From assembly GCF_938074695.1 (NCBI RefSeq), contig NZ_CALJEM010000007.1, positions 1 to 64,000 on the forward strand: a stretch of DNA of 64,000 bases. Reading direction: 5' to 3'. Both the position numbers and the translations under genes were made by a program. Positions within the stretch are counted from its first letter, which is position 1. Every line of letters starts with the position of its first letter. The notes beneath the pieces were generated by a model. It was not told where the DNA came from, searched no databases, and saw nothing but the letters and a program-made list of their open reading frames with translations. This document shows, piece by piece, positions 1 through 64,000 of the stretch. This DNA is from an uncultured Thermosynechococcus sp. GTDB lineage: Bacteria > Cyanobacteriota > Cyanobacteriia > Thermosynechococcales > Thermosynechococcaceae.

Positions 1-1
1 G

Positions 2-568
2 GATGTCTGGTTTGTGGTGGGCCTGCCGGTCTATCTCCAAAGTGTCCTCAACTGGTCATTTTATGAAGTGGGGGGCTTTCTCGCCCTGTGGGTCATTGGC
101 TATGGCGGTGTGCAGTCTGCGGCACCGGTCCTGTTGAAATACCTCAACCGCGGTCGGCCTCCCCAAGCAGCCACTATCCAATTTTGGACATTTACGCTGA
201 CGATTGTCCCAGCCGTCATTGCCTTGGGCTTGATGAGTGATTGGAATCCCAATGCCGTCATTATTGGCGGTTTGCTCCTGTTTGGGTTGATTTTTGCCAT
301 CAATTCGGCAGTGCACTCCTACTTGGTACTGGCCTACACCGACGATGAAAAAGTGGCCTTGAATGTTGGCTTTTACTACATGGCCAACTCCGGCGGGCGA
401 CTGGCGGGAACCGTACTCTCCGGCCTCATCTATCAGATTTGGGGCATTGTTGGCTGCCTATGGGCCTCGGTGGTTTTTGTTCTCTGCGCGGGAATTATTT
501 CCCTAAAACTAGAGGATCCGAAACGGCAGCACCCCTACCCCTCCCTTGCTGTGGGGGATGGTGAATAA
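2..568 (+). CDS. arsJ: ArsJ-like organoarsenical efflux MFS transporter (5' truncated by window)
   Basis: C-terminal part of a major-facilitator membrane protein; the reading frame is open from base 2, so the start lies upstream of the window. Several hydrophobic segments are visible. Stretches such as DVWFVVGLP, FLALWVIGYG, HSYLVLAY, VGFYYMANSGGRLAGTVLSG and CLWASVVFV match what I remember of ArsJ, the inner-membrane exporter that removes 1-arseno-3-phosphoglycerate made from arsenate by a GAPDH partner. The partner gene would be expected upstream, outside this window, so the arsenate role is inferred from family resemblance only. A more general MFS sugar or drug exporter is the alternative. 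The stop is followed by 129 bases before the next start. Confidence 0.8.
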   Translation, partial: DVWFVVGLPVYLQSVLNWSFYEVGGFLALWVIGYGGVQSAAPVLLKYLNRGRPPQAATIQFWTFTLTIVPAVIALGLMSDWNPNAVIIGGLLLFGLIFAINSAVHSYLVLAYTDDEKVALNVGFYYMANSGGRLAGTVLSGLIYQIWGIVGCLWASVVFVLCAGIISLKLEDPKRQHPYPSLAVGDGE

Positions 569-612
569 ATGCAACATTTCCGCACCTGAGTGAGAAGGCA
601 ATAAAATTAAAG

Positions 613-670
613 TACAGCCCTTTAAGGGCAAGGAGGGTCAAACATTTTCTTGCTTGCGCAGAGGGCTGTA
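613..670 (+). other. Inverted repeat in the 5' region of the 698-997 gene
   Basis: TACAGCCCT at 613-621 is exactly complementary to AGGGCTGTA at 662-670. The left arm also overlaps a short local palindrome, CCCTTTAAGGG at 618-628, so the two pairings compete. It could be an RNA structure in the leader of the small gene at 698 or part of a terminator for the upstream transporter. No T-run follows, so the role is unknown. Confidence 0.3.
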
Positions 671-697
671 GGAGAGGTTCCCCAAGGAAGTGCCATT

Positions 698-997
698 ATG
701 ATGCTCCCCCAAGAAATCATCGGCCAAAAAGTCTGGTTAGAAGTGGAACCCGAAGAGGCCTACTATCCAGGTGAGAAAATTCGCGTACAGGCAGAAATTA
801 GCCAGCCCACTGCTCCCCCCTGGTATTATGCTCGCTACATTAATCCGCCGCGCTGGTTCCGTACCCCAGGCCAGTGGCTGACCCACCATGAGGCGGAGAT
901 GGCCGTGCTCTTGAATCCCGTCCTAGAGGATTTGGAGCTGGAGGAAGAGAACTACGACGGTGATGAGTTGACGAATGGGGATGTGAGCGATCGCTAG
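698..997 (+). CDS. Small acidic conserved hypothetical protein (99 aa)
   Basis: I do not recognise the family. The start was set at the first of two tandem ATG codons because AAGGAAG at 684-690 gives a good ribosome binding site seven bases upstream; a longer TTG-initiated reading from 650 lacks one. The protein starts MMLPQEIIGQKVWLEVEPEE, has no signal peptide or membrane segment, contains a WYYARYINPPRWFRTPG aromatic/proline segment near residues 46-62 and ends in a strongly acidic tail rich in Glu and Asp. Composition and codon use match neighbouring cyanobacterial genes. The stop codon sits inside a HIP1 octamer at 987-994. It is followed by the promoter and leader of the rimP operon. 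Confidence 0.75.
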   Translation: MMLPQEIIGQKVWLEVEPEEAYYPGEKIRVQAEISQPTAPPWYYARYINPPRWFRTPGQWLTHHEAEMAVLLNPVLEDLELEEENYDGDELTNGDVSDR

Positions 998-1018
998 GAA
1001 AAGCGAGGTGGCGATCGC
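987..1018. repeat. HIP1 octamer pair (GCGATCGC), example of a genome-wide repeat
   Basis: GCGATCGC occurs at 987-994 and 1011-1018 here, and again at 3084-3091, 4681-4688 and many other places in both coding and non-coding sequence of the window. This highly iterated palindrome is typical of many cyanobacterial genomes and contains a GATC site. It is background for this organism and does not mark a specific element. Confidence 0.9.
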
Positions 1019-1029
1019 CCACGGTTAGC

Positions 1030-1038
1030 TGTTATACT
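1030..1038 (+). promoter_or_regulatory. Extended -10 promoter for the rimP operon
   Basis: TGTTATACT fits the extended -10 pattern TGn-TATAnT. No good -35 hexamer is present at the right distance, as is common for extended -10 promoters. Transcription would start near 1045, giving a leader of about 140 bases before rimP. Confidence 0.5.
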
Positions 1039-1074
1039 AGTCTTCATCAAGAGTGGTGTAGTGACAGCACCCAT

Positions 1075-1126
1075 GAACCTTCCACGGGGAAGGGTTCAGA
1101 ATTCTCCTTCCGTTAGGAAGGGGGGA
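1075..1126 (+). promoter_or_regulatory. Mutually exclusive leader hairpins upstream of rimP
   Basis: Hairpin 1 pairs GAACCTTCC (1075-1083) with GGAAGGGTTC (1088-1097). Hairpin 2 pairs TCCTTCC (1105-1111) with GGAAGG (1116-1121). Because the arms share CCTTCC and GGAAGG, the right arm of hairpin 1 can also pair with the left arm of hairpin 2, and the outer arms can pair with each other. That is the layout of an RNA switch or attenuator. It precedes an intrinsic terminator at 1155-1180. No ligand or protein regulator can be named from sequence. Confidence 0.45.
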
Positions 1127-1154
1127 GTGTCCTTTGTTCAGACTGTTTGGGTGT

Positions 1155-1180
1155 GGTGGGCAATGTCCCGCCTTTTTTAT
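1155..1180 (+). terminator. Intrinsic terminator immediately before rimP
   Basis: GGTGGG (1155-1160) pairs with CCCGCC (1167-1172) around a six-base loop, and TTTTTTAT follows directly. The hairpin ends six bases before the rimP ATG, and no other gene ends here, so it would terminate the rimP operon's own leader transcript unless read through. Confidence 0.6.
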
Positions 1181-1185
1181 TTCCT

Positions 1186-1659
1186 ATGCAGATACAAATG
1201 CTTTTGCCGGTCGTGCAAACTCTGGCGCAGCAGGTTGCCGATCAAGAACGCCTCAACCTAGTTAGTGTGCAGTGGCTGACCCATCAATCGCCACCCATTT
1301 TGCGGGTGGAGGTGCGCCATCCTGAGCAGGACACCAGCCTAGAGGATTGTGAACGACTGAGTCGGGCACTGGAGATGGCCTTGGATGGGCTGCCGGAGTT
1401 GGAGTTTGCCTACGTTCTGGAGGTGTCGAGTCCGGGTCTATCGGATTACCTGAGTAGCGATCGCGACTTTGATGCCTTTCGCGGGTTTCCGGTGCGCGTC
1501 ACCACCACTGCCCCCCATCGGGGCAAAACCCTTTGGGAGGGGAACCTGATTTGCCGCGACGCAGAGAATGTCTATCTCAATCGGCGGGGGCGATCGCTGG
1601 CAATTCCCCGCTCCCTCATTGCCAGTGTCCAGCTATATAGCCCCGGCGGTGAACCCTAG
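1186..1659 (+). CDS. rimP: Ribosome maturation factor RimP
   Basis: A 157-residue RimP protein, the factor needed for late 30S subunit maturation. The two-domain RimP layout is visible: an N-terminal alpha/beta domain with DTSLEDCERLSRALE and YVLEVSSPGLSDYL, then a small SH3-like C-terminal domain from about residue 90. The EVSSPG motif is the family hallmark. I chose ATG 1186 because the longer reading from 1147 runs through the terminator hairpin; there is no clear Shine-Dalgarno, and ATG 1198 is a possible alternative. It is the first gene of rimP-nusA-ylxR, an order conserved in many bacteria, which supports the call. Regulation through the structured leader is inferred. Confidence 0.93.
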   Translation: MQIQMLLPVVQTLAQQVADQERLNLVSVQWLTHQSPPILRVEVRHPEQDTSLEDCERLSRALEMALDGLPELEFAYVLEVSSPGLSDYLSSDRDFDAFRGFPVRVTTTAPHRGKTLWEGNLICRDAENVYLNRRGRSLAIPRSLIASVQLYSPGGEP

Positions 1660-1708
1660 CCCAGATTGATTTCTATTTCATCTAGTTAGATCGAGGTTGT
1701 AACGGACG

Positions 1709-2896
1709 ATGACTCTCTATCGCTTACCCGGCCTACGCGCCATGATCAATGAAATTAGCCAAGAGCGAAACTTACCCAAGCACGCAGTGCATCAAGCTCT
1801 CAAAGAAGCCCTACTCAAAGGATACGAACGCTATCGTCGCAGTCTGCGTCCCGATCATGGCCACTTTGAGGAAGATCACTTTGCCAACTTTGAAGTGGAA
1901 CTCGACACCGAGCAAGAGGGCTTCCGCGTGTTGGCCACCAAAACAATCACAGAAACGGTACAGAACCCAGATCGCGAGATTGCCCTTGCCGATGTGATTC
2001 AGGTGGTGCAGGACGCCCGTGTCGGCGATACGGTGCTGTTGGATGTGACCCCTGACCATCAGGAATTTGGCCGCATGGCCGCCATGCAAACCAAGCAAGT
2101 GCTGGCGCAGAAACTGCGAGATCAACAGCGTCGCCTTATCCAGGAGGAATTTAAGGACCTCGAAGGTACGGTACTGGTGGGGCGCGTTCTGCGCTTTGAG
2201 CGGCGATCGGTGATTATGGCCGTGCGCAGCGACGCCAGCCAGCCAGAAGTGGAGGCCGAACTGCCACAACGGGAACAACTTCCCAACGATAACTACCGCG
2301 CCAACTCCACCTTCAAGGTGTATCTCAAGCGCGTCAAAGAGGGGTCGCAACGGGGACCCCAATTGGAGGTTTCCCGCGCCGATGCCGGCTTGGTGGTCTA
2401 TCTCTTTGCGAATGAAGTGCCCGAAATTGAAGATGAGGTGGTGCGAATTGTTGCCATTGCCCGCGAAGCCAATCCCCCGAATCACAAAGTCGGCCCCCGC
2501 ACCAAAATTGCCGTGGATACATTAGAGCGGGATGTGGATCCTGTGGGCGCCTGTATTGGGGCACGGGGATCGCGCATTCAAGCGGTGGTGAATGAACTGC
2601 GGGGCGAAAAAATAGATGTCATTCGCTGGTCGCCGGATCCCGCCACCTACATTGCCAATTCCCTCAGTCCCGCACCGGTGGAAGAGGTGCGGCTCATTAA
2701 CCCCGAAGCGCGTATTGCCCATGTCCTTGTGGCACCGGATAAGGTCTCCCAAGCCATTGGCAAAGAAGGCCAAAATGTGCGCTTGGCAACTCGCCTCACG
2801 GGTTGGAAAATCGAGGTGCGCGACAGCTCCCAATACAACTACGAAGAGGAGGATCGCTTGGCCATGGCCGCCCTCGAAGAACAGATTGCGAGTTAG
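1709..2896 (+). CDS. nusA: Transcription termination/antitermination factor NusA
   Basis: A 395-residue NusA that binds RNA polymerase and nascent RNA to control pausing, termination and antitermination. An N-terminal polymerase-binding domain (about 1-130) with the usual start LxxxINEISQERNLPK-like is followed by an S1 domain (about 150-225) and two KH domains (about 230-380; motifs VGACIGARGSRI and AIGKEGQNVRLA). It lacks the C-terminal acidic repeats of the longer E. coli protein, as is usual outside proteobacteria. It lies 49 bases after rimP and five bases before ylxR, clearly one operon. Confidence 0.97.
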   Translation: MTLYRLPGLRAMINEISQERNLPKHAVHQALKEALLKGYERYRRSLRPDHGHFEEDHFANFEVELDTEQEGFRVLATKTITETVQNPDREIALADVIQVVQDARVGDTVLLDVTPDHQEFGRMAAMQTKQVLAQKLRDQQRRLIQEEFKDLEGTVLVGRVLRFERRSVIMAVRSDASQPEVEAELPQREQLPNDNYRANSTFKVYLKRVKEGSQRGPQLEVSRADAGLVVYLFANEVPEIEDEVVRIVAIAREANPPNHKVGPRTKIAVDTLERDVDPVGACIGARGSRIQAVVNELRGEKIDVIRWSPDPATYIANSLSPAPVEEVRLINPEARIAHVLVAPDKVSQAIGKEGQNVRLATRLTGWKIEVRDSSQYNYEEEDRLAMAALEEQIAS

Positions 2897-2901
2897 TCAA
2901 G

Positions 2902-3165
2902 ATGGCTAATCCCCAACGCCGCTGCGTGGCCTGTGGTCGCTTGGCCGATCGCTCGGAGTTCTGGCGCGTGGTGCGCTGCTGGCCAGATCAAAAGGTGCAG
3001 TTGGATCAGGGAATGGGGCGATCGGCCTACCTATGTCGTACGGCGGACTGTCTCAAGGTGGCCAAACAAAAAAAGCGCTTGGCGCGATCGCTCCGCTGTC
3101 CCATTCCTGAGGAGATTTTTACCACCCTTGCTGCTCGCTTAAATGCCCATCCTGACCATGACTGA
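2902..3165 (+). CDS. ylxR: YlxR family (DUF448) RNA-binding protein
   Basis: A small basic 87-residue protein with the YlxR signature: RRCVACGRLADRSEFWRVVR near the start and GMGRSAYLC before DCLKVAKQKKRLARSLR. YlxR proteins bind RNA and in many bacteria sit between nusA and infB; a role in RNase P or transcript regulation has been proposed. The start at ATG 2902 leaves a five-base gap after nusA. The expected infB does not follow; instead the ylxR stop overlaps the bioA start (ATGACTGA at 3158-3165), suggesting translational coupling. Confidence 0.92.
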   Translation: MANPQRRCVACGRLADRSEFWRVVRCWPDQKVQLDQGMGRSAYLCRTADCLKVAKQKKRLARSLRCPIPEEIFTTLAARLNAHPDHD

Positions 3166-4468
3166 CTCCCCCATTTGGCAACCCTTTACGCAAATGAAAA
3201 CGGCGGATGCGCCCCTGAAGGTGGTGCGTGCCCAAGGAGCCATGCTTGAACTCAGTGATGGTCGGCGGATTATTGATGCCATTTCCAGCTGGTGGGTCAC
3301 GCTCCACGGCCATAGCCATCCTGTTCTGGCGCAAGCCATCTCCGAGCAGGCGCAAACCCTTGAGCATGTCATTTTTGCCGGCTTTACCCATGAGCCGGCG
3401 GAGCAGCTCGCCCACCTCTTGTGCGCCCACACCCCCGCGGGGTTGCAACGGGTCTTCTTCTCCGACAATGGCTCCACCGCCGTGGAAGTGGCTCTAAAAA
3501 TGGCCTACCAGTATTGGCAGCGGCGGGGTCAACCCCAGCGATCGCGCTTTATTGGCTTTGTCGGCGGCTACCATGGCGATACCCTAGGAGCCATGACTGT
3601 GGGCCAAAGTTCCCCGTGGTGGCAACCCTTCCAACCCCTGCTTCCCCCCCTAACCCTGTTGCCCTACCCCGCCACCTATCCAGGGGATCCAGAGGCAGCA
3701 ACCAAGGAGGCACAGGCGATCGCTCAACTGGAGGACACCCTCAAGGCAGACCCAGAGACCTACGCGGCCCTCTTTATTGAACCCTTGGTGCAGGGAGCTG
3801 CGGGCATGCGCATGTGCCGTCCCACCTTTTTGCAAGCAATTTCTGAGATCGCCAAGGCCTACGGAGTGTTAGTGGTCTATGACGAGGTGATGACGGGATT
3901 TGGTCGTACCGGTGCCCTTTTTGCCTGTGAGAAAGCCGGCACGCAACCGGATCTCCTGTGTTTGTCCAAAGGTTTATCGGGAGGCTGCTTGCCCATTGCC
4001 GTGACCTTGGCCACGGAGGAAATTTACCAAGCCTTTTATGATGACGACCCAACGCGCGCCTTTTACCATAGTCATTCCTACACGGGCAACCCCTTGGCCT
4101 GTGCAGCAAGTGTGGCTTCGTTCCGGTTGTTGCTTTCAGAGCCAGAGCGCTACCAAAGTTTAGAAACACGCCATTGGCAGTGTCAGCGGCAGTATCTGGC
4201 CGATGTCAGCAATCTCAAGCACTTTCGTACCTGTGGCACAATTGCAGCCATGGAATTAGAAACCGAGGCCTCCTACTTTAGTGACCTTGTGCCCCGACTG
4301 CGCCGCCGCTTCATTGAATTGGGAGTCCTTCTGCGACCTCTGGGGAATACGCTGTATATTTTGCCCCCCTACTGCATTACCGATGCGGAATTAGCCACGG
4401 TCTATCAAGCCATCCGCCAAGTGGCGATCGAGGTGGCTCAGGGGTGCTTTGCCCCTGTCTCGGCTTGA
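3158..4468 (+). CDS. bioA: Adenosylmethionine-8-amino-7-oxononanoate aminotransferase (BioA)
   Basis: PLP-dependent class III aminotransferase that converts 7-keto-8-aminopelargonic acid to 7,8-diaminopelargonate in biotin synthesis, using S-adenosylmethionine as amino donor. Visible motifs are WQPFTQM at the start, GYHGDTLGAM, YDEVMTGFGRTG and LCLSKGLSGG with the PLP-binding lysine at about residue 271. The length of 436 residues is normal for BioA. I placed the start at ATG 3158, where homologues begin, rather than ATG 3143; either overlaps ylxR. The 3' end overlaps the convergent DUF1823 gene by 31 bases. Its position in the slot often held by infB is unusual. Confidence 0.93.
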   Translation: MTDSPIWQPFTQMKTADAPLKVVRAQGAMLELSDGRRIIDAISSWWVTLHGHSHPVLAQAISEQAQTLEHVIFAGFTHEPAEQLAHLLCAHTPAGLQRVFFSDNGSTAVEVALKMAYQYWQRRGQPQRSRFIGFVGGYHGDTLGAMTVGQSSPWWQPFQPLLPPLTLLPYPATYPGDPEAATKEAQAIAQLEDTLKADPETYAALFIEPLVQGAAGMRMCRPTFLQAISEIAKAYGVLVVYDEVMTGFGRTGALFACEKAGTQPDLLCLSKGLSGGCLPIAVTLATEEIYQAFYDDDPTRAFYHSHSYTGNPLACAASVASFRLLLSEPERYQSLETRHWQCQRQYLADVSNLKHFRTCGTIAAMELETEASYFSDLVPRLRRRFIELGVLLRPLGNTLYILPPYCITDAELATVYQAIRQVAIEVAQGCFAPVSA

Positions 4469-4836
4469 GTGGCCAGGTAGCTCAACAGCCAATTGACAGC
4501 AGTGGCACGGCGGGTACGGCGGGGGGTCAGTTCTTTAATTTCATAGCCAGGAAAGCCCAACTGTTCCTTGAGCAGTTGTTTGTGGGCAGGGGGAATCGAG
4601 CGCGTCAGTTTGACAATGGCGGGGCGGCTACCCATGAAGTCCGGCGGTTGGGGATAATCTTGCTGCCATTCTGGGGGCACGCGATCGCTCTGCCAAGTTT
4701 GAGTGTTGGCGTCATAGCGATAACCCAAGCAGTGCCACAGGAGCTGATTTACCGTGGCATCCTCCAGTTCATCATTAAGAATTTGCCACAGCGTGGTTTC
4801 TGTGAGAGGGGGGAGTTGCACATCAGAACTGCTCAT
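4438..4836 (-). CDS. DUF1823 family protein
   Basis: A 132-residue cyanobacterial/plastid protein of the DUF1823 family, function unknown. Recognisable conserved parts are LWQILNDELEDATVNQLLW, LGYRYD, YPQPPDFMGSRPAIVKLTRS and LTPRRTRRATAVNWLL. No signal peptide or membrane helix is seen. It ends inside the 3' end of bioA on the opposite strand (31-base overlap). The 92 bases between its start and the cellulose synthase stop upstream show no clear terminator, so co-transcription with the cellulose synthase cannot be excluded. Confidence 0.85.
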   Translation of the reverse strand: MSSSDVQLPPLTETTLWQILNDELEDATVNQLLWHCLGYRYDANTQTWQSDRVPPEWQQDYPQPPDFMGSRPAIVKLTRSIPPAHKQLLKEQLGFPGYEIKELTPRRTRRATAVNWLLSYLATQAETGAKHP

Positions 4837-4928
4837 TGCCTCGCTTCATCGCTAGCTTTGCTGTTCTCGCGATAACGATTTAATCGTATTGGAATCTTAG
4901 TCATCGCTCCATTGCACTGAGTCATTTT

Positions 4929-7061
4929 TCATTTTTGATCGGAATAGCTGTAAGGGCGAGGCTCCGCTTTCGCCTGATCAGAGGGCATGATCCGCCTCCA
5001 GTGGCGACTTAAAGGAGGGGAAACAAGAGTGCGCAGGAGTAACCATAGAGTTTGCAATTCATTGGGGGCTTTCTGCCACTGCCACCGGTTGGGTTCACAA
5101 AAAAGTAAGGCGACCAATTGGCGGTATTGAGCGCAGGTTAGGGGATCGAAATAAATCTGTAGGGTCGTTTGATTGGGCATATCCACAATTTGGCCGCTGA
5201 GGTCAATGCCTGCCTCCAACAGCCGACAGGTAAGGGAGACACCCATCGCGGAGGGGGGGAGGGGTTGGTGCAGATGAATGATAGCCCCCCCTTCAGAAAG
5301 GCGAATGGTCTTGCCCCAAAGGGCAGTGGTTTTGTCCCAAGCAAGATGGAGTTCAACCGTTTGCTGCACATTGAGCCAATCGTAGGGATCGGAACGGGGG
5401 CGATCGATGAGGCTATAAAGCGCAAGGGCAAGAATCATGAGATTGTAGAGATTCCAGACCCATGCCAGGAGTAGCCCCTTGGTGTGTAATGCCTGCCAAT
5501 TCAAGACGGCGGCAACAGCAGAGAGCACAAACAGCACCAAAAGGGGGGCAGCAAGATGCCACTGAACTCGGTAGCGATCGCGATAACTCCCCTTGGGGGT
5601 CACCCAGAAGCCCTGACCAAAGGGGCGCCATAACGTGTCAATTACCGTCAAGGTCAAGGGCACACACTGAATCACCGCATAGATATCCGACACCAAGGCA
5701 GAGCGACTTTGGCCATTGAGCCAGCGGAACGTACTCACCAGGAGCCAATAATAGGGTACAAAATAGTAGAGCCACTGCCGCAGGGTGGTTTCCAGGGGTA
5801 CCACCCCCCAAAAAGCGGCAATCAGGGGCAACAGCAGCAACAGTAACCGCAGGGGACTGTGGAACCATTGGGTGATTCCCTCTAGGTGGGCAAGGCGCTG
5901 CAGCCAACTGAGATTGGGCACCCGCAGTGGACTTGCTGCAATGAACAATCCTTGGAGGGTACCCCGTGCCCAGCGTTGACGTTGACGAATATGCGCCGCC
6001 ATTTCCTCCGCACACAGCCCCGCACTGAGACTTTCGTTCAGATAAATGAGCCGATGACCTGCTGCCGTCAATTGAATTCCTGTGTAGTAGTCCTCACTAA
6101 GGGATTCGGTGACAAAGCCGCCAATGGCCTCTAGAGCCGATCGCCGCACCACAAAAGAACTGCCGTAGCACAGCGCTGTTTCAATGCCATCCCGCAGGAC
6201 TTGATAATGGCGGGAGAAGATCTCCACCTCTTGAGGCAGGTAATCCTCGAGGCCAAGGTTGCGGGCAATAGGGTCGGGATTATAAAAGCTCTGGTAGGTT
6301 TGTACAAGACCAATGTCAGGCCTTTGGAAAAAGCCCACCGTGCGGGTGAGAAAGTTGCGCGTGGGAACAAAATCAGCATCAAAGATTGCAATCAGTTCAC
6401 CTTGGGTATGGCCAAGGGCATGGTTGAGGTTGCCCGCTTTGGCGTGGCGATTGTCTGGCCGGCTGAGGTACTCACAGCCTAATTCCAAGGTCAATTCCCG
6501 GAGAGCAGGGCGACGGGTATCGTCAAGAACATAAATCCGCTTGTGGGGATAGTCAAGGGCTTGGCAGCCGACAATTGTGCGTCGCAAAATTGTCAGGGGT
6601 TCATTGTAGGTGGGAATCAAGATATCCACCCAAGGTTGATAGTGGCCACTTTTGACTGCAAGGGCAGCGGCATCGGCTTCGGGACGACGATTCTTAATGT
6701 GCAAAAGCAGGTATAGTTGCAAGCCATAGCCCGCCATCATAAAACTTTCAATGCCCAGCAGGAGTAAACTGAGGGCCGCTTCTAGGGGGGTGCGCAGATT
6801 GAGGGTGGCGAGAGACCGCCACAGCAGATAATGCAGCATCAGGGCTATTAAACTGCCCACCACAAGGACACGCGCCCACAGCTGCTGCACCTTCCCCCAG
6901 CGCAAAACGACACTGCTGAGGATCACCATCAAGCACAGAGGCCAAAAAATCCACGGTTTGTCTAACTGTTCCACCGCAAGCCAAGGCACGAGGATGGCCA
7001 TCGCTGAAGCCTCAATCAAGAGTTTAAGAAGATACCGGGCGGCATCCCCCGCCGCTATCAA
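4929..7061 (-). CDS. xcsA: Cellulose synthase-like GT2 glycosyltransferase with PilZ-like C-terminus (XcsA/Tll0007 type)
   Basis: A 710-residue processive family-2 glycosyltransferase in the inner membrane, expected to polymerise UDP-glucose into beta-1,4-glucan and extrude it. Transmembrane helices lie near residues 20-120 and 400-550. The catalytic core has DILIPTYNEP, DD (180-181), DAD (228-230), SED (322-324) and QRQRW (360-364). A C-terminal region (about 555-660) resembles PilZ, with RLSEGG at 587-592. From memory, the Thermosynechococcus homologue makes the cellulose responsible for light- and cold-dependent cell aggregation under c-di-GMP control. The reading opens at TTG 7061; ATG at 7001 is an alternative start. 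Deviations from the BcsA consensus are discussed in the findings. Confidence 0.87.
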   Translation of the reverse strand: MIAAGDAARYLLKLLIEASAMAILVPWLAVEQLDKPWIFWPLCLMVILSSVVLRWGKVQQLWARVLVVGSLIALMLHYLLWRSLATLNLRTPLEAALSLLLLGIESFMMAGYGLQLYLLLHIKNRRPEADAAALAVKSGHYQPWVDILIPTYNEPLTILRRTIVGCQALDYPHKRIYVLDDTRRPALRELTLELGCEYLSRPDNRHAKAGNLNHALGHTQGELIAIFDADFVPTRNFLTRTVGFFQRPDIGLVQTYQSFYNPDPIARNLGLEDYLPQEVEIFSRHYQVLRDGIETALCYGSSFVVRRSALEAIGGFVTESLSEDYYTGIQLTAAGHRLIYLNESLSAGLCAEEMAAHIRQRQRWARGTLQGLFIAASPLRVPNLSWLQRLAHLEGITQWFHSPLRLLLLLLPLIAAFWGVVPLETTLRQWLYYFVPYYWLLVSTFRWLNGQSRSALVSDIYAVIQCVPLTLTVIDTLWRPFGQGFWVTPKGSYRDRYRVQWHLAAPLLVLFVLSAVAAVLNWQALHTKGLLLAWVWNLYNLMILALALYSLIDRPRSDPYDWLNVQQTVELHLAWDKTTALWGKTIRLSEGGAIIHLHQPLPPSAMGVSLTCRLLEAGIDLSGQIVDMPNQTTLQIYFDPLTCAQYRQLVALLFCEPNRWQWQKAPNELQTLWLLLRTLVSPPLSRHWRRIMPSDQAKAEPRPYSYSDQK

Positions 7062-7190
7062 GATAATGTAACGAAATATAAACTAAGCTTTAGACAAGCA
7101 CAGGACTTTCAGGGGTTCCTGCCGTAGCGATCGCCCCCAGCGGTATGTCAGGATGAAAATCACCAAATTTTGATGAGCTGATGGAATGCT

Positions 7191-7883
7191 ATGACCGCTT
7201 CCCCAGATGGCACAAACTTGCCGCCCTTTGTTTTTCACAACCAATTTCAAGGTTGGATGGAAGTTTATGCACCGGTGCAGCGCTACGAAACTTACCTCAA
7301 CAATCACCAAGAATGGTTTCATCGCTGTGCCCATCCCATGAAAGCAGAACCGGTGGGTCAGCACGGCTACATTCTCACCATTGGTCGCTACGGTTCCCAT
7401 GGCTATGAGGTGGAACCCAAGATTGGCCTACACCTGCTGCCCCAAGAGCAAGGAGTCTATCGCATTGAAACGATTCCTGTCCCAGAGCAGCCCTTTTTGA
7501 ACTATGAGGTGAATTTTCAAGCGGCCATGGCCCTAGTACCGATGCGCGCCAATCCAGACACGGATGAGGAGCTATTGCACCTGAATGTGGTTGACTACAC
7601 CCGCGTGAATTGGGAGCTGGATTTGCGGGTAACAATGTACTTTCCTCGATTTATCTATCGGCTACCCCACGGTCTAGTGCAAGGCACAGGCAATCGGGTC
7701 TTGGCTCAGATTGTCCGTCACGTCTCCTACCGCCTAACGGCAAAGGTTCAAGACGATTTCCACAAAACGATTGGCCTCAATTTGGGCAAACGCTGGCGAC
7801 GCAAACGATTCCATGCTGAGCGGGTGCGCGTCCTCACCCCAACCCCCGATACGCTTGACGAGCCTGCGCCACCTGCTGCTTGA
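7191..7883 (+). CDS. DUF1997 family protein
   Basis: A 230-residue soluble protein resembling the cyanobacterial/plastid DUF1997 family (SRPBCC-like beta-rich fold by my recollection). Typical stretches are YEVEPKIGLHLLP, LDLRVTMYFPRFIYRLP and a C-terminal LTAKVQDDFHKTIGL. Function is unknown. It is divergent from the cellulose synthase, sharing a 129-base intergenic region, and its 3' end overlaps the convergent KDPG-aldolase homologue by 50 bases. The start ATG 7191 is the first in frame with a usable GGA upstream. Confidence 0.82.
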   Translation: MTASPDGTNLPPFVFHNQFQGWMEVYAPVQRYETYLNNHQEWFHRCAHPMKAEPVGQHGYILTIGRYGSHGYEVEPKIGLHLLPQEQGVYRIETIPVPEQPFLNYEVNFQAAMALVPMRANPDTDEELLHLNVVDYTRVNWELDLRVTMYFPRFIYRLPHGLVQGTGNRVLAQIVRHVSYRLTAKVQDDFHKTIGLNLGKRWRRKRFHAERVRVLTPTPDTLDEPAPPAA

Positions 7884-8454
7884 GCATGATCACATCGCTG
7901 CTGAGTTGACTCCCCATCCCAATGGCGATCGCCCCTGCCCTCCAGAGGGGTACCACATCCTCCCAGCCAATACCCCCACAGGGGATGAGGGGAATCTCAG
8001 CAAACAGGGGTCGCACTGCCCGCAGATAGCTTGCCCCCCCCACCGCCATAATGGGAAACACCTTGACCGCCACTGCCCCTGCTTGCCACGCGCGGAGAAT
8101 TTCCGTTGGCGTCAAGGCACCCAAAATAAGCGGACAATTGGCCTCCTGGGCAAGGGGCACCACCTCTGTCGCGGTGTGGGGAGTCACAAGAAATTGCGCC
8201 CCCGCGGCGATCGCTTCCTCAGCCATCGCTGGCGTTTTGAGACTAGCAGCTCCTATCGTGCAGTGGGGAGAGTCTCGACGGAGTTGGTGCAACACCCCAG
8301 CAGCGTCAGGAGTAGTCCATGTCACCTCTAGGCAGGTGAAGCCCGCTTGGATACACACCTGAGCCTGGGCGATCGCTTGCGCAGGATCGGCCGCCCGCAC
8401 CACGGCAATCAAGGGCAGACCTTGCAAAAACTCTAACTGCTGCGGCTTGGGCAT
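7834..8454 (-). CDS. eda: KDPG/KHG aldolase family protein
   Basis: A 206-residue class I aldolase-family (beta/alpha)8 barrel of the Eda type, which normally splits 2-keto-3-deoxy-6-phosphogluconate to pyruvate and glyceraldehyde 3-phosphate in the Entner-Doudoroff pathway. The Schiff-base lysine is K131 in AVKVFP, and the catalytic glutamate is E43 in LEVTW. The arginine usually four residues after that glutamate is threonine (T47), and the usual GAGT phosphate-side motif reads GAAS (68-71). Length and fold fit the family, but these changes make the exact substrate uncertain. It is convergent with DUF1997 and divergent from smpB. Confidence 0.8.
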   Translation of the reverse strand: MPKPQQLEFLQGLPLIAVVRAADPAQAIAQAQVCIQAGFTCLEVTWTTPDAAGVLHQLRRDSPHCTIGAASLKTPAMAEEAIAAGAQFLVTPHTATEVVPLAQEANCPLILGALTPTEILRAWQAGAVAVKVFPIMAVGGASYLRAVRPLFAEIPLIPCGGIGWEDVVPLWRAGAIAIGMGSQLSSDVIMLKQQVAQARQAYRGLG

Positions 8455-8551
8455 GGCGTCATAACCATTGGAGGTGGAAGGGCAGTGATAAGATGAAAAG
8501 TTTCCCTACCCCTAAACTACGGTATATTGGCAATACCCTTGCGAGTCTCAA

Positions 8552-9010
8552 ATGGGTGATAGCGTCAAAATCCTGAGTGAAAATCGCCAAGCGCGCTTTC
8601 AATACGAAATTCTAGAAACCTATGAGTGTGGGCTAGTGCTGCTCGGCACGGAGGTCAAGTCTATCCGTGCTGGCAAGGTGAATTTACGGGATGGTTTTGC
8701 CCGCATCCGCAATGGCGAAGCGTGGTTAATGAATGTCCACATTTCGCCCCACGAGAGTACCAACCAATCCTATAACCACGATCCCCTGCGCGATCGCAAG
8801 CTTCTTCTCCACAAGCAAGAAATCCGCAAGCTGGTGGGCAAAGTGGAACAAAAGGGACTGACCCTTGTGCCCCTGAAGCTTTACCTCAAAAACGGTCGAG
8901 TCAAGGTCTCCATAGGGCTGGCTCGCGGTAAGAAACTCCACGACAAACGCCAAGCCCTCAAGCAGCGGCAAGACAAACGGGAAATGGAGCGGGCAATGAA
9001 GCAGCGCTAA
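8552..9010 (+). CDS. smpB: SsrA-binding protein SmpB
   Basis: A 152-residue tmRNA-binding protein required for trans-translation, the rescue of stalled ribosomes. Hallmarks are [62 protein letters not shown] and the basic C-terminal tail [18 protein letters not shown] that enters the decoding centre. Start ATG 8552 follows a TATATT -10-like element about 25 bases upstream. The stop lies two bases before the stop of the convergent DUF3747 gene. The tmRNA gene itself is not in this window. Confidence 0.96.
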
Positions 9011-9012
9011 GT

Positions 9013-9645
9013 TTAGCTTTGCGGTTTTGGAAGCGGGCTGGCTTCTGTACTGACGGGCAAGATGGGTGCAGGAGTAGGGCTTGGTGCACCTGCCGTTGCC
9101 GCCTCCCAAGAGTCATTGGTGAAATACACATGGCCAAGCACGTTGCCTTCATAGGTGCGCCGCGTTAGCCGCCATGTGGGTTCCAGATGGAACTTGAGGA
9201 ACTGTCCCTCCTGGAGACCATGGGTACGACCAATAATCATCCGCGGGCCACCGCGATTGCTGCTGCCGACAAGGAGTAGCTCGCCATCTCCTCTTTCAAT
9301 GCGCAGATTGTACTGCAACCCTAAATCCTGTTGAGCCACCCGAATCGAGTAACCGTTGCTATCGGTGGCACGACCACAAATGCCCGTGAAGTCAAACGTA
9401 GTCAACAGCGGATCGATCACCACCGGGTTACTGCCCGATTCGCTCCAGCAGGGACGCGTATCCTTAATTTGCTCTACCACCAGTAGGCGATACCCACCGC
9501 GGGCAAGGGGCACAGCCATTACGGCATAGCGGCTTTGATCCACTTCTGTTTGGGTAAACATATTGGCTTGGGCAGGTCGAGGGGCCATTGCTCCCAAACA
9601 GGCCACAGTCAGTAGGCTCAGACCGAGTTTTTGCCAGGATTTCAT
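9013..9645 (-). CDS. Secreted DUF3747 family protein
   Basis: A 210-residue exported cyanobacterial protein. The N-terminus is a classic signal peptide, MKSWQKLGLSLLTVACLGA with cleavage expected after AQA. The mature part carries the DUF3747 pattern: FTQTEVDQSRYAVMAVPL, GGYRLLVVEQ, PCWSESG and FDFTGICGRATDSNGYSIRV. It ends in a Pro/Thr/Ser-rich tail. I moved the start from the longer TTG reading to ATG 9645, because GAGGAG lies about nine bases upstream and overlaps that TTG. The role is unknown, probably periplasmic or outer-membrane associated. Confidence 0.85.
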   Translation of the reverse strand: MKSWQKLGLSLLTVACLGAMAPRPAQANMFTQTEVDQSRYAVMAVPLARGGYRLLVVEQIKDTRPCWSESGSNPVVIDPLLTTFDFTGICGRATDSNGYSIRVAQQDLGLQYNLRIERGDGELLLVGSSNRGGPRMIIGRTHGLQEGQFLKFHLEPTWRLTRRTYEGNVLGHVYFTNDSWEAATAGAPSPTPAPILPVSTEASPLPKPQS

Positions 9646-9764
9646 AGGGACACTCCTCAACAGAACTTGGAGGTTTTGACAGCTAAAGGTATGCTACTGT
9701 TCCACTACGATCCACGCCGAGGAACTATCAAAATTCTGGGAATTATTTTTCAAATTTTCAAACC

Positions 9765-12700
9765 TCAGCGGTGAGCAGTTAGATCTAGGCCAATCACTTG
9801 GGTATGTTGTCCCCGTGCTTGGGTGACCCCAATGGTATGCTCAGCCGCCTCAATCATGGGTCGCCGCAGACTGACAACGAGAAACTGTGCTTCTTGGCTC
9901 TGCTGCTGAATCATTTTGGCCAGGCGCTCAACATTGGCGCCATCGAGAAACATATCCACCTCATCAAAGGCATAGAAAGGGGAGGGGCGATAGCGTTGGA
10001 GGGCAAAGATAAAACTTAGCGCTGTTAGGGATTTTTCGCCCCCCGACATTGAGGCCAAGCGTTGCACGGGTTTCCCCTTGGGGTGTGCCACTAGATTCAG
10101 ACCCCCTGCAAAGGGATCCTCAGGCGTTTCCAGTTGTAAATATCCATCGCCATCGGAAAGGGTGGCAAAAATGGTTTGGAAGTTGGCATTGACGGCCTCA
10201 AAAGCTTCACGGAAGGATTGGTGACGAAGAGTTGTGAAGTTCTCAATCCGCAGTAAGATCTCCGTGCGCTCGGCTTCTAGAACGGCAAGCTTCGCCTGGA
10301 GTTCCCTAAGCCGCCCTTGGGTCTCCTCAAATTCCTGAATTGCCAGCATATTGACAGGTTCCATGGCCTGGAGCTGTTTTTCTAGGGCTTGGCACTGCTG
10401 TTGAATATCGCTGAGGGAAAGGTCAGGAGGCACGTCGGGTAATGGCTGCGGTAAGGGGGGTACCTCAATGGTGCTCAATTCCTGAAGGTGTGCTTGCAGC
10501 GTGGTGAGGGTATCGCTGGCTTTTTGGTATTCCCACTCCAGCTGTTGAGAGTCCTTTTGAGACTGCCGCAGTTGGTAGTCTTGGCGATCGCGATCGCTTT
10601 TAAGGTGACCGAGACGAGCGTCCAACTCCCTCAGGGCAGTTTGGGTTCTTTGAATTTGTGTGGCCAAGTCCCCCAGGGTTTGCTCGAGGGTCTGCTGCTG
10701 GCACAGTGTCTCCTGTTGGGCTTGGCGCAGTTGCCGTATCTCCTGCTCCGTTTGGCGTTGGGCTTGCTTCAGTTGCTCGAGTTGGCGCTGGCGATCGCCC
10801 AAGGCTTGATCCACCGCTTGTAGGGCGGCCAGATGGTCAGCGTGGATTTTCTCCTGGGCTTGAATTTGTTCCTGAAGCTGCTGCCACTGCTGATGGCAAG
10901 GATTGGCTTCAAGGGCATTCAGGGCAAGGCGTTCTGCGGCAAGTTCTGCTTCCAGTTGAGGAAGACGAGTCTCTAGGTGCGCAAGTTCAGTTTCTGCGGT
11001 GGTTAACTCTTGGCTGAGGTGCTGCTGTTGCCGCTTTAGGTCTGCCTGTTGGGCAGTGAGGCGCTGCTGTTGCTGTTGGAGTTGCTCCCATTGCCGCTGG
11101 CGATCGCGATGGCTTTGACGGGCCTCGCTCAGGGCTTGGCTCAGTTCATTGACTAGGCGCTGTTTTTGACCACGCTCTTGTAAGAGGCGATCCAGTAAGC
11201 GCTCCAACTCCCCAAGGCGATCGCGCAACCGTTCAGCTTCTGCCGACTCTTGGGGGGTAACCCCCTGACCAAAATGCAGCATGGGGGTGCGACTGTGGCT
11301 CCCCCCCGTCATTGCCCCTGAAGGTTCCAGTAAGTCCCCGTCTAGGGTTACCATCCGATACTGCCCCAGGTATTGTCGCGCTGCCTCAAGGGTCTCGAAC
11401 ACCAGCGTACTGCCAAACACATAGGCAAAAATTGGCGCATATTGCGGTTCAAAGGTAACGAGATTCAAAGCATAGTCAACACAGCCCGCTAAGGCAATGG
11501 GAGGGAGGGGCTTGGGACGTGCCATCTGATTCAGGGGCAAAAATGTTGCTCTGCCGGCCCGTTCCCGTTTGAGGAGGGCGATCGCCGCCGCTGCCACACG
11601 GTCATCTACGACAACGATATTCCCTAGGCGTGCGCCAGCTGCAATTTCTAACGCCAGTTGATAGCGGGGTTCCACCTGTCCCAGCTGCGCCACCAATCCC
11701 AGCACACCCGGTATCTCAGCACTTAAAACCAGCCGAGCCGCAGAGCTTCCTTGGGTTTCTTGGACGGCCTGTTGCCGCGCTTCCAGTTGATCCAGTTCCC
11801 GCTGCTTTTGTCGCTGTTCTCGCTCAAGGCGTTGATAGGTTTCTTCACTTAAGCGCAATTGTTGCTGTGCCCTTGCTAAGTCTTGGGCAAGGGTTTGCAC
11901 TTGCTGCTCCTGCTGGCGAACTGCTGTCTTGGCTTGAGCAAGGGCATCTTCCAATTCCAGTTGTTGGGTGTTGAGGGCAGTGAGCGCTTGATTGAGTTCC
12001 CCCTGGCGCTGGCGCAACTGTTGCGATCGCTCCTGAAGGCGAGAAAGCTCACTACGACTCGGTTCCAGTTCGTGGATCAGGGCATCAATCCGCTGTCGCC
12101 GCCGACTGTGCTCCTGAAACCAAGTTTGGGCGGCTGCACTTAACTCCTGAGCTTGCTGCCGCAGGGCGTCGAGGGTGGCTTGGCTGGTGGCAACTGCTTG
12201 GACTAGGGGGAGGCGATCGCCCCCTTGCTGTTCTAACTCTGCAGCGAGTTGCTGTTGCTGCAACCGTTGACTGTGGTACTGGGCTTGTCGTTGCCGTAGT
12301 TGTTCCCCCAACTGTTCCTGCTGCTGCTGGTAAGCGGTTTGCTGGCGTTGATACTGGCGCTGTTGGGCATAGAGATCGGCTAGCGCTGCTTGCAGGCGGA
12401 GGTACTCTTCTTCGCCGAGGACTTTCACCTGCTGATTGAGGTGTTCTAGCCTGACGGCTGCCGCTTCAATCTCTTGAGCCTTTTGCTGTAGTTGTGCTCG
12501 GCGTTGGTCTTGTTCTTTTTGCAGCCCTTGAATCTCGGCTTGCAGCCGTGTTTTTTTCTGTTCACGGGCTTGCCATTGGCGCACCAGCCGCCATTGCTCT
12601 CGCTCTTGCAGTTCCAATCGTAGAGCTTGATATTTTTCCGCTTGCAGGCGTTCCTTTTGCAGGCGATCGCGCTGTCGAATCAATTCCTGCTCAACAATGC

Positions 12701-13271
12701 GCAAGCGTTCTTCACGCTCCTTGACCGTATCTAACTTTTCGCGAGCTTGGGCAATCTTGCGGTCAAAATCCGCCACCCCCGCCAACTCGTCAATAATTTC
12801 CCGCCGTGCCTTGGCATTCATCGAAATGATATTGGTGACATCCCCCTGCAAAACCACGTTATAGCCTTGGGGATAGATACAAAACGCCTGTAATTGATCG
12901 TGCAATTCATTCAGCGTGCAGGGTTGATCATTCACCGCGTAGGTCGAGGTATAGGTGCCCTGCTGGGTTACCCGCAGTCGCCGCGTCACCCGCCATTCCG
13001 TTTCGGCATCCAGTGCAAAGGTCACCGTGACTCGTGTTTCGACAACACCATGGCCGCGTCGTGTTTGGCTGTGGTTCACCAAATCGGGCAAGCGTTCGGC
13101 TCGCATCCCCTTAGACCCTGCAAGGCCGAGGGCAAAGAGCAACGCATCCAAAAGATTCGACTTCCCTGAGCCATTGGGACCTGAAATGACCGTAAACCCC
13201 GGCAGCAGCGGAATTACCGTTGTGCCGCCAAAGGACTTAAAATTTGTGAGTTCTAACTGCTTGATGTACAC
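9765..13271 (-). CDS. smc: Chromosome segregation protein SMC
   Basis: A 1168-residue SMC ATPase that compacts and segregates the chromosome. Walker [15 protein letters not shown] is near residue 32. Two long Gln/Glu/Arg-rich coiled coils (about 170-500 and 670-1000) flank a hinge domain (about 505-660). The C-terminal head has [14 protein letters not shown] and the Walker [16 protein letters not shown]. The start is GTG 13271, fixed by the conserved [16 protein letters not shown] opening. The scpA/scpB partners are not in the window. The 158 bases upstream to the methyltransferase stop probably carry its promoter. Confidence 0.97.
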
Positions 13272-13429
13272 AATTCAGGACGCTGCTCAACGATATACAT
13301 CCTAGCTGCAAAGCATAGCTAGGTAATTGCTGAGTACATTGCACATGAACGGTTTGGCCGGCCCTATTTCTCAGGCAGTTATTCCCAGTACCAGTACAGG
13401 GATGTCAATATCCGCAACGCCACGATGCT

Positions 13430-14407
13430 CTAAACTCCAAACACTTGGGAAGACTCCTTCCATTCTTCAGGAATTTGGGAGACTTTCTCCTTTCCTGTAG
13501 GCTGATAGATCGGTTTGCCTAGGGGACGATAACGGAGAGTACCATCGTAATATGCCTGAATGCGTTGACGGGCTATCTCCACATAGGTTATTGCTCTTTC
13601 GCAACCCATTGCCCGCCGATCATGCATGAGCGCAGCAATCAATGCAGAACCAACCCCCATATAGGGATCGAAGACCCAATCCTCTCTATTGGTCAGTGCC
13701 AGAATACAACGTTCAACCAGCTCAATGGGAAACTGGCAAGGGTGGATCGTTTTCTCTGGATGGTTAGACTTGACGTTAGGAATCTCCCAGACCAGCTCTT
13801 CCCAGTCTTGGACTAAGATTTCCCATACATCAGAGGGATTTTTTCCCAGCGGGTTTCCCGATGGCTTTCCCTTATTGGGACCTTTGAAATGACGTTTGCC
13901 AGGGTATTTGGCTGGAACTCGAACTGCGTCAAGGTTGAAGATGTAATTATCGGATTTCGTGAACCATAAAATAGTCTCGTAACGCCCTGAAAAGCGCCTA
14001 GAGGCATGTAATCCATGCCCAAATTTCCAAACAATGCGATTACGCAATTTCATGCCCAGCTCTTTGAAGATCGGATAGTAGAGAATATCAAGGGGGTAAA
14101 CTTCTCCATCTTCAATAAAATTACCGACTTGCCAGCAAATACTGCCATCCTCTCTCAAGATACGGTGAAGTTGAGCAATCAATTGAGATTGAATTTTTAG
14201 ATATTGGTCAACTGAAAGCCGATTCTCATAGTCTTTTCCTAGGTTATAGGGGGGCGAAGTTACAACTAGGGTAACCGAATTATCGGGAATCTGTTGCACA
14301 AAATCATTAACATCACCACAAAAAATAGTAATACGAGCATCCGGTTTGAAATTTGTTTCGATGGGTGCGATAGATTTGACATTAGATAACAATGGAATTT
14401 GATTCAA
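13430..14407 (-). CDS. Solitary beta-class DNA methyltransferase (N4-cytosine or N6-adenine)
   Basis: A 325-residue amino-methyltransferase of the N6_N4_Mtase type. Catalytic motif IV, TSPPY (residues 50-54), comes first and the AdoMet-binding FDPYMGVGS (246-254) comes last, with the probable target-recognition region between them: the beta-class order. TSPPY slightly favours m4C. The TTG start at 14407 is supported by GGAG six bases upstream. No endonuclease gene lies beside it; the neighbours are smc and NTRC. Local base composition is clearly more AT-rich (about 38% GC in a sampled line) than the flanking genes, suggesting acquisition by transfer. Specificity cannot be read from sequence. 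Confidence 0.9.
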   Translation of the reverse strand: MNQIPLLSNVKSIAPIETNFKPDARITIFCGDVNDFVQQIPDNSVTLVVTSPPYNLGKDYENRLSVDQYLKIQSQLIAQLHRILREDGSICWQVGNFIEDGEVYPLDILYYPIFKELGMKLRNRIVWKFGHGLHASRRFSGRYETILWFTKSDNYIFNLDAVRVPAKYPGKRHFKGPNKGKPSGNPLGKNPSDVWEILVQDWEELVWEIPNVKSNHPEKTIHPCQFPIELVERCILALTNREDWVFDPYMGVGSALIAALMHDRRAMGCERAITYVEIARQRIQAYYDGTLRYRPLGKPIYQPTGKEKVSQIPEEWKESSQVFGV

Positions 14408-14555
14408 ATTCTACTCCTGCCCTCTATTAGGCCTAGGGATTGATCTCACCTTTGATTTCGCTATGCCCATTATGCCCAAAGGCGATTCCCTTGTTTGCCA
14501 CGGCAAATCGGTTTAGAATTAAATAAATCATAGTCGTTTCGAGTTTATTTTAGCT

Positions 14556-15917
14556 ATGACACCGCCACGGATTGAAAATGTTGTCATTATTGGGTCTGGC
14601 CCGGCGGGCTACACCGCAGCTATCTATGCCGCTCGCGCTAACCTCAAGCCCTTTATGTTTGAAGGCTATCAAATTGGGGGGGTGCCGGGGGGACAACTCA
14701 TGACCACCACCGAAGTGGAAAACTTTCCCGGCTTTCCTGAAGGCATTCAAGGGCCACAACTGATGGCACGGATGAAGGCGCAAGCAGAGCGCTGGGGCAC
14801 AGAGATGGTTACCGAAGATGTGATTCAAGTGGACTTTAGTCAACGCCCGTTTCTTGTTCGCTCAGCGGAGCGGCAGGTGTATGCCCACAGCGTGATTATC
14901 TGTACTGGGGCAACGGCCAAACGGCTCCATCTTCCCGGCGAGGAGCAGTATTGGACAAAGGGGGTGTCCGCCTGTGCCATTTGTGATGGGGCAATGCCCA
15001 TTTTCAAAGATGTTGAACTAGCGGTGATTGGCGGTGGTGATACTGCGGCGGAGGAAGCAATCTATCTCACCAAATACGGCTCCCACGTTCATCTCCTTGT
15101 TCGCGGTGACAAGATGCGGGCCAGTAAGGCAATGCAGGATCGCGTGTTTGCCAATCCCAAAATTACAGTACACTGGCAAACCGAAGCACGGGAAATCCTG
15201 GGCGATGGCAACTTAATGACAGGTCTGCGGATTATCAATAAAGCCACAGAGGAAGAATCCATCCTGCCGGTGCGCGGTCTATTTTACGCCATTGGTCACA
15301 CACCCAATACCCAACTTTTCAAGGATTTTCTGGAATTGGATAGCGTCGGCTATATTGTCACCCACCACGGGACACAAACGAATGTGGAAGGGGTCTTTGC
15401 GGCAGGGGATGTTCAAGATCACGAATATCGGCAGGCGGTCACCGCCGCGGGCAGTGGCTGTATGGCGGCACTAGAGGCCGAGCGTTGGCTTTCGGCGCAG
15501 GGTCTAATTCAGGAGTTTCGCCAAGCAGTAACCGAGACCAACCCCCCAGAAACAGCGAAACCCACTGCATCCTCCGAGCAGGCGTTTGATCCCCATGCCA
15601 TTAAGCATCGGGGTAGCTATGCGTTGCGCAAACTCTTCCACGAGAGCGATCGCCTGCTGTTGGTGAAATATGTCTCCCCCACCTGTGCCCCCTGCCATAC
15701 CCTCAAGCCCATTTTGGATCGGTTGGTGGAGGAGTTTGACGGCAAGGTGCAATTGATTGAAATTGACATCACTGAAGATAGCGCGATCGCCGAGCAAGCG
15801 GGAGTTACCAGTACACCTACAGTTCAGCTCTTCAAAAATAAAGAACTCCTAGAGGAGATTGTCGGGATGAAACCCAAAAGCCACTACCGCGAAACCCTCC
15901 AACGCTATCTTGCCTAG
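14556..15917 (+). CDS. ntrC (NTRC type): NADPH-thioredoxin reductase with fused thioredoxin domain (NTRC)
   Basis: A 453-residue flavoprotein in which an NADPH thioredoxin reductase (about 1-320) is fused to a C-terminal thioredoxin (about 350-453). FAD site [16 protein letters not shown], reductase active site CAIC (C140, C143), NADPH site [10 protein letters not shown] and thioredoxin site CAPC (C377, C380) are all visible. This fusion is typical of oxygenic phototrophs and reduces 2-Cys peroxiredoxins and Calvin-cycle related targets with NADPH. A poorly conserved linker of about 30 residues joins the parts. The start ATG 14556 is clear. It is divergent from the methyltransferase; the TauE-like gene follows 19 bases downstream. 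Confidence 0.95.
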
Positions 15918-15936
15918 GCTCGAGCCACTGAGGGGC

Positions 15937-16692
15937 ATGCTCAGTGAGATCGGACTGCTCACCCTAGCGGGTCTGGCGGCAGGTGTGGTCAATGCCCTTG
16001 CCGGTGGGGGAACCCTGCTGAGTTTTCCGGCCTTGGTGGCGATCGGCCTGCCGCCGCTGGTTGCCAATCTCACCAGCACGGTTGCCTTAGTTCCCGGTTA
16101 CTTGGGAGCTACGGTGGCACAGCGCGAGGAGCTGCGGGGTCAACCATGGCGCCTAGGTTGGCTCTTTATCAGCGCTGTGGCAGGGGGGATGACAGGGGCA
16201 ATGTTGCTGCTGCACACCAAGGAGGCGGTGTTTAATGCCTTGATTCCCTACTTGCTTTTGCTAGCTGCTGTCCTCTTGGGAGTTCAAGAACAGGTGCGAG
16301 CTTGGCTAGGCCGGCGGGTGAATGCCCCTGCGATTTCTGAGGCGGGGGCGATTCCTCTTGTCTTTCTGGCGGCGGTCTATGGCGGCTACTTTGGGGCAGG
16401 TGTGAGTGTGATTCTGCTGGCAGTGTTGGGAATTGCCTTCGGCGACAATTTGACCCGCCTCAATGGCTTGAAGCAAGTTTTGGCCTTTGGTGCCAATGCT
16501 GCCGCCGCTGCCTTTTTTGTCCTGTCGGGGGAGGTGGTGTGGCCTGTTGCTGTGGGGATGGCGATCGCCACCATTGTTGGCGGTTTTTTGGGGGGGCAAT
16601 TTGCCCGCGCGGTTAACCCCGTGCTCTTACGCCGCATTGTGGTTCTTTTGGCGGTCGTACTGGCAATCGTTTACTGGTTGCAACAGCGATAA
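15937..16692 (+). CDS. TauE/SafE family membrane permease
   Basis: A 251-residue polytopic inner-membrane protein of the TauE/SafE (DUF81) family, often annotated as sulfite or organosulfonate exporter. The two-fold repeated family pattern is visible: [22 protein letters not shown] near the start and YGGYFGAGVSVILLAVLGI in the second half, each leading into hydrophobic helices. I used ATG 15937; a TTG opening 27 bases earlier would overlap NTRC. The 19-base spacing suggests co-transcription with NTRC. The actual substrate is unknown. Confidence 0.85.
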   Translation: MLSEIGLLTLAGLAAGVVNALAGGGTLLSFPALVAIGLPPLVANLTSTVALVPGYLGATVAQREELRGQPWRLGWLFISAVAGGMTGAMLLLHTKEAVFNALIPYLLLLAAVLLGVQEQVRAWLGRRVNAPAISEAGAIPLVFLAAVYGGYFGAGVSVILLAVLGIAFGDNLTRLNGLKQVLAFGANAAAAAFFVLSGEVVWPVAVGMAIATIVGGFLGGQFARAVNPVLLRRIVVLLAVVLAIVYWLQQR

Positions 16693-16735
16693 ATACCCCG
16701 CCGCAGATTGTGAATTCCACAGAGTTGGCTAACAA

Positions 16736-16807
16736 AGCCCGTGACGAGGATTGAACTCGTGGCCTCACCCTTACCAAGGGTGTGCTCTACCACTGAGCTA
16801 CACGGGC
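16736..16807 (-). tRNA. tRNA-Thr (anticodon GGU)
   Basis: On the minus strand the acceptor arms GCCCGTG and CACGGGC pair perfectly, followed by discriminator U. The D-arm (GCTC...GAGC), the anticodon stem CACCC/GGGUG with loop UUGGUAA and the T-arm with GTTCAATCC fold into a standard cloverleaf. The anticodon GGU reads ACC/ACU threonine codons. CCA is not encoded. It lies 43 bases past the convergent TauE-like gene. Confidence 0.96.
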
Positions 16808-16874
16808 GAGAATTCCCAGAGCTTTATCATAGCCCATTAAGGGGAGAATTGTACCACTGAGCTGCAAGTTTTTC

Positions 16875-17657
16875 TTAAAAGTTTCGCCGAGAGAAAATTA
16901 AGGTGGCGATCGCCAGGAGCGCCACTGTATAAATTACCCCATAAAAGGCATTGACCCCCAGTTCCAAGGGGGAGGGCAGGATTCCATAGACCGCCGTATT
17001 CTTAAAGTCTAGGCGAGATAAATCAGGAAAGATCAGATAGAGCAGCTGCAAGAGTTGGCGCACTCCCTCACTCTCGATTTTTTGACCCAGACGAACTAAA
17101 TTTTGGCTAAAGTGCCCCATAAAGTAGAGGGCGACTGTTAACAGCGTTGCAATCAGGGAACTGGTAAAACTCCCAAAGAGCAGCGCTGCCGCCGTGAGCA
17201 GCGATAGCTGAAGCACAATATAGAAGGAGGTAACGATCAGAGGCCCCGCGGGATAGGCAAACTGATTTAGGCTCATCAAAATAAACAGAATCAGCGTCAT
17301 CAGTGCCACCAGCACCAGCAGAACCGCCGAGAGACCTAAATGCTTGCCAATAATAAATTCTGCGCGGCTGATGGGCTTGGCCAACATCACTAGGATGGTG
17401 CGTTTTTCCACTTCTTTATTGAGGAGACCACCCCCCACAAAGGCGGCAATCATTAGGCCAAAGAGAGAAATTCCCCCCATTCCCACATCGAGGCTGATTT
17501 TGTCTTGGGTTCCCGCTGATACCTGCCCCAAAATGAGAATTGCTACGGCAAAGCTGAGGGCAAAGAGCGCCGTGACATAGAGAACCCGTTCCCGCAGGAT
17601 TTCATTAAAGACATTGCGGCTAATTGTCCAGAGGCGACTCAGCGTTAAGGGCAACAT
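16875..17657 (-). CDS. ABC-2 type transporter permease
   Basis: A 260-residue integral membrane protein with about six hydrophobic helices, resembling ABC-2 family permeases such as the NosY/GldF-like group. It starts MLPLTLSRLWTISRNVFNEILRE and has a conserved cytoplasmic KEVEKRTILVMLAKPISRAEFIIGK segment typical of these permeases. I placed the start at 17657, with AAGAAGGA and AGGAG just upstream; a 50-residue upstream extension looks non-coding. No ATP-binding subunit lies next to it, so the partner and substrate are unknown. Confidence 0.85.
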   Translation of the reverse strand: MLPLTLSRLWTISRNVFNEILRERVLYVTALFALSFAVAILILGQVSAGTQDKISLDVGMGGISLFGLMIAAFVGGGLLNKEVEKRTILVMLAKPISRAEFIIGKHLGLSAVLLVLVALMTLILFILMSLNQFAYPAGPLIVTSFYIVLQLSLLTAAALLFGSFTSSLIATLLTVALYFMGHFSQNLVRLGQKIESEGVRQLLQLLYLIFPDLSRLDFKNTAVYGILPSPLELGVNAFYGVIYTVALLAIATLIFSRRNF

Positions 17658-18089
17658 CTCCTGTCCTTCTTGAATTCTTGAATTTACTTTTCTCTCAAAG
17701 AATACCCAATTTTGTTGTTGCCCTAGCCTCTTGCTTAGACATTCCTGGTCAGACTTTAGACGGTAGTGGTCAAGCTTTCCCCCAATTCTAGGGCTTCTGG
17801 CGCCCACAGGAGGCCCTTAAGCAGCGGTCAAGGACACCGGCGATCCGTATTGCCAAGAAACTCCTAGAGAACCAGAAGGGGAGTAAAATACCTTGGATAC
17901 TTTTAAGAAATCACCAAGCAATCGCCAAGAACTCGCGATGCTCGTCTTTAGGTCAGCCACTGCCATCCCACTTCCAGAGGACAGTTCTCTCCTCCTTTTT
18001 CCCCAGAACTTCAAAGCCAGTGTGTCACAATAGGCGGTGGGGACGCAGTTAGGGAAGTTCAACATTGATCTTTTTGGAGAGGGTGCACC
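17658..18089. other. 432-base divergent intergenic region with one doubtful small ORF
   Basis: This separates the ABC-2 permease and the copper ATPase and must hold both promoters. A minus-strand reading from ATG 17966 to 17817 (49 residues, MAVADLKTSIASSWRLLGDF onward) is open, with a GGAAG motif only four bases before its ATG. Nothing in it is recognisable, so I do not call it a gene. No convincing metal-regulator operator was seen. Confidence 0.4.
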
Positions 18090-20327
18090 GTGTCCATAAG
18101 TTCAAGGGTTGATTCCCACACCGCTGAGTTGGCCATCCTGCGGGTGAGTGGCTTGCGCTGTGCCGGCTGTGTGCGATCGCTAGAAAATCAGTTGAAAGAA
18201 CAGCCAGGCGTAGATGCTGCGGCAGTGAATCTAGTGACGGGAACCGCCGTTGTCACCTATTCCCCCACCCAGACAACCCCCCTTGCCATTGTTGAGAGCC
18301 TAAACAAAGGGCGGTTTCAAGCTACCCTTGCCGAAGCCAATGCCCCCTTAGAACTGCCTGCTTCTCCGGAGGAAGCCTCTTTGCCAAGGCTGGGGATTGC
18401 CCTTGTGCTCCTCATTCTCTCCAGTGCCGCCCATGGGATTGATCTGCTGCCGGGTCACTGGCCCATGTTAGAAGCCATGATCTGGCATTGGGGGTTGGCC
18501 ACCGTTGCCCTTCTCCTGCCGGGGTGGGAGATTCTGCGGGAAGGGATAATAGGCCTGATCCAACGTTGCCCCAATATGAATACGCTGGTGGCGCTGGGGG
18601 CTTTGGGGGCTTACCTCACCAGTACGGTGGCGTGGCTGTGGCCGGCCTTGGGCTGGGAGTGTTTCTTTGATGAACCGGTGATGATCCTTGGCTTGATTTT
18701 GCTGGGACGCAGTCTTGAGCAGCGGGTTCGTCAACAGGCACAAAAGGACTTGCGATCGCTCCTTGCCCTTCAACCCCCACGGGCACTGTGGCAGCCCAGT
18801 TTAGAAAGCACAGACCGCTGGCCCATTCCCGTGCAACAAATTCAGGTGGGAGACTGGCTGTGGGTGGCGGCCGGGGAACCCTTTCCCGCCGATGGCACGA
18901 TTGTAACGGGAGAAACTTGGGTGGATGAATCCCTTCTTACGGGGGAATCCCTGCCCGTCGCCAAAGGGGTGGGGGACTCTGTCCTTGCAGGCAGTCGCAA
19001 TGTGGGAGCGGCAGTTACCCTCAGGGTAGAACGCTGTGGCCGTGCCTCATTTTTAGGCCAGATTTTAGACTTGGTGGTGCAGGCGCAAAACCGCAAAGCA
19101 CCCGTGCAGCAGATGGTGGATGTGGTGGCCGGCTATTTTTGCTATGGGGTGCTGGGGCTGGCAGGAGTAACGCTTGTCTTTTGGGGGGCGATCGCCCCCC
19201 ATCTCTTTCCGGCACTGACCTATAATACGCCCCTGTTGTCCCTCAAGCTCTCCTTAAGTGTTTTGGTGATTGCCTGCCCCTGTGCCCTTGGCCTTGCCAC
19301 CCCCATTGCCCTACTGGTGGGCACCAGTCGCGCTGCTGCCAAAGGTTTAATTATTCGCGGTGGCGATGTTCTCGAGCGCGTTCAACAGGTGGACACAATT
19401 ATTTTTGATAAGACAGGCACGCTGACAACGGGCGAACTGGCAGTGGCCGAGATGAACCTGTACGGCCATGACTCCCCAGAGGAGGTGCTGTATCTACTGG
19501 CCAGCCTAGAGCACAAGAGTCACCATCCCCTTGCTGTGGCAATTCAAAAGGCATGGGCGGCCACGGGGCAAAACCGAGAACTCGCAACGGTGACAGAGAG
19601 TGAAACCACCCTAGGACTGGGGATCAGCGGTTACATTGAGGGGCAGTACTATCGGGCTGGGCGCCTCGATTGGCTACGCACCCAGGGCGTGGATTGTCCT
19701 TCCCTAGAGCTAGAAACCCATGTCGCCCTAGCCTGCGATCGCCGGCTGATGGCGGTAGTGACTTTTCGCGATCGCCTCCGTCCAGAGGCAGTGAGCACCG
19801 TCCAAGCTCTGAAAGCCCAGGGCTACGAGATTCACGTACTCACGGGAGACACCGCCAGGGCGACGCAGCAACTCCTAGGCCCTCTTGGCCTACCGCCAAC
19901 GCACCTCCACACCGACCTGCAGCCGCACCAAAAGCTCGCCCTCATTGAAGGGTGGCAGACCCAGGGCAAAGCCGTGGCCATGGTGGGGGATGGCATGAAC
20001 GATGCCCCTGCCCTAACGGCCGCCCAAGTGGGAATTAGCCTAGGCACCGGTACCGAGGTGGCCATGGAAGCAGCGGATATTATCCTTACTCGCAATCACC
20101 TAGAGGATGTGCTCACCGTGTTGGCCCTCAGCCGTGCCACCTTCCGCAAAATTCAGCAAAATCTTCTCTGGGCCGTCGCCTATAACATCGTTGGTTTACC
20201 CCTTGCCGCCGGTGTGGGGTTACCCCTATGGGGACTCAGTCTCACGCCCGGCATTGCTGCAGCTTGTATGGCCACCAGTTCAATTGCCGTTGTCCTCAAC
20301 TCCCTCAGTCTCCGTCGAGCAAACTAA
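18090..20327 (+). CDS. ctaA: Copper-translocating P1B-type ATPase (CtaA-like)
   Basis: A 745-residue heavy-metal P-type ATPase. An N-terminal metal-binding domain carries GLRCAGCVRSLE (C24, C27), followed by about eight membrane helices, the actuator TGES, the CPC metal-site motif (396-398), phosphorylated D440 in DKTGTLT, the SHHPLA (HP) motif and the hinge GDGMNDAPAL. CPC plus HP indicates copper. Cyanobacteria carry CtaA (copper import into the cytosol for plastocyanin) and PacS (thylakoid); CAGCV and VNLVTGTA look more like CtaA, but this is a judgement by eye. The start is GTG 18090 after GGAGAGGG. The 3' end overlaps the convergent (2Fe-2S) ORF by 48 bases. Confidence 0.88.
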   Translation: MSISSRVDSHTAELAILRVSGLRCAGCVRSLENQLKEQPGVDAAAVNLVTGTAVVTYSPTQTTPLAIVESLNKGRFQATLAEANAPLELPASPEEASLPRLGIALVLLILSSAAHGIDLLPGHWPMLEAMIWHWGLATVALLLPGWEILREGIIGLIQRCPNMNTLVALGALGAYLTSTVAWLWPALGWECFFDEPVMILGLILLGRSLEQRVRQQAQKDLRSLLALQPPRALWQPSLESTDRWPIPVQQIQVGDWLWVAAGEPFPADGTIVTGETWVDESLLTGESLPVAKGVGDSVLAGSRNVGAAVTLRVERCGRASFLGQILDLVVQAQNRKAPVQQMVDVVAGYFCYGVLGLAGVTLVFWGAIAPHLFPALTYNTPLLSLKLSLSVLVIACPCALGLATPIALLVGTSRAAAKGLIIRGGDVLERVQQVDTIIFDKTGTLTTGELAVAEMNLYGHDSPEEVLYLLASLEHKSHHPLAVAIQKAWAATGQNRELATVTESETTLGLGISGYIEGQYYRAGRLDWLRTQGVDCPSLELETHVALACDRRLMAVVTFRDRLRPEAVSTVQALKAQGYEIHVLTGDTARATQQLLGPLGLPPTHLHTDLQPHQKLALIEGWQTQGKAVAMVGDGMNDAPALTAAQVGISLGTGTEVAMEAADIILTRNHLEDVLTVLALSRATFRKIQQNLLWAVAYNIVGLPLAAGVGLPLWGLSLTPGIAAACMATSSIAVVLNSLSLRRAN

Positions 20328-20534
20328 CTCACGAATCTGCTGGGCGTTGGCGGGGGTGAGTCGTTTTTTATGGGGCAGGACAACAACTGCCGGCCCGCGT
20401 TTGCATTCTCCCATACAGCCAGTCGCTTTCAGGACAATGGGGAGCCTTTGGGCTGCTAGTTCTTGCCACAATTCCTTGGCGCCCCGGCGACAGCAGGAAG
20501 ATTTTTGGCAAATGAGTACCCTACAGTTTGACAA
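20280..20534 (-). CDS. (2Fe-2S) ferredoxin-like protein, probably 3' part of a split gene
   Basis: Encodes 84 residues with the thioredoxin-like [2Fe-2S] ferredoxin pattern: CRVLICQKSSCCRRGA, then ATGCMGECKRGPAVVVLP, giving four well-placed cysteines plus extras. Such domains carry electrons or act as small redox adaptors. The only initiator available is TTG 20534, inside a 23-bp tandem duplication, with a weak AGGG upstream. Removing that duplication and the 28-bp duplication at 20594-20649 fuses this frame without stops to the OB-like ORF at 20610-20873. The present form may therefore be a gene fragment that is or is not independently translated. It overlaps the ctaA 3' end by 48 bases. Confidence 0.7.
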   Translation of the reverse strand: MSNCRVLICQKSSCCRRGAKELWQELAAQRLPIVLKATGCMGECKRGPAVVVLPHKKRLTPANAQQIRELVCSTETEGVEDNGN

Positions 20535-20549
20535 ATGAGTACCCTACAG
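20509..20549. repeat. 23-bp period tandem duplication
   Basis: CAAATGAGTACCCTACAG occurs at 20509-20526 and again at 20532-20549, separated by TTTGA, giving a 23-base period. It lies at the 5' edge of the (2Fe-2S) ORF and shifts its frame relative to upstream sequence. Confidence 0.9.
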
Positions 20550-20593
20550 AGCCGAGCACTCTTTGCTACTGAGGCTGGGGCTGTTGCTAAAAA

Positions 20594-20649
20594 CTCTAAA
20601 TGGCTGGCTTTATACTGCTTGCTCTAAATGGCTGGCTTTATACTGCTTG
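20594..20649. repeat. Perfect 28-bp tandem duplication
   Basis: The 28-base unit beginning CTCTAAATGGCTGGC and ending TATACTGCTTG is present twice without mismatch, at 20594-20621 and 20622-20649. Because 28 is not a multiple of three, it shifts the minus-strand frame and creates the TAA that ends the OB-like ORF at 20610. Confidence 0.95.
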
Positions 20650-20873
20650 ACCCAGCCATCGTACTTATCGCTGATCGTTCCCTCTAGGCGCAAGCGATCG
20701 CCCACCTTGGGAGGTTGTGCCAACTCACGCCGCAGCGACTTTTCCAACTTAATCCAGACTCTACCCGTTGCTGTTTTCAGAATCACAACCTTAGGTAGTC
20801 CCTTTTTATAGAAGACCTCTTCGACGGTACCCTCAAGGCTAAATACTGGCAACTCCTTAGCGCCCCGACCCAT
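20610..20873 (-). CDS. OB-fold-like small protein, probably 5' part of a split (2Fe-2S) gene
   Basis: An 87-residue reading frame from ATG 20873 with AGGTG upstream. The sequence MGRGAKELPVFSLEGTVEEV..., RVWIKLEKSLRREL and PKVGDRLRLEGT looks like a small beta-barrel (OB-like) domain. I recall cyanobacterial proteins of about 170-180 residues that place such a domain ahead of a (2Fe-2S) ferredoxin domain. Here the frame stops at TAA inside a perfect 28-bp tandem duplication; its last three residues (QAV) come from that duplication. Without it the frame would continue into the ferredoxin ORF downstream. Confidence 0.7.
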   Translation of the reverse strand: MGRGAKELPVFSLEGTVEEVFYKKGLPKVVILKTATGRVWIKLEKSLRRELAQPPKVGDRLRLEGTISDKYDGWVKQYKASHLEQAV

Positions 20874-20989
20874 AAACGTAGCACCTTGTTAGCAATATTT
20901 CTCAATAGATTAAGGATAGCAGACAAGGGTGGAGCCGGGGGGTCTAAAGCGTGGTCGGCGCCCGCTGCGGCAATAATCCAATAATCAGG

Positions 20990-21808
20990 TCAACCGGAGA
21001 GAATCCGCTCCCACTCGGCCAGTAGATTGTCAATACTCAAGTCCGGCGGGCTAGTGGAGGTGCCATCAGGAGGGCTGCCCACCTCCTCGACACTATTGGG
21101 AAAGAGTTCTTCGAGAGTAGGCTGAGTAGCAGAGGGTTCCCCTGAATTGAGATCGGCCACTAAGTAAATTTGGCGAATGTCTGGCGGCAGATACTCCACG
21201 ATGCGCGCTAACCCCTCTTCTAGTTGTCGGTTGAGTTCCTCAAGGCTGTAGGTTTCCCCTTGCACTTCTAAGTAGGCGCGTACACGTTCAAGACTCCAAT
21301 GGAATGTCTGCGTCGTCACCAGCACCAAGCGACTCAGGGGACTGAGGTAGGCAAGGCTGGCTTCCAGGTAGCACCAAAGGGGGGGTGGAGCAGCTTGAAG
21401 AACATAGGTAATCTGTTCGATGCCGGGGAGTTCCTCTTGGATCAGGGTGGCGGTGCGATTGACAATCCAATTGCGTAGGGAGTGAGCTTCCTCATCACCC
21501 ACTTTCACCCCCTCAGGGGTAAACTCCACCAGGTCAAGGCTGAAAAATAACCCATGCCACACCTTGGCAAAAAGATAGTCCACCTGCACCGGCGATCGCC
21601 CGTGGTGCTGTAGCACACTGTAAACAAGAGGGCCGTAGCGACAGTAGAGGGCAACAAAGTAGCAGCCACGATCGCGCTCCTTTTGAAAGTGTTGCACCAA
21701 CTCCTCATCGGACCAAGTGAGTAACGGCTGAATCAGGGGATGTTGCCGCTCCGGGATCCTAGGAAAGGAGAGAACCTTGACCATACTCCCTGCCACTGAA
21801 TTAGACAC
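20990..21808 (-). CDS. Divergent sigma-70/ECF-like cyanobacterial protein
   Basis: A 272-residue soluble protein. Residues about 25-75 (WSDEELVQHFQKERDRGCYF..., ALYCRYGPLVYSVL) look like sigma region 2, and 155-215 (LSPLSRLVLVTTQTFHWSLERVRAYLEV) like the helix-turn-helix sigma region 4, though both are divergent and no standard -10-recognition residues are obvious. The C-terminal 60 residues are Ser/Pro/Glu-rich. I used GTG 21808, which has AGGA five bases upstream; ATG 21784 is an alternative. It may be a sigma-like regulator or a degenerate relative. The neighbours give no clear hint. Confidence 0.6.
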   Translation of the reverse strand: MSNSVAGSMVKVLSFPRIPERQHPLIQPLLTWSDEELVQHFQKERDRGCYFVALYCRYGPLVYSVLQHHGRSPVQVDYLFAKVWHGLFFSLDLVEFTPEGVKVGDEEAHSLRNWIVNRTATLIQEELPGIEQITYVLQAAPPPLWCYLEASLAYLSPLSRLVLVTTQTFHWSLERVRAYLEVQGETYSLEELNRQLEEGLARIVEYLPPDIRQIYLVADLNSGEPSATQPTLEELFPNSVEEVGSPPDGTSTSPPDLSIDNLLAEWERILSG

Positions 21809-21856
21809 ACTGTCCTACGCCTTCGTCAATTGGCCTATGCAGAATTCATCCTCAGT

Positions 21857-22639
21857 TCAGCCTTGGGTGCGATCGCGAAACAAAGGCAGGTAGTCGCGGC
21901 TCTCTGTCCCCAGCCAGCGGTCCCAAAAGGTGAAATAGAGGCCATAGTTACAGCGAAACTGGCTGTGGTGCAAACTGTGGTGCGTTGCGCCAATTAGCCA
22001 CTGCCCCAGCCAATGCTCAGCAAAGCCACGGGGATAAATCTCTAAGTTCAAATGGTTAATCACACTGGAGACCGTCATGAGGCTCAATTGAATGACAATC
22101 GCATAGGGATGCAGCGGCACAAGTACAATAATCAGTGGCAGAAAAATTGCCTGTAGGAAGGCCTCCCAGGGGTGAAACGAAAAGGCAGTCCAAGGGGAAG
22201 GGACAATGCTGTGGTGATGCACGCGATGGATACGACGGTAAATTTTGGGGTGGTGCATCCAGCGATGGAGCCAGTAATAGTAGGTTTCGTGGAGCAGCAG
22301 CACAAGACCAATGCTCAAGGGAAAGTAGAGATAGTCCCAGAGGGAATTCAACTCCAGATAAACCGCCGTCCAGCCCCGCTGCCACATCACTGCGGCGATC
22401 GCCCCCGCCAGGGCAAAAATAGCCGCTGTCAGCAACGACCAGCCAAACTCCTGCCAAAACTGTCCCCGCTGGTAGGGGCGCAAATTGACCCGCCGCTTCT
22501 TGAGAGGCGTCCAGCGTGCCACTGCATATAGGAGCGAAAAAAAGCCCGCCACCAACACAAGGCGGCTAACCACCATTAAAAACATGACCCCAACCATAAT
22601 GGTAAAGAGGCGGGGGTCACTGAGGTTGTAGGGAATCAT
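21857..22639 (-). CDS. Sterol desaturase/fatty acid hydroxylase family membrane protein
   Basis: A 260-residue integral membrane di-iron oxygenase. The histidine clusters that bind iron are intact: HETYYYWLHRWMHH (about 117-130), HRVHHHS (about 138-144) and THHSLHHSQFRCNYG (about 220-234). Hydrophobic helices surround them. Members hydroxylate or desaturate sterols, carotenoids or alkyl lipids; the substrate here is unknown. ATG 22639 is the clear start. The gene runs in the same direction as rpmF-hli upstream, with a 24-base gap, so it may belong to their transcript. Confidence 0.88.
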   Translation of the reverse strand: MIPYNLSDPRLFTIMVGVMFLMVVSRLVLVAGFFSLLYAVARWTPLKKRRVNLRPYQRGQFWQEFGWSLLTAAIFALAGAIAAVMWQRGWTAVYLELNSLWDYLYFPLSIGLVLLLHETYYYWLHRWMHHPKIYRRIHRVHHHSIVPSPWTAFSFHPWEAFLQAIFLPLIIVLVPLHPYAIVIQLSLMTVSSVINHLNLEIYPRGFAEHWLGQWLIGATHHSLHHSQFRCNYGLYFTFWDRWLGTESRDYLPLFRDRTQG

Positions 22640-22663
22640 GCGAGAAAGTGCTAAGTGCGCCTT

Positions 22664-22837
22664 CTAAACCCAGCCCAACCAGTGGAGCAAGCCCTCCCCT
22701 GTCCAATATTCCCACAGCAAAAGAATTACCAAGCCAACCATTGCAGCACGACCGTTGATCCGCTCCGCAAACGTATTAAAGCCGTACTTGGGGGTTTCCA
22801 GTTTTGGGGTGCGGCTTGGCTCTGTGGGCGTAGCCAT
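22664..22837 (-). CDS. hli: High-light-inducible protein (Hlip/SCP)
   Basis: A 57-residue single-helix chlorophyll-binding-type protein of the thylakoid membrane. The core FAERINGRAAMVGLVILLLW carries the conserved ExxNGRxAMxG chlorophyll-binding motif, followed by the end of one membrane helix and a short hydrophobic tail LLHWLGWV. The N-terminus is a Pro/Thr-rich cytosolic stretch. Hlips protect photosystem II assembly intermediates and pigments during stress. Its ATG lies three bases after the rpmF stop, so the two are almost certainly co-transcribed. Confidence 0.93.
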   Translation of the reverse strand: MATPTEPSRTPKLETPKYGFNTFAERINGRAAMVGLVILLLWEYWTGEGLLHWLGWV

Positions 22838-22840
22838 AGA

Positions 22841-23023
22841 TTACTCCTGTTCCTCTTCGTTCTCTTCTTCGGCTTCAGGGAAGTAGAAGCCGCGGGCACG
22901 TTCCGTCAAAATAGACTTGCCAATCGAGAGGGCGCGTTGAGCTTGGAGGGCAGCTTGGCGCTTCCAGACCGCACGGCGCATACTGCGCTTAGACTTCGAG
23001 GTTTTCTTCTTGGGGCAGGCCAT
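22841..23023 (-). CDS. rpmF: 50S ribosomal protein L32
   Basis: A 60-residue basic ribosomal protein beginning [21 protein letters not shown], the bL32 signature, and ending in an acidic Glu-rich tail. The start at ATG 23023 was chosen from this conserved opening; a 39-residue upstream extension is not part of the family. It forms a tight pair with the hli gene downstream. The region between it and the divergent prk gene (210 bases) holds both promoters. Confidence 0.95.
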
Positions 23024-23233
23024 GGTAATCCCTAGGACTAACTTTCGCAACCTATCAGTGTATCCCAAACTCTCCTCTAGGGCAACTGCTGATTTCCTCT
23101 GGGGACGGCAATGTTCCTCTTTTTGCACAAAAACTATCACAGAGGGACACCACCCTTGTAATATCAGTTAAGGGAATACTGAACCACCCCATTAGGGGAT
23201 GTCCACTTCTACGAGCAAAGGGAATCGTCAGCT

Positions 23234-24238
23234 ATGAGCAGGAAGCCAGACCGTGTGGTTCTCATCGGCGTTGCTGGAGACTCCGGCTGTGGTAAATCAA
23301 CGTTTTTGCGCCGACTGGCCGATCTGTTTGGCGAAGAATTTATGACTGTGATTTGTTTGGATGACTATCACAGTCTGGATCGCAAGCAGCGGAAAGAAAT
23401 GGGGATTACGGCTCTTGATCCCCGCGCCAACAACTTTGATTTGATGTATGAGCAGATCAAGGCTCTTAAAAATGGCGAATCAATCATGAAACCCATCTAT
23501 AACCACGAAACGGGGACAATTGATCCGCCAGAGAAAGTTGATCCCAACCATCTGATTGTGATTGAAGGGCTGCATCCCCTCTATGATGAGCGGGTGCGAT
23601 CGCTCATTGACTTCAGTGTGTATCTCGACATCAGTGATGATGTAAAAATTGCTTGGAAAATCAAGCGAGACATGGCCGAGCGGGGTCATAGTTACGAAGA
23701 TGTGATTGCCTCTATCAATGCCCGCCGCCCCGACTTCATCGCCTATGTCGATCCCCAAAAGCAGTACGCCGACATTGTGCTGCAAATTCTGCCGACCCAG
23801 TTGGTCAAAGAGGAGAAGGTCGGCAACATCCTACGGGTACGAATGCTGCAGCGGGAAGGCGTCCCCGGCTTTGAGCCGGTCTATCTCTTTGATGAAGGCT
23901 CGACAATTACTTGGATTCCCTGCGGTCGTAAGCTCACCTGCTCATACCCAGGCATTCGCCTCAGCTACGGACCTGATGAATACTATGGCCATCCTGTTTC
24001 GGTGTTAGAAGTGGACGGTCGCTTTGAAAAACTCGATGAACTGATCTATATCGAGAGTCACCTCAGCAACACCTCCACCAAGCACTATGGCGAAGTGACA
24101 GAACTGTTGCTGAAGCACCGTGATTATCCGGGTTCTGATAATGGTTCGGGGCTGTTCCAAGTGCTGACAGGGCTGAAAATGCGCGCCATCTATGAGCGCT
24201 TGACCTCGCGGGATGCGGCCACGGTCACCAACCGCTAG
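23234..24238 (+). CDS. prk: Phosphoribulokinase
   Basis: A 334-residue Calvin-cycle kinase that phosphorylates ribulose 5-phosphate to ribulose 1,5-bisphosphate with ATP. The P-loop GDSGCGKST includes C19, and C41 lies in VICLDDYH; these form the N-terminal regulatory disulfide. The second pair, C230 and C236 in PCGRKLTC, is also present, so thioredoxin control and CP12/GAPDH complex formation are expected. VIEGLHPLYD and the INARRPDF region match the family. ATG 23234 is the clear start. Confidence 0.98.
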   Translation: MSRKPDRVVLIGVAGDSGCGKSTFLRRLADLFGEEFMTVICLDDYHSLDRKQRKEMGITALDPRANNFDLMYEQIKALKNGESIMKPIYNHETGTIDPPEKVDPNHLIVIEGLHPLYDERVRSLIDFSVYLDISDDVKIAWKIKRDMAERGHSYEDVIASINARRPDFIAYVDPQKQYADIVLQILPTQLVKEEKVGNILRVRMLQREGVPGFEPVYLFDEGSTITWIPCGRKLTCSYPGIRLSYGPDEYYGHPVSVLEVDGRFEKLDELIYIESHLSNTSTKHYGEVTELLLKHRDYPGSDNGSGLFQVLTGLKMRAIYERLTSRDAATVTNR

Positions 24239-24264
24239 TTTGGCTTGCCACATTGAGGGCACTG

Positions 24265-25770
24265 ATGCAACTGCACCGGCGATCGCTATGGTCATTGTTT
24301 TTGGTCTTCATCCTCTGCTGGTTGGTTCTAACCTGTGGCCAGCCTGCCTTTGCTGCCGATAGCGATGACCTGATCTTTGTCCCCCGCCAAGCCCAGAGTG
24401 TCCTCAAGCTCAATCAACGTCCCGGTAGCGATCTCCTGCGTTTTTTTTGGGAGCGTTTTTGGACATCGCAACTTGCTCATTGGGGCTGGTCGTGGTCTGA
24501 AATAAACGCCTGGGTGGGAGAGGGAGTGACTGTTGCTCAGTTGCCCTGCCCTGAGGTCTGCCAAACTCCCCGACAGTTGTGGATTCTGCCCCTGAAGCGT
24601 CCCGAAGCAGCAACGGCTTTTTTGGAAACCTACTGGCAGGCATATCCCTTTGAGGCGCAAGTCTATCAAAATATTTCCCTCCAAGTGGGCAAGGACTTAG
24701 TAACAGCACGGCTAGGCGATCGCCTGCTCCTCGCTTCGGATGTGGAGACCATGATCGCGAGCTTAGGGTCGGCTGTGACCGAAGATGGCAATCTGGCGGG
24801 TTTGGCCTTTTATCAACAGGCTCGCCCTCAACTAGAGGCTCAATCTACGGCTCTCTACTACGCCAACCTGCAATCCCTAAGTCTTGAGAATCGGGACTTG
24901 GCACCCACCTATGATCGCCTGCTGGTTGCCATGAAGGCACAAAACAAGGAGCTGCATTTGCAAGCACTTTTGCACCGCATCGGTGACCCGACACTGATCT
25001 CTGCTCCCCTTGACCTCGAGTTCCTGCGTGCCCAAGAACCGATGCCGACGCTGGTGATTGCGGGTTCCCACTTGCCAGAGGGCTATAGCCAACTCACCGA
25101 GGCTTTGGCGGATTACCGCTTTGGCAAAACTCCCCAAGGGGATGATATTGCGAGCCGGCTGCTGCGGGATTTAACAGCAGATATACCAGTGGATTTGACG
25201 ACACAAATCTTCCCTTTGGCTAGGGATCGCTTTAGTCTTACCCTTTGGCACCAAGCTGATGAGCAGTGGCAATGGGCGTGGCAGACGCGCAATACCCCAG
25301 AAACGCCAACCCTGCTGCGGCAACTGGAGGATCTTGCCCGTGCCAATGGCTATGAGGTCAACCGCTTGGTGTTGAATCAAGAAGCCGTAACCGCTTGGGT
25401 GAAATTAGTGCTTGCCCCCCAGACAAGTGAAGGCGTGGTGTCCGACGTGGCAGCGGCCTATAAGCAACAGGGCGATCGCCTACTCCTTGCCTCCTCTCTC
25501 TCGGTCTTGTCCCCTGGCCGGAATAAAAATAAAAAGGGGGCTTGGCTACCGCAAAGTCTCCTGAGACAGCAGCAAGGGGTTCATGGGCTGGTCTATGCCC
25601 ATTGGCCACAGCTATTTGCCCCCCTGAGCCAACGCTGGCCTTTACTACAGTACCTCAATGGCGTCAGTGGGGGCGGGTTGGAACGTCTGCAAAGTATTAC
25701 CTTAGTGAACTATGGGGTTCGCGATCGCCTGCAACACCTGGAACTGATTCTGAGTAGCAAAAAAGACTAG
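24265..25770 (+). CDS. Secreted DUF3352 family protein
   Basis: A 501-residue protein with a signal sequence (MQLHRRSLWSLFLVFILCWL, cleavage near AFAAD) and no further obvious membrane helix. The mature part matches the cyanobacterial DUF3352 pattern: DDLIFVPRQAQSVLKLNQRPG, repeated ADYRFGKTPQGDD-like segments, RDRFSLTLWHQ and a C-terminal LYAHWPQL-like stretch. The function is unknown, probably periplasmic. I used ATG 24265 rather than TTG 24253. It follows prk by 26 bases and might be co-transcribed with it. Confidence 0.82.
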   Translation: MQLHRRSLWSLFLVFILCWLVLTCGQPAFAADSDDLIFVPRQAQSVLKLNQRPGSDLLRFFWERFWTSQLAHWGWSWSEINAWVGEGVTVAQLPCPEVCQTPRQLWILPLKRPEAATAFLETYWQAYPFEAQVYQNISLQVGKDLVTARLGDRLLLASDVETMIASLGSAVTEDGNLAGLAFYQQARPQLEAQSTALYYANLQSLSLENRDLAPTYDRLLVAMKAQNKELHLQALLHRIGDPTLISAPLDLEFLRAQEPMPTLVIAGSHLPEGYSQLTEALADYRFGKTPQGDDIASRLLRDLTADIPVDLTTQIFPLARDRFSLTLWHQADEQWQWAWQTRNTPETPTLLRQLEDLARANGYEVNRLVLNQEAVTAWVKLVLAPQTSEGVVSDVAAAYKQQGDRLLLASSLSVLSPGRNKNKKGAWLPQSLLRQQQGVHGLVYAHWPQLFAPLSQRWPLLQYLNGVSGGGLERLQSITLVNYGVRDRLQHLELILSSKKD

Positions 25771-25883
25771 AAATACATTACAAACATTAACGAATCCTTA
25801 ACAACGCTGTTATCAATTGTTGTATTTTGCTGCATCAGGATTCGGTAAAGTAGGGAGTATTATGCTTGCAGACTGGGGTAGAT

Positions 25884-28800
25884 ATGACATCAGTCCTCGA
25901 TGTGACCAATCGCGATCGCTTGATTGAAAGTGAAAGCTTAGCAGCCCGTACCTTACAAGAACGTTTGCGACTGGTGGAAGAGGTCTTGGTGGATGTCTTA
26001 ACAGCAGAATCCGGTCAAGAATTAGTTGATCTATTGCGGCGCTTGGGTGCCCTTTCTTCACCCGAAGGCCATGCCCTCCATCCTCCAGAGGGAGAACTGT
26101 TGAAGGTCATTGAATCCCTCGAGCTAAATCAAGCAATTCGTGCTGCCCGTGCTTTTAACCTCTACTTTCAAATTATCAACATTGTTGAGCAGCACTACGA
26201 ACAACAATACAATCGCGAACGGGCGGCGCAAGAGCGACGACGACCCCGCAGTGTCATGAGCGAACCCATTTCCGGTGTAAGTGGTGAAGGATTTCCCTTG
26301 TCCTATACGGCTGCTAATGCAACGGGTGTGCGCAGTGGTCTGAGTGAGCGCCTAGAGCATAGTCTCTATGAAGCCATTCCCGCCACCCAGCAGTATGGTT
26401 CTTTTGCGTGGCTCTTCCCTCGGCTGCACATGCTGAATGTGCCACCGCGCCATATTCAACAACTGCTGGATCAACTGGACATTAAGCTGGTTTTCACGGC
26501 GCACCCGACGGAGATTGTGCGGCAAACGATTCGCGATAAACAGCGCCGGGTTGCCCGCCTATTGGAGCAACTCGATGTGCTCGAGGGGGCTTCTCCTCAC
26601 CTGACGGACTGGAACGCCCAAACCCTGCGGGCACAACTAATGGAAGAAATTCGCCTCTGGTGGCGCACCGATGAACTGCATCAATTTAAGCCCGAGGTGC
26701 TCGATGAGGTGGAATACACCCTTCACTACTTCAAAGAGGTGATTTTTGCTGTTATTCCCAAGCTCTATCGCCGCCTTGAGCAATCGCTGCATGAAACATT
26801 TCCTTACTTGCAGCCACCCCGTCACAATTTCTGTCGCTTTGGCTCTTGGGTGGGGGGCGATCGCGATGGCAATCCCTATGTCAAACCAGAAGTTACGTGG
26901 CAAACGGCCTGCTATCAGCGCAATTTAGTTCTAGAGGAGTACATTAAGTCCGTTGAGCGGTTAATCAACCTGCTGAGCTTGTCCCTGCACTGGTGCGATG
27001 TGCTCCCGGATTTGCTGGATTCCCTTGAGCAGGATCAACGGCAACTGCCCAGCATCTATGATCAGTATGCGGTGCGCTATCGGCAGGAACCCTATCGCCT
27101 CAAACTTACCTATGTGCTCAAACGACTGCAAAATACCCGCGATCGCAACCGGGCACTGCAAACCTACTGCATTCGCCGCAATGAGGCGGAAGAGCTAAAC
27201 AATGGGCAGTTTTACCGCCATGGTCAGGAATTCTTGGCAGAACTTCTGCTCATTCAGCGGAACCTGAAAGAAACAGGACTCACCTGCCGTGAACTGGATG
27301 ATTTGATTTGCCAAGTGGAGGTCTTTGGCTTTAATTTGGCTGCCCTCGATATTCGGCAGGAAAGCACCTGTCACGCTGAAGCTCTCAATGAAATTACCGC
27401 CTATTTGGGGATTCTCCCCTGTCCCTATACGGAACTCTCGGAAACCGAGCGCACGCGCTGGCTCCTCAGTGAACTTTCGACCCGTCGCCCCTTGATTCCG
27501 GGGGAACTCCCCTTTAGCGATCGCACCAATGAAATCATTGAAACATTCCGCATGGTGCGGCAACTGCAACAGGAATTTGGCACGGATCTGTGCAATACCT
27601 ATATCATCAGCATGAGCCATGAGGTCAGTGATCTGTTGGAAGTGCTCCTGTTTGCCAAGGAGGCCGGGCTTTTTGATCCCGCCACAGGGACCAGTACCCT
27701 GCAGGCAATTCCCCTCTTTGAAACGGTGGAGGATCTCAAGCATGCCCCAGCGGTGCTGACGCAACTCTTTTCTCTGCCCTTTTGCCGCAGCTACTTGGGC
27801 AGCCACAGCACCCCCTTTCTCCAAGAGGTGATGTTGGGGTATTCCGATAGCAATAAGGATTCGGGCTTCCTGAGTAGCAACTGGGAAATTTATAAGGCAC
27901 AACAACGGCTGCAAAAAATTGCCGAAAGTTTTGGCTTCCAACTGCGGATTTTTCACGGTCGAGGGGGGTCGGTAGGACGTGGCGGTGGCCCTGCCTACGA
28001 GGCAATTTTGGCGCAGCCAGAGCAAACGATTAAAGGACGCATCAAGATTACGGAACAGGGAGAGGTGCTGGCCTCTAAATACTCGTTGCCGGAATTGGCC
28101 CTCTTTAACTTAGAAACGGTGGCCACAGCGGTGATTCAAGCCAGTTTGCTGCGCAGTAGCATTGACGAAATTGAGCCTTGGCACGAGATTATGGAGGAAC
28201 TGGCTACGCGATCGCGCCGGTGCTATCGCCATCTCATCTATGAGCAGCCAGAATTCATTGAATTCTTTAACGAAGTCACCCCAATCCAAGAAATTAGCCA
28301 ACTGCAAATTAGCTCACGGCCAACGCGGCGGGAGGGCAAGAAAACCCTTGAGAGTCTGCGGGCAATTCCTTGGGTCTTTAGCTGGACGCAAACTCGCTTT
28401 CTGCTGCCGGCTTGGTACGGGGTGGGCACTGCTCTGAAGGAATTTCTTGAGGAAAAACCCGCTGAGCATCTATCTTTGTTGCGCTACTTCTACTACAAGT
28501 GGCCCTTCTTTCGCATGGTGATCTCCAAGGTTGAGATGACCCTCGCCAAGGTGGATCTGGAAATTGCTCGCTACTACGTCCAGGAACTCAGCCAACCCCA
28601 AAACCGTGAAGCCTTCTTTCGTCTTTATGACCAGATTGCTCAAGAATATCGCCTGACAACAGAGCTAGTACTTACAATTACCGGACATCAACGGCTATTG
28701 GACGGCGATCCAGCACTTCAGCGATCGGTGCAACTGCGCAACCGCACTATTGTTCCCTTGGGTTTCCTGCAGGTCTCTCTCCTGAAACGGCTGCGTCAGC

Positions 28801-28919
28801 ACAACAGCCAAACCACCTCTGGCGCAATTCTCCGCTCCCGCTATGGTCGGGGTGAGTTGCTGCGGGGCGCCCTTTTAACCATCAACGGGATAGCAGCCGG
28901 CATGCGCAACACGGGCTAG
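25884..28919 (+). CDS. ppc: Phosphoenolpyruvate carboxylase
   Basis: A 1011-residue anaplerotic enzyme that carboxylates PEP to oxaloacetate. Key motifs are [12 protein letters not shown] with the catalytic histidine, [29 protein letters not shown] with the catalytic lysine, [16 protein letters not shown] and the C-terminal [21 protein letters not shown] ending in MRNTG. The length with start ATG 25884 equals the 1011 residues I recall for the Thermosynechococcus vulcanus enzyme; a TTG 18 bases upstream is not needed. Its 3' end overlaps the convergent gene by 38 bases. Confidence 0.98.
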
Positions 28920-30261
28920 GAATTCCTAGGCAAGGGGGTTCTTGCTTACTCCCCATGTATTCTGTAGGTCGGCCGGTATCCCCATCAATCACAAGGCTGC
29001 CCACATAGTCGGCATTGCTATAGGCCTTGGCAATTTGCTCGGTGATCTGCCGCATATCCGCAGCAGAGACAACGCCATTGTCGGTGGCCTTGTAAAATTG
29101 CACGGTGACCCGAATGGGGAAGCGGGGATCCCGCTCGATGGGCAGACCGTCAATCTCGGTAAAGGGGCCTTCCACCTCGCCATGGCTAATCACCGCAGCC
29201 TCCACATTAGAGCGAGCGGCGGTGGACATCCCTTCCATCAATTTTGATTCTGGTACCGAGAAAATTGGCATTGGCAGGCGTGGCCGGGGTGCTTGCTTTA
29301 GGGGCACTTGAATGAGCATTACCATATTCATCCCTGCGGCTTCCGCTTGGGCGGAGGTCATTTCACCTTGGCCGCTGCTGACGCCAAAGTCGCGGGCACG
29401 CTGTCCCACGAGGCTCGCCCGTTCGCCATTTTTGTTGAAAAACAGTCGCTGCCCCCATGTTTGCCCCGCTTCAAAGGCATCCCGCTGGTTGTCAATGACG
29501 GTGGCACTGGTGCCTTGGCGGGTGACGAGAATCGCCAACACCGCTGGATTTTTTGCGTAGCTCTGGTAGTTAAAAAGGACGGGGTTGAAGGTGGCCTGCC
29601 CTTGGGGCGGAATGGGTAGAAAACAGGCTTGGGCACTCACGAGGACATGGCTATCGCGATCGGCCAAAAGGGAGCGACGATTCCCTGCCCAGGATCGCGG
29701 GTTGTGGAGATAGTTGCGAAAGTTGCCGAGAAATTCCCTAAGGTTCACCCGTTGCAGGGGTTTCCCCTTTTCATTCCCCACAAGGATAAAGAAGCGCTCA
29801 AGGGGAATATCCGCTGTGCGATCCGTAAAGTTCGGAAAGCGAATTACCGGCATCAGACTCAGTTCATACCCCTTGGTGCGTGGGTTGTACTGCTGGATTT
29901 GAATGGTCATGTCACTGATATTGGGGCCTACGGCAGAATTGTGGTAACGGGCGGTGTCTTCCCATGTAATGTCAAGGATATTTAAGCCATACTGTTGAGC
30001 CAGTCGCTGTGCCTCCGGATTGTGGATCATACTGCGGGTGCGCTCAATCACTTGGCGATAGCGATCGTAGTCGGCCACAGAAACGCGCGATGGGGGTTCG
30101 GGTTTACGGGGTGGCATGGGAGTTGATTCAATCCCCCAAGTGGGTTGACCTTGGGCAGAGGACATAAAACTTTCTCCTAGGGAGAGCACCTTCCCCGCTA
30201 AAACGGTACCGAGAGCCAGTAAACCGATGAGGCCAAGGGAGAGCTGGAGGGGCACAGCCAT
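28882..30261 (-). CDS. Conserved cyanobacterial hypothetical protein with N-terminal anchor
   Basis: I do not recognise a named family. The 459-residue reading from ATG 30261 starts with one hydrophobic segment ([19 protein letters not shown]), suggesting a membrane anchor or signal peptide, followed by a Pro-rich linker and a large soluble domain with [30 protein letters not shown] and [13 protein letters not shown]-like segments. A 19-residue GTG extension to 30318 is possible. No catalytic motif is evident. Its C-terminus overlaps ppc by 38 bases and the last 15 residues (Cys/Pro-rich) are encoded in the overlap zone, perhaps a recent extension. Confidence 0.75.
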
Positions 30262-30378
30262 AGAATCGTTCTGAATTCTACCCTCTAGCCTAGTCAAGGG
30301 GACTGCAAATCCGGCCACGGTTTCACTTTTTGCAACAGAGTTTTAGGATCAAAAAGCATCCTTACCCGCAAGTTGCCT

Positions 30379-31113
30379 GTGTTATCCGCTGCTGAAATTC
30401 GCGATCGCGCCACCCACCTCAAATCAACGCTGCCTCCCCATGTCCGCCTGATTGCTGTGAGCAAGTTTGTGCCGGCGGCTGCCATCCGTGCTGCCTACGA
30501 AGCGGGCCTTCGGGATTTTGGGGAAAGCCGCGTACAGGAAGCTGCCAAGAAACGGGCTGAATTGGCAGACCTGCCAGACATCACGTGGCATCTGATTGGC
30601 CACCTGCAAACGAATAAAGTACGGCAGGCGCTGCAACTTTTTGACTGGATTCACTCCGTTGATCGCTGGCAATTAGCGGAGCGCATAAACGCCGTTCTCA
30701 GGGAAACGGGTACCCCCAGTCCTCGCTGTCTGTTGCAAGTAAAACTTCGCCCCGATCCCCAAAAGTACGGCTGGGAAAAATCAGAACTCGAAGCTGCTCT
30801 GCCCCAACTGGATGCCCTCTCCCATCTGCGCTGCTATGGTCTGATGACGATTTTGCCCCTAGGGCTGTCCCCTAACGAACAATTGCAGGTGTTTCAAGAA
30901 TTGCGAGCTTGGGGAGAAACCCTCAGTACCCAACCATGGCAACATCTCCGGTGGCAGGAGTATTCCATGGGCATGACCCAAGACTATCCCCTTGCGGTGC
31001 AGGCCGGAGCAACGATGGTACGCATTGGCACCGCTATTTTTGGCGATCGCTTGCCGCCATTTCCTTCAACTCAGCCGAATTCTCCAGAGGAGAGTAGGGT
31101 TACCCTTCGTTGA
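30379..31113 (+). CDS. yggS: YggS family pyridoxal phosphate homeostasis protein
   Basis: A 244-residue PLP-binding TIM-barrel protein (PROSC/YggS) that buffers pyridoxal 5'-phosphate and affects amino-acid and vitamin B6 balance. Motifs are RLIAVSKFVP with the PLP lysine, DFGESRVQEA, WHLIGHLQTNK and YSMGMTQDYPLAVQAGATMVRIGTAIFG. No ATG is available; GTG 30379 or TTG 30373 are the only starts close to where homologues begin, and neither has a strong ribosome binding site. In many cyanobacteria yggS precedes sepF, which is not seen here. Confidence 0.92.
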   Translation: MLSAAEIRDRATHLKSTLPPHVRLIAVSKFVPAAAIRAAYEAGLRDFGESRVQEAAKKRAELADLPDITWHLIGHLQTNKVRQALQLFDWIHSVDRWQLAERINAVLRETGTPSPRCLLQVKLRPDPQKYGWEKSELEAALPQLDALSHLRCYGLMTILPLGLSPNEQLQVFQELRAWGETLSTQPWQHLRWQEYSMGMTQDYPLAVQAGATMVRIGTAIFGDRLPPFPSTQPNSPEESRVTLR

Positions 31114-31151
31114 GCAGCGGCAATACCCTTGGGGCTGTCACCTGTGGGGGG

Positions 31152-31958
31152 CTAGGAGGCCGGCCGCTCCTGCTGGCGTTGCAGAACCTCACTGAGCGCT
31201 AGCCAATCCTCTAAGCTCAGGGCTTCGGCACGGCTATTGGCATCCCGCCCCAACTGGAGAAGCGCTTGGCGCACCTGCTGCGGTGGCACCAGAGACTGCA
31301 GGGCATTGGCAAGCATCTTGCGGCGGGTGGCAAAGCCCTGTTTAAGAAGAATTTCCAGCCACTGGGGCGATCGCACCCTTGGGAGTACGGCGCGGGGCCA
31401 CAAACGGATAACTGCCGACTCCACCTTGGGGGGCGGCTGAAAGGCGCGGGGGGGTACCGCACACACCTTCTCGCAAGTGGCCAAAAATTGCACCCGTACC
31501 GAGAGGGCGCCGTAGGCTTTGCTACCGGGAGCCGCCATCAGGCGATCGCCAATCTCTTTTTGCACGAGTAGAATTAACCGCTCAAAGGGGGGGCGTCGCG
31601 GTTGGGCAATACTGCCGAGCAGATGCCCCAGCAATGGCCCTGTGATGTTGTAGGGGATATTGGCCACCACTTTGTTACATCCCAAGGGCGTTAAGTCCAG
31701 CCGCAGAATATCCCCCTCAATCAACTGAAACCGCTCACCCCTAAACTGCTGCCGCAGCCGTGGGCAGAGATCCCGATCCAGTTCGACGGCAACCACTTCA
31801 GCCCCGCTGGCGAGGAGGGGACGAGTGAGGGCGCCCCGACCCGGACCAATTTCAAGCACGCGATCGCTCGCCTGCAGCTCAGCCGCTGCAATGATTTGGG
31901 CTAAAACCGATTCACTGCGCAGCCAATGCTGGCCAAAGCGTTTGCGGGCACGACTCAC
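31152..31958 (-). CDS. rsmA: 16S rRNA dimethyladenosine transferase RsmA (KsgA)
   Basis: A 268-residue AdoMet-dependent enzyme that dimethylates the two adjacent adenines of the 3'-terminal hairpin in 16S rRNA. RARKRFGQHWL at the start, LEIGPGRGALTRPLL (AdoMet site), IEGDILRLDL and the NIPYNITGPL catalytic motif are intact. The GTG start at 31958 abuts the eno stop codon without a gap, so translation is probably coupled to eno. Confidence 0.96.
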   Translation of the reverse strand: MSRARKRFGQHWLRSESVLAQIIAAAELQASDRVLEIGPGRGALTRPLLASGAEVVAVELDRDLCPRLRQQFRGERFQLIEGDILRLDLTPLGCNKVVANIPYNITGPLLGHLLGSIAQPRRPPFERLILLVQKEIGDRLMAAPGSKAYGALSVRVQFLATCEKVCAVPPRAFQPPPKVESAVIRLWPRAVLPRVRSPQWLEILLKQGFATRRKMLANALQSLVPPQQVRQALLQLGRDANSRAEALSLEDWLALSEVLQRQQERPAS

Positions 31959-34104
<2,146 letters not shown>

Positions 34105-34260
34105 AGGCACCTCTGGAGTTCGGCGGCACTCCCGCAGCTTCTCGTTCTAACTTCTTTTTTGCCTAAGGGCGGCCTAGGAGTTGTCATTCTTTAGCAAACT
34201 TGATACAAAAGAATTGTCCAATTCTTGCCCAATCATCAATCATCTGACGTGAGGAGTTTT

Positions 34261-34416
34261 ATGAAATCTCTTTACAAGCTTGCTGCCCTAGGCTTAATTT
34301 TAGTTGGTTTCTCCACAACACTGGTTGCCTGCGGGGGGGGCGGAGGTAACACCGAGAATCCAGCACCAACAGAATCGCCGGCAGAATCACCGACTCCCCA
34401 AACACCGGGACAGTAA
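34261..34416 (+). CDS. Small lipoprotein (51 aa)
   Basis: A tiny lipoprotein: MKSLYKLAALGLILVGFSTT is the signal peptide and LVACG a lipobox, so the mature protein would be a lipidated cysteine followed by a Gly run and a Thr/Glu/Ser/Pro-rich tail of about 30 residues with imperfect repeats of PxESP. A strong GAGGAG lies upstream of ATG, and an intrinsic terminator follows at 34475, so it looks like an independently transcribed gene. Function is unknown; such peptides are common as envelope components. Confidence 0.8.
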   Translation: MKSLYKLAALGLILVGFSTTLVACGGGGGNTENPAPTESPAESPTPQTPGQ

Positions 34417-34474
34417 TTCCTTTTAGCTTCTACTGAGATTGTCTATTTTAAGCTATTTTAAGGGATCAAGTGGG

Positions 34475-34507
34475 GGATGACTTTGAGAGTCATCCTCTTT
34501 CTCTTTC
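34475..34507 (+). terminator. Intrinsic terminator after the small lipoprotein gene
   Basis: GGATGACT (34475-34482) pairs perfectly with AGTCATCC (34488-34495) around TTGAG, followed by a T-rich run TCTTTCTCTTTC. It ends the lipoprotein transcript and may also act on the convergent ABC exporter gene. Confidence 0.75.
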
Positions 34508-34534
34508 AAAACAACTCTCAGGTGGGAGAGTATT

Positions 34535-36304
34535 CTATTGCAGGGAGCTTTCCAACTGGTACTGTTCCCAAAGGGATTGATAGAGTCCTTCTGCTGTCAG
34601 CAGTTCGTTGTGAGTTCCCTGCTCAACAATCTGCCCCTTGTCCATGACGAGAATGCGATCGCAGGTGGCTGCTGCGGAAAGTTGATGGGAGATAAAGAGA
34701 ATCGTGCGAGGTCGCTGTTGTTGCCGCAGGGCTTGCAGGATGTGGCTCGCCGTTTGGTTATCCACACTGGCAAGGGCGTCATCTAAAACTAAGATCGGTG
34801 CATCCACCAGTAGGGCACGGGCTAAAGCCGTGCGTTGTCGCTGTCCGCCAGAGAGGGTAATCCCCCGCTCGCCCACCAAGGTTTCGTACTGCTGGGGAAA
34901 GTTGAGAATTTCGTTGTGAATCTGGGCTTGGCTAGCGGCAGCAATGACCTTTAACTCCGTAGCATCGGGTTCGCCGTAGCGAATGTTGTCTTTGATCGTG
35001 GTACTAAAGAGAAAGCTTTCTTGGGGCACGTAGGCGATCGCCCCCCGCAGATCGGCAAGGCGCAGCCGCGTAATGTCAATGCCATCCAAGAAAATCTGAT
35101 TAGGGGCAATCTCCAATAGTCGAGGCAGCGCACTGGCCAAGGTGGATTTGCCGCAGCCAATGGGACCCACGATCGCCACCATTTCGCCGGGGTGAATTTC
35201 AAAACTGAGGTGGTCGAGGGCGGGGGTGGAGCAATTGGGATAGGTAAAGGTCAAGTCTTGACAACGCAGGTGTCCCTGAACGCGATCGCGGGGGAGAGCC
35301 AGGGCATCGGGAGCATCAATGATACGGGGTTCGACACTTAAAATCGCCTCAATGCGGTCAACGCTGACCTCTCCCTGCTGGTAGGCGGTAATCGTAAATC
35401 CCAACAATGCCGTCGGGAAAATCAGCCGCTCAATATACAGCAACAGGGCAATGAAATCGCCCACCTGAATTGTGTGTGCAGCAATCATCCGACTGCCAAA
35501 CCAGAGGAGAATCAGCAAACTCAAGCTGACCATGCCTCCTAGGAGGGGAAAGAGAATGCTGCGGGTTTTGGCCAAGACCAGATTGTTCCTGAGCAGCTCT
35601 TGGTTCAATTGGTCAAATTGGCGCTTTTCATTGGTTTCTTGCCCATAAATTTTAATGAGTGCAATGCCGCTCATGTCCTCTTGGATGAGTTCACTCAGCT
35701 CGGCAAGGCTTTGTTGCACATCCAGTTGCTCTGCCCGCAGGCGATCGCTAAAGGTTTGGACAATAAAGAGAACCGCCGGATAGACGGCGATCGCCCCCAA
35801 GCTCAACCCCGGATGAATTGCCAGCATGACCGGCAGCGTCATCCCGTAGGCAAACACTGTGTTCGCTGCACTCAAAAGGGCAAAGCCCACCAGACGGCGA
35901 ATATTATCCACATCACTGGTGGCACGGCTAATCAAATCCCCAGGGGTATTCTCCGCAAAGTAACTGGGTTCAAGTCGCAACAGATGCTCAAAGAGCCGTT
36001 GCTTGAGGTCAAATTCCACCAGTCGTCCGGCGCCAAAGATCCACAGGCGCGAAGCCATGCGAATCAGCCACATCAAAGAGGCGAGGCCGATCAGCAGCAG
36101 GGCATAGAACACCAGCCGTCGAAAGTCAAACTTAGCCTGCAATTCATCAACGGCAGTGCCAATCAGCAGCGGCAGATAGGTTCCGAGGAGGTTGACAATG
36201 AAAAGCGCCGCAATGCCCCCCCAAATCTTTAGCTGATGAGGACGCAGATAGGCCAGCAGGCGACGCAAACGGCCAGAGCGGCCAGTTTTAGGAAGAGTAA
36301 CCAT
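34535..36304 (-). CDS. ABC exporter half-transporter (fused permease-ATPase)
   Basis: A 589-residue type IV ABC exporter with six membrane helices (about 25-300) and a C-terminal ATPase. Walker A is GPIGCGKST, the signature LSGGQRQRTALARALL is intact, and Walker B reads ILVLDDALASVD. The residue after the Walker B aspartate is Asp rather than the catalytic Glu. This occurs in the non-canonical half of heterodimeric exporters such as the BmrC/YheI group, so a partner half elsewhere is expected. Substrate could be lipids or drugs. ATG 36304 is the start; the small gene at 36332 upstream is in the same direction. Confidence 0.92.
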   Translation of the reverse strand: MVTLPKTGRSGRLRRLLAYLRPHQLKIWGGIAALFIVNLLGTYLPLLIGTAVDELQAKFDFRRLVFYALLLIGLASLMWLIRMASRLWIFGAGRLVEFDLKQRLFEHLLRLEPSYFAENTPGDLISRATSDVDNIRRLVGFALLSAANTVFAYGMTLPVMLAIHPGLSLGAIAVYPAVLFIVQTFSDRLRAEQLDVQQSLAELSELIQEDMSGIALIKIYGQETNEKRQFDQLNQELLRNNLVLAKTRSILFPLLGGMVSLSLLILLWFGSRMIAAHTIQVGDFIALLLYIERLIFPTALLGFTITAYQQGEVSVDRIEAILSVEPRIIDAPDALALPRDRVQGHLRCQDLTFTYPNCSTPALDHLSFEIHPGEMVAIVGPIGCGKSTLASALPRLLEIAPNQIFLDGIDITRLRLADLRGAIAYVPQESFLFSTTIKDNIRYGEPDATELKVIAAASQAQIHNEILNFPQQYETLVGERGITLSGGQRQRTALARALLVDAPILVLDDALASVDNQTASHILQALRQQQRPRTILFISHQLSAAATCDRILVMDKGQIVEQGTHNELLTAEGLYQSLWEQYQLESSLQ

Positions 36305-36331
36305 ATCCTCAACCTAACAGATATTGCCCCC

Positions 36332-36517
36332 CTAGGGGGTAGCACTTTCGAGAAACTGGTTGAGGTCTTCCACTAAACGATTTAGCTCTGCCTCGGCGGT
36401 TAAGCGAATGCGGTCATCGCGCACCGTCAAGAGAACTTTAGCGGCATAGGGATTTGGCCAAATATTGGGATTACAAAAGACTTCAAGAAAGACTTTGCCC
36501 ACGTACTGATATTCCAT
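36332..36517 (-). CDS. Small conserved hypothetical protein (61 aa)
   Basis: I do not recognise a named family, but the sequence MEYQYVGKVFLEVFCNPNIW, AAKVLLTVRDDRIRL and AEAELNRLVEDLNQFLE looks like a compact alpha/beta domain with normal codon use. ATG 36517 is the start. It sits 27 bases upstream of the ABC exporter on the same strand, and downstream of ykgJ and a possible broken ORF, so it is probably part of a run of minus-strand genes. Confidence 0.65.
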   Translation of the reverse strand: MEYQYVGKVFLEVFCNPNIWPNPYAAKVLLTVRDDRIRLTAEAELNRLVEDLNQFLESATP

Positions 36518-36538
36518 GGCGGCTTGGGGGGCAGGGGG

Positions 36539-36668
36539 TTACCGCTGACTTTGGCATGGGCGATCGCCCGCATGAATCTCTTGCCGTAGCGCCTCTGCCG
36601 CTTCTGGGGAACAGCAAAAACTCACCGAGGCTTCTACATAAATTCGCCCGCCCCCGTTACTCGCTCAT
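36539..36668 (-). pseudogene. Possible frameshifted small gene
   Basis: A minus-strand frame from 36664 to the TAA at 36539-36541 reads GRIYVEASVSFCCSPEAAEA and onward with protein-like composition, but has no start codon: it is preceded in frame by TGA. ATG at 36666-36668 lies one base out of frame and gives ATG AGC GAG TAA. Removing one base between them would give an ORF of about 43 residues (MSDNGGGRIYVEASVS...). It fills an otherwise empty 195-base gap between ykgJ and the next small gene. It could also use an unusual start or be non-coding. Confidence 0.35.
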
Positions 36669-36712
36669 CGGCTCTGGCTAAACACACCGTTGCCATTATA
36701 GAAGGCATCTGA

Positions 36713-37090
36713 TCAATCATCCCCTTGGGGAAGATCTGCGCTGTGCTCCACCAGATATGTATAGCGCAGTAGTTCAAAACTCTGTTCACCGTAGCGATCG
36801 CTAATGTGCTCACAGCAGCACTGAATGGCAAACTCATCCAGTTCTTCCGGTAGGACGCCGTACAAGTCCTCAAAAACCTCCGGCGTCACGCGACAAAAGC
36901 GGGGGCGAGTCTCATAGATACGACAACGGCGGCTGAGGGGTTCAAAGTGAATACACCAGCCATCGGCACCAATGAGGGATTGGTAGAGGGCAAATTCCTC
37001 TGCATTGAGAATGCTCGGCACCTCGGAGCGATCGCTCAACTCAAGGTAACAACAAGCACCACACCCCTGCATACACTGCCATTTTTTCAT
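36713..37090 (-). CDS. YkgJ family cysteine-cluster protein
   Basis: A 125-residue protein with the zinc- or iron-chelating cysteine cluster of the YkgJ/UPF0153 family: WQCMQGCGACCYLE near the start, then GWCIHF, RRCRIYETRPRFCRV and CCCEH. All the family cysteines appear to be present. The molecular role is unknown. ATG 37090 lies ten bases past the rnb stop codon on the same strand, so the two are likely co-transcribed. Confidence 0.87.
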   Translation of the reverse strand: MKKWQCMQGCGACCYLELSDRSEVPSILNAEEFALYQSLIGADGWCIHFEPLSRRCRIYETRPRFCRVTPEVFEDLYGVLPEELDEFAIQCCCEHISDRYGEQSFELLRYTYLVEHSADLPQGDD

Positions 37091-37100
37091 GCTTTTAAGA

Positions 37101-39125
37101 TCATGCAATGGTTTCTGCAGGCATTGATGCCTCGACGGACACTTCCTCTAGCCAAATTTGATCACTGCGGGGATCAACACGACTGACCCGCACCAGCACA
37201 CATTCTCCCAAGTTGGCTTGCCGTTGAAAGCGCATGGCCAGCTCGATTCCCAAATCTTCTAGAAGGATCAACCCCAGCCCCTCCTCAGGCCGCAACCAAC
37301 GCAGCAAAATTCCCCGCCACACTTCCTCACGATGCCGCCGCAGGTACTCCAAACACCAATAGCGGTTGGTTTGCCGCTCCACTAAAGAAGATTCCTGAAC
37401 CGAGGAGAGCAGCCCCAAGAGAGTTTCATTGAGTTGTTCGGATGTTAGGGGCGGCGGTTCCCCGCGCAGGTGGGCTTTAATCTGACGGTGTGCCAATAGA
37501 TCTGTGTAGCGGCGAATCGGGGAGGTCACTTGGCAGTAGGCATCAAGGCCAAGGCTGGCATGGGGACTCGGTTGAGTAGTCATCTCACTGCGGGGCATAC
37601 AGCGGCGAATGGCACAGTCACGAACAATGCCAGCAGGCAGTTGCAGCAATTCCTCCTCTGGGGGCAGTTCCGGTGGGGATTGACTGCGAAAGGGCAGTGG
37701 GATTCCCTCACGGGCACCAAAATGGGCGGCCACTTCGCCGGCCAGAATCATCATTTCCGCCACGAGTTGGCGGGCAGGGGAGTCATGGAGGGGTGAAATT
37801 TCCACCTTTTCACCGCTGACCTTAATGTTAGGTTCAGGCAGACTAATGCGAATAGCGCCCCGTTGCTGTCGCCACTCACTCCGCCGCAGTCCCCATTGGG
37901 CGATCGCCAGCAACTCCGCTTCGCCGCTGACCCCCTGCTCCAAAATCATGTCCACATCGTCATAGCTGAGGCGATAGGTGGGGCGAATCCAACTGGGGCA
38001 AATTTCGTAGTCCAAGACCTCGCCGCTGTCGGCTAAGAGAATACCAAAGCTGAGGGCACAACAGGTTTGCCCTGCCACCAAGCTCATCGGACCTGTGGCC
38101 AGCTCCGTGGGAAACATGGGAATCATTCCCGTCGGCAGATAGACGGTTGTGGCGCGGCGGCGAGCCTCCTGATCTAAGACGTCATCCACCATCACCCAGC
38201 GGCTGGGATCGGCAATGTGAATCCACAGCTTTTGGCGATCGCCCACGATTTCGAGGCTAAGGCCATCGTCAATTTCTTGGGTACTCTCGTCGTCAATCGT
38301 ATAGACCTTGAGATGGGTAAGATCGCGCCGCAAGGGAGCGTCAATGTCGGTCGGGGGTGAGGTGAGGCGTTCTTGAGCCACAGCAAGTACCTTGGCGGGA
38401 AATTCAACGTCAATTTGACTACGGCGCAGAAATAGATTTTCGTGCTCTGACCAGAGGCCCAGATCCACCAGCAGTTGAAAGGCTCCCAAGGGTTGGGTAG
38501 GTCGCTTCAATTCACTGAGCAGGTCAATGGCCGCCTGGTGTTGGGCACTGGGTTCAATGGCTATAGCATAGCGTTCTAACTGCTCAAGGCGCTTGCGATC
38601 GCTGGCTGACCATGCCACCGTTTCCCCCTTGAGCGCTTGGGTCAAATGTTCACGGAAGCTCACTTCCTCCGCCAAGCGTTGGGCTTCCCGCTCGCTTTGA
38701 TGTTTGAGTTCGGCCACCTGGGCAGCCGGTCGAGGCTCGTAGGTTTCTCCCTTGAGCTTGAAATAGAAGCGATCTTCACTCAGAAGATAGTGGGCAGCGT
38801 AGCAGGCCACCGCCGATCGCTCCGCAAAAAGCAGCTCCGCGAGATCTGCTGGGGTAATGGCGCGGTTTTCCTCACGGAGAATTTCCCATGCCACCTCTAA
38901 GCTGTCGGGGTCTAGGAGCGGCTGCACTTGTTGCCAAAAGGCGGGGATCTCCTGGGGACGAAACCGCTCCTCGGGTACCGTAAAGGTCAGTTGGCGCGGA
39001 TGAACGGTGTGGGCTTGCAAATGTTGATCAATGGCAATCCAATGCTTTTTACCTTCGGGGCGATCAATAACCGCCAAGCGACGCTGGTTATTAACCCGAA
39101 ATTCAATGAGGGTGCCTTTCTCCAC
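37101..39125 (-). CDS. rnb: RNase II/R family 3'-5' exoribonuclease
   Basis: A 674-residue processive exoribonuclease. The central RNB catalytic domain (about 255-590) has the acidic active-site motif YTIDDESTQEIDDGLSLE and the conserved HIADPSRWV, PMFPTELATGPMSLV, and VTSPIRRYTDLLAHRQIKAHL. An N-terminal RNA-binding region and a short C-terminal S1-like segment (RGILLRWL...DLGIELAMR) complete it. Cyanobacteria encode this as Rnb (sometimes Zam, acetazolamide resistance). The length fits RNase II better than RNase R. GTG 39125 is the start. Confidence 0.92.
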   Translation of the reverse strand: MEKGTLIEFRVNNQRRLAVIDRPEGKKHWIAIDQHLQAHTVHPRQLTFTVPEERFRPQEIPAFWQQVQPLLDPDSLEVAWEILREENRAITPADLAELLFAERSAVACYAAHYLLSEDRFYFKLKGETYEPRPAAQVAELKHQSEREAQRLAEEVSFREHLTQALKGETVAWSASDRKRLEQLERYAIAIEPSAQHQAAIDLLSELKRPTQPLGAFQLLVDLGLWSEHENLFLRRSQIDVEFPAKVLAVAQERLTSPPTDIDAPLRRDLTHLKVYTIDDESTQEIDDGLSLEIVGDRQKLWIHIADPSRWVMVDDVLDQEARRRATTVYLPTGMIPMFPTELATGPMSLVAGQTCCALSFGILLADSGEVLDYEICPSWIRPTYRLSYDDVDMILEQGVSGEAELLAIAQWGLRRSEWRQQRGAIRISLPEPNIKVSGEKVEISPLHDSPARQLVAEMMILAGEVAAHFGAREGIPLPFRSQSPPELPPEEELLQLPAGIVRDCAIRRCMPRSEMTTQPSPHASLGLDAYCQVTSPIRRYTDLLAHRQIKAHLRGEPPPLTSEQLNETLLGLLSSVQESSLVERQTNRYWCLEYLRRHREEVWRGILLRWLRPEEGLGLILLEDLGIELAMRFQRQANLGECVLVRVSRVDPRSDQIWLEEVSVEASMPAETIA

Positions 39126-39163
39126 GGCTGCCGTGCTGTACCATAATCCGATAATTATAAAGT

Positions 39164-39595
39164 TTATTGCCTCTTACCGAGCAGCAGGGGATAACCACAG
39201 TAGCGCTCCAACAGGACAATGGCGACAATGTCATCAATGGGACGAGGGGGGAGGCGCAAACCCTTGGGAATCAGCCGCTGCCAACCTTGGGGCGGAAAGA
39301 ATTGCCAATAGCGATCGCGCGCCTCTAGGGTGCTATTGCGCTCATCCACGGCAATAACCTCTACTGCTAAAACCTCTTGAAGTTGGCGCTGCCATTGCCG
39401 TGAGGTGGTTTGATTGCCCACAATCACCTGTTCAAATGGATAAACTGCATGCCACTCTTGGACACGGGCGATCGCGCGATCGCCGGCCACCACTTCATAA
39501 CACACCACTTCTTGACCGCGGGCAAGGGCTAAACCACACTTGTCCCGCCCCGGATCGAATCCCAACAAATACCTAGTGCGACCCATTTCCGTCAT
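39164..39595 (-). CDS. YqgF/RuvX-like RNase H-fold nuclease
   Basis: A 143-residue RNase H-like protein. GFDPGRDKCGLALA carries the first catalytic aspartate, VAVDERNSTLEARDRY the second acidic element, and PIDDIVAIVLLERYCG the last aspartate. YqgF/RuvX proteins mature the 5' end of 16S rRNA; this one is somewhat divergent and cyanobacteria may carry more than one homologue. Two starts are possible, ATG 39595 and ATG 39586. The gene is divergent from the DUF6930-like gene with only about 42 bases between starts. Confidence 0.8.
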   Translation of the reverse strand: MTEMGRTRYLLGFDPGRDKCGLALARGQEVVCYEVVAGDRAIARVQEWHAVYPFEQVIVGNQTTSRQWQRQLQEVLAVEVIAVDERNSTLEARDRYWQFFPPQGWQRLIPKGLRLPPRPIDDIVAIVLLERYCGYPLLLGKRQ

Positions 39596-39637
39596 TTGCT
39601 AGAGTGGAGAAGTTATCAAACTGGGAGCGATCGCCCT

Positions 39638-41233
39638 GTGAGCCTACCCGCTGCGACCATCCGTCGTCTGTTGAATGTACCGCAAGTTTCTACCGTTTGG
39701 CTGGGTGGCGGACGCAGTCTCGACAGGATTAACGACACGGTCTTTGGCGCCGCTTGGCTCGATCCCCAAGATCAGGCGATACGCAGCATGGAGCTAAGTC
39801 AACTGCCACCCACTCCAGAACAACTGACACGGCTGTTGGTGCAGGCAATTGAACACCCCCGTCATCTTGCCTGTGAACCCTGCCGTCCCCACACGATTAT
39901 CGTTGATGACCGCGAGCTGCAATTTTTCCTGCGTGGCGTCGTTGCCCCCCTCGACATTCAGGTGGAGTATCAAGCCCAGATTCCCCTCCTTGACGAATTT
40001 TTTGAATTCATCACTGCCAAGGCAACAGACGAGGCCGAGGATGTAGAGCTACTCCCTCGAGAATACATTCCTCTCTACAAGCAAAAGGTCAAAGAATTGG
40101 CGCAACTGGACATCTGGCAGTGTCTAGACAGTGTTATCCCCCTTAAGCTCCACTGTGAGGCTTGGGACTCCCCCACCCTCTTTGCAGTACTGGTTAACCC
40201 CCAAGGAACCAACCATGACTTTGGTCTGATGCTCTACCGCGGCGAAGAGGCTCTGCGCAACTTTTGGCAGCAGATTGATCAAGAGTATCCCTATATTGAC
40301 GAAGACGACGATGAACACCTAGAAGAAACCGTTCTGCGCAATAATTGTCTTTTCTTGAATTTTACTCAAGTAAATGCAGAGGATTTGGACAGCGATCTAT
40401 TTTTTTTCCTCAACGGGAAACTTTACGCCATTGACCCCGGCGCTATCCATCCTTTAGAGGGGATGCGCCCCTTCTATGCCCCCGAAGAAGCGGAAATGGT
40501 CTATGTGGCGATCGAGGCTCTGATCAAATTCTGGAAGAAGACAAAAAAGCAGTTCGCAAAGGGAGAGTACCCTGAACTTAATTTAAGGCTTAAGATTCCT
40601 TCGCCCTGCCATTTTGCCCTTAGCTATCAGGTGCAAGTGGCAACGGTGCCACAGATAAGGTCAACCATTGATGATAATACTGAGGAGAGCGACTTAAAAT
40701 TCCGCATCCCCATTGATACGGAAGCTATTCCCGAGGAAGCCTATCTCCTCTTTAAGTTGTTTGCCCCTGAAGAGCTACAGGAATTACCAGCAGTCGTCTC
40801 CTACTATCAACGGGGGGAGATTCCAGAGGGATTTCAAGGTTATCCCGTGTTGACGATTCAAACTAAAAAAACAGCAGCGGAGGTACTTGCCGCCAAAATT
40901 GCTGAGGAGGGCGGCATTCACCATCTAACCGTCTTTCCCCTCTCGGGAGCTGAGCAAGTAGTCATGCTCCTTGCCCAAACCAATGCCAATCATCTGTGGC
41001 TTTTAGATACCTTTGACCCCGAAAGTGGCTTACTGCTCCTTGACTGGATCAAGGAGGTCAATGCACTTGAAGGCGCCTGTGGTCTTGCTGTGGCCTATGG
41101 CATAACGGGCAAAACGCGGATGCAGCCGACCCTCAAGCAAATTGTGGGACTCTTTGAAACGTCCCTTATCTTTAGTTTTGTGGACACCCAACGTCCGCCA
41201 ACCCCTCAGCCTATTGAGATTGCCAAACGCTAG
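39638..41233 (+). CDS. DUF6930-like cyanobacterial protein
   Basis: A 531-residue soluble protein of unknown function. The first 130 residues (VWLGGGRSLDRI, GAAWLDPQDQAIRSMELSQLP, CRPHTIIVDDRELQFFL) resemble what I recall as the DUF6930 domain; the remainder contains acidic stretches and FAVLVNPQGTNHDFGLMLYRG. No membrane segment or catalytic motif is seen. I set the start at GTG 39638 with GGGAG upstream; a TTG reading at 39596 would leave no room for a promoter against the divergent nuclease gene. Confidence 0.65.
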   Translation: MSLPAATIRRLLNVPQVSTVWLGGGRSLDRINDTVFGAAWLDPQDQAIRSMELSQLPPTPEQLTRLLVQAIEHPRHLACEPCRPHTIIVDDRELQFFLRGVVAPLDIQVEYQAQIPLLDEFFEFITAKATDEAEDVELLPREYIPLYKQKVKELAQLDIWQCLDSVIPLKLHCEAWDSPTLFAVLVNPQGTNHDFGLMLYRGEEALRNFWQQIDQEYPYIDEDDDEHLEETVLRNNCLFLNFTQVNAEDLDSDLFFFLNGKLYAIDPGAIHPLEGMRPFYAPEEAEMVYVAIEALIKFWKKTKKQFAKGEYPELNLRLKIPSPCHFALSYQVQVATVPQIRSTIDDNTEESDLKFRIPIDTEAIPEEAYLLFKLFAPEELQELPAVVSYYQRGEIPEGFQGYPVLTIQTKKTAAEVLAAKIAEEGGIHHLTVFPLSGAEQVVMLLAQTNANHLWLLDTFDPESGLLLLDWIKEVNALEGACGLAVAYGITGKTRMQPTLKQIVGLFETSLIFSFVDTQRPPTPQPIEIAKR

Positions 41234-41391
41234 GCAACTGTGCATTCTTTACGGATTCTACTGCTTCAGGCACGGGGAGGAATTGGCCGAATCTATTCGC
41301 TTTAGCGACTTGGCTGCCGAGCAATTTACAGTGGTGAATGCTCCGCTTATGACGCTTTGCGCGCAACAGCCCGTCCCGCTCCCCACGCTAA

Positions 41392-42330
41392 TCAATTGAC
41401 CCGCCGCTTTGTTGAAGTAGTGCTGGGCCACTCCGCCAATCGTGTTTGAATCTCTGCCAGTTGCTCCTCTAGGGTGGTGGTTTGCAGCCAATAGATCCCT
41501 GCTTCTGCTCGAAACCAGGTGCGCTGCCGTTTGGCAAACTGTTGGGTGTGCTGCACGGTGAGGGCAATGGCTTCTGCGAGCGTGACTTCCCCCCGCAGGT
41601 ATTGGCGCATTTCCCGATAGCCAAGGGTATCTAAAAGGGGGAGGTCATCACCGTATTGCGCTTGTAGCTGACGAATTTCCTCTAGCCAGCCCATGGCTAG
41701 CATCTGGTGGGTGCGCTCCTCAATTCGTGCCCGCTGCTGTTGGCGATCGCCCCCCGTTAGGGCAAAGTACCAAATGGGATAGGAAGGCGGTTTGCGCTGC
41801 TGCTGCTGGCTCAGGGGCACCCCCGTCACGTAATAGACTTCCAAAGCGCGCAGGGTACGCACTTGATCGTGGGCATGGATGCGTTGCGCCGCCACGGGAT
41901 CCACCTGCTGGAGCCGCTGATAGCATTCCCGCTGACCCAGGGCCATCAACTGTGCCCGCAACTGCGGCTGGGGGGGGACTTGGGGAATGGTCAGCCCTTG
42001 GGTAATACTGCGGATATACAATCCCGTGCCTCCCACCAAGAGGGGCGTGATGCCTTGGGCATGGTAATGGGCAATGAGGGCTTGGGCTTTGGCTTGGTAA
42101 AGAGCTAGAGTGAGAGTATCGCGGGGGTCACAAATATCAATCAGGTGGTGCTGCACTTGGCGCTGCTGCTCTGGGGTGGGCTTGGCGGTGCCAATGTCAA
42201 AGCCGCGATAGACTTGGCGGGAGTCGGCACTCAAAATCACGCTCTTCAACTGCTGGGCAAGGGCGATCGCCAGTGCCGTTTTGCCTGTGGCCGTTGCCCC
42301 TCCGATTACTATTAACCCTACATCCCCCAC
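41392..42330 (-). CDS. miaA: tRNA dimethylallyltransferase MiaA
   Basis: A 312-residue enzyme that transfers a dimethylallyl group to A37 of tRNAs reading UNN codons. The P-loop GGATATGKTALAIALA, SADSRQVYRGFDIGTAKP, LVGGTGLYIRSI and LDTLGYREMRQYL are conserved. The start is GTG 42330. It diverges from gyrB with 126 bases between. The 158 bases to the DUF6930-like gene downstream show no gene. Confidence 0.96.
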   Translation of the reverse strand: MGDVGLIVIGGATATGKTALAIALAQQLKSVILSADSRQVYRGFDIGTAKPTPEQQRQVQHHLIDICDPRDTLTLALYQAKAQALIAHYHAQGITPLLVGGTGLYIRSITQGLTIPQVPPQPQLRAQLMALGQRECYQRLQQVDPVAAQRIHAHDQVRTLRALEVYYVTGVPLSQQQQRKPPSYPIWYFALTGGDRQQQRARIEERTHQMLAMGWLEEIRQLQAQYGDDLPLLDTLGYREMRQYLRGEVTLAEAIALTVQHTQQFAKRQRTWFRAEAGIYWLQTTTLEEQLAEIQTRLAEWPSTTSTKRRVN

Positions 42331-42447
42331 TCAAATACAGCCTGAAAATTTCCTAGAATCGCCTATAACCCTTATGTGTTAAAATTTAGGTCAGATTTGA
42401 CATTTGGGCAAGCAAAAACGCATTTGCCTCGATTCTATAGCAGTTAG

Positions 42448-44379
<1,932 letters not shown>

Positions 44380-44400
44380 AGCCAGACCCTAGAGGAGATG

Positions 44401-44409
44401 TGCTATAGT
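44401..44409 (+). promoter_or_regulatory. Extended -10 promoter downstream of gyrB
   Basis: TGCTATAGT matches TGn-TATAnT, with no strong -35. Transcription would begin near 44416, exactly at the base of the hairpin RNA described next. Confidence 0.45.
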
Positions 44410-44415
44410 AACTCT

Positions 44416-44570
44416 AGTTTGGCTGCGACGTTGGTGACTGCCAATATTGTTTTGTGATCTACAACTGCAAAACATTTGGGAATCAACACTGTGGGCGGCA
44501 GTAAACTGGTCTTGGAGCCAGAAACTTCTAAGTCTGCAGTTAGGATTCCCCCCTAGTCTTTACTAGGTCA
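44416..44570 (+). ncRNA. Candidate structured RNA between gyrB and a pseudouridine synthase gene
   Basis: The first bases, AGTTTGGCT (44416-44424), pair with AGCC-AG-AAACT (44516-44526) with a two-base bulge. Inside, ACTGCC (44437-44442) pairs with GGCAGT (44497-44502), and TGTTTTG (44448-44454) with CAAAACA (44468-44474). A large asymmetric bubble separates the outer two stems, giving a long imperfect hairpin somewhat like 6S RNA in outline. CCTAGT-CTTT-ACTAGG (44552-44567) follows but lacks a T-run. It may be a small RNA or the leader of the downstream gene. Confidence 0.4.
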
Positions 44571-44613
44571 TAAACTGAGGTAAAACGGCGTCGCGGTCGA
44601 ACTTTTCCTAACC

Positions 44614-45192
44614 ATGAACTATCGTTACATTCTCCTATACAAGCCCTATCGGGTACTGTGTCAGTTTCAAGATCAAGAAGGGCGAGCCACCCTCAAAGAT
44701 TATGTCCCTATTCCCGATGTTTATCCCGCTGGCCGCCTAGACTATGACAGTGAAGGTCTGGTGCTTCTTACGGATGATGGCCGGTTACAGCACCGCTTGA
44801 CAGATCCCCGCTATGGCCATCCACGTACCTACTGGGTTCAGGTGGAAGGGGAACCCACGCCAGCAGCCCTGCAACAACTGACGGAAGGAGTAGTCATTCA
44901 AGGCTACCGCACGCGGCCGGCAATTGCTGAGATTCTCAATCCAGAGCCGTCCTTACCGCCGCGAAATCCCCCAATTCGTTACCGCCGTCATATTCCTACC
45001 CAGTGGCTCAGCTTGACCCTGCGGGAAGGCCGTAATCGTCAAGTTCGGCGCATGACAGCAGCGGTAGGATTCCCCACACTGCGCTTGGTACGGGTGGCGA
45101 TCGCCAACTTGCAACTGGGTGACCTCGCCCCCGGCCAGTGGCGGGAACTCTCTCCCCAAGAGCGGCAAATGCTTTGGCAGCTGTGTGGTTGA
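44614..45192 (+). CDS. RluE-like pseudouridine synthase
   Basis: A 192-residue RsuA-family pseudouridine synthase without S4 domain. [33 protein letters not shown] with the catalytic aspartate, and [30 protein letters not shown] match RluE-type enzymes, which modify U2457 of 23S rRNA in E. coli. The start ATG 44614 lacks a clear Shine-Dalgarno. The 234-base upstream region carries a promoter and hairpin structure that may belong to it. Confidence 0.9.
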
Positions 45193-45274
45193 CGGTCACC
45201 AAGCCCTGCCTAAGGGTACGGCCTTTTTGTAAACTGACTTCCTGACTCTTGATTTGTCGGTCAAGATTTTGTTC

Positions 45275-45291
45275 TATAATCAAAAATTATA
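45275..45291 (+). promoter_or_regulatory. TATAAT -10 element inside an inverted repeat before the FkbM gene
   Basis: TATAAT (45275-45280) and ATTATA (45286-45291) form a perfect inverted repeat around CAAAA. A second small palindrome, TTGATAATCAA, lies just downstream. The first half is a consensus -10 box, so the repeat could be an operator or simply AT-rich background. Confidence 0.35.
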
Positions 45292-45324
45292 AGGATTGAT
45301 AATCAAGTTTTTGGAAAAACTAAA

Positions 45325-46023
45325 ATGCTGGAATGGATTCTCAGATCAAACTTGAAGATTCAAATCAAGAATGCTTCAGATTGGATCATTTATAATGATA
45401 TTTTTGTAGATGGGGAGTATGATCCGGCAATTTATCCACTAATGCTAAATCTGAGCGAACATAATCAGCTCCAAGTATTGGATATAGGCGCTAATGTTGG
45501 ATTTTTTACAATTAGGGTCTTTGATCTTTTAATACGAAACGGATTTACTCCTGATCAAGTTTTTATTAATCTCTTTGAAGCAAGTCCAAGGATTTGTCAA
45601 GATCTGAGTGAAAGATTGATAGATATTAATAATCTGGGTAACTTTATACAAATTCACAATGGTTTAGTTGGACAGCGAGAAGGATCCGCTAAATTTAGCG
45701 AATTAGAATTTACTGGCATGAGCGGCATCTATACGGGATCAGAAAATGCAAACACCCAAGAAATTAATTTTATTGATGTTGAAAATATTCTCGACGGTGA
45801 CACAAGAATTTCCCTTCTAAAGTGTGATATTGAAGGTTCAGAGTTAATGTTTCTAGAAAACTATCCATCGTTAATGAAACGTGTTGATAGTGCTGTATTT
45901 GAGCTTCATCCAAATTATTGCGATATTAGCAAATGCATGGATTTGATACGTGAATCCGGTTTATCTAACTATGAAATTTTACGTGAACTAAGCTATTTAT
46001 CAGTAATTTATTTCTGGCGATAA
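45325..46023 (+). CDS. FkbM family methyltransferase, AT-rich
   Basis: A 232-residue AdoMet-dependent methyltransferase of the FkbM type. The AdoMet site VLDIGANVGFFTIRVFD, LFEASPRICQDL, and ISLLKCDIEGSELMFLENYP are characteristic; these enzymes usually O-methylate sugars of polysaccharides or natural products. Base composition is far lower in GC (about a third in a sampled line) than all neighbours, and codon use is AT-biased, indicating recent horizontal transfer. The flanking non-coding DNA is AT-rich too. No glycosyltransferase is adjacent, so the substrate is unknown. A TATAAT lies about 45 bases upstream of ATG. Confidence 0.88.
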   Translation: MLEWILRSNLKIQIKNASDWIIYNDIFVDGEYDPAIYPLMLNLSEHNQLQVLDIGANVGFFTIRVFDLLIRNGFTPDQVFINLFEASPRICQDLSERLIDINNLGNFIQIHNGLVGQREGSAKFSELEFTGMSGIYTGSENANTQEINFIDVENILDGDTRISLLKCDIEGSELMFLENYPSLMKRVDSAVFELHPNYCDISKCMDLIRESGLSNYEILRELSYLSVIYFWR

Positions 46024-46258
46024 AATTAATTAATTAAACAGTTTCTACACCTTACTATTTTTGCCCAATCAACAACTTTCAACCCATTGAATTCTGCACA
46101 GGCCAGCAATTAGACGATGTTCTTTGAGATAAATCGCCTACTTAAATCTCCTTTCTGCTCCATTCTCTTTTCAAATGCTTTCTTCTAAGTGCCTCGGCTT
46201 AGGCCGTGCTAGACTTAAGTTATATTTCTTAACTTTAGTGCTTCTGTCAACTTCTCCT

Positions 46259-47422
46259 ATGGGACAGCCGTTTTTTAGTAAAGTTGGTCGTCCGTGGCTA
46301 ATTGGGGGAGCGATCGCCATCGGTGTGGGAAGCTTTGTACTGAGTCTCAACCACTGGCAGCAACAACAACGCGCCAATGAGGAGCGAGCGATTCAAGCTG
46401 CTTTAGCCAAGCCAGTGAGCGATCGCATTACGGCTTTGGGTCGCTTGGAACCCGAAGGGGAAGTGGTGACCGTCAGTGCTCCCTCAATGACCGAGCGGTT
46501 GGGGCAGCTCCTAGTGCGCGAGGGCGATCGCGTGGTTGCTGGTCAACCCCTTGCCTATTTAGACACTTATCCAGAGCGCAAAGCAGAGCGAGACTTAGCA
46601 GCAACTCAATTGCAGGAAGCCCGCCTACGCTATGACGCTGAAACTCGCCTAGCCCTTGCTCAAATTAGTGAAGCAGAGCGCCGGCGCGATCGCGCCAATG
46701 AACCCGCCATTGCGGCTATTCAAGCTCAACAGGCCACAATTCAGCGCATCCAAGCGGAACTGGAGATCGCCAATCGCGAGTATCAGCGGTTTGCCCAACT
46801 CTTTGCCGATGGGGTAATTTCTCAACAGGATTTAGATGACCGGATCGTTCGCGTGCGGAGCTTACAGGAGGAATTGCGCAACGCCCAAGCCAACCTCGTT
46901 CGTTTGCAGGAGGAGCGCCGCACAGAACTCGCCACTGCAAATGCTCAAGTGGACGCTGCCCAAGCAAATCTTGGACGAGTGCAAGCCCAAGTGCAACTCC
47001 TTTCAGCAGAACGCAATCTGCAACTAGCGGAAGCCCGTCTGGAGCGCACTATCATTCGCGCTCCCCGCAATGGTCGCGTGCTGCGGATTCACACTAAAGC
47101 AGGGGAGACCATCAATGAACGGGGCATTCTCGAACTCGGCAATACCGACCAAATGTATGCCGTTGCTGAAGTGTATGAGACCGATGTGCCCCGTGTCCAT
47201 GTGGGTCAGCGGGCTGAAATTCGCAGCAGTGTCCTGAGTACACCGCTTACCGGGCGCGTTACGCGCGTGGGACTCCTAGTCGCCAAAAACGATGTCACCG
47301 ATACCGACCCTGCCGCTAAAACCGATGCGCGGGTTGTGGAGGTCAGAATTCGCCTAGATAACAGCGAGCCAGTGGCGGGTCTGACCAATATGCAGGTGGA
47401 AGTGGCGATTGATCCCCGCTGA
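46259..47422 (+). CDS. devB: DevB-like periplasmic adaptor (HlyD family)
   Basis: A 387-residue membrane-fusion protein that links an inner-membrane ABC transporter to an outer-membrane channel. One N-terminal membrane anchor (PWLIGGAIAIGVGSFVLSL), a biotinyl-lipoyl-like domain (ITALGRLEPEGEVVTVSAPS), a long alpha-helical coiled coil (about 110-270) and a beta-barrel (IRAPRNGRVLRIHTKAGE) are visible. It starts the devBCA operon. In heterocyst-formers DevBCA exports envelope glycolipids; here, in a unicellular organism, the substrate is unknown. I used ATG 46259; the frame is open 28 codons upstream, but TATATT near 46221 looks like its -10 box. Confidence 0.88.
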   Translation: MGQPFFSKVGRPWLIGGAIAIGVGSFVLSLNHWQQQQRANEERAIQAALAKPVSDRITALGRLEPEGEVVTVSAPSMTERLGQLLVREGDRVVAGQPLAYLDTYPERKAERDLAATQLQEARLRYDAETRLALAQISEAERRRDRANEPAIAAIQAQQATIQRIQAELEIANREYQRFAQLFADGVISQQDLDDRIVRVRSLQEELRNAQANLVRLQEERRTELATANAQVDAAQANLGRVQAQVQLLSAERNLQLAEARLERTIIRAPRNGRVLRIHTKAGETINERGILELGNTDQMYAVAEVYETDVPRVHVGQRAEIRSSVLSTPLTGRVTRVGLLVAKNDVTDTDPAAKTDARVVEVRIRLDNSEPVAGLTNMQVEVAIDPR

Positions 47423-47431
47423 GGTACACCG

Positions 47432-48586
47432 ATGATTTTTGCGATTCCCTTGGCTTGGTTGCAACTCATTCGGGAGCGGATTCGCCTCCTAGTGGCGATT
47501 GCCGGCATTGCCTTTGCCGTGGTGCTAATGCTCATGCAGTTTGGCTTTCGCGATGCCCTTTTTAAGGCGGCAGTGCGCTTCCACGAGAGCCTCAACACCG
47601 ATATTGTTCTCATTAGTCCCCAATCCACGGCACTGATTGCCATGCGCAGCTTCCCGCGACGGCGACTCTACCAAGCAGCGGGTTTTGAAGGAGTGGAGTC
47701 CGTTTCTCCCCTCTACCTCAATTTTGGTCTGTGGCGCAATCCCATTAACAAAAGTACCCGCCAACTAATGGTGATTGGCGTGGATCCGATGGCGGTATCC
47801 ATTTCAGTGTCCGATACCCCCCACTGGCAGGATGCTATTAAACTAGCGGATCATGTCCTTTTTGATGCCCAATCCCGCGCTGAGTTTGGCCCAATTCCAG
47901 AGCTATACCGCCAAGGGAAAGAGGTGACAACCGAAGTTTCTGGCCGCAAAATCACCGTAGCAGGCCTATTTCGCATGGGCGCTAACTTTGGCGCCGATGG
48001 TAATTTACTCACGAGTGACTTGAACTTTTTGCGTCTCTTTCCTGAACGCAATCCCGGTTTAATTGATGTGGGTCTGGTGCGGGTGCAGCCGGGGGTCAAT
48101 ACCAAGGCACTGGCACGGCGAATGAAGGCTGCTCTAGGCAATGATGTCCTAGTCATGACCCGTGAGGAGTTTGCTGAGTTTGAACGCAGCTACTGGGAAA
48201 AGAGTACCTCCATTGGCTTTATTTTCTCCCTCGGCGCCTTGATGGGTTTTATTGTTGGCTCTGTGATTGTTTATCAAATTCTCTACACCGATGTCACGGA
48301 TCACTTGGCGGAGTATGCCACCCTCAAAGCGATGGGCTATCGCGACGTATTCTTCTATGGTGTAGTGATGCAGGAATCGTTGATTCTTTCCTGTATGGGC
48401 TATATTCCGGGATTCATTGTGTCGTTTCTACTGTATATCCTCATTGCCAATGCCACCTCGCTGCCGGTTTGGATGACGGTGGAGCGAGCAAGTTTGGTCT
48501 TTACCCTCACGGTGCTGATGTGTACGCTTTCGGGGGCGATCGCCATGCGGCGGATTCAACAAGCCGATCCTGCGGACATTTTCTAG
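47432..48586 (+). CDS. devC: DevC-like ABC exporter permease (FtsX/MacB type)
   Basis: A 384-residue inner-membrane permease with one N-terminal helix (LLVAIAGIAFAVVLMLMQFG), a large periplasmic domain (about 45-260) and three C-terminal helices, the FtsX/MacB arrangement. DevC-typical segments are FRDALFKAAVRFHESLNTDIVLISPQ-like and HLAEYATLKAMGYRD, ending IQQADPADIF. It follows devB by nine bases and precedes devA by nine bases, so the operon order is devB-devC-devA. Confidence 0.9.
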   Translation: MIFAIPLAWLQLIRERIRLLVAIAGIAFAVVLMLMQFGFRDALFKAAVRFHESLNTDIVLISPQSTALIAMRSFPRRRLYQAAGFEGVESVSPLYLNFGLWRNPINKSTRQLMVIGVDPMAVSISVSDTPHWQDAIKLADHVLFDAQSRAEFGPIPELYRQGKEVTTEVSGRKITVAGLFRMGANFGADGNLLTSDLNFLRLFPERNPGLIDVGLVRVQPGVNTKALARRMKAALGNDVLVMTREEFAEFERSYWEKSTSIGFIFSLGALMGFIVGSVIVYQILYTDVTDHLAEYATLKAMGYRDVFFYGVVMQESLILSCMGYIPGFIVSFLLYILIANATSLPVWMTVERASLVFTLTVLMCTLSGAIAMRRIQQADPADIF

Positions 48587-48595
48587 GATGGTGCT

Positions 48596-49291
48596 ATGGA
48601 GCCGGTGATCCAAATTCAAGGCCTCAATCACTACTTTGGTCAAGGGCAACTGCGTAAGCAAATTCTCTTTAATTTACACGCTCGCATTGAAGCGGGTGAG
48701 ATTGTAATCATGACGGGGCCTTCAGGATCAGGGAAAACGACACTTTTAACCTTGATTGGTGCTTTGCGATCAGCTCAAGAGGGCAGTCTGCGGGTGCTTG
48801 GTCAGGAGCTACGCAACGCCACTAAAGAGCAGCAGATTCAAATCCGTCGTCAAACGGGCTACATCTTTCAAGGTCATAATCTGCTCCATGCCTTAACCGC
48901 TCGCCAAAATGTGCAGATGGCACTGGATTTGCAACCCCACCTGAGTCAACAGGAAGTCCGAGAACGGGTGGAAGCAATGCTCTGTGCCGTTGGCCTTGGA
49001 GAGCGCCTTGATTACTATCCCCATGAACTGTCGGGGGGACAAAAGCAACGAGTGGCGATCGCCCGCGCCCTAGTAGGACACCCAAAAATTGTACTTGCCG
49101 ATGAACCCACGGCTGCCCTTGATAAAAAATCTGGTCGCGATGTGGTGGAAATTATGCGTGCCCTCGCCCGCGAACAGGGCTGTACCATCCTAATTGTGAC
49201 GCACGACAACCGCATTCTCGATGTCGCCGATCGCATTATTCACATGGAAGATGGCCGTCTCTCGGAAACCACAATTGGCGTTTCTGCCTAA
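48596..49291 (+). CDS. devA: DevA-like ABC transporter ATPase
   Basis: A 231-residue ATP-binding subunit of the LolD/MacB subgroup. Walker A GPSGSGKTTLLTLIGALR, signature LSGGQKQRVAIARALVG, Walker B KIVLADEPTAALD and the switch histidine in LIVTHDNRILDVADRI are intact. It energises the DevB-DevC complex, which would connect to an outer-membrane TolC protein such as the one encoded at 61520. ATG 48596 follows devC by nine bases. Confidence 0.94.
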   Translation: MEPVIQIQGLNHYFGQGQLRKQILFNLHARIEAGEIVIMTGPSGSGKTTLLTLIGALRSAQEGSLRVLGQELRNATKEQQIQIRRQTGYIFQGHNLLHALTARQNVQMALDLQPHLSQQEVRERVEAMLCAVGLGERLDYYPHELSGGQKQRVAIARALVGHPKIVLADEPTAALDKKSGRDVVEIMRALAREQGCTILIVTHDNRILDVADRIIHMEDGRLSETTIGVSA

Positions 49292-49579
49292 CTTAGAATA
49301 GGAACAGCCGGCGCAGTATGAATCCGTTGAGGATATTTGCAGCTCCGCAGCAGACGCTACCGAGTTTAGACAGGGGCGATCGCCTCAGTCGCAAGGTCTT
49401 TGGGCGCCCCTATGCCCAATGTTTCTATATCAACTGAACTCATTGACGCAATCGTGTAGATGGCCTCCCCTGTGCAGGTAACGTCCCGCAGCCGTCCCCA
49501 GAGTCTCGTCATGGGCTGGTTGATGACCTTTGAAGCGGCAACGGCAAACGCCATGGTGCTCGATAATGCCACAGGGTGC

Positions 49580-49819
49580 TTAAAGGTTTATTGTCACTGT
49601 GGCGTTCAGGAATACTTGGTCTGAGTGGTACCGCACAAGTGGCCGATGACCACGGCATTTTTCGCAGTGTTTACTTCTACCCCTCGTGCAAGAAGCCTTG
49701 CAAACAGGATTGAAGTCGCGATCGCCCAAATAACGGTTCTGTGCTATGGTCATAGATAGCGGCTTGCAAGCGCAGCAGTGGCACTTGTCAACTCTTCTCA
49801 TTTCCAACAGCTTCATCAT
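49580..49819 (-). CDS. Possible cysteine-rich small protein (79 aa)
   Basis: A minus-strand frame starting with two tandem ATG codons and a GGAG about nine bases upstream. The product contains KCHCCACKPL, then VCKASCTRG and KHCEKCRGHR, i.e. several CxxC-like pairs that could bind zinc, and otherwise matches nothing I know. It would be transcribed away from rpoB, toward devA. The clear ribosome binding site is its only support; cysteine codons can also arise by chance on the reverse strand. Confidence 0.3.
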   Translation of the reverse strand: MMKLLEMRRVDKCHCCACKPLSMTIAQNRYLGDRDFNPVCKASCTRGRSKHCEKCRGHRPLVRYHSDQVFLNATVTINL

Positions 49820-49828
49820 GCCAGAAGT

Positions 49829-49863
49829 CTCCGGCGGCAGTCCTTGCCGTGAGCGGAGCTTTT
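49829..49863 (+). terminator. Hairpin with short T-run upstream of rpoB
   Basis: CTCCG (49829-49833) pairs with CGGAG (49854-49858), and inside it CGGCA (49835-49839) pairs with TGCCG (49845-49849). CTTTTGG follows. It could end any plus-strand transcript from the gap, or on the minus strand lie in the leader of the cysteine-rich ORF. Confidence 0.4.
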
Positions 49864-49870
49864 GGTGTGC

Positions 49871-49900
49871 TTGACAAAGCGATGCCTCCTCGCTTAAGAT
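49871..49900 (+). promoter_or_regulatory. Sigma-70 type promoter of rpoB
   Basis: TTGACA (49871-49876) and TAAGAT (49895-49900) are separated by 18 bases, close to the consensus for the primary sigma factor. The start of transcription would be near 49907, 34 bases before the rpoB ATG. Confidence 0.7.
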
Positions 49901-49940
49901 GCAAGATCCGCGTTTTAGCGATACCCTCTAGAGGATATAC

Positions 49941-52900
49941 ATGGCTAGTAATCAGATTTACACGCCACCCGCCTTTACCTTGCCAGACCTTGTCGAGATT
50001 CAGCGGGCCAGTTTCCGATGGTTTCTTGAAGAAGGCCTCATTGAAGAGCTAGAGAGTTTTTCCCCAATTACGGATTATACCGGCAAAATTGAGTTGCACT
50101 TTTTGGCCAAGGACTACAGACTCAAGGAGCCGAAGTATAGCGTTGATGAGGCCAAGCGGCGGGATGCCACCTATTCGATGCAGATGTATGTCCCGACTCG
50201 CCTCATTAACAAAGAAAATGGCAATATCATTGACCAAGATGTCTTCATCGGCGATCTGCCCTTGATGACAGACCGTGGCACGTTTATCATTAACGGTGCC
50301 GAGCGTGTCATTGTCAACCAAATTGTCCGCAGTCCCGGTGTTTACTACAAATCAGAAACCGACAAAAATGGTCGCCGCACCTACAATGCCAGTCTCATCC
50401 CCAACCGAGGTGCTTGGTTAAAGTTTGAAACAGACAAAAACGATCTGCTCTGGGTACGCATTGACAAAACCCGCAAGCTCTCAGCACATGTCCTTCTCAA
50501 AGCCTTAGGTCTCACTGATAGCGAAATCCTAGAGCGGTTGCGTCACCCGGAGTACTACCAAAAAACCGTTGAAAAAGAAGGCAAATTCTCCGAAGAAGAT
50601 GCCCTTATTGAGCTGTACAAAAAACTGCGCCCAGGGGAGCCACCCACAGTTTCAGGGGGACAACAGCTTCTGGAGTCGCGCTTCTTTGATCCCAAGCGCT
50701 ATGACCTTGGTCGGGTTGGCCGCTACAAGCTCAACCGCAAGCTGCAATTGAATATTCCCGATACGGTGCGCATCCTCACCCCAGAGGACATTCTGGCGGC
50801 CATTGATTATCTGATTAACCTACAGTTTGATCTGGGAACGGTGGATGACATTGACCACTTGGGCAACCGCCGCGTTCGCTCGGTGGGTGAATTGCTGCAA
50901 AACCAAGTGCGCGTTGGCCTCAATCGCCTGGAGCGCATTATTCGCGAGCGGATGACGGTGTCGGACACCGATTCTTTAACCCCCACTTCGCTAGTGAATC
51001 CGAAGCCCTTGGTGGCGGCCATTAAGGAATTCTTTGGCTCCAGCCAGCTTTCCCAGTTTATGGATCAAACCAACCCCCTTGCGGAACTCACCCATAAACG
51101 GCGCTTGAGTGCCCTTGGCCCCGGTGGGCTTACCCGTGAACGGGCAGGTTTTGCAGTGCGGGATATTCACCCTAGCCACTATGGCCGCATTTGTCCCATT
51201 GAAACCCCTGAAGGTCCCAATGCTGGGCTGATTGGTTCCTTGGCTACCCATGCCCGTGTCAATGAGTATGGCTTTATTGAGACGCCCTTTTATCCCGTGA
51301 AGGATGGCCGCGTTCTCAAAGATCAGCCGCCTGTTTATATGACCGCTGACGAAGAGGACGACAAACGGGTGGCACCAGGGGATGTGCCCACTGATGAGAA
51401 CGGCTACATCTTGGGGGATGTGGTACCTGTGCGCTATCGCCAAGATTTCACCACCACCACCCCCGATCAAGTGGACTACGTGGCGGTTTCACCAGTGCAG
51501 ATTATCTCCGTGGCCACCTCCTTAATTCCCTTCCTAGAGCACGATGATGCCAACCGTGCCCTCATGGGATCTAACATGCAACGGCAGGCGGTGCCATTGT
51601 TGCGTCCCCAGCGTCCTTTGGTGGGTACGGGTCTAGAAGCTCAGGCAGCACGGGACTCCGGGATGGTAGTCCTCAGTCAGACCAATGGCGTTGTCACCTA
51701 TGTGGATGCCAACCAAATTCGCATTAAGACCGATCATGGCCCTGAGATTACCTACACGCTGCAAAAGTACGAGCGTTCCAACCAAGATACCTGCTTGAAT
51801 CAACGCCCCATTGTCTTTGTGGGCGATCGCGTCCAAGCGGGACAAGTGATTGCCGATGGCTCCGCCACCGAGGGGGGAGAACTCGCCCTTGGCCAAAACA
51901 TCCTTGTGGCCTACATGCCGTGGGAAGGCTACAACTACGAAGACGCCATCCTCATCAGCGAACGGCTGGTGCAAGAGGATGTCTATACCTCCATTCACAT
52001 TGAGAAGTATGAAATCGAGGCACGACAAACCAAACTCGGACCTGAGGAGATTACCCGCGAAGTGCCCAACGTCTCGGAAGATGCCCTGCGGCAATTGGAT
52101 GAAAACGGCATTATCCGCATCGGTGCCTATGTAGAGGCAGGGGATATTCTCGTCGGGAAAGTCACTCCCAAAGGGGAATCGGATCAGCCCCCCGAAGAAA
52201 AACTGCTGCGGGCCATCTTTGGTGAAAAAGCACGGGATGTGCGGGATAACTCGCTGCGGGTGCCCAATGGTGAAAAAGGTCGCGTGGTGGATGTGCGCGT
52301 CTTTACCCGTGAGCAGGGGGATGAGCTGCCGCCTGGCGCCAATATGGTGGTGCGCGTCTATGTGGCGCAGAAGCGCAAAATCCAAGTGGGGGATAAAATG
52401 GCCGGTCGCCACGGCAACAAAGGGATTATTTCCCGAATTCTCCCTGTGGAGGATATGCCCTTCCTGCCCGATGGCCGTCCTGTAGATATTGTCCTCAATC
52501 CTTTGGGGGTACCCTCGCGGATGAATGTGGGGCAAGTTTATGAGTGCTTGTTGGGCTGGGCTGGCGAATGCTTGGGTCGCCGCTTCAAAATTACTCCCTT
52601 TGATGAAATGCATGGCAAGGAGAAATCCCGCGAAACCGTCCATGCCAAGCTGAAAGAAGCCAAAGAAGTCACGGGTCAAGATTGGGTCTTTAATGAGAAC
52701 GACCCAGGCAAAATGGTGGTCTATGATGGCCGCACCGGTGAACCCTTTGACCGCCCAGTAACGGTGGGGATAGCCTATATGCTGAAGCTCGTGCACTTGG
52801 TGGACGATAAAATCCATGCCCGCTCCACGGGTCCTTACTCCTTGGTGACTCAACAGCCCCTCGGTGGTAAAGCGCAGCAAGGGGGTCAGCGGTTTGGCGA

Positions 52901-53267
52901 AATGGAGGTGTGGGCACTGGAGGCCTATGGTGCTGCCTATACCCTCCAAGAGTTGCTAACGGTCAAGTCCGATGATATGCAAGGACGCAATGAAGCCCTC
53001 AATGCCATTGTCAAGGGTCAATCCATTCCCCGACCGGGCACGCCGGAATCCTTTAAGGTGCTGATGCGGGAGCTGCAATCCCTGTGCTTGGATATTTCCG
53101 TGCGCAAGGCCAGTATTCCCAGCTTTGATGACGATGGGGAAACAAAACCTGATCCCGAGGTGGATTTGATGGTGGATGCCACTCCTCGCCGCACGCCGCC
53201 CCGGCCCACCATTGACTACAGTGCCCTTGATGACGCAGACGATAAAGAAGGGGCAACAACCTTCTAG
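49941..53267 (+). CDS. rpoB: DNA-directed RNA polymerase subunit beta
   Basis: A 1108-residue beta subunit, the shorter cyanobacterial form. The rifampicin-region [70 protein letters not shown] and the C-terminal [21 protein letters not shown] are all present. It forms the active centre with RpoC1/RpoC2. ATG 49941 fits the start [17 protein letters not shown]. It begins the rpoB-rpoC1-rpoC2 operon, with 75 bases to rpoC1. Confidence 0.99.
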
Positions 53268-53342
53268 ACACGCGGCACCTATTCAGCTTGTTGGGGGCGA
53301 TCGCCCCCTCGAACCATTCATTGCCAAAGGATTTGTGAGTTT

Positions 53343-55211
53343 ATGCCCAGAATCGAGCAACGCTTTGATTATGTAAAAGTGTCTCTCGCGTCACCGGAGC
53401 GCATCATCCAATGGGGTCAGCGCACGCTCCCCAACGGTCAAGTAGTGGGCGAGGTCACTAAGCCAGAAACCATCAACTACCGTACGCTCAAGCCGGAGAT
53501 GGATGGCCTCTTCTGCGAGCGGATTTTTGGTCCCGCCAAGGATTGGGAATGTCACTGCGGTAAGTATAAGCGGGTGCGCCATCGTGGCATTGTCTGCGAA
53601 CGCTGTGGCGTTGAGGTCACCGAATCGCGGGTGCGGCGGCATCGCATGGGCTACATCAAATTGGCCGCCCCTGTCACCCATGTGTGGTACCTGAAAGGGA
53701 TTCCCAGCTACATGGCTATCCTACTGGATATGCCACTGCGGGATGTGGAGCAGATTGTCTATTTCAACTCCTATGTGGTGCTCAATCCCGGCAATCACCC
53801 TGCCCTCAGCTACAAGCAGCTCCTGAGCGAAGATCAGTGGCAGGAAATCGAAGAAGAGATCTACAGCGAGGACTCGGAGCTAGAGGGCATCGAAGTGGGC
53901 ATTGGGGCGGAAGCTATTCAACGCCTGCTTCAGGATTTGGATTTGCAAGCGGAGGCCGACCAGCTGCGGCAAGAAATCCTCAACGCCAAGGGGCAAAAAC
54001 GCGCCAAGCTGATCAAACGGCTGCGGGTTATTGATAACTTTATTGCCACTGGCGCAAAGCCGGAATGGATGGTGTTGACGGTGATTCCCGTTCTTCCACC
54101 GGATCTACGGCCAATGGTGCAACTGGATGGGGGACGCTTTGCCACCTCTGACCTCAATGACTTGTACCGCCGTGTCATTAACCGCAACAATCGCCTTGCC
54201 CGTCTCCAAGAAATCCTTGCGCCAGAAATTATTGTCCGCAATGAGAAGCGGATGTTGCAGGAGGCGGTGGATGCCCTGATTGATAATGGTCGTCGCGGGC
54301 GCACGGTGGTGGGTGCCAATAACCGTCCCCTCAAGTCCCTTTCGGACATTATTGAGGGCAAACAGGGGCGCTTCCGCCAAAACCTCCTGGGGAAACGGGT
54401 GGACTACTCGGGTCGTTCGGTAATTGTGGTGGGGCCAAAGCTGCAAATGCACCAATGCGGCTTGCCTCGGGAAATGGCCATTGAACTCTTCCAGCCCTTT
54501 GTGATTCACCGCCTGATTCGTCAGCAAATTGTCAACAACATTAAGGCGGCGAAGCGGCTGATTCAGCGGAATGACCCCCAAGTTTGGGATGTGCTGGAGC
54601 AGGTGATTGAGGGTCATCCCGTGTTGCTCAACCGCGCGCCGACACTCCACCGTTTGGGGATTCAGGCCTTTGAGCCAATTCTGGTGGAGGGGCGAGCCAT
54701 TCAACTGCACCCCTTGGTGTGTCCTGCCTTCAACGCAGACTTTGACGGCGACCAAATGGCAGTGCACGTGCCCCTTTCAATTGAGGCACAGGCGGAGGCG
54801 CGGATGCTAATGTTGGCCTCGAACAATATCCTGTCGCCGGCCACAGGCAAGCCAATTATTACCCCTAGCCAAGATATGGTTTTGGGCTGCTATTACTTGA
54901 CCGCAGAAAATCCGAAGCTGCCCGACTATGGCGATCGCTACTATGCCAACCTCCAAGACGTGGTCATGGCCTACGAACAGGGACACTTACCCCTCCATGC
55001 CTTTGTCTGGGTGCGCTACGACGGTGAGGTGGACGATGGCGACACCGGTGAACCCCAGATTACGACCTATGAAGATGGCTGCCGTTTGCTGGAGTACCCC
55101 CTGCGGCGGGTCAAGGAGGATGCCAACGGCCAAGTGATTTCCCAATACATCCGCACCACCCCCGGCCGCATCATCTACAACCAAACGATTCAAGAAGCCC
55201 TAGCCAGTTAA
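53343..55211 (+). CDS. rpoC1: DNA-directed RNA polymerase subunit gamma (RpoC1)
   Basis: A 622-residue N-terminal half of beta-prime, separate as in all cyanobacteria and plastids. The zinc-binding CxC...CxxC cluster ([14 protein letters not shown] then CERCG) lies near residues 70-90, the clamp and rudder regions follow, and the catalytic metal motif [12 protein letters not shown] is intact near 465-475. It is followed 19 bases later by rpoC2, so translation of the two halves is probably coordinated. Confidence 0.99.
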
Positions 55212-55230
55212 TTTGGGAGACCCCAACACC

Positions 55231-58200
55231 ATGAGTGAGAAAAAGCCTGTTTTCTTTAACCGCACTATTGACAAAAAAGGTTTGCGGGACCTGATTGCTT
55301 GGTCGTTCAGCAACTTTGGCACCGCCCGCACAGCGGAAATGGCGGATAAAGTCAAAGACCTTGGCTTTCGCTATGCCACCCGCGCCGGCGTTTCCATCAG
55401 TGTGGATGACCTGCTCGTTCCGCCGAAAAAACAAGAACTCCTTGAAGCGGCAGAAAAAGAAATTAAAACCGCCCAAGAGCGCTACTCGCGGGGGGAAATT
55501 ACGGAGGTCGAACGCTTCCAGAAGGTGATTGACACGTGGAACACCACCAATGAAGAGCTAAAAAACGAAGTGGTGCGCCATTTCCAAAACACCGATGTTC
55601 TCAACTCCGTCTATATGATGGCTTTTTCCGGCGCACGGGGGAATCTCTCGCAGGTGCGTCAGTTGGTGGGAATGCGCGGGTTGATGGCCAATCCCCAAGG
55701 GGAAATCATTGACCTGCCGATTAAAACCAACTTCCGCGAAGGGCTGACGGTAACAGAGTACATCATCTCCTCCTACGGTGCCCGCAAGGGGTTGGTGGAT
55801 ACGGCACTGCGGACAGCGGACTCCGGTTACCTGACCCGTCGCCTAGTGGATGTGGCTCAAGATGTGATTATCCGCGAAGAGGATTGTGAAACGCAGCGGG
55901 GGATTACCCTCCGCAGTATGACGGTGGGAGACAAGGTACTGTCTCTGGAGGATCGGCTTTTGGGGCGGGTGGTACTTAATGATGTTCGCCATCCGCAGAC
56001 GGGCGAAGTGCTGGTGGCCAAAAATCAAGCCATCTCCGCCGATCTCGCCAAAAAAATCGTCAATGCGGGTATCGAAGAAGTGGTGGTGCGATCGCCCCTC
56101 ACCTGCGAGGCCACTGGCTCGGTTTGTCGTCTCTGCTACGGCTGGAGTCTTGCCCATGCCAAATTGGTGGATATGGGAGAAGCCGTAGGAATTATTGCGG
56201 CTCAATCCATTGGCGAACCCGGTACGCAGCTGACGATGCGCACGTTCCACACAGGAGGTGTGTTTACGGGGGAAGTGGCTCGCCAAGAACGCGCGCCCTT
56301 TGCCGGCACTGTGGAGTACAGCAAGAAATTACGGGTACGCCCCCACCGCACCCGCCACGGGGATGAGGCCTTTATTGTCGAAAGTGCCGGCAAGCTGGTG
56401 GTTAAAAACCCTCAGCAAACCCAAGAGTTTGATCTTCCCCAAGGGTCAATTGTACTGGTGGAAGATGGGGAAGCCGTTGAAGCAGGTCAACTTTTGGTAG
56501 AGGTGGCTCAAGCCAGCCGCAGTGTCCGCAAGGCGGTAGAAAAGGTGACCAAGGATGTGGCCTCCGATTTGGCGGGTCAAGTGAAGTTTGTTAACCTTGA
56601 GGTCGAGGAAAAGCGCGATCGCCAAGGCACAACCACGCGCATTGCCCCCAAAGGTGGCTTGATTTGGGTACTCTCCGGCGAAGTCTATAATCTGCCCCCC
56701 GGTGCTGAGCCCGTTGTTAAAAATGGCGATCGCATCGAAGCCGGTGCCGTCCTGGCAGAAACCACAGTGAAAACAGAACATGGGGGCGTCGTGCGTCTTC
56801 CAGAGCAACAGGACAGTAAGGGGGGGCGCGAGGTGGAAATCATTACCGCCTCTGTAATGCTCGATAAAGCCAAGGTGCTCAAAGAAACGCAGCAAGGCCG
56901 CGAGCACTACATTATTGAAACTCCCACTGGCCAGCGTTTTTCCCTGAAAGCGGCTCCCGGTACAAAAGTGGCCAATGGTCAAGTGGTGGCCGAACTGATT
57001 GACGATCGCTACCACACCACCACCGGCGGTATTCTCAAGTACGCCGACATCGAAGTGGCCAAAAAGGGCAAAGCTAAACAGGGTTACGAAGTCCTCAAGG
57101 GGGGAACGCTCCTGTGGATTCCCGAAGAAACCCATGAGGTGAACAAGGATATTTCCCTGCTGATGGTGGAGGACAACCAATACGTCGAGGCGGGCACTGA
57201 GGTTGTCAAGGACATCTTCTGCCAAAACAGCGGTGTCGTCGAAGTTATCCAGAAAAACGATATTCTACGGGAAATTATCATCAAGCCCGGTGAACTTCAC
57301 CTTGTGGACGATCCGGAGGCCGCACGACTAAAACATGGCACCTTAGCGCGTCCCGGTGAAGAGGTACTCCCCGGCCTTGTGGTCGAAGCCCTCTCGCAAG
57401 TGGATTATCTGGAAGACACACCGGAAGGGCCGGCAATTCTGCTGCGCCCCGTCCAAGAATTTAGCGTTCCCGATGAGCCATCGGTCCCCAGCCAAGATTC
57501 CAGTGATAGCTCAGGGCAATCCATTCGCCTGCGAGCTGTACAGCGGTTGCCTTACAAACACGATGAGCGGGTCAAATCTGTAGATGGGGTTGATCTGCTG
57601 CGGACACAATTAGTCCTTGAAATTGGCAGCGAAGCGCCCCAACTGGCCGCCGACATTGAAATTGTGAAGGACGAAGTGGATCCAGACGCCCAGCGGCTGC
57701 AACTGGTGATTCTTGAATCCTTGGTGATTCGCCGTGACATTGCTGCGGATCAAACCCAAGGTAGTACGTTTACTTCCCTTCTTGTCAAAGATGGCGATCA
57801 CATTGGCCCTGGTGCCGTGATTGCCCGGACAGACATCAAGGCCAAGCAGGCGGGTGAGGTGCAGGGCATCTTGCGCAGTGGTGAATCGGTTCGCCGCATT
57901 CTGGTCGTTACCGACAGCGATCGCCTGCGGATCGAGACTAACGGGGCTAAACCCACGGTCAAAGTTGGCGATCTCGTGCGTCCGGGCGATGAACTTGCCA
58001 AGGGAGTGATGGCTCCAGAAACAGCGGCAGTCATGGCAGTGGCCGATGACCACGTGATCCTGCGCCTAGCCCGTCCCTACCTTGTCTCGCCGGGGGCAGT
58101 GCTGCAAATTGAAGACGGTGATCTTGTGCAGCGGGGGGATAACCTTGCCCTGCTGGTCTTTGAGCGGGCAAAAACAGGTGACATCATCCAAGGGTTACCT

Positions 58201-59205
58201 CGGATTGAAGAACTCCTTGAAGCGCGCCATCCCAAGGAAAAATGTGTGCTGGCCGTGCGCCCCGGTACTTGTCAAGTCACCTACAACAGTGATGATAGTG
58301 TAGATATCAAAGTCATTGAAGAGGATGGCACGATTCAGGAATACCCTGTTCTCCCTGGCCAAAACCCCTTGGTGGTGGATGGTCAAAAGGTCAATTTAGC
58401 TGACCCCCTCACCGATGGGCCTGTGGATCCCCACGACATCCTCTCAATTTACTTTGAGTACTACAAACCCCAGGGGTTACTCAAAGCTGCCCAAATCAGC
58501 TTTGAAAAGGTGCAGTCATTTTTGGTCAACGAAGTGCAGTCGGTGTACCTGACCCAAGGGATTGAGATTTCCGATAAGCACATTGAGATTATTGTCCGCC
58601 AGATGACCTCAAAAGTGCGAATTGAGGATGCCGGCGACACAATTTTGCTGTCTGGTGAACTGATGAATCTGCGCCAAGCAGAGCAGGCCAACGAGCCTAT
58701 GGCACTGACAGGGGGCGCCCCTGCTCAATACATTCCCGTCCTCTTGGGAATTACCAAGGCCTCGCTGAATACCGACAGCTTTATTTCAGCAGCCAGTTTC
58801 CAAGAGACAACGCGCGTGCTGACAGAAGCCGCCATTGAAGGCAAGTCCGATTGGCTGCGGGGACTCAAGGAAAACGTGATCATCGGCCGTCTCATCCCTG
58901 CGGGCACCGGCTTCAACAGCTACGAGGAAAGTAGCGATGGTGACGAGGAGTGGGAAGAAGGTGAAGAGCGTTTGGGACAAACCCACGTGATTACTCCTGA
59001 ACCTGAACCTCCATCCATGACCATCAATCCTGCGGCTGACCTCGGTGAGGATGTCCTCATTGACGACGAAACCGCGCCCCACGTGATTGAAAAAATCACT
59101 GGACGAACTCGCGATTTTGAATTCGCCAGTAGTGATGCTGACAATGAGGAGGAACTCGCAGAGGAGGAGGACTATGGGGACGAAGAGGAAGAAGATACCT
59201 TCTAA
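55231..59205 (+). CDS. rpoC2: DNA-directed RNA polymerase subunit beta-prime (RpoC2)
   Basis: A 1324-residue C-terminal half of beta-prime. It contains the second zinc-binding cluster (CETQRG then [13 protein letters not shown]), the bridge helix/trigger-loop region [17 protein letters not shown], and, inside the trigger loop region, the very large cyanobacterial insertion of repeated sandwich-barrel-hybrid modules (about 345-980). The C-terminal core resumes with [17 protein letters not shown] and [32 protein letters not shown] and ends in an acidic Asp/Glu tail. The start was set at ATG 55231 with GGGAG upstream, not the TTG at 55213. Confidence 0.99.
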
Positions 59206-59229
59206 CTAGAATCTCCTCCGTTGTGAAGA

Positions 59230-59307
59230 AAGCTACGGTGGGGCTTGGCACCCAATTCAGTCCTGATCCGAGGACAGGCTCAGAGGTGTACTCGCCGTAG
59301 CTTTTTT
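59230..59307 (+). terminator. Branched terminator after rpoC2
   Basis: AAGCTACGG (59230-59238) pairs perfectly with CCGTAGCTT (59295-59303), and the T-run continues to 59307. The 56-base interior forms at least one further hairpin, GTCCT-GATCCG-AGGAC, and possibly GGG-CTTGGCA-CCC, so the RNA end would be a multi-branched structure rather than a simple stem. It ends the rpoBC1C2 operon. Confidence 0.65.
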
Positions 59308-59426
59308 AGTTGCAGGTCAGTTTCGGAGCATACCGAATGGCACAGCAAGTTTTTGCAAAGATGCTAGAAACCCTTGCCATACCCTAAAATTGGCAGTGAA
59401 GAGGTCAAAGTAAAAGCCGCAATTTT

Positions 59427-60254
59427 ATGCCTGTTTCAGCATATTCCAGCCTCAGGGCCGATCAGTTTCGTCATCCCCGCGATCGCGAGGCCACCCAAGC
59501 GCTCCAGCAACTGCCGGGGTTGGACATTCTTGTGCGATCGCTCCTAGGTTCTGTAGCGGAGCAGGCCTTTTACCTTGAGAACATTGGCAGTAGTCTGCGC
59601 CTCGGTGAACAACAACTGCCAGAAATTTATGCCCTTCATCTGGAGGCGTGCCGTATCTTAGGCTTAGAACCGCCGCAGCTTTATCTTAAACAACATCCCG
59701 TTCCCAATGCCTATACCTTTGCGATGCAGGGCAAGCAGCCCTTTGTGGTACTGCACTCCTCCCTTGTGGAGTTACTGACACCCAAGGAATTGCAGGCGGT
59801 GCTGGCCCACGAGCTAGGGCATCTGAAGTGTGAGCATGGGGTGTATCTAACCATCGCCAACCTGCTGCTTTTTGCCACCAGTCAACTTTCCCCTTGGGGT
59901 CTGCTCGTAGCCCAAGTTTTACAAACTCAATTGATGCATTGGCTGCGCTGTGCGGAACTCACCTGCGATCGCGCTGCACTGTTAGTCACCCAAGACCCGC
60001 GGATTGTAGCCTCGGTGCTTATGAAACTCTGTGGTGGCTCGCCGCAGTGGAGCGATCGCCTGAATCTGGATGCCTTTATTGCCCAAGCACGGGCGTATGA
60101 CGCTGCCGATCGCGGCTGGTACAGTCTTTTTAAGGAAGTGCAGGCCACGCAGCTCACTCACCCCCTCCCTGTGCTGCGGGCACGGGAAATTCTCAATTGG
60201 GCGGAAACCCAGCAGTACGATCGCCTTGTGAAACAGCTCCACCCTACTTCCTAA
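59427..60254 (+). CDS. M48 family zinc metallopeptidase
   Basis: A 275-residue peptidase with the zinc-binding HELGH at residues 128-132 and a probable third ligand glutamate in CAELTCDRAALL. A hydrophobic segment after the active site (YLTIANLLLFATSQLSPWGLLVAQVL) resembles the membrane hairpins of HtpX/Ste24 relatives. Upstream it has PNAYTFAMQGKQPFVVLHSSLVELL, typical of cyanobacterial M48 proteins. The substrate is unknown; membrane protein quality control is likely. It ends nine bases from the convergent HAS-barrel gene. Confidence 0.9.
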   Translation: MPVSAYSSLRADQFRHPRDREATQALQQLPGLDILVRSLLGSVAEQAFYLENIGSSLRLGEQQLPEIYALHLEACRILGLEPPQLYLKQHPVPNAYTFAMQGKQPFVVLHSSLVELLTPKELQAVLAHELGHLKCEHGVYLTIANLLLFATSQLSPWGLLVAQVLQTQLMHWLRCAELTCDRAALLVTQDPRIVASVLMKLCGGSPQWSDRLNLDAFIAQARAYDAADRGWYSLFKEVQATQLTHPLPVLRAREILNWAETQQYDRLVKQLHPTS

Positions 60255-60262
60255 AACCCCGG

Positions 60263-60865
60263 TTATAACTGCTCAATAATGCCCCGCAGGCGATCGTAAT
60301 CATCCTTAAGGAGACGATTCAGGTATTGAGCTGCCTGCACTAGCCACTGGCGATCGCGCTGGCGAAGGTGATACAAGAAACGCAGGGTTGCAGCCACCAA
60401 GGCATCCCCTGGGCCGTAGCGTAGGGTCAACAGTGTTCGCAAAAAGGTCAATGTGCCACTAAAGGCAATCACTTCCTCAGGAGGACAAGTGTACACCTGC
60501 TGGTGCATTTGGGGTGGGCGGGGGGGCAAGTGGTGATAAAAGCGTTCCCTTTCCTCGAAGCCGGCGATGGCGATCGTGACCTCTGTTTTCAACATGGCAA
60601 AAATATGGGGTTGCTCTTGCCGTAATTGCTCTAGGGATAGCCCCAAGGCGGTGGCACGGTGAATGGTGTCAATGGGAGCCGTCACTACATAGGCAACAAC
60701 GCCATAAATCACGCGATCGCTTTCGGGAATCCGCACCCAACTGCCCAAGGCGGGCACCGCAGGAAAATCTAGGTGGGCGGGTTCGTGGCACTGAGCAATG
60801 CAGTGATCCGTTGCGGTCTGGATAATTTCGGCAAAGGGCTGGGGGGGAGGCGATCGCCGCGCCAT
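60263..60865 (-). CDS. HAS-barrel domain protein
   Basis: A 200-residue soluble protein. The N-terminal 110 residues (FAEIIQTATDHCIAQCHEP, LGSWVRIP, VIYGVVAYVVTAPIDTIHRATALG) resemble the HAS-barrel, a small beta-barrel first seen in HerA helicases and ATP synthases; the C-terminal part is helical (FSGTLTFLRTLLTLRYGPGDALVAATLRFL). The function is unknown in cyanobacteria. It starts three bases after the ndhS stop, so the pair is presumably co-transcribed. Confidence 0.75.
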   Translation of the reverse strand: MARRSPPPQPFAEIIQTATDHCIAQCHEPAHLDFPAVPALGSWVRIPESDRVIYGVVAYVVTAPIDTIHRATALGLSLEQLRQEQPHIFAMLKTEVTIAIAGFEERERFYHHLPPRPPQMHQQVYTCPPEEVIAFSGTLTFLRTLLTLRYGPGDALVAATLRFLYHLRQRDRQWLVQAAQYLNRLLKDDYDRLRGIIEQL

Positions 60866-60868
60866 GGT

Positions 60869-61087
60869 TTACTTTTTCGCTTTTCCCTTGGGCGTGGTCG
60901 CGGCTGGCTCTAGCTCGCTCATTTGAAACGTAACCAGTTTGTCCCAGTTCCCCCCCTCAAAGAGCACTGCTACTTTGCCATCTGTAACCCGCTGGACAAT
61001 CCCCTGAAATTGGTAGTAGGTATCGTTGGGATTGGTTACTTTCACAGTCATACCGGGGAGAATCGTCATTGCTAAGTCGCTGGCCAT
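60869..61087 (-). CDS. ndhS: NAD(P)H dehydrogenase-like complex subunit S
   Basis: A 72-residue SH3-like protein matching NdhS, the ferredoxin-docking subunit of the thylakoid NDH-1 complex that supports cyclic electron flow and respiration. [40 protein letters not shown] and [13 protein letters not shown] are the family core; the C-terminus is a basic GKAKK tail. Two starts, ATG 61087 and ATG 61069, are possible; neither has a strong ribosome binding site. It is followed by a HAS-barrel gene with a three-base gap. Confidence 0.94.
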
Positions 61088-61203
61088 CGTTTTATCCCAA
61101 AGATATCATGTGCCTCTATTATCTCCTGCCCTTGACCCGTTCGGGCTTTACTGTGAAACGCCAGAAGATAGGCTTTAGCTATGGGCTTAATGATATTTTT
61201 TAA

Positions 61204-61295
61204 CGGAGAGGGAGGGATTCGAACCCTCGGATAGGAGTTACCTGCCTATCAACAGATTAGCAATCTGCCGCTTTCGACCACTCAGCCACCTCTCC
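61204..61295 (-). tRNA. tRNA-Ser (anticodon GCU)
   Basis: On the minus strand the acceptor arms GGAGAGG and CCTCTCC pair, with discriminator G. The anticodon stem-loop CAGAUUGCUAAUCUG gives anticodon GCU, reading AGC/AGU. A long variable arm (about TTGATAGGCAGG...CCTATC) and the T-arm GAGGGTTCGAATCCCTC are typical of serine tRNAs. No CCA is encoded. Confidence 0.97.
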
Positions 61296-61519
61296 TTTTT
61301 GAGGGTTCTTTATTCTAGATCAGTTTTCTTCTCCTTTTCAATCCTCATTGCTCTGCGGCTGTTGCTCTGGGGGGCGATCCAACCGAGAATCCATGCTAAA
61401 GTTTTGCAGAATGGCTGTGTTGTGGGAATAAAGGGAATGGCTGTAGGCTGGCAATCTTCAGCAGTACTTAGGCGAATTTCTACTCTGGCTGAGTTCAGCA
61501 GGTTGAGCGTCAAGTCCTC

Positions 61520-63280
61520 ATGTTGAACGATCTTGCCCTGAATCCCCCAAAAATGCTCATGTCGGGACTCCTCGCGATCGCCCCCGTGGCGCTGCCTAGC
61601 CCAGTTCAGGCGACACCCACACCCACGCCAGTGGCACAGGCACCTTCTTCGCAAACGCCAGCGTCGGATGCCCTCACGCCCCTTAACCCCGACCCCGATA
61701 AACTGGCGCTTCCTAAGACAGTCAACATAGATCTCAATCAACCCCTCACCCTAGAGCAGGCAATTGAGGTGGCCATCCGCAACAACATTGGTCTGCAAGT
61801 TAGTGAGTTACAACTACAGCGGGCACGGGCACAACTGCGACAGGTCAAAGCCCAGCTTTACCCCACCCTTGCGTTTCAAGCCAGCATTGGCCAGAATACC
61901 TCCCCCGGCGGCCAACCTGTTTACCTGCCCCTGAACTTTCAACAGCAGGTCTCTTTGCAACAGCAGCAACAGCAACAAGCGCAGCAACAGCTTCTTACTC
62001 AGCAACTGGCCGCCAGCAGTATTTTGAATACTCAGGTGCAACGGTTGCAACAACGATTCCAAGGCCCCCAATTAACGACATTGTCGGATCAGCAAAACCT
62101 TGAGCTACAACAGCAACTGCAACAATTGCAAAGTAGTGCCAACCAAGCTGCCACGCCCGCCAATTTCACCCCAATTACCCTTGCGCCCGTCAATCAACTG
62201 AGCTATAGAAACTTTTTTACCAACCTGTTTGGGGCAACAAGTGGCGCAACTGCCAATGCAGCGCTGGTCATGAACTATACGTTGTTTGCGGGGGGCGGGC
62301 GATCGGCCGCCATCGCAGCGGCTCGCGACCAAGTACGCTTTAGTGAATTGGAGGTACAACGCCAACTTCAACAACTGATCCTTGACGTTACCAATGATTA
62401 CTACTTAGCACAACAGGCCAAGATCCAGGTGCAAATTGGCGAGGCAGCGGTGGCCAATGCCCAAGTGACATTGCGCAATGCTAAAGCCTTTGAGCAAGCA
62501 GGCGTGGGAACGCTGTTGGATGTGTTGACCGCAGAGGTGAGCCTTGCCAATGCCGAGCAAAACTTGAACCAAGCTCGCAATTTGGAAATCACCACGCGGC
62601 GGCAGTTGGCACAGCGGTTAAATTTGAACCCGGCGGTGGATGTGGCGATCGCCGACCGTGTTGAGCCTGCTGAGGCATGGACACTTTCCCTTGATGAGAG
62701 TATTCTCCTTGCCTATCAGAACCGTGTTGAACTAGAGCAGCAGCTGCTACAGCGCACGATTGCCCTGAAAAATCGTCAGGTGGCATTGGCGGCTACACGT
62801 CCCCAACTCAGTCTCTTTGCCGCTGGCAATATGCTGGACAAAGTTGCCGATGATCTGGCGCCGCGCTTTGGCTATGGGGTGGGGCTGCAAATGCAACTTG
62901 CTCTCTTTGATGGCGGTAATGCCCGTGCCAGTGCAGCTCGCCAAGAAGTCCTTGCGGCAACTGCTGAGGAACAATACGCCAATCAGAAGAACCTCATCCG
63001 CTTGGAGGTGGAAACCGCTTACGCCAATCTCAGGGCCAATGAGAAAAACATTGCCACCGCACGGACGGCTGTTAGCCAAGCCACTGAGGGACTGCGCCTT
63101 GCTCGCCTGCGTTTTCAAGCGGGGGTGGGGACTCAACAGGAGGTCACTAGTGCTGAAGCAAATTTGACCCAAGCCCAAGGAAATCTCCTTGCGGCCATTT
63201 TGAACTATAATCGCTCCCTAGCAGCATTAAAGCGGGCCGTGGGTTATCCGCAACAGAGACAGTTAGGAGTTAAGAAATAG
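61520..63280 (+). CDS. TolC family outer-membrane efflux channel
   Basis: A 586-residue outer-membrane factor. A signal sequence (MLMSGLLAIAPVALPSPVQA) and a Pro/Thr-rich linker precede two OEP domains (about 70-375 and 390-575) with the repeated pattern LTLEQAIEVAIRNN, LDVLTAEVSLANAEQNL and RFQAGVGTQQEVTSAEANLTQAQGN. An insertion of about 70 residues (about 140-215) is extremely Gln-rich and not typical of TolC. It forms the periplasmic tunnel and outer-membrane pore for ABC exporters such as DevBCA or secretion of proteins. The stop is three bases before gmd. Confidence 0.9.
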   Translation: MLNDLALNPPKMLMSGLLAIAPVALPSPVQATPTPTPVAQAPSSQTPASDALTPLNPDPDKLALPKTVNIDLNQPLTLEQAIEVAIRNNIGLQVSELQLQRARAQLRQVKAQLYPTLAFQASIGQNTSPGGQPVYLPLNFQQQVSLQQQQQQQAQQQLLTQQLAASSILNTQVQRLQQRFQGPQLTTLSDQQNLELQQQLQQLQSSANQAATPANFTPITLAPVNQLSYRNFFTNLFGATSGATANAALVMNYTLFAGGGRSAAIAAARDQVRFSELEVQRQLQQLILDVTNDYYLAQQAKIQVQIGEAAVANAQVTLRNAKAFEQAGVGTLLDVLTAEVSLANAEQNLNQARNLEITTRRQLAQRLNLNPAVDVAIADRVEPAEAWTLSLDESILLAYQNRVELEQQLLQRTIALKNRQVALAATRPQLSLFAAGNMLDKVADDLAPRFGYGVGLQMQLALFDGGNARASAARQEVLAATAEEQYANQKNLIRLEVETAYANLRANEKNIATARTAVSQATEGLRLARLRFQAGVGTQQEVTSAEANLTQAQGNLLAAILNYNRSLAALKRAVGYPQQRQLGVKK

Positions 63281-63283
63281 CTA

Positions 63284-64000
63284 ATGGGCGATCGCCGGCG
63301 AGCATTAATTACAGGCATCACAGGACAGGATGGCTCCTATCTTGCCGAACTGCTCCTAGAAAAGGGCTATGAAGTCCACGGCATTATTCGCCGTACCTCC
63401 ACGTTCAACACCGATCGCATTGACCACATTTACGTTGATCCCCACCAAGAGGGAGCTACTCTGCGCCTGCACTACGGCGATCTCACCGATGGCGGTACCC
63501 TAAGGCGAATTATCGAACTTAGCCAGCCCGATGAAATTTACAACCTAGGGGCGCAATCCCATGTGCGAGTCAGCTTTGATGCGCCGCAGTACACGGTGGA
63601 GACTGTTGCCATGGGGACGCTGCGACTTCTCGAGGCCATCCGCGAATACCAAGAGCGCACAGGCAAACAGGTAAAGTTCTACCAAGCGGGTTCCTCGGAG
63701 ATGTTTGGCCTTGTGCAGGAAGTGCCCCAGCGGGAAACAACCCCCTTTTATCCCCGCAGTCCCTATGCCTGTGCCAAAGTCTATGCCCACTGGCAAACCG
63801 TGAATTATCGCGAGGCTTACAATCTATTTGCCTGTAATGGCATCCTCTTTAACCACGAAAGTCCTCGGCGGGGGGAAACCTTTGTCACCCGCAAAATTAC
63901 CCGTGCCGTTGCCCGGATTGTGACTGGCCAGCAAAACAAGCTTTACTTGGGTAACTTGGATGCCAAGCGGGATTGGGGCTACGCCAAGGACTATGTGCGC
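63284..64000 (+). CDS. gmd: GDP-mannose 4,6-dehydratase (3' truncated by window)
   Basis: First 239 residues of an extended short-chain dehydrogenase that converts GDP-mannose to GDP-4-keto-6-deoxymannose, the first step toward GDP-fucose or GDP-rhamnose for cell-surface glycans. The NADP site [39 protein letters not shown], the catalytic YACAKVYAH (YxxxK) and [17 protein letters not shown] are diagnostic. The ATG lies three bases after the tolC-like stop, implying one transcript. The gene continues past base 64000. Confidence 0.97.

Follow-up and report, generated by a model that had tools for sequence, protein, structure and literature searches.

A cyanobacterial rimP-nusA leader with a conserved intrinsic terminator in Thermosynechococcus: a probable cis-acting transcription attenuator

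The window, the whole stretch of 64,000 nucleotides that we analyzed from an uncultured Thermosynechococcus sp. (contig NZ_CALJEM010000007.1, positions 1 to 64,000), carries on its forward strand rimP (1186..1659; 157 aa from the ATG at 1186, with a second in-frame ATG at 1198; Pfam RimP_N and DUF150_C, NCBIfam NF000935), nusA (1709..2896; 395 aa; Pfam and TIGR01953), and the rnpM-like ylxR (2902..3165; Pfam YlxR, with NF047356 below its cut-off). The window rimP is 94% identical to the rimP of G023. Next to ylxR follows bioA (3143..4468; TIGR00508) in the place of infB, which in this genome lies on another contig. The infB gene is likewise unlinked in G022, G027, and G018 (on a different contig, or at a distance of more than 0.6 Mb) and is linked to nusA in G050 and G162. 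That the leader is still at rimP-nusA in Thermosynechococcus, where infB has separated from the operon, suggests rimP and nusA as the control target. Upstream of the leader and outside it lies a co-directional gene (698..997, forward strand) with no Pfam or NCBIfam match, which is present in 11 of 11 genomes of the genus, adjoining rimP in nine and lying far off in G027 and G019. The statement in an earlier note on this DNA that no gene ends here is thus not quite right, as this genus-conserved gene ends about 157 nt upstream on the same strand. Far downstream, at 44417-44603 on the forward strand, Rfam places a 6S RNA (84.6 bits).

All the elements that the earlier note had described ahead of rimP-nusA-ylxR, namely an extended -10, two hairpins, and an intrinsic terminator, were located within 1030-1178. 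The extended -10 element TG-T-TATACT (1030..1038, forward strand; TG 1030-1031, TATACT 1033-1038) has no good -35, and a simple sigma-70 scan of 500-2000 returned 0 promoters, so that the transcription start is placed from the extended -10 and nothing else, about 7 nt after the box. The predicted short leader RNA would then be about 134 nt long (1045..1178, forward strand). Folded as a whole, it reaches -50.2 kcal/mol, which 9 of 200 shuffles match (z -1.87), and without the terminator the z-score is only -0.96. The MFE fold shows a short 5' hairpin between the extended -10 and a 7-bp helix, P1 (1067-1073 with 1148-1154, forward strand), which was absent from the earlier note; P1 encloses the forward-strand hairpins H1 (1074..1098) and H2 (1103..1124, also found by pattern scan) and abuts the terminator. 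The intrinsic terminator (1155..1178, forward strand) has a stem of 1155-1160/1167-1172 with one G-U pair, a 6-nt loop, and U6 at 1173-1178; in the pattern scan it reads GGTGGG-CAATGT-CCCGCC at 1155-1172 followed by TTTTTT at 1173-1178. Of 124 counterparts, 99 have a stronger hairpin than this one (-10.1 kcal/mol). Over the 128 kb of both strands of the window, 51 equally loose terminator-like patterns turn up, or roughly one per 2.5 kb, and the locus has 4 terminator-like sites in 1.5 kb vs 1.5 +/- 1.6 in shuffles. The U-tract ends 7 nt, and not six bases as formerly stated, before the rimP ATG at 1186, and the hairpin ends 13 nt from it. An Rfam search near the leader gave no family above its gathering score; at E <= 10, three weak matches appeared in 900-1400, all far below their gathering scores and none to a rimP family.

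Nine leaders of the genus align over their full length and make up the genus alignment; those of G027 and G019 were excluded, as only their terminator aligns. Across the nine, the -10 box, both P1 strands, and the terminator hardly vary, whereas H1 and H2 drift. The terminator stem and U-tract are invariant in 9/9 leaders, and the extended -10 is likewise unchanged in 9/9. The proportion of cells paired in the 9 sequences is 100% for P1 and for the terminator, 78.9% for H1, and 80% for H2; P1 shows a single one-sided change, H1 has two pairs with one two-sided change each, and H2 has none. Covariation of the MFE structure in the nine leaders (two two-sided changes) did not rise above shuffles, 180 of 500 of which reach it. 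The earlier note had also proposed that the arms of the two hairpins are interchangeable, with CCTTCC and GGAAGG each used twice. The repeats are indeed in the window (CCTTCC at 1078 and 1106; GGAAGG at 1088 and 1116), and most relatives lack these arms in H1. The exchange itself did not hold up, because three of the 12 swapped pairs fail (two in 8/9 leaders, one in 7/9) and the swapped pairing covers 75.9% of cells in the 9 relatives, with no two-sided change.

In the diverged leaders of G027 and G019, only the last 29-31 nt, which correspond to the terminator, are recognizable by Blast, and the fold of these leaders, too, has a branched domain that directly adjoins the terminator. The terminator is still at rimP in both genomes though the gene at 698-997 has moved away, and it therefore belongs to rimP. 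No leader-like sequence was found after the moved gene in either genome. The idea that the upstream part of the leader is left over from the upstream gene was dropped, because no meaningful sequence match was found between it and the DNA that follows the gene at its new place. Judged by sequence, the junction of about 50 nt formed by P1, H1, and H2 is genus-specific. The claim of a leader with its own promoter element and a premature terminator belonging to rimP-nusA-ylxR is supported by these comparisons.

We then compared the DNA before rimP in 159 cyanobacterial genomes (145 of the 146 rimP-matching genomes from a class-wide draw, and 14 family members). A terminator of some form lies upstream of rimP in 135 of the 159 (123 in a narrower search of 200 nt only), and a stem of the GUGGG...CCCAC type with a U-tract precedes rimP in 129, of which 124 agree with GTGGG/CCCAC in at least 8 of 10 letters; the other 5 carry the compensated GTCGG/CCGGC and are all in f9. 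Its distribution follows families: f1 28/28, f5 14/14, f26 13/13, f15 12/13, and f23 12/13 have it, and the 30 genomes where this form is missing include f19 (15/15) and f18 (6/7). The f18 genomes with no rimP terminator within 450 nt are G261, G438, G107, G460, G453, and G430. Stem pairs 1 and 4 are G-C in 129/129 each, and conservation of the U-tract comes close to that of the stem. Such near-fixed stem letters, beyond what pairing needs, suggest recognition by a protein. The conserved part of the leader is the terminator, not the hairpins. In 35 whole genomes picked for having the terminator, the exact motif GTGGG-N3-9-CCCAC-T6 gave 35 matches, 32 at rimP and 3 elsewhere (reversed control pattern: 2 matches). 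At six infB loci, the terminator motif was not found in the roughly 1.5 kb flanking the IF-2 match to either side, a span that perhaps missed the gene start. Among 80 named cyanobacterial nusA loci, 70 could be scored for the nearest upstream gene (6 were without the motif and 4 had short upstream DNA), which is codirectional in 55 and divergent in 15. The tail start lies 8-264 nt, mostly 20-130 nt, before the start of the rimP match. As rimP and nusA are adjacent in every genome having both on one contig, their order does not distinguish RimP from NusA as the sensor.

Upstream of the terminator, a -10-like box is found in 74 of 127 class leaders vs 8.5 expected from shuffles. The distance from this box to the terminator arm has a median of 66 nt in the class and is 117 nt in the window, so the Thermosynechococcus leader is about 50 nt longer. 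Structure scores were confined to the leaders in which a -10 box could be recognized (73 of 124); there, the RNA from box to terminator exceeds shuffles in structure, with a mean z of -2.48 and 63/73 below -1. The covariation that the earlier note proposed to look for, which is not significant within the genus, does appear in Nostoc and relatives, where the 5' hairpin has 7 two-sided cells vs 2.2 shuffled (0/500 reach it; alignment A5, 24 distinct leaders after 4 identical ones of 28 were dropped). In the same group (L094-L140, e.g., L122:2240-2332), about 40 nt leading into the rimP terminator are almost invariant and non-coding, and within this block ACTTC could pair with GAAGT. An antiterminator did not emerge across the class, as the probability that the terminator 5' arm is paired upstream is 0.668 vs 0.619 shuffled and is higher in 75/124 leaders; in the window it is 0.55 vs 0.39 in shuffles. 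A local hairpin overlapping the terminator 5' arm is present in 40/124 leaders vs 17.5 expected, and in the window there is none. The families with such a hairpin are f26, f5, f43, f15, and others, the sequence being TCATTTC-N4-GAAGTGG, or CACTC-AAA-GAGTG in f26. A fixed-offset pairing test for it in the class leaders showed no excess. It is possible that the overlapping hairpin serves as an antiterminator or pause hairpin in some families.

Family f19, which we infer to be picocyanobacteria (small genomes), lacks this terminator. Many of its loci have a different leader, with a GCCTG...CAGGT stem around CCTCC...GGAGG, then a TCGGGC...GUCCGA hairpin, and then rimP, with no U-tract. Examples are L260:80-149 (-), L296:1379-1448 (+), and L288:1766-1837 (-). 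In the alignment A4 of 17 of 19 sequences (L277 and L281 excluded for misalignment), 95.7% of cells pair vs 93.4 shuffled (0/500) and 10 cells are two-sided vs 3.5 shuffled (0/500). Searched against 86 sources, a model of this leader, R1, had 38 matches at E <= 1, a count that includes duplicate loci of one genome and the 17 training sequences; two weak rows, one in L294 and the other in L296 on the opposite strand, lie away from the leader. The survey of this leader took in 77 of 81 genomes (G182, G184, G190, and G128 were left out there), and G517, missed by the regex, has a locus (L302) that matches R1. On whole genomes, R1 matched once in each of 10 of the 16 f19 genomes searched, always before rimP; it had no match in the genome of the window and one weak match (E 0.86) in G050. 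Rfam at E <= 1 returned no match in 10 f19 loci. As this leader has no terminator, control there may act at a step other than transcription termination.

NusA autoregulation by leader attenuation was reportedly described in Bacillus subtilis by Mondal in 2016. According to a review, NusA of B. subtilis exerts feedback through attenuation of its own operon's leader (PMC12288461), and in the account of a study on Synechococcus elongatus, the RNA polymerase stops in vitro at two U-tract terminators, both of which NusA stimulates (PMC13289151). Observed here are the promoter element and a terminator that is conserved and linked to rimP; the NusA feedback and the stimulation of termination by NusA are taken from those other organisms. 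Because of the B. subtilis feedback and the in vitro stimulation of termination by cyanobacterial NusA, autoregulation by NusA is the best reading of the leader, and NusA probably acts on the terminator of the window. We therefore favor, with moderate confidence, a cis-acting transcription attenuator of the rimP-leader type with negative feedback by NusA. Transcription would start constitutively about 7 nt after the extended -10, and RNA polymerase would make the leader of about 134 nt; the moderately strong terminator right before rimP would stop a share of the polymerases, and the remaining ones would read through into rimP-nusA-ylxR. NusA, the product of the second gene, would bind the polymerase, aid the terminator hairpin, and raise the stopped share when plentiful. 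The P1/H1/H2 part, a genus-specific extension, may serve RNA stability, a pause, or a stack under the terminator. Some observations weigh against this feedback by NusA. The terminator form is missing in 30/159 genomes and is hence dispensable; its conservation is silent on the factor that reads it, a role in which RimP or YlxR could serve; a general stimulation by NusA makes any leader terminator NusA-sensitive, with no need of a special site; and the predicted start has an extended -10 in a region where the sigma-70 scan found no promoter.

If the attenuator instead senses RimP or YlxR, or the state of ribosome assembly, at the hairpin, with NusA as only a general termination helper, the stem letters fixed beyond pairing needs would be their binding site, and the grouping of rimP, nusA, and ylxR in the window with rimP first would fit as well; we regard this as rather unlikely, since the published evidence is for NusA, in B. 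subtilis, in the review's account (PMC12288461), and the constant adjacency of rimP and nusA cannot separate the one product from the other. An RNA switch, in which H1/H2 or the P1 junction re-pairs and so frees or blocks the terminator (through arm exchange, a ligand, or temperature), would make use of the twofold CCTTCC/GGAAGG and of P1, paired in 9/9 and abutting the terminator, and G027 and G019 with their branched domains would agree with it. We nevertheless hold it to be improbable, given that the swapped pairing is not conserved in the nine relatives, that 180/500 shuffles reach the covariation of the MFE structure, that upstream pairing of the terminator 5' arm in the class (0.668 vs 0.619, higher in 75/124) hardly exceeds shuffles, and that Blast finds only the terminator in common with G027 and G019.

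Control of translation, with the hairpin mainly covering the ribosome site of rimP, would fit the 7 nt from U-tract to ATG, which leave no room for a Shine-Dalgarno sequence, and the many f19 loci where the structured leader of rimP has no U-tract. It is quite improbable, however, because the tail start in the class is mostly 20-130 nt before the rimP match and because the U-tract, needless for translation control, is nearly as conserved as the stem. There is very little probability that the terminator ends the transcript of the gene at 698-997 and insulates rimP: the same strand, the end about 157 nt upstream, and the codirectional upstream gene in 55/70 loci speak for it, but a promoter element separates that gene from the terminator, G027 and G019 keep the terminator at rimP, and the upstream gene is divergent in 15/70. 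We give just as little credence to the view that the leader is a small RNA gene in its own right, with a terminated product acting in trans; a promoter element and terminator of its own and a structured predicted RNA of about 134 nt would suit such a gene, yet it has no Rfam match, and the only class-conserved part is the terminator, which stays with rimP.

Conceivably, and here we are tentative, the rimP leader of cyanobacteria has two parts, a structured 5' element free in sequence and a near-fixed terminator, which would be read by the NusA (or RimP) protein with no RNA switch. The 5' part would have grown in Thermosynechococcus into a junction flush with the terminator, and f19 would have lost the terminator, with the leader that keeps the GGGC...G(U/C)CC hairpin taking its place in a large part of the family. 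If this is true, the f19 leader, which has no Rfam match, exerts the same feedback at a step other than transcription. Canonical intrinsic termination explains only 22% of the transcription units of S. elongatus (2026 study), and cyanobacteria have no Rho. The terminator of rimP-nusA, nearly unchanged in its letters over most of the class, is a defined site at which the control of termination capacity in Rho-less bacteria can be tested.

The gammaproteobacterial rimP leader, presumably Rfam family RF01770, shares the operon and the position with the leader of the window, which has no second rimP-type terminator or antiterminator. That gammaproteobacterial leader is a tandem terminator/antiterminator in the description of Naville and Gautheret (2010; PMC2965389). 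The rimP-leader as set out in the main text of the same paper, where it is reported for Firmicutes and Gammaproteobacteria and the strings 'cyanobacteri' and 'Synechoc' do not occur, is a GGGc(...)gCCC stem followed by a U-stretch in the 5' UTR of rimP-nusA, with the terminator 4-130 nt from the gene start, no visible antiterminator, and NusA as the proposed regulator (PMC2965389). A cyanobacterial rimP leader was not found in our full-text literature searches, which covered the main texts of openly accessible papers; the literature searched likewise did not yield the class-wide GUGGG...CCCAC form, the structured 5' part, the Thermosynechococcus extension, or the absence of the rimP terminator from f19 and most of f18. 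With B. subtilis, the window shares a terminator that leads a NusA operon, the dependence on NusA being shown in B. subtilis only. The f19 hairpin has the GGGC...G(U/C)CC signature in common with the rimP-leader but lacks the terminator. Like the published rimP-leader, the leader of the window lies in the 5' UTR of a rimP-nusA operon and has GGG in the 5' arm (1158-1160), CCC in the 3' arm (1167-1169), and then U6; its U-tract, 7 nt from the rimP ATG, falls within the published range of 4-130 nt, and the window and the class are likewise without a visible antiterminator. They differ in the longer 5' part of the window and in the letters next to the stem, where the window has GGGC-AAU-GU-CCC, with the c present and the g one base off. 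Cyanobacteria mostly have GUGGGU...GCCCAC as against GGGc...gCCC in the rimP-leader, the first base of the loop being T in 74/124 and C in 33/124 and the last base G in 63/124. The leader of the window thus represents the published rimP-leader attenuator in its cyanobacterial form, and the regulator proposed here is the published one.
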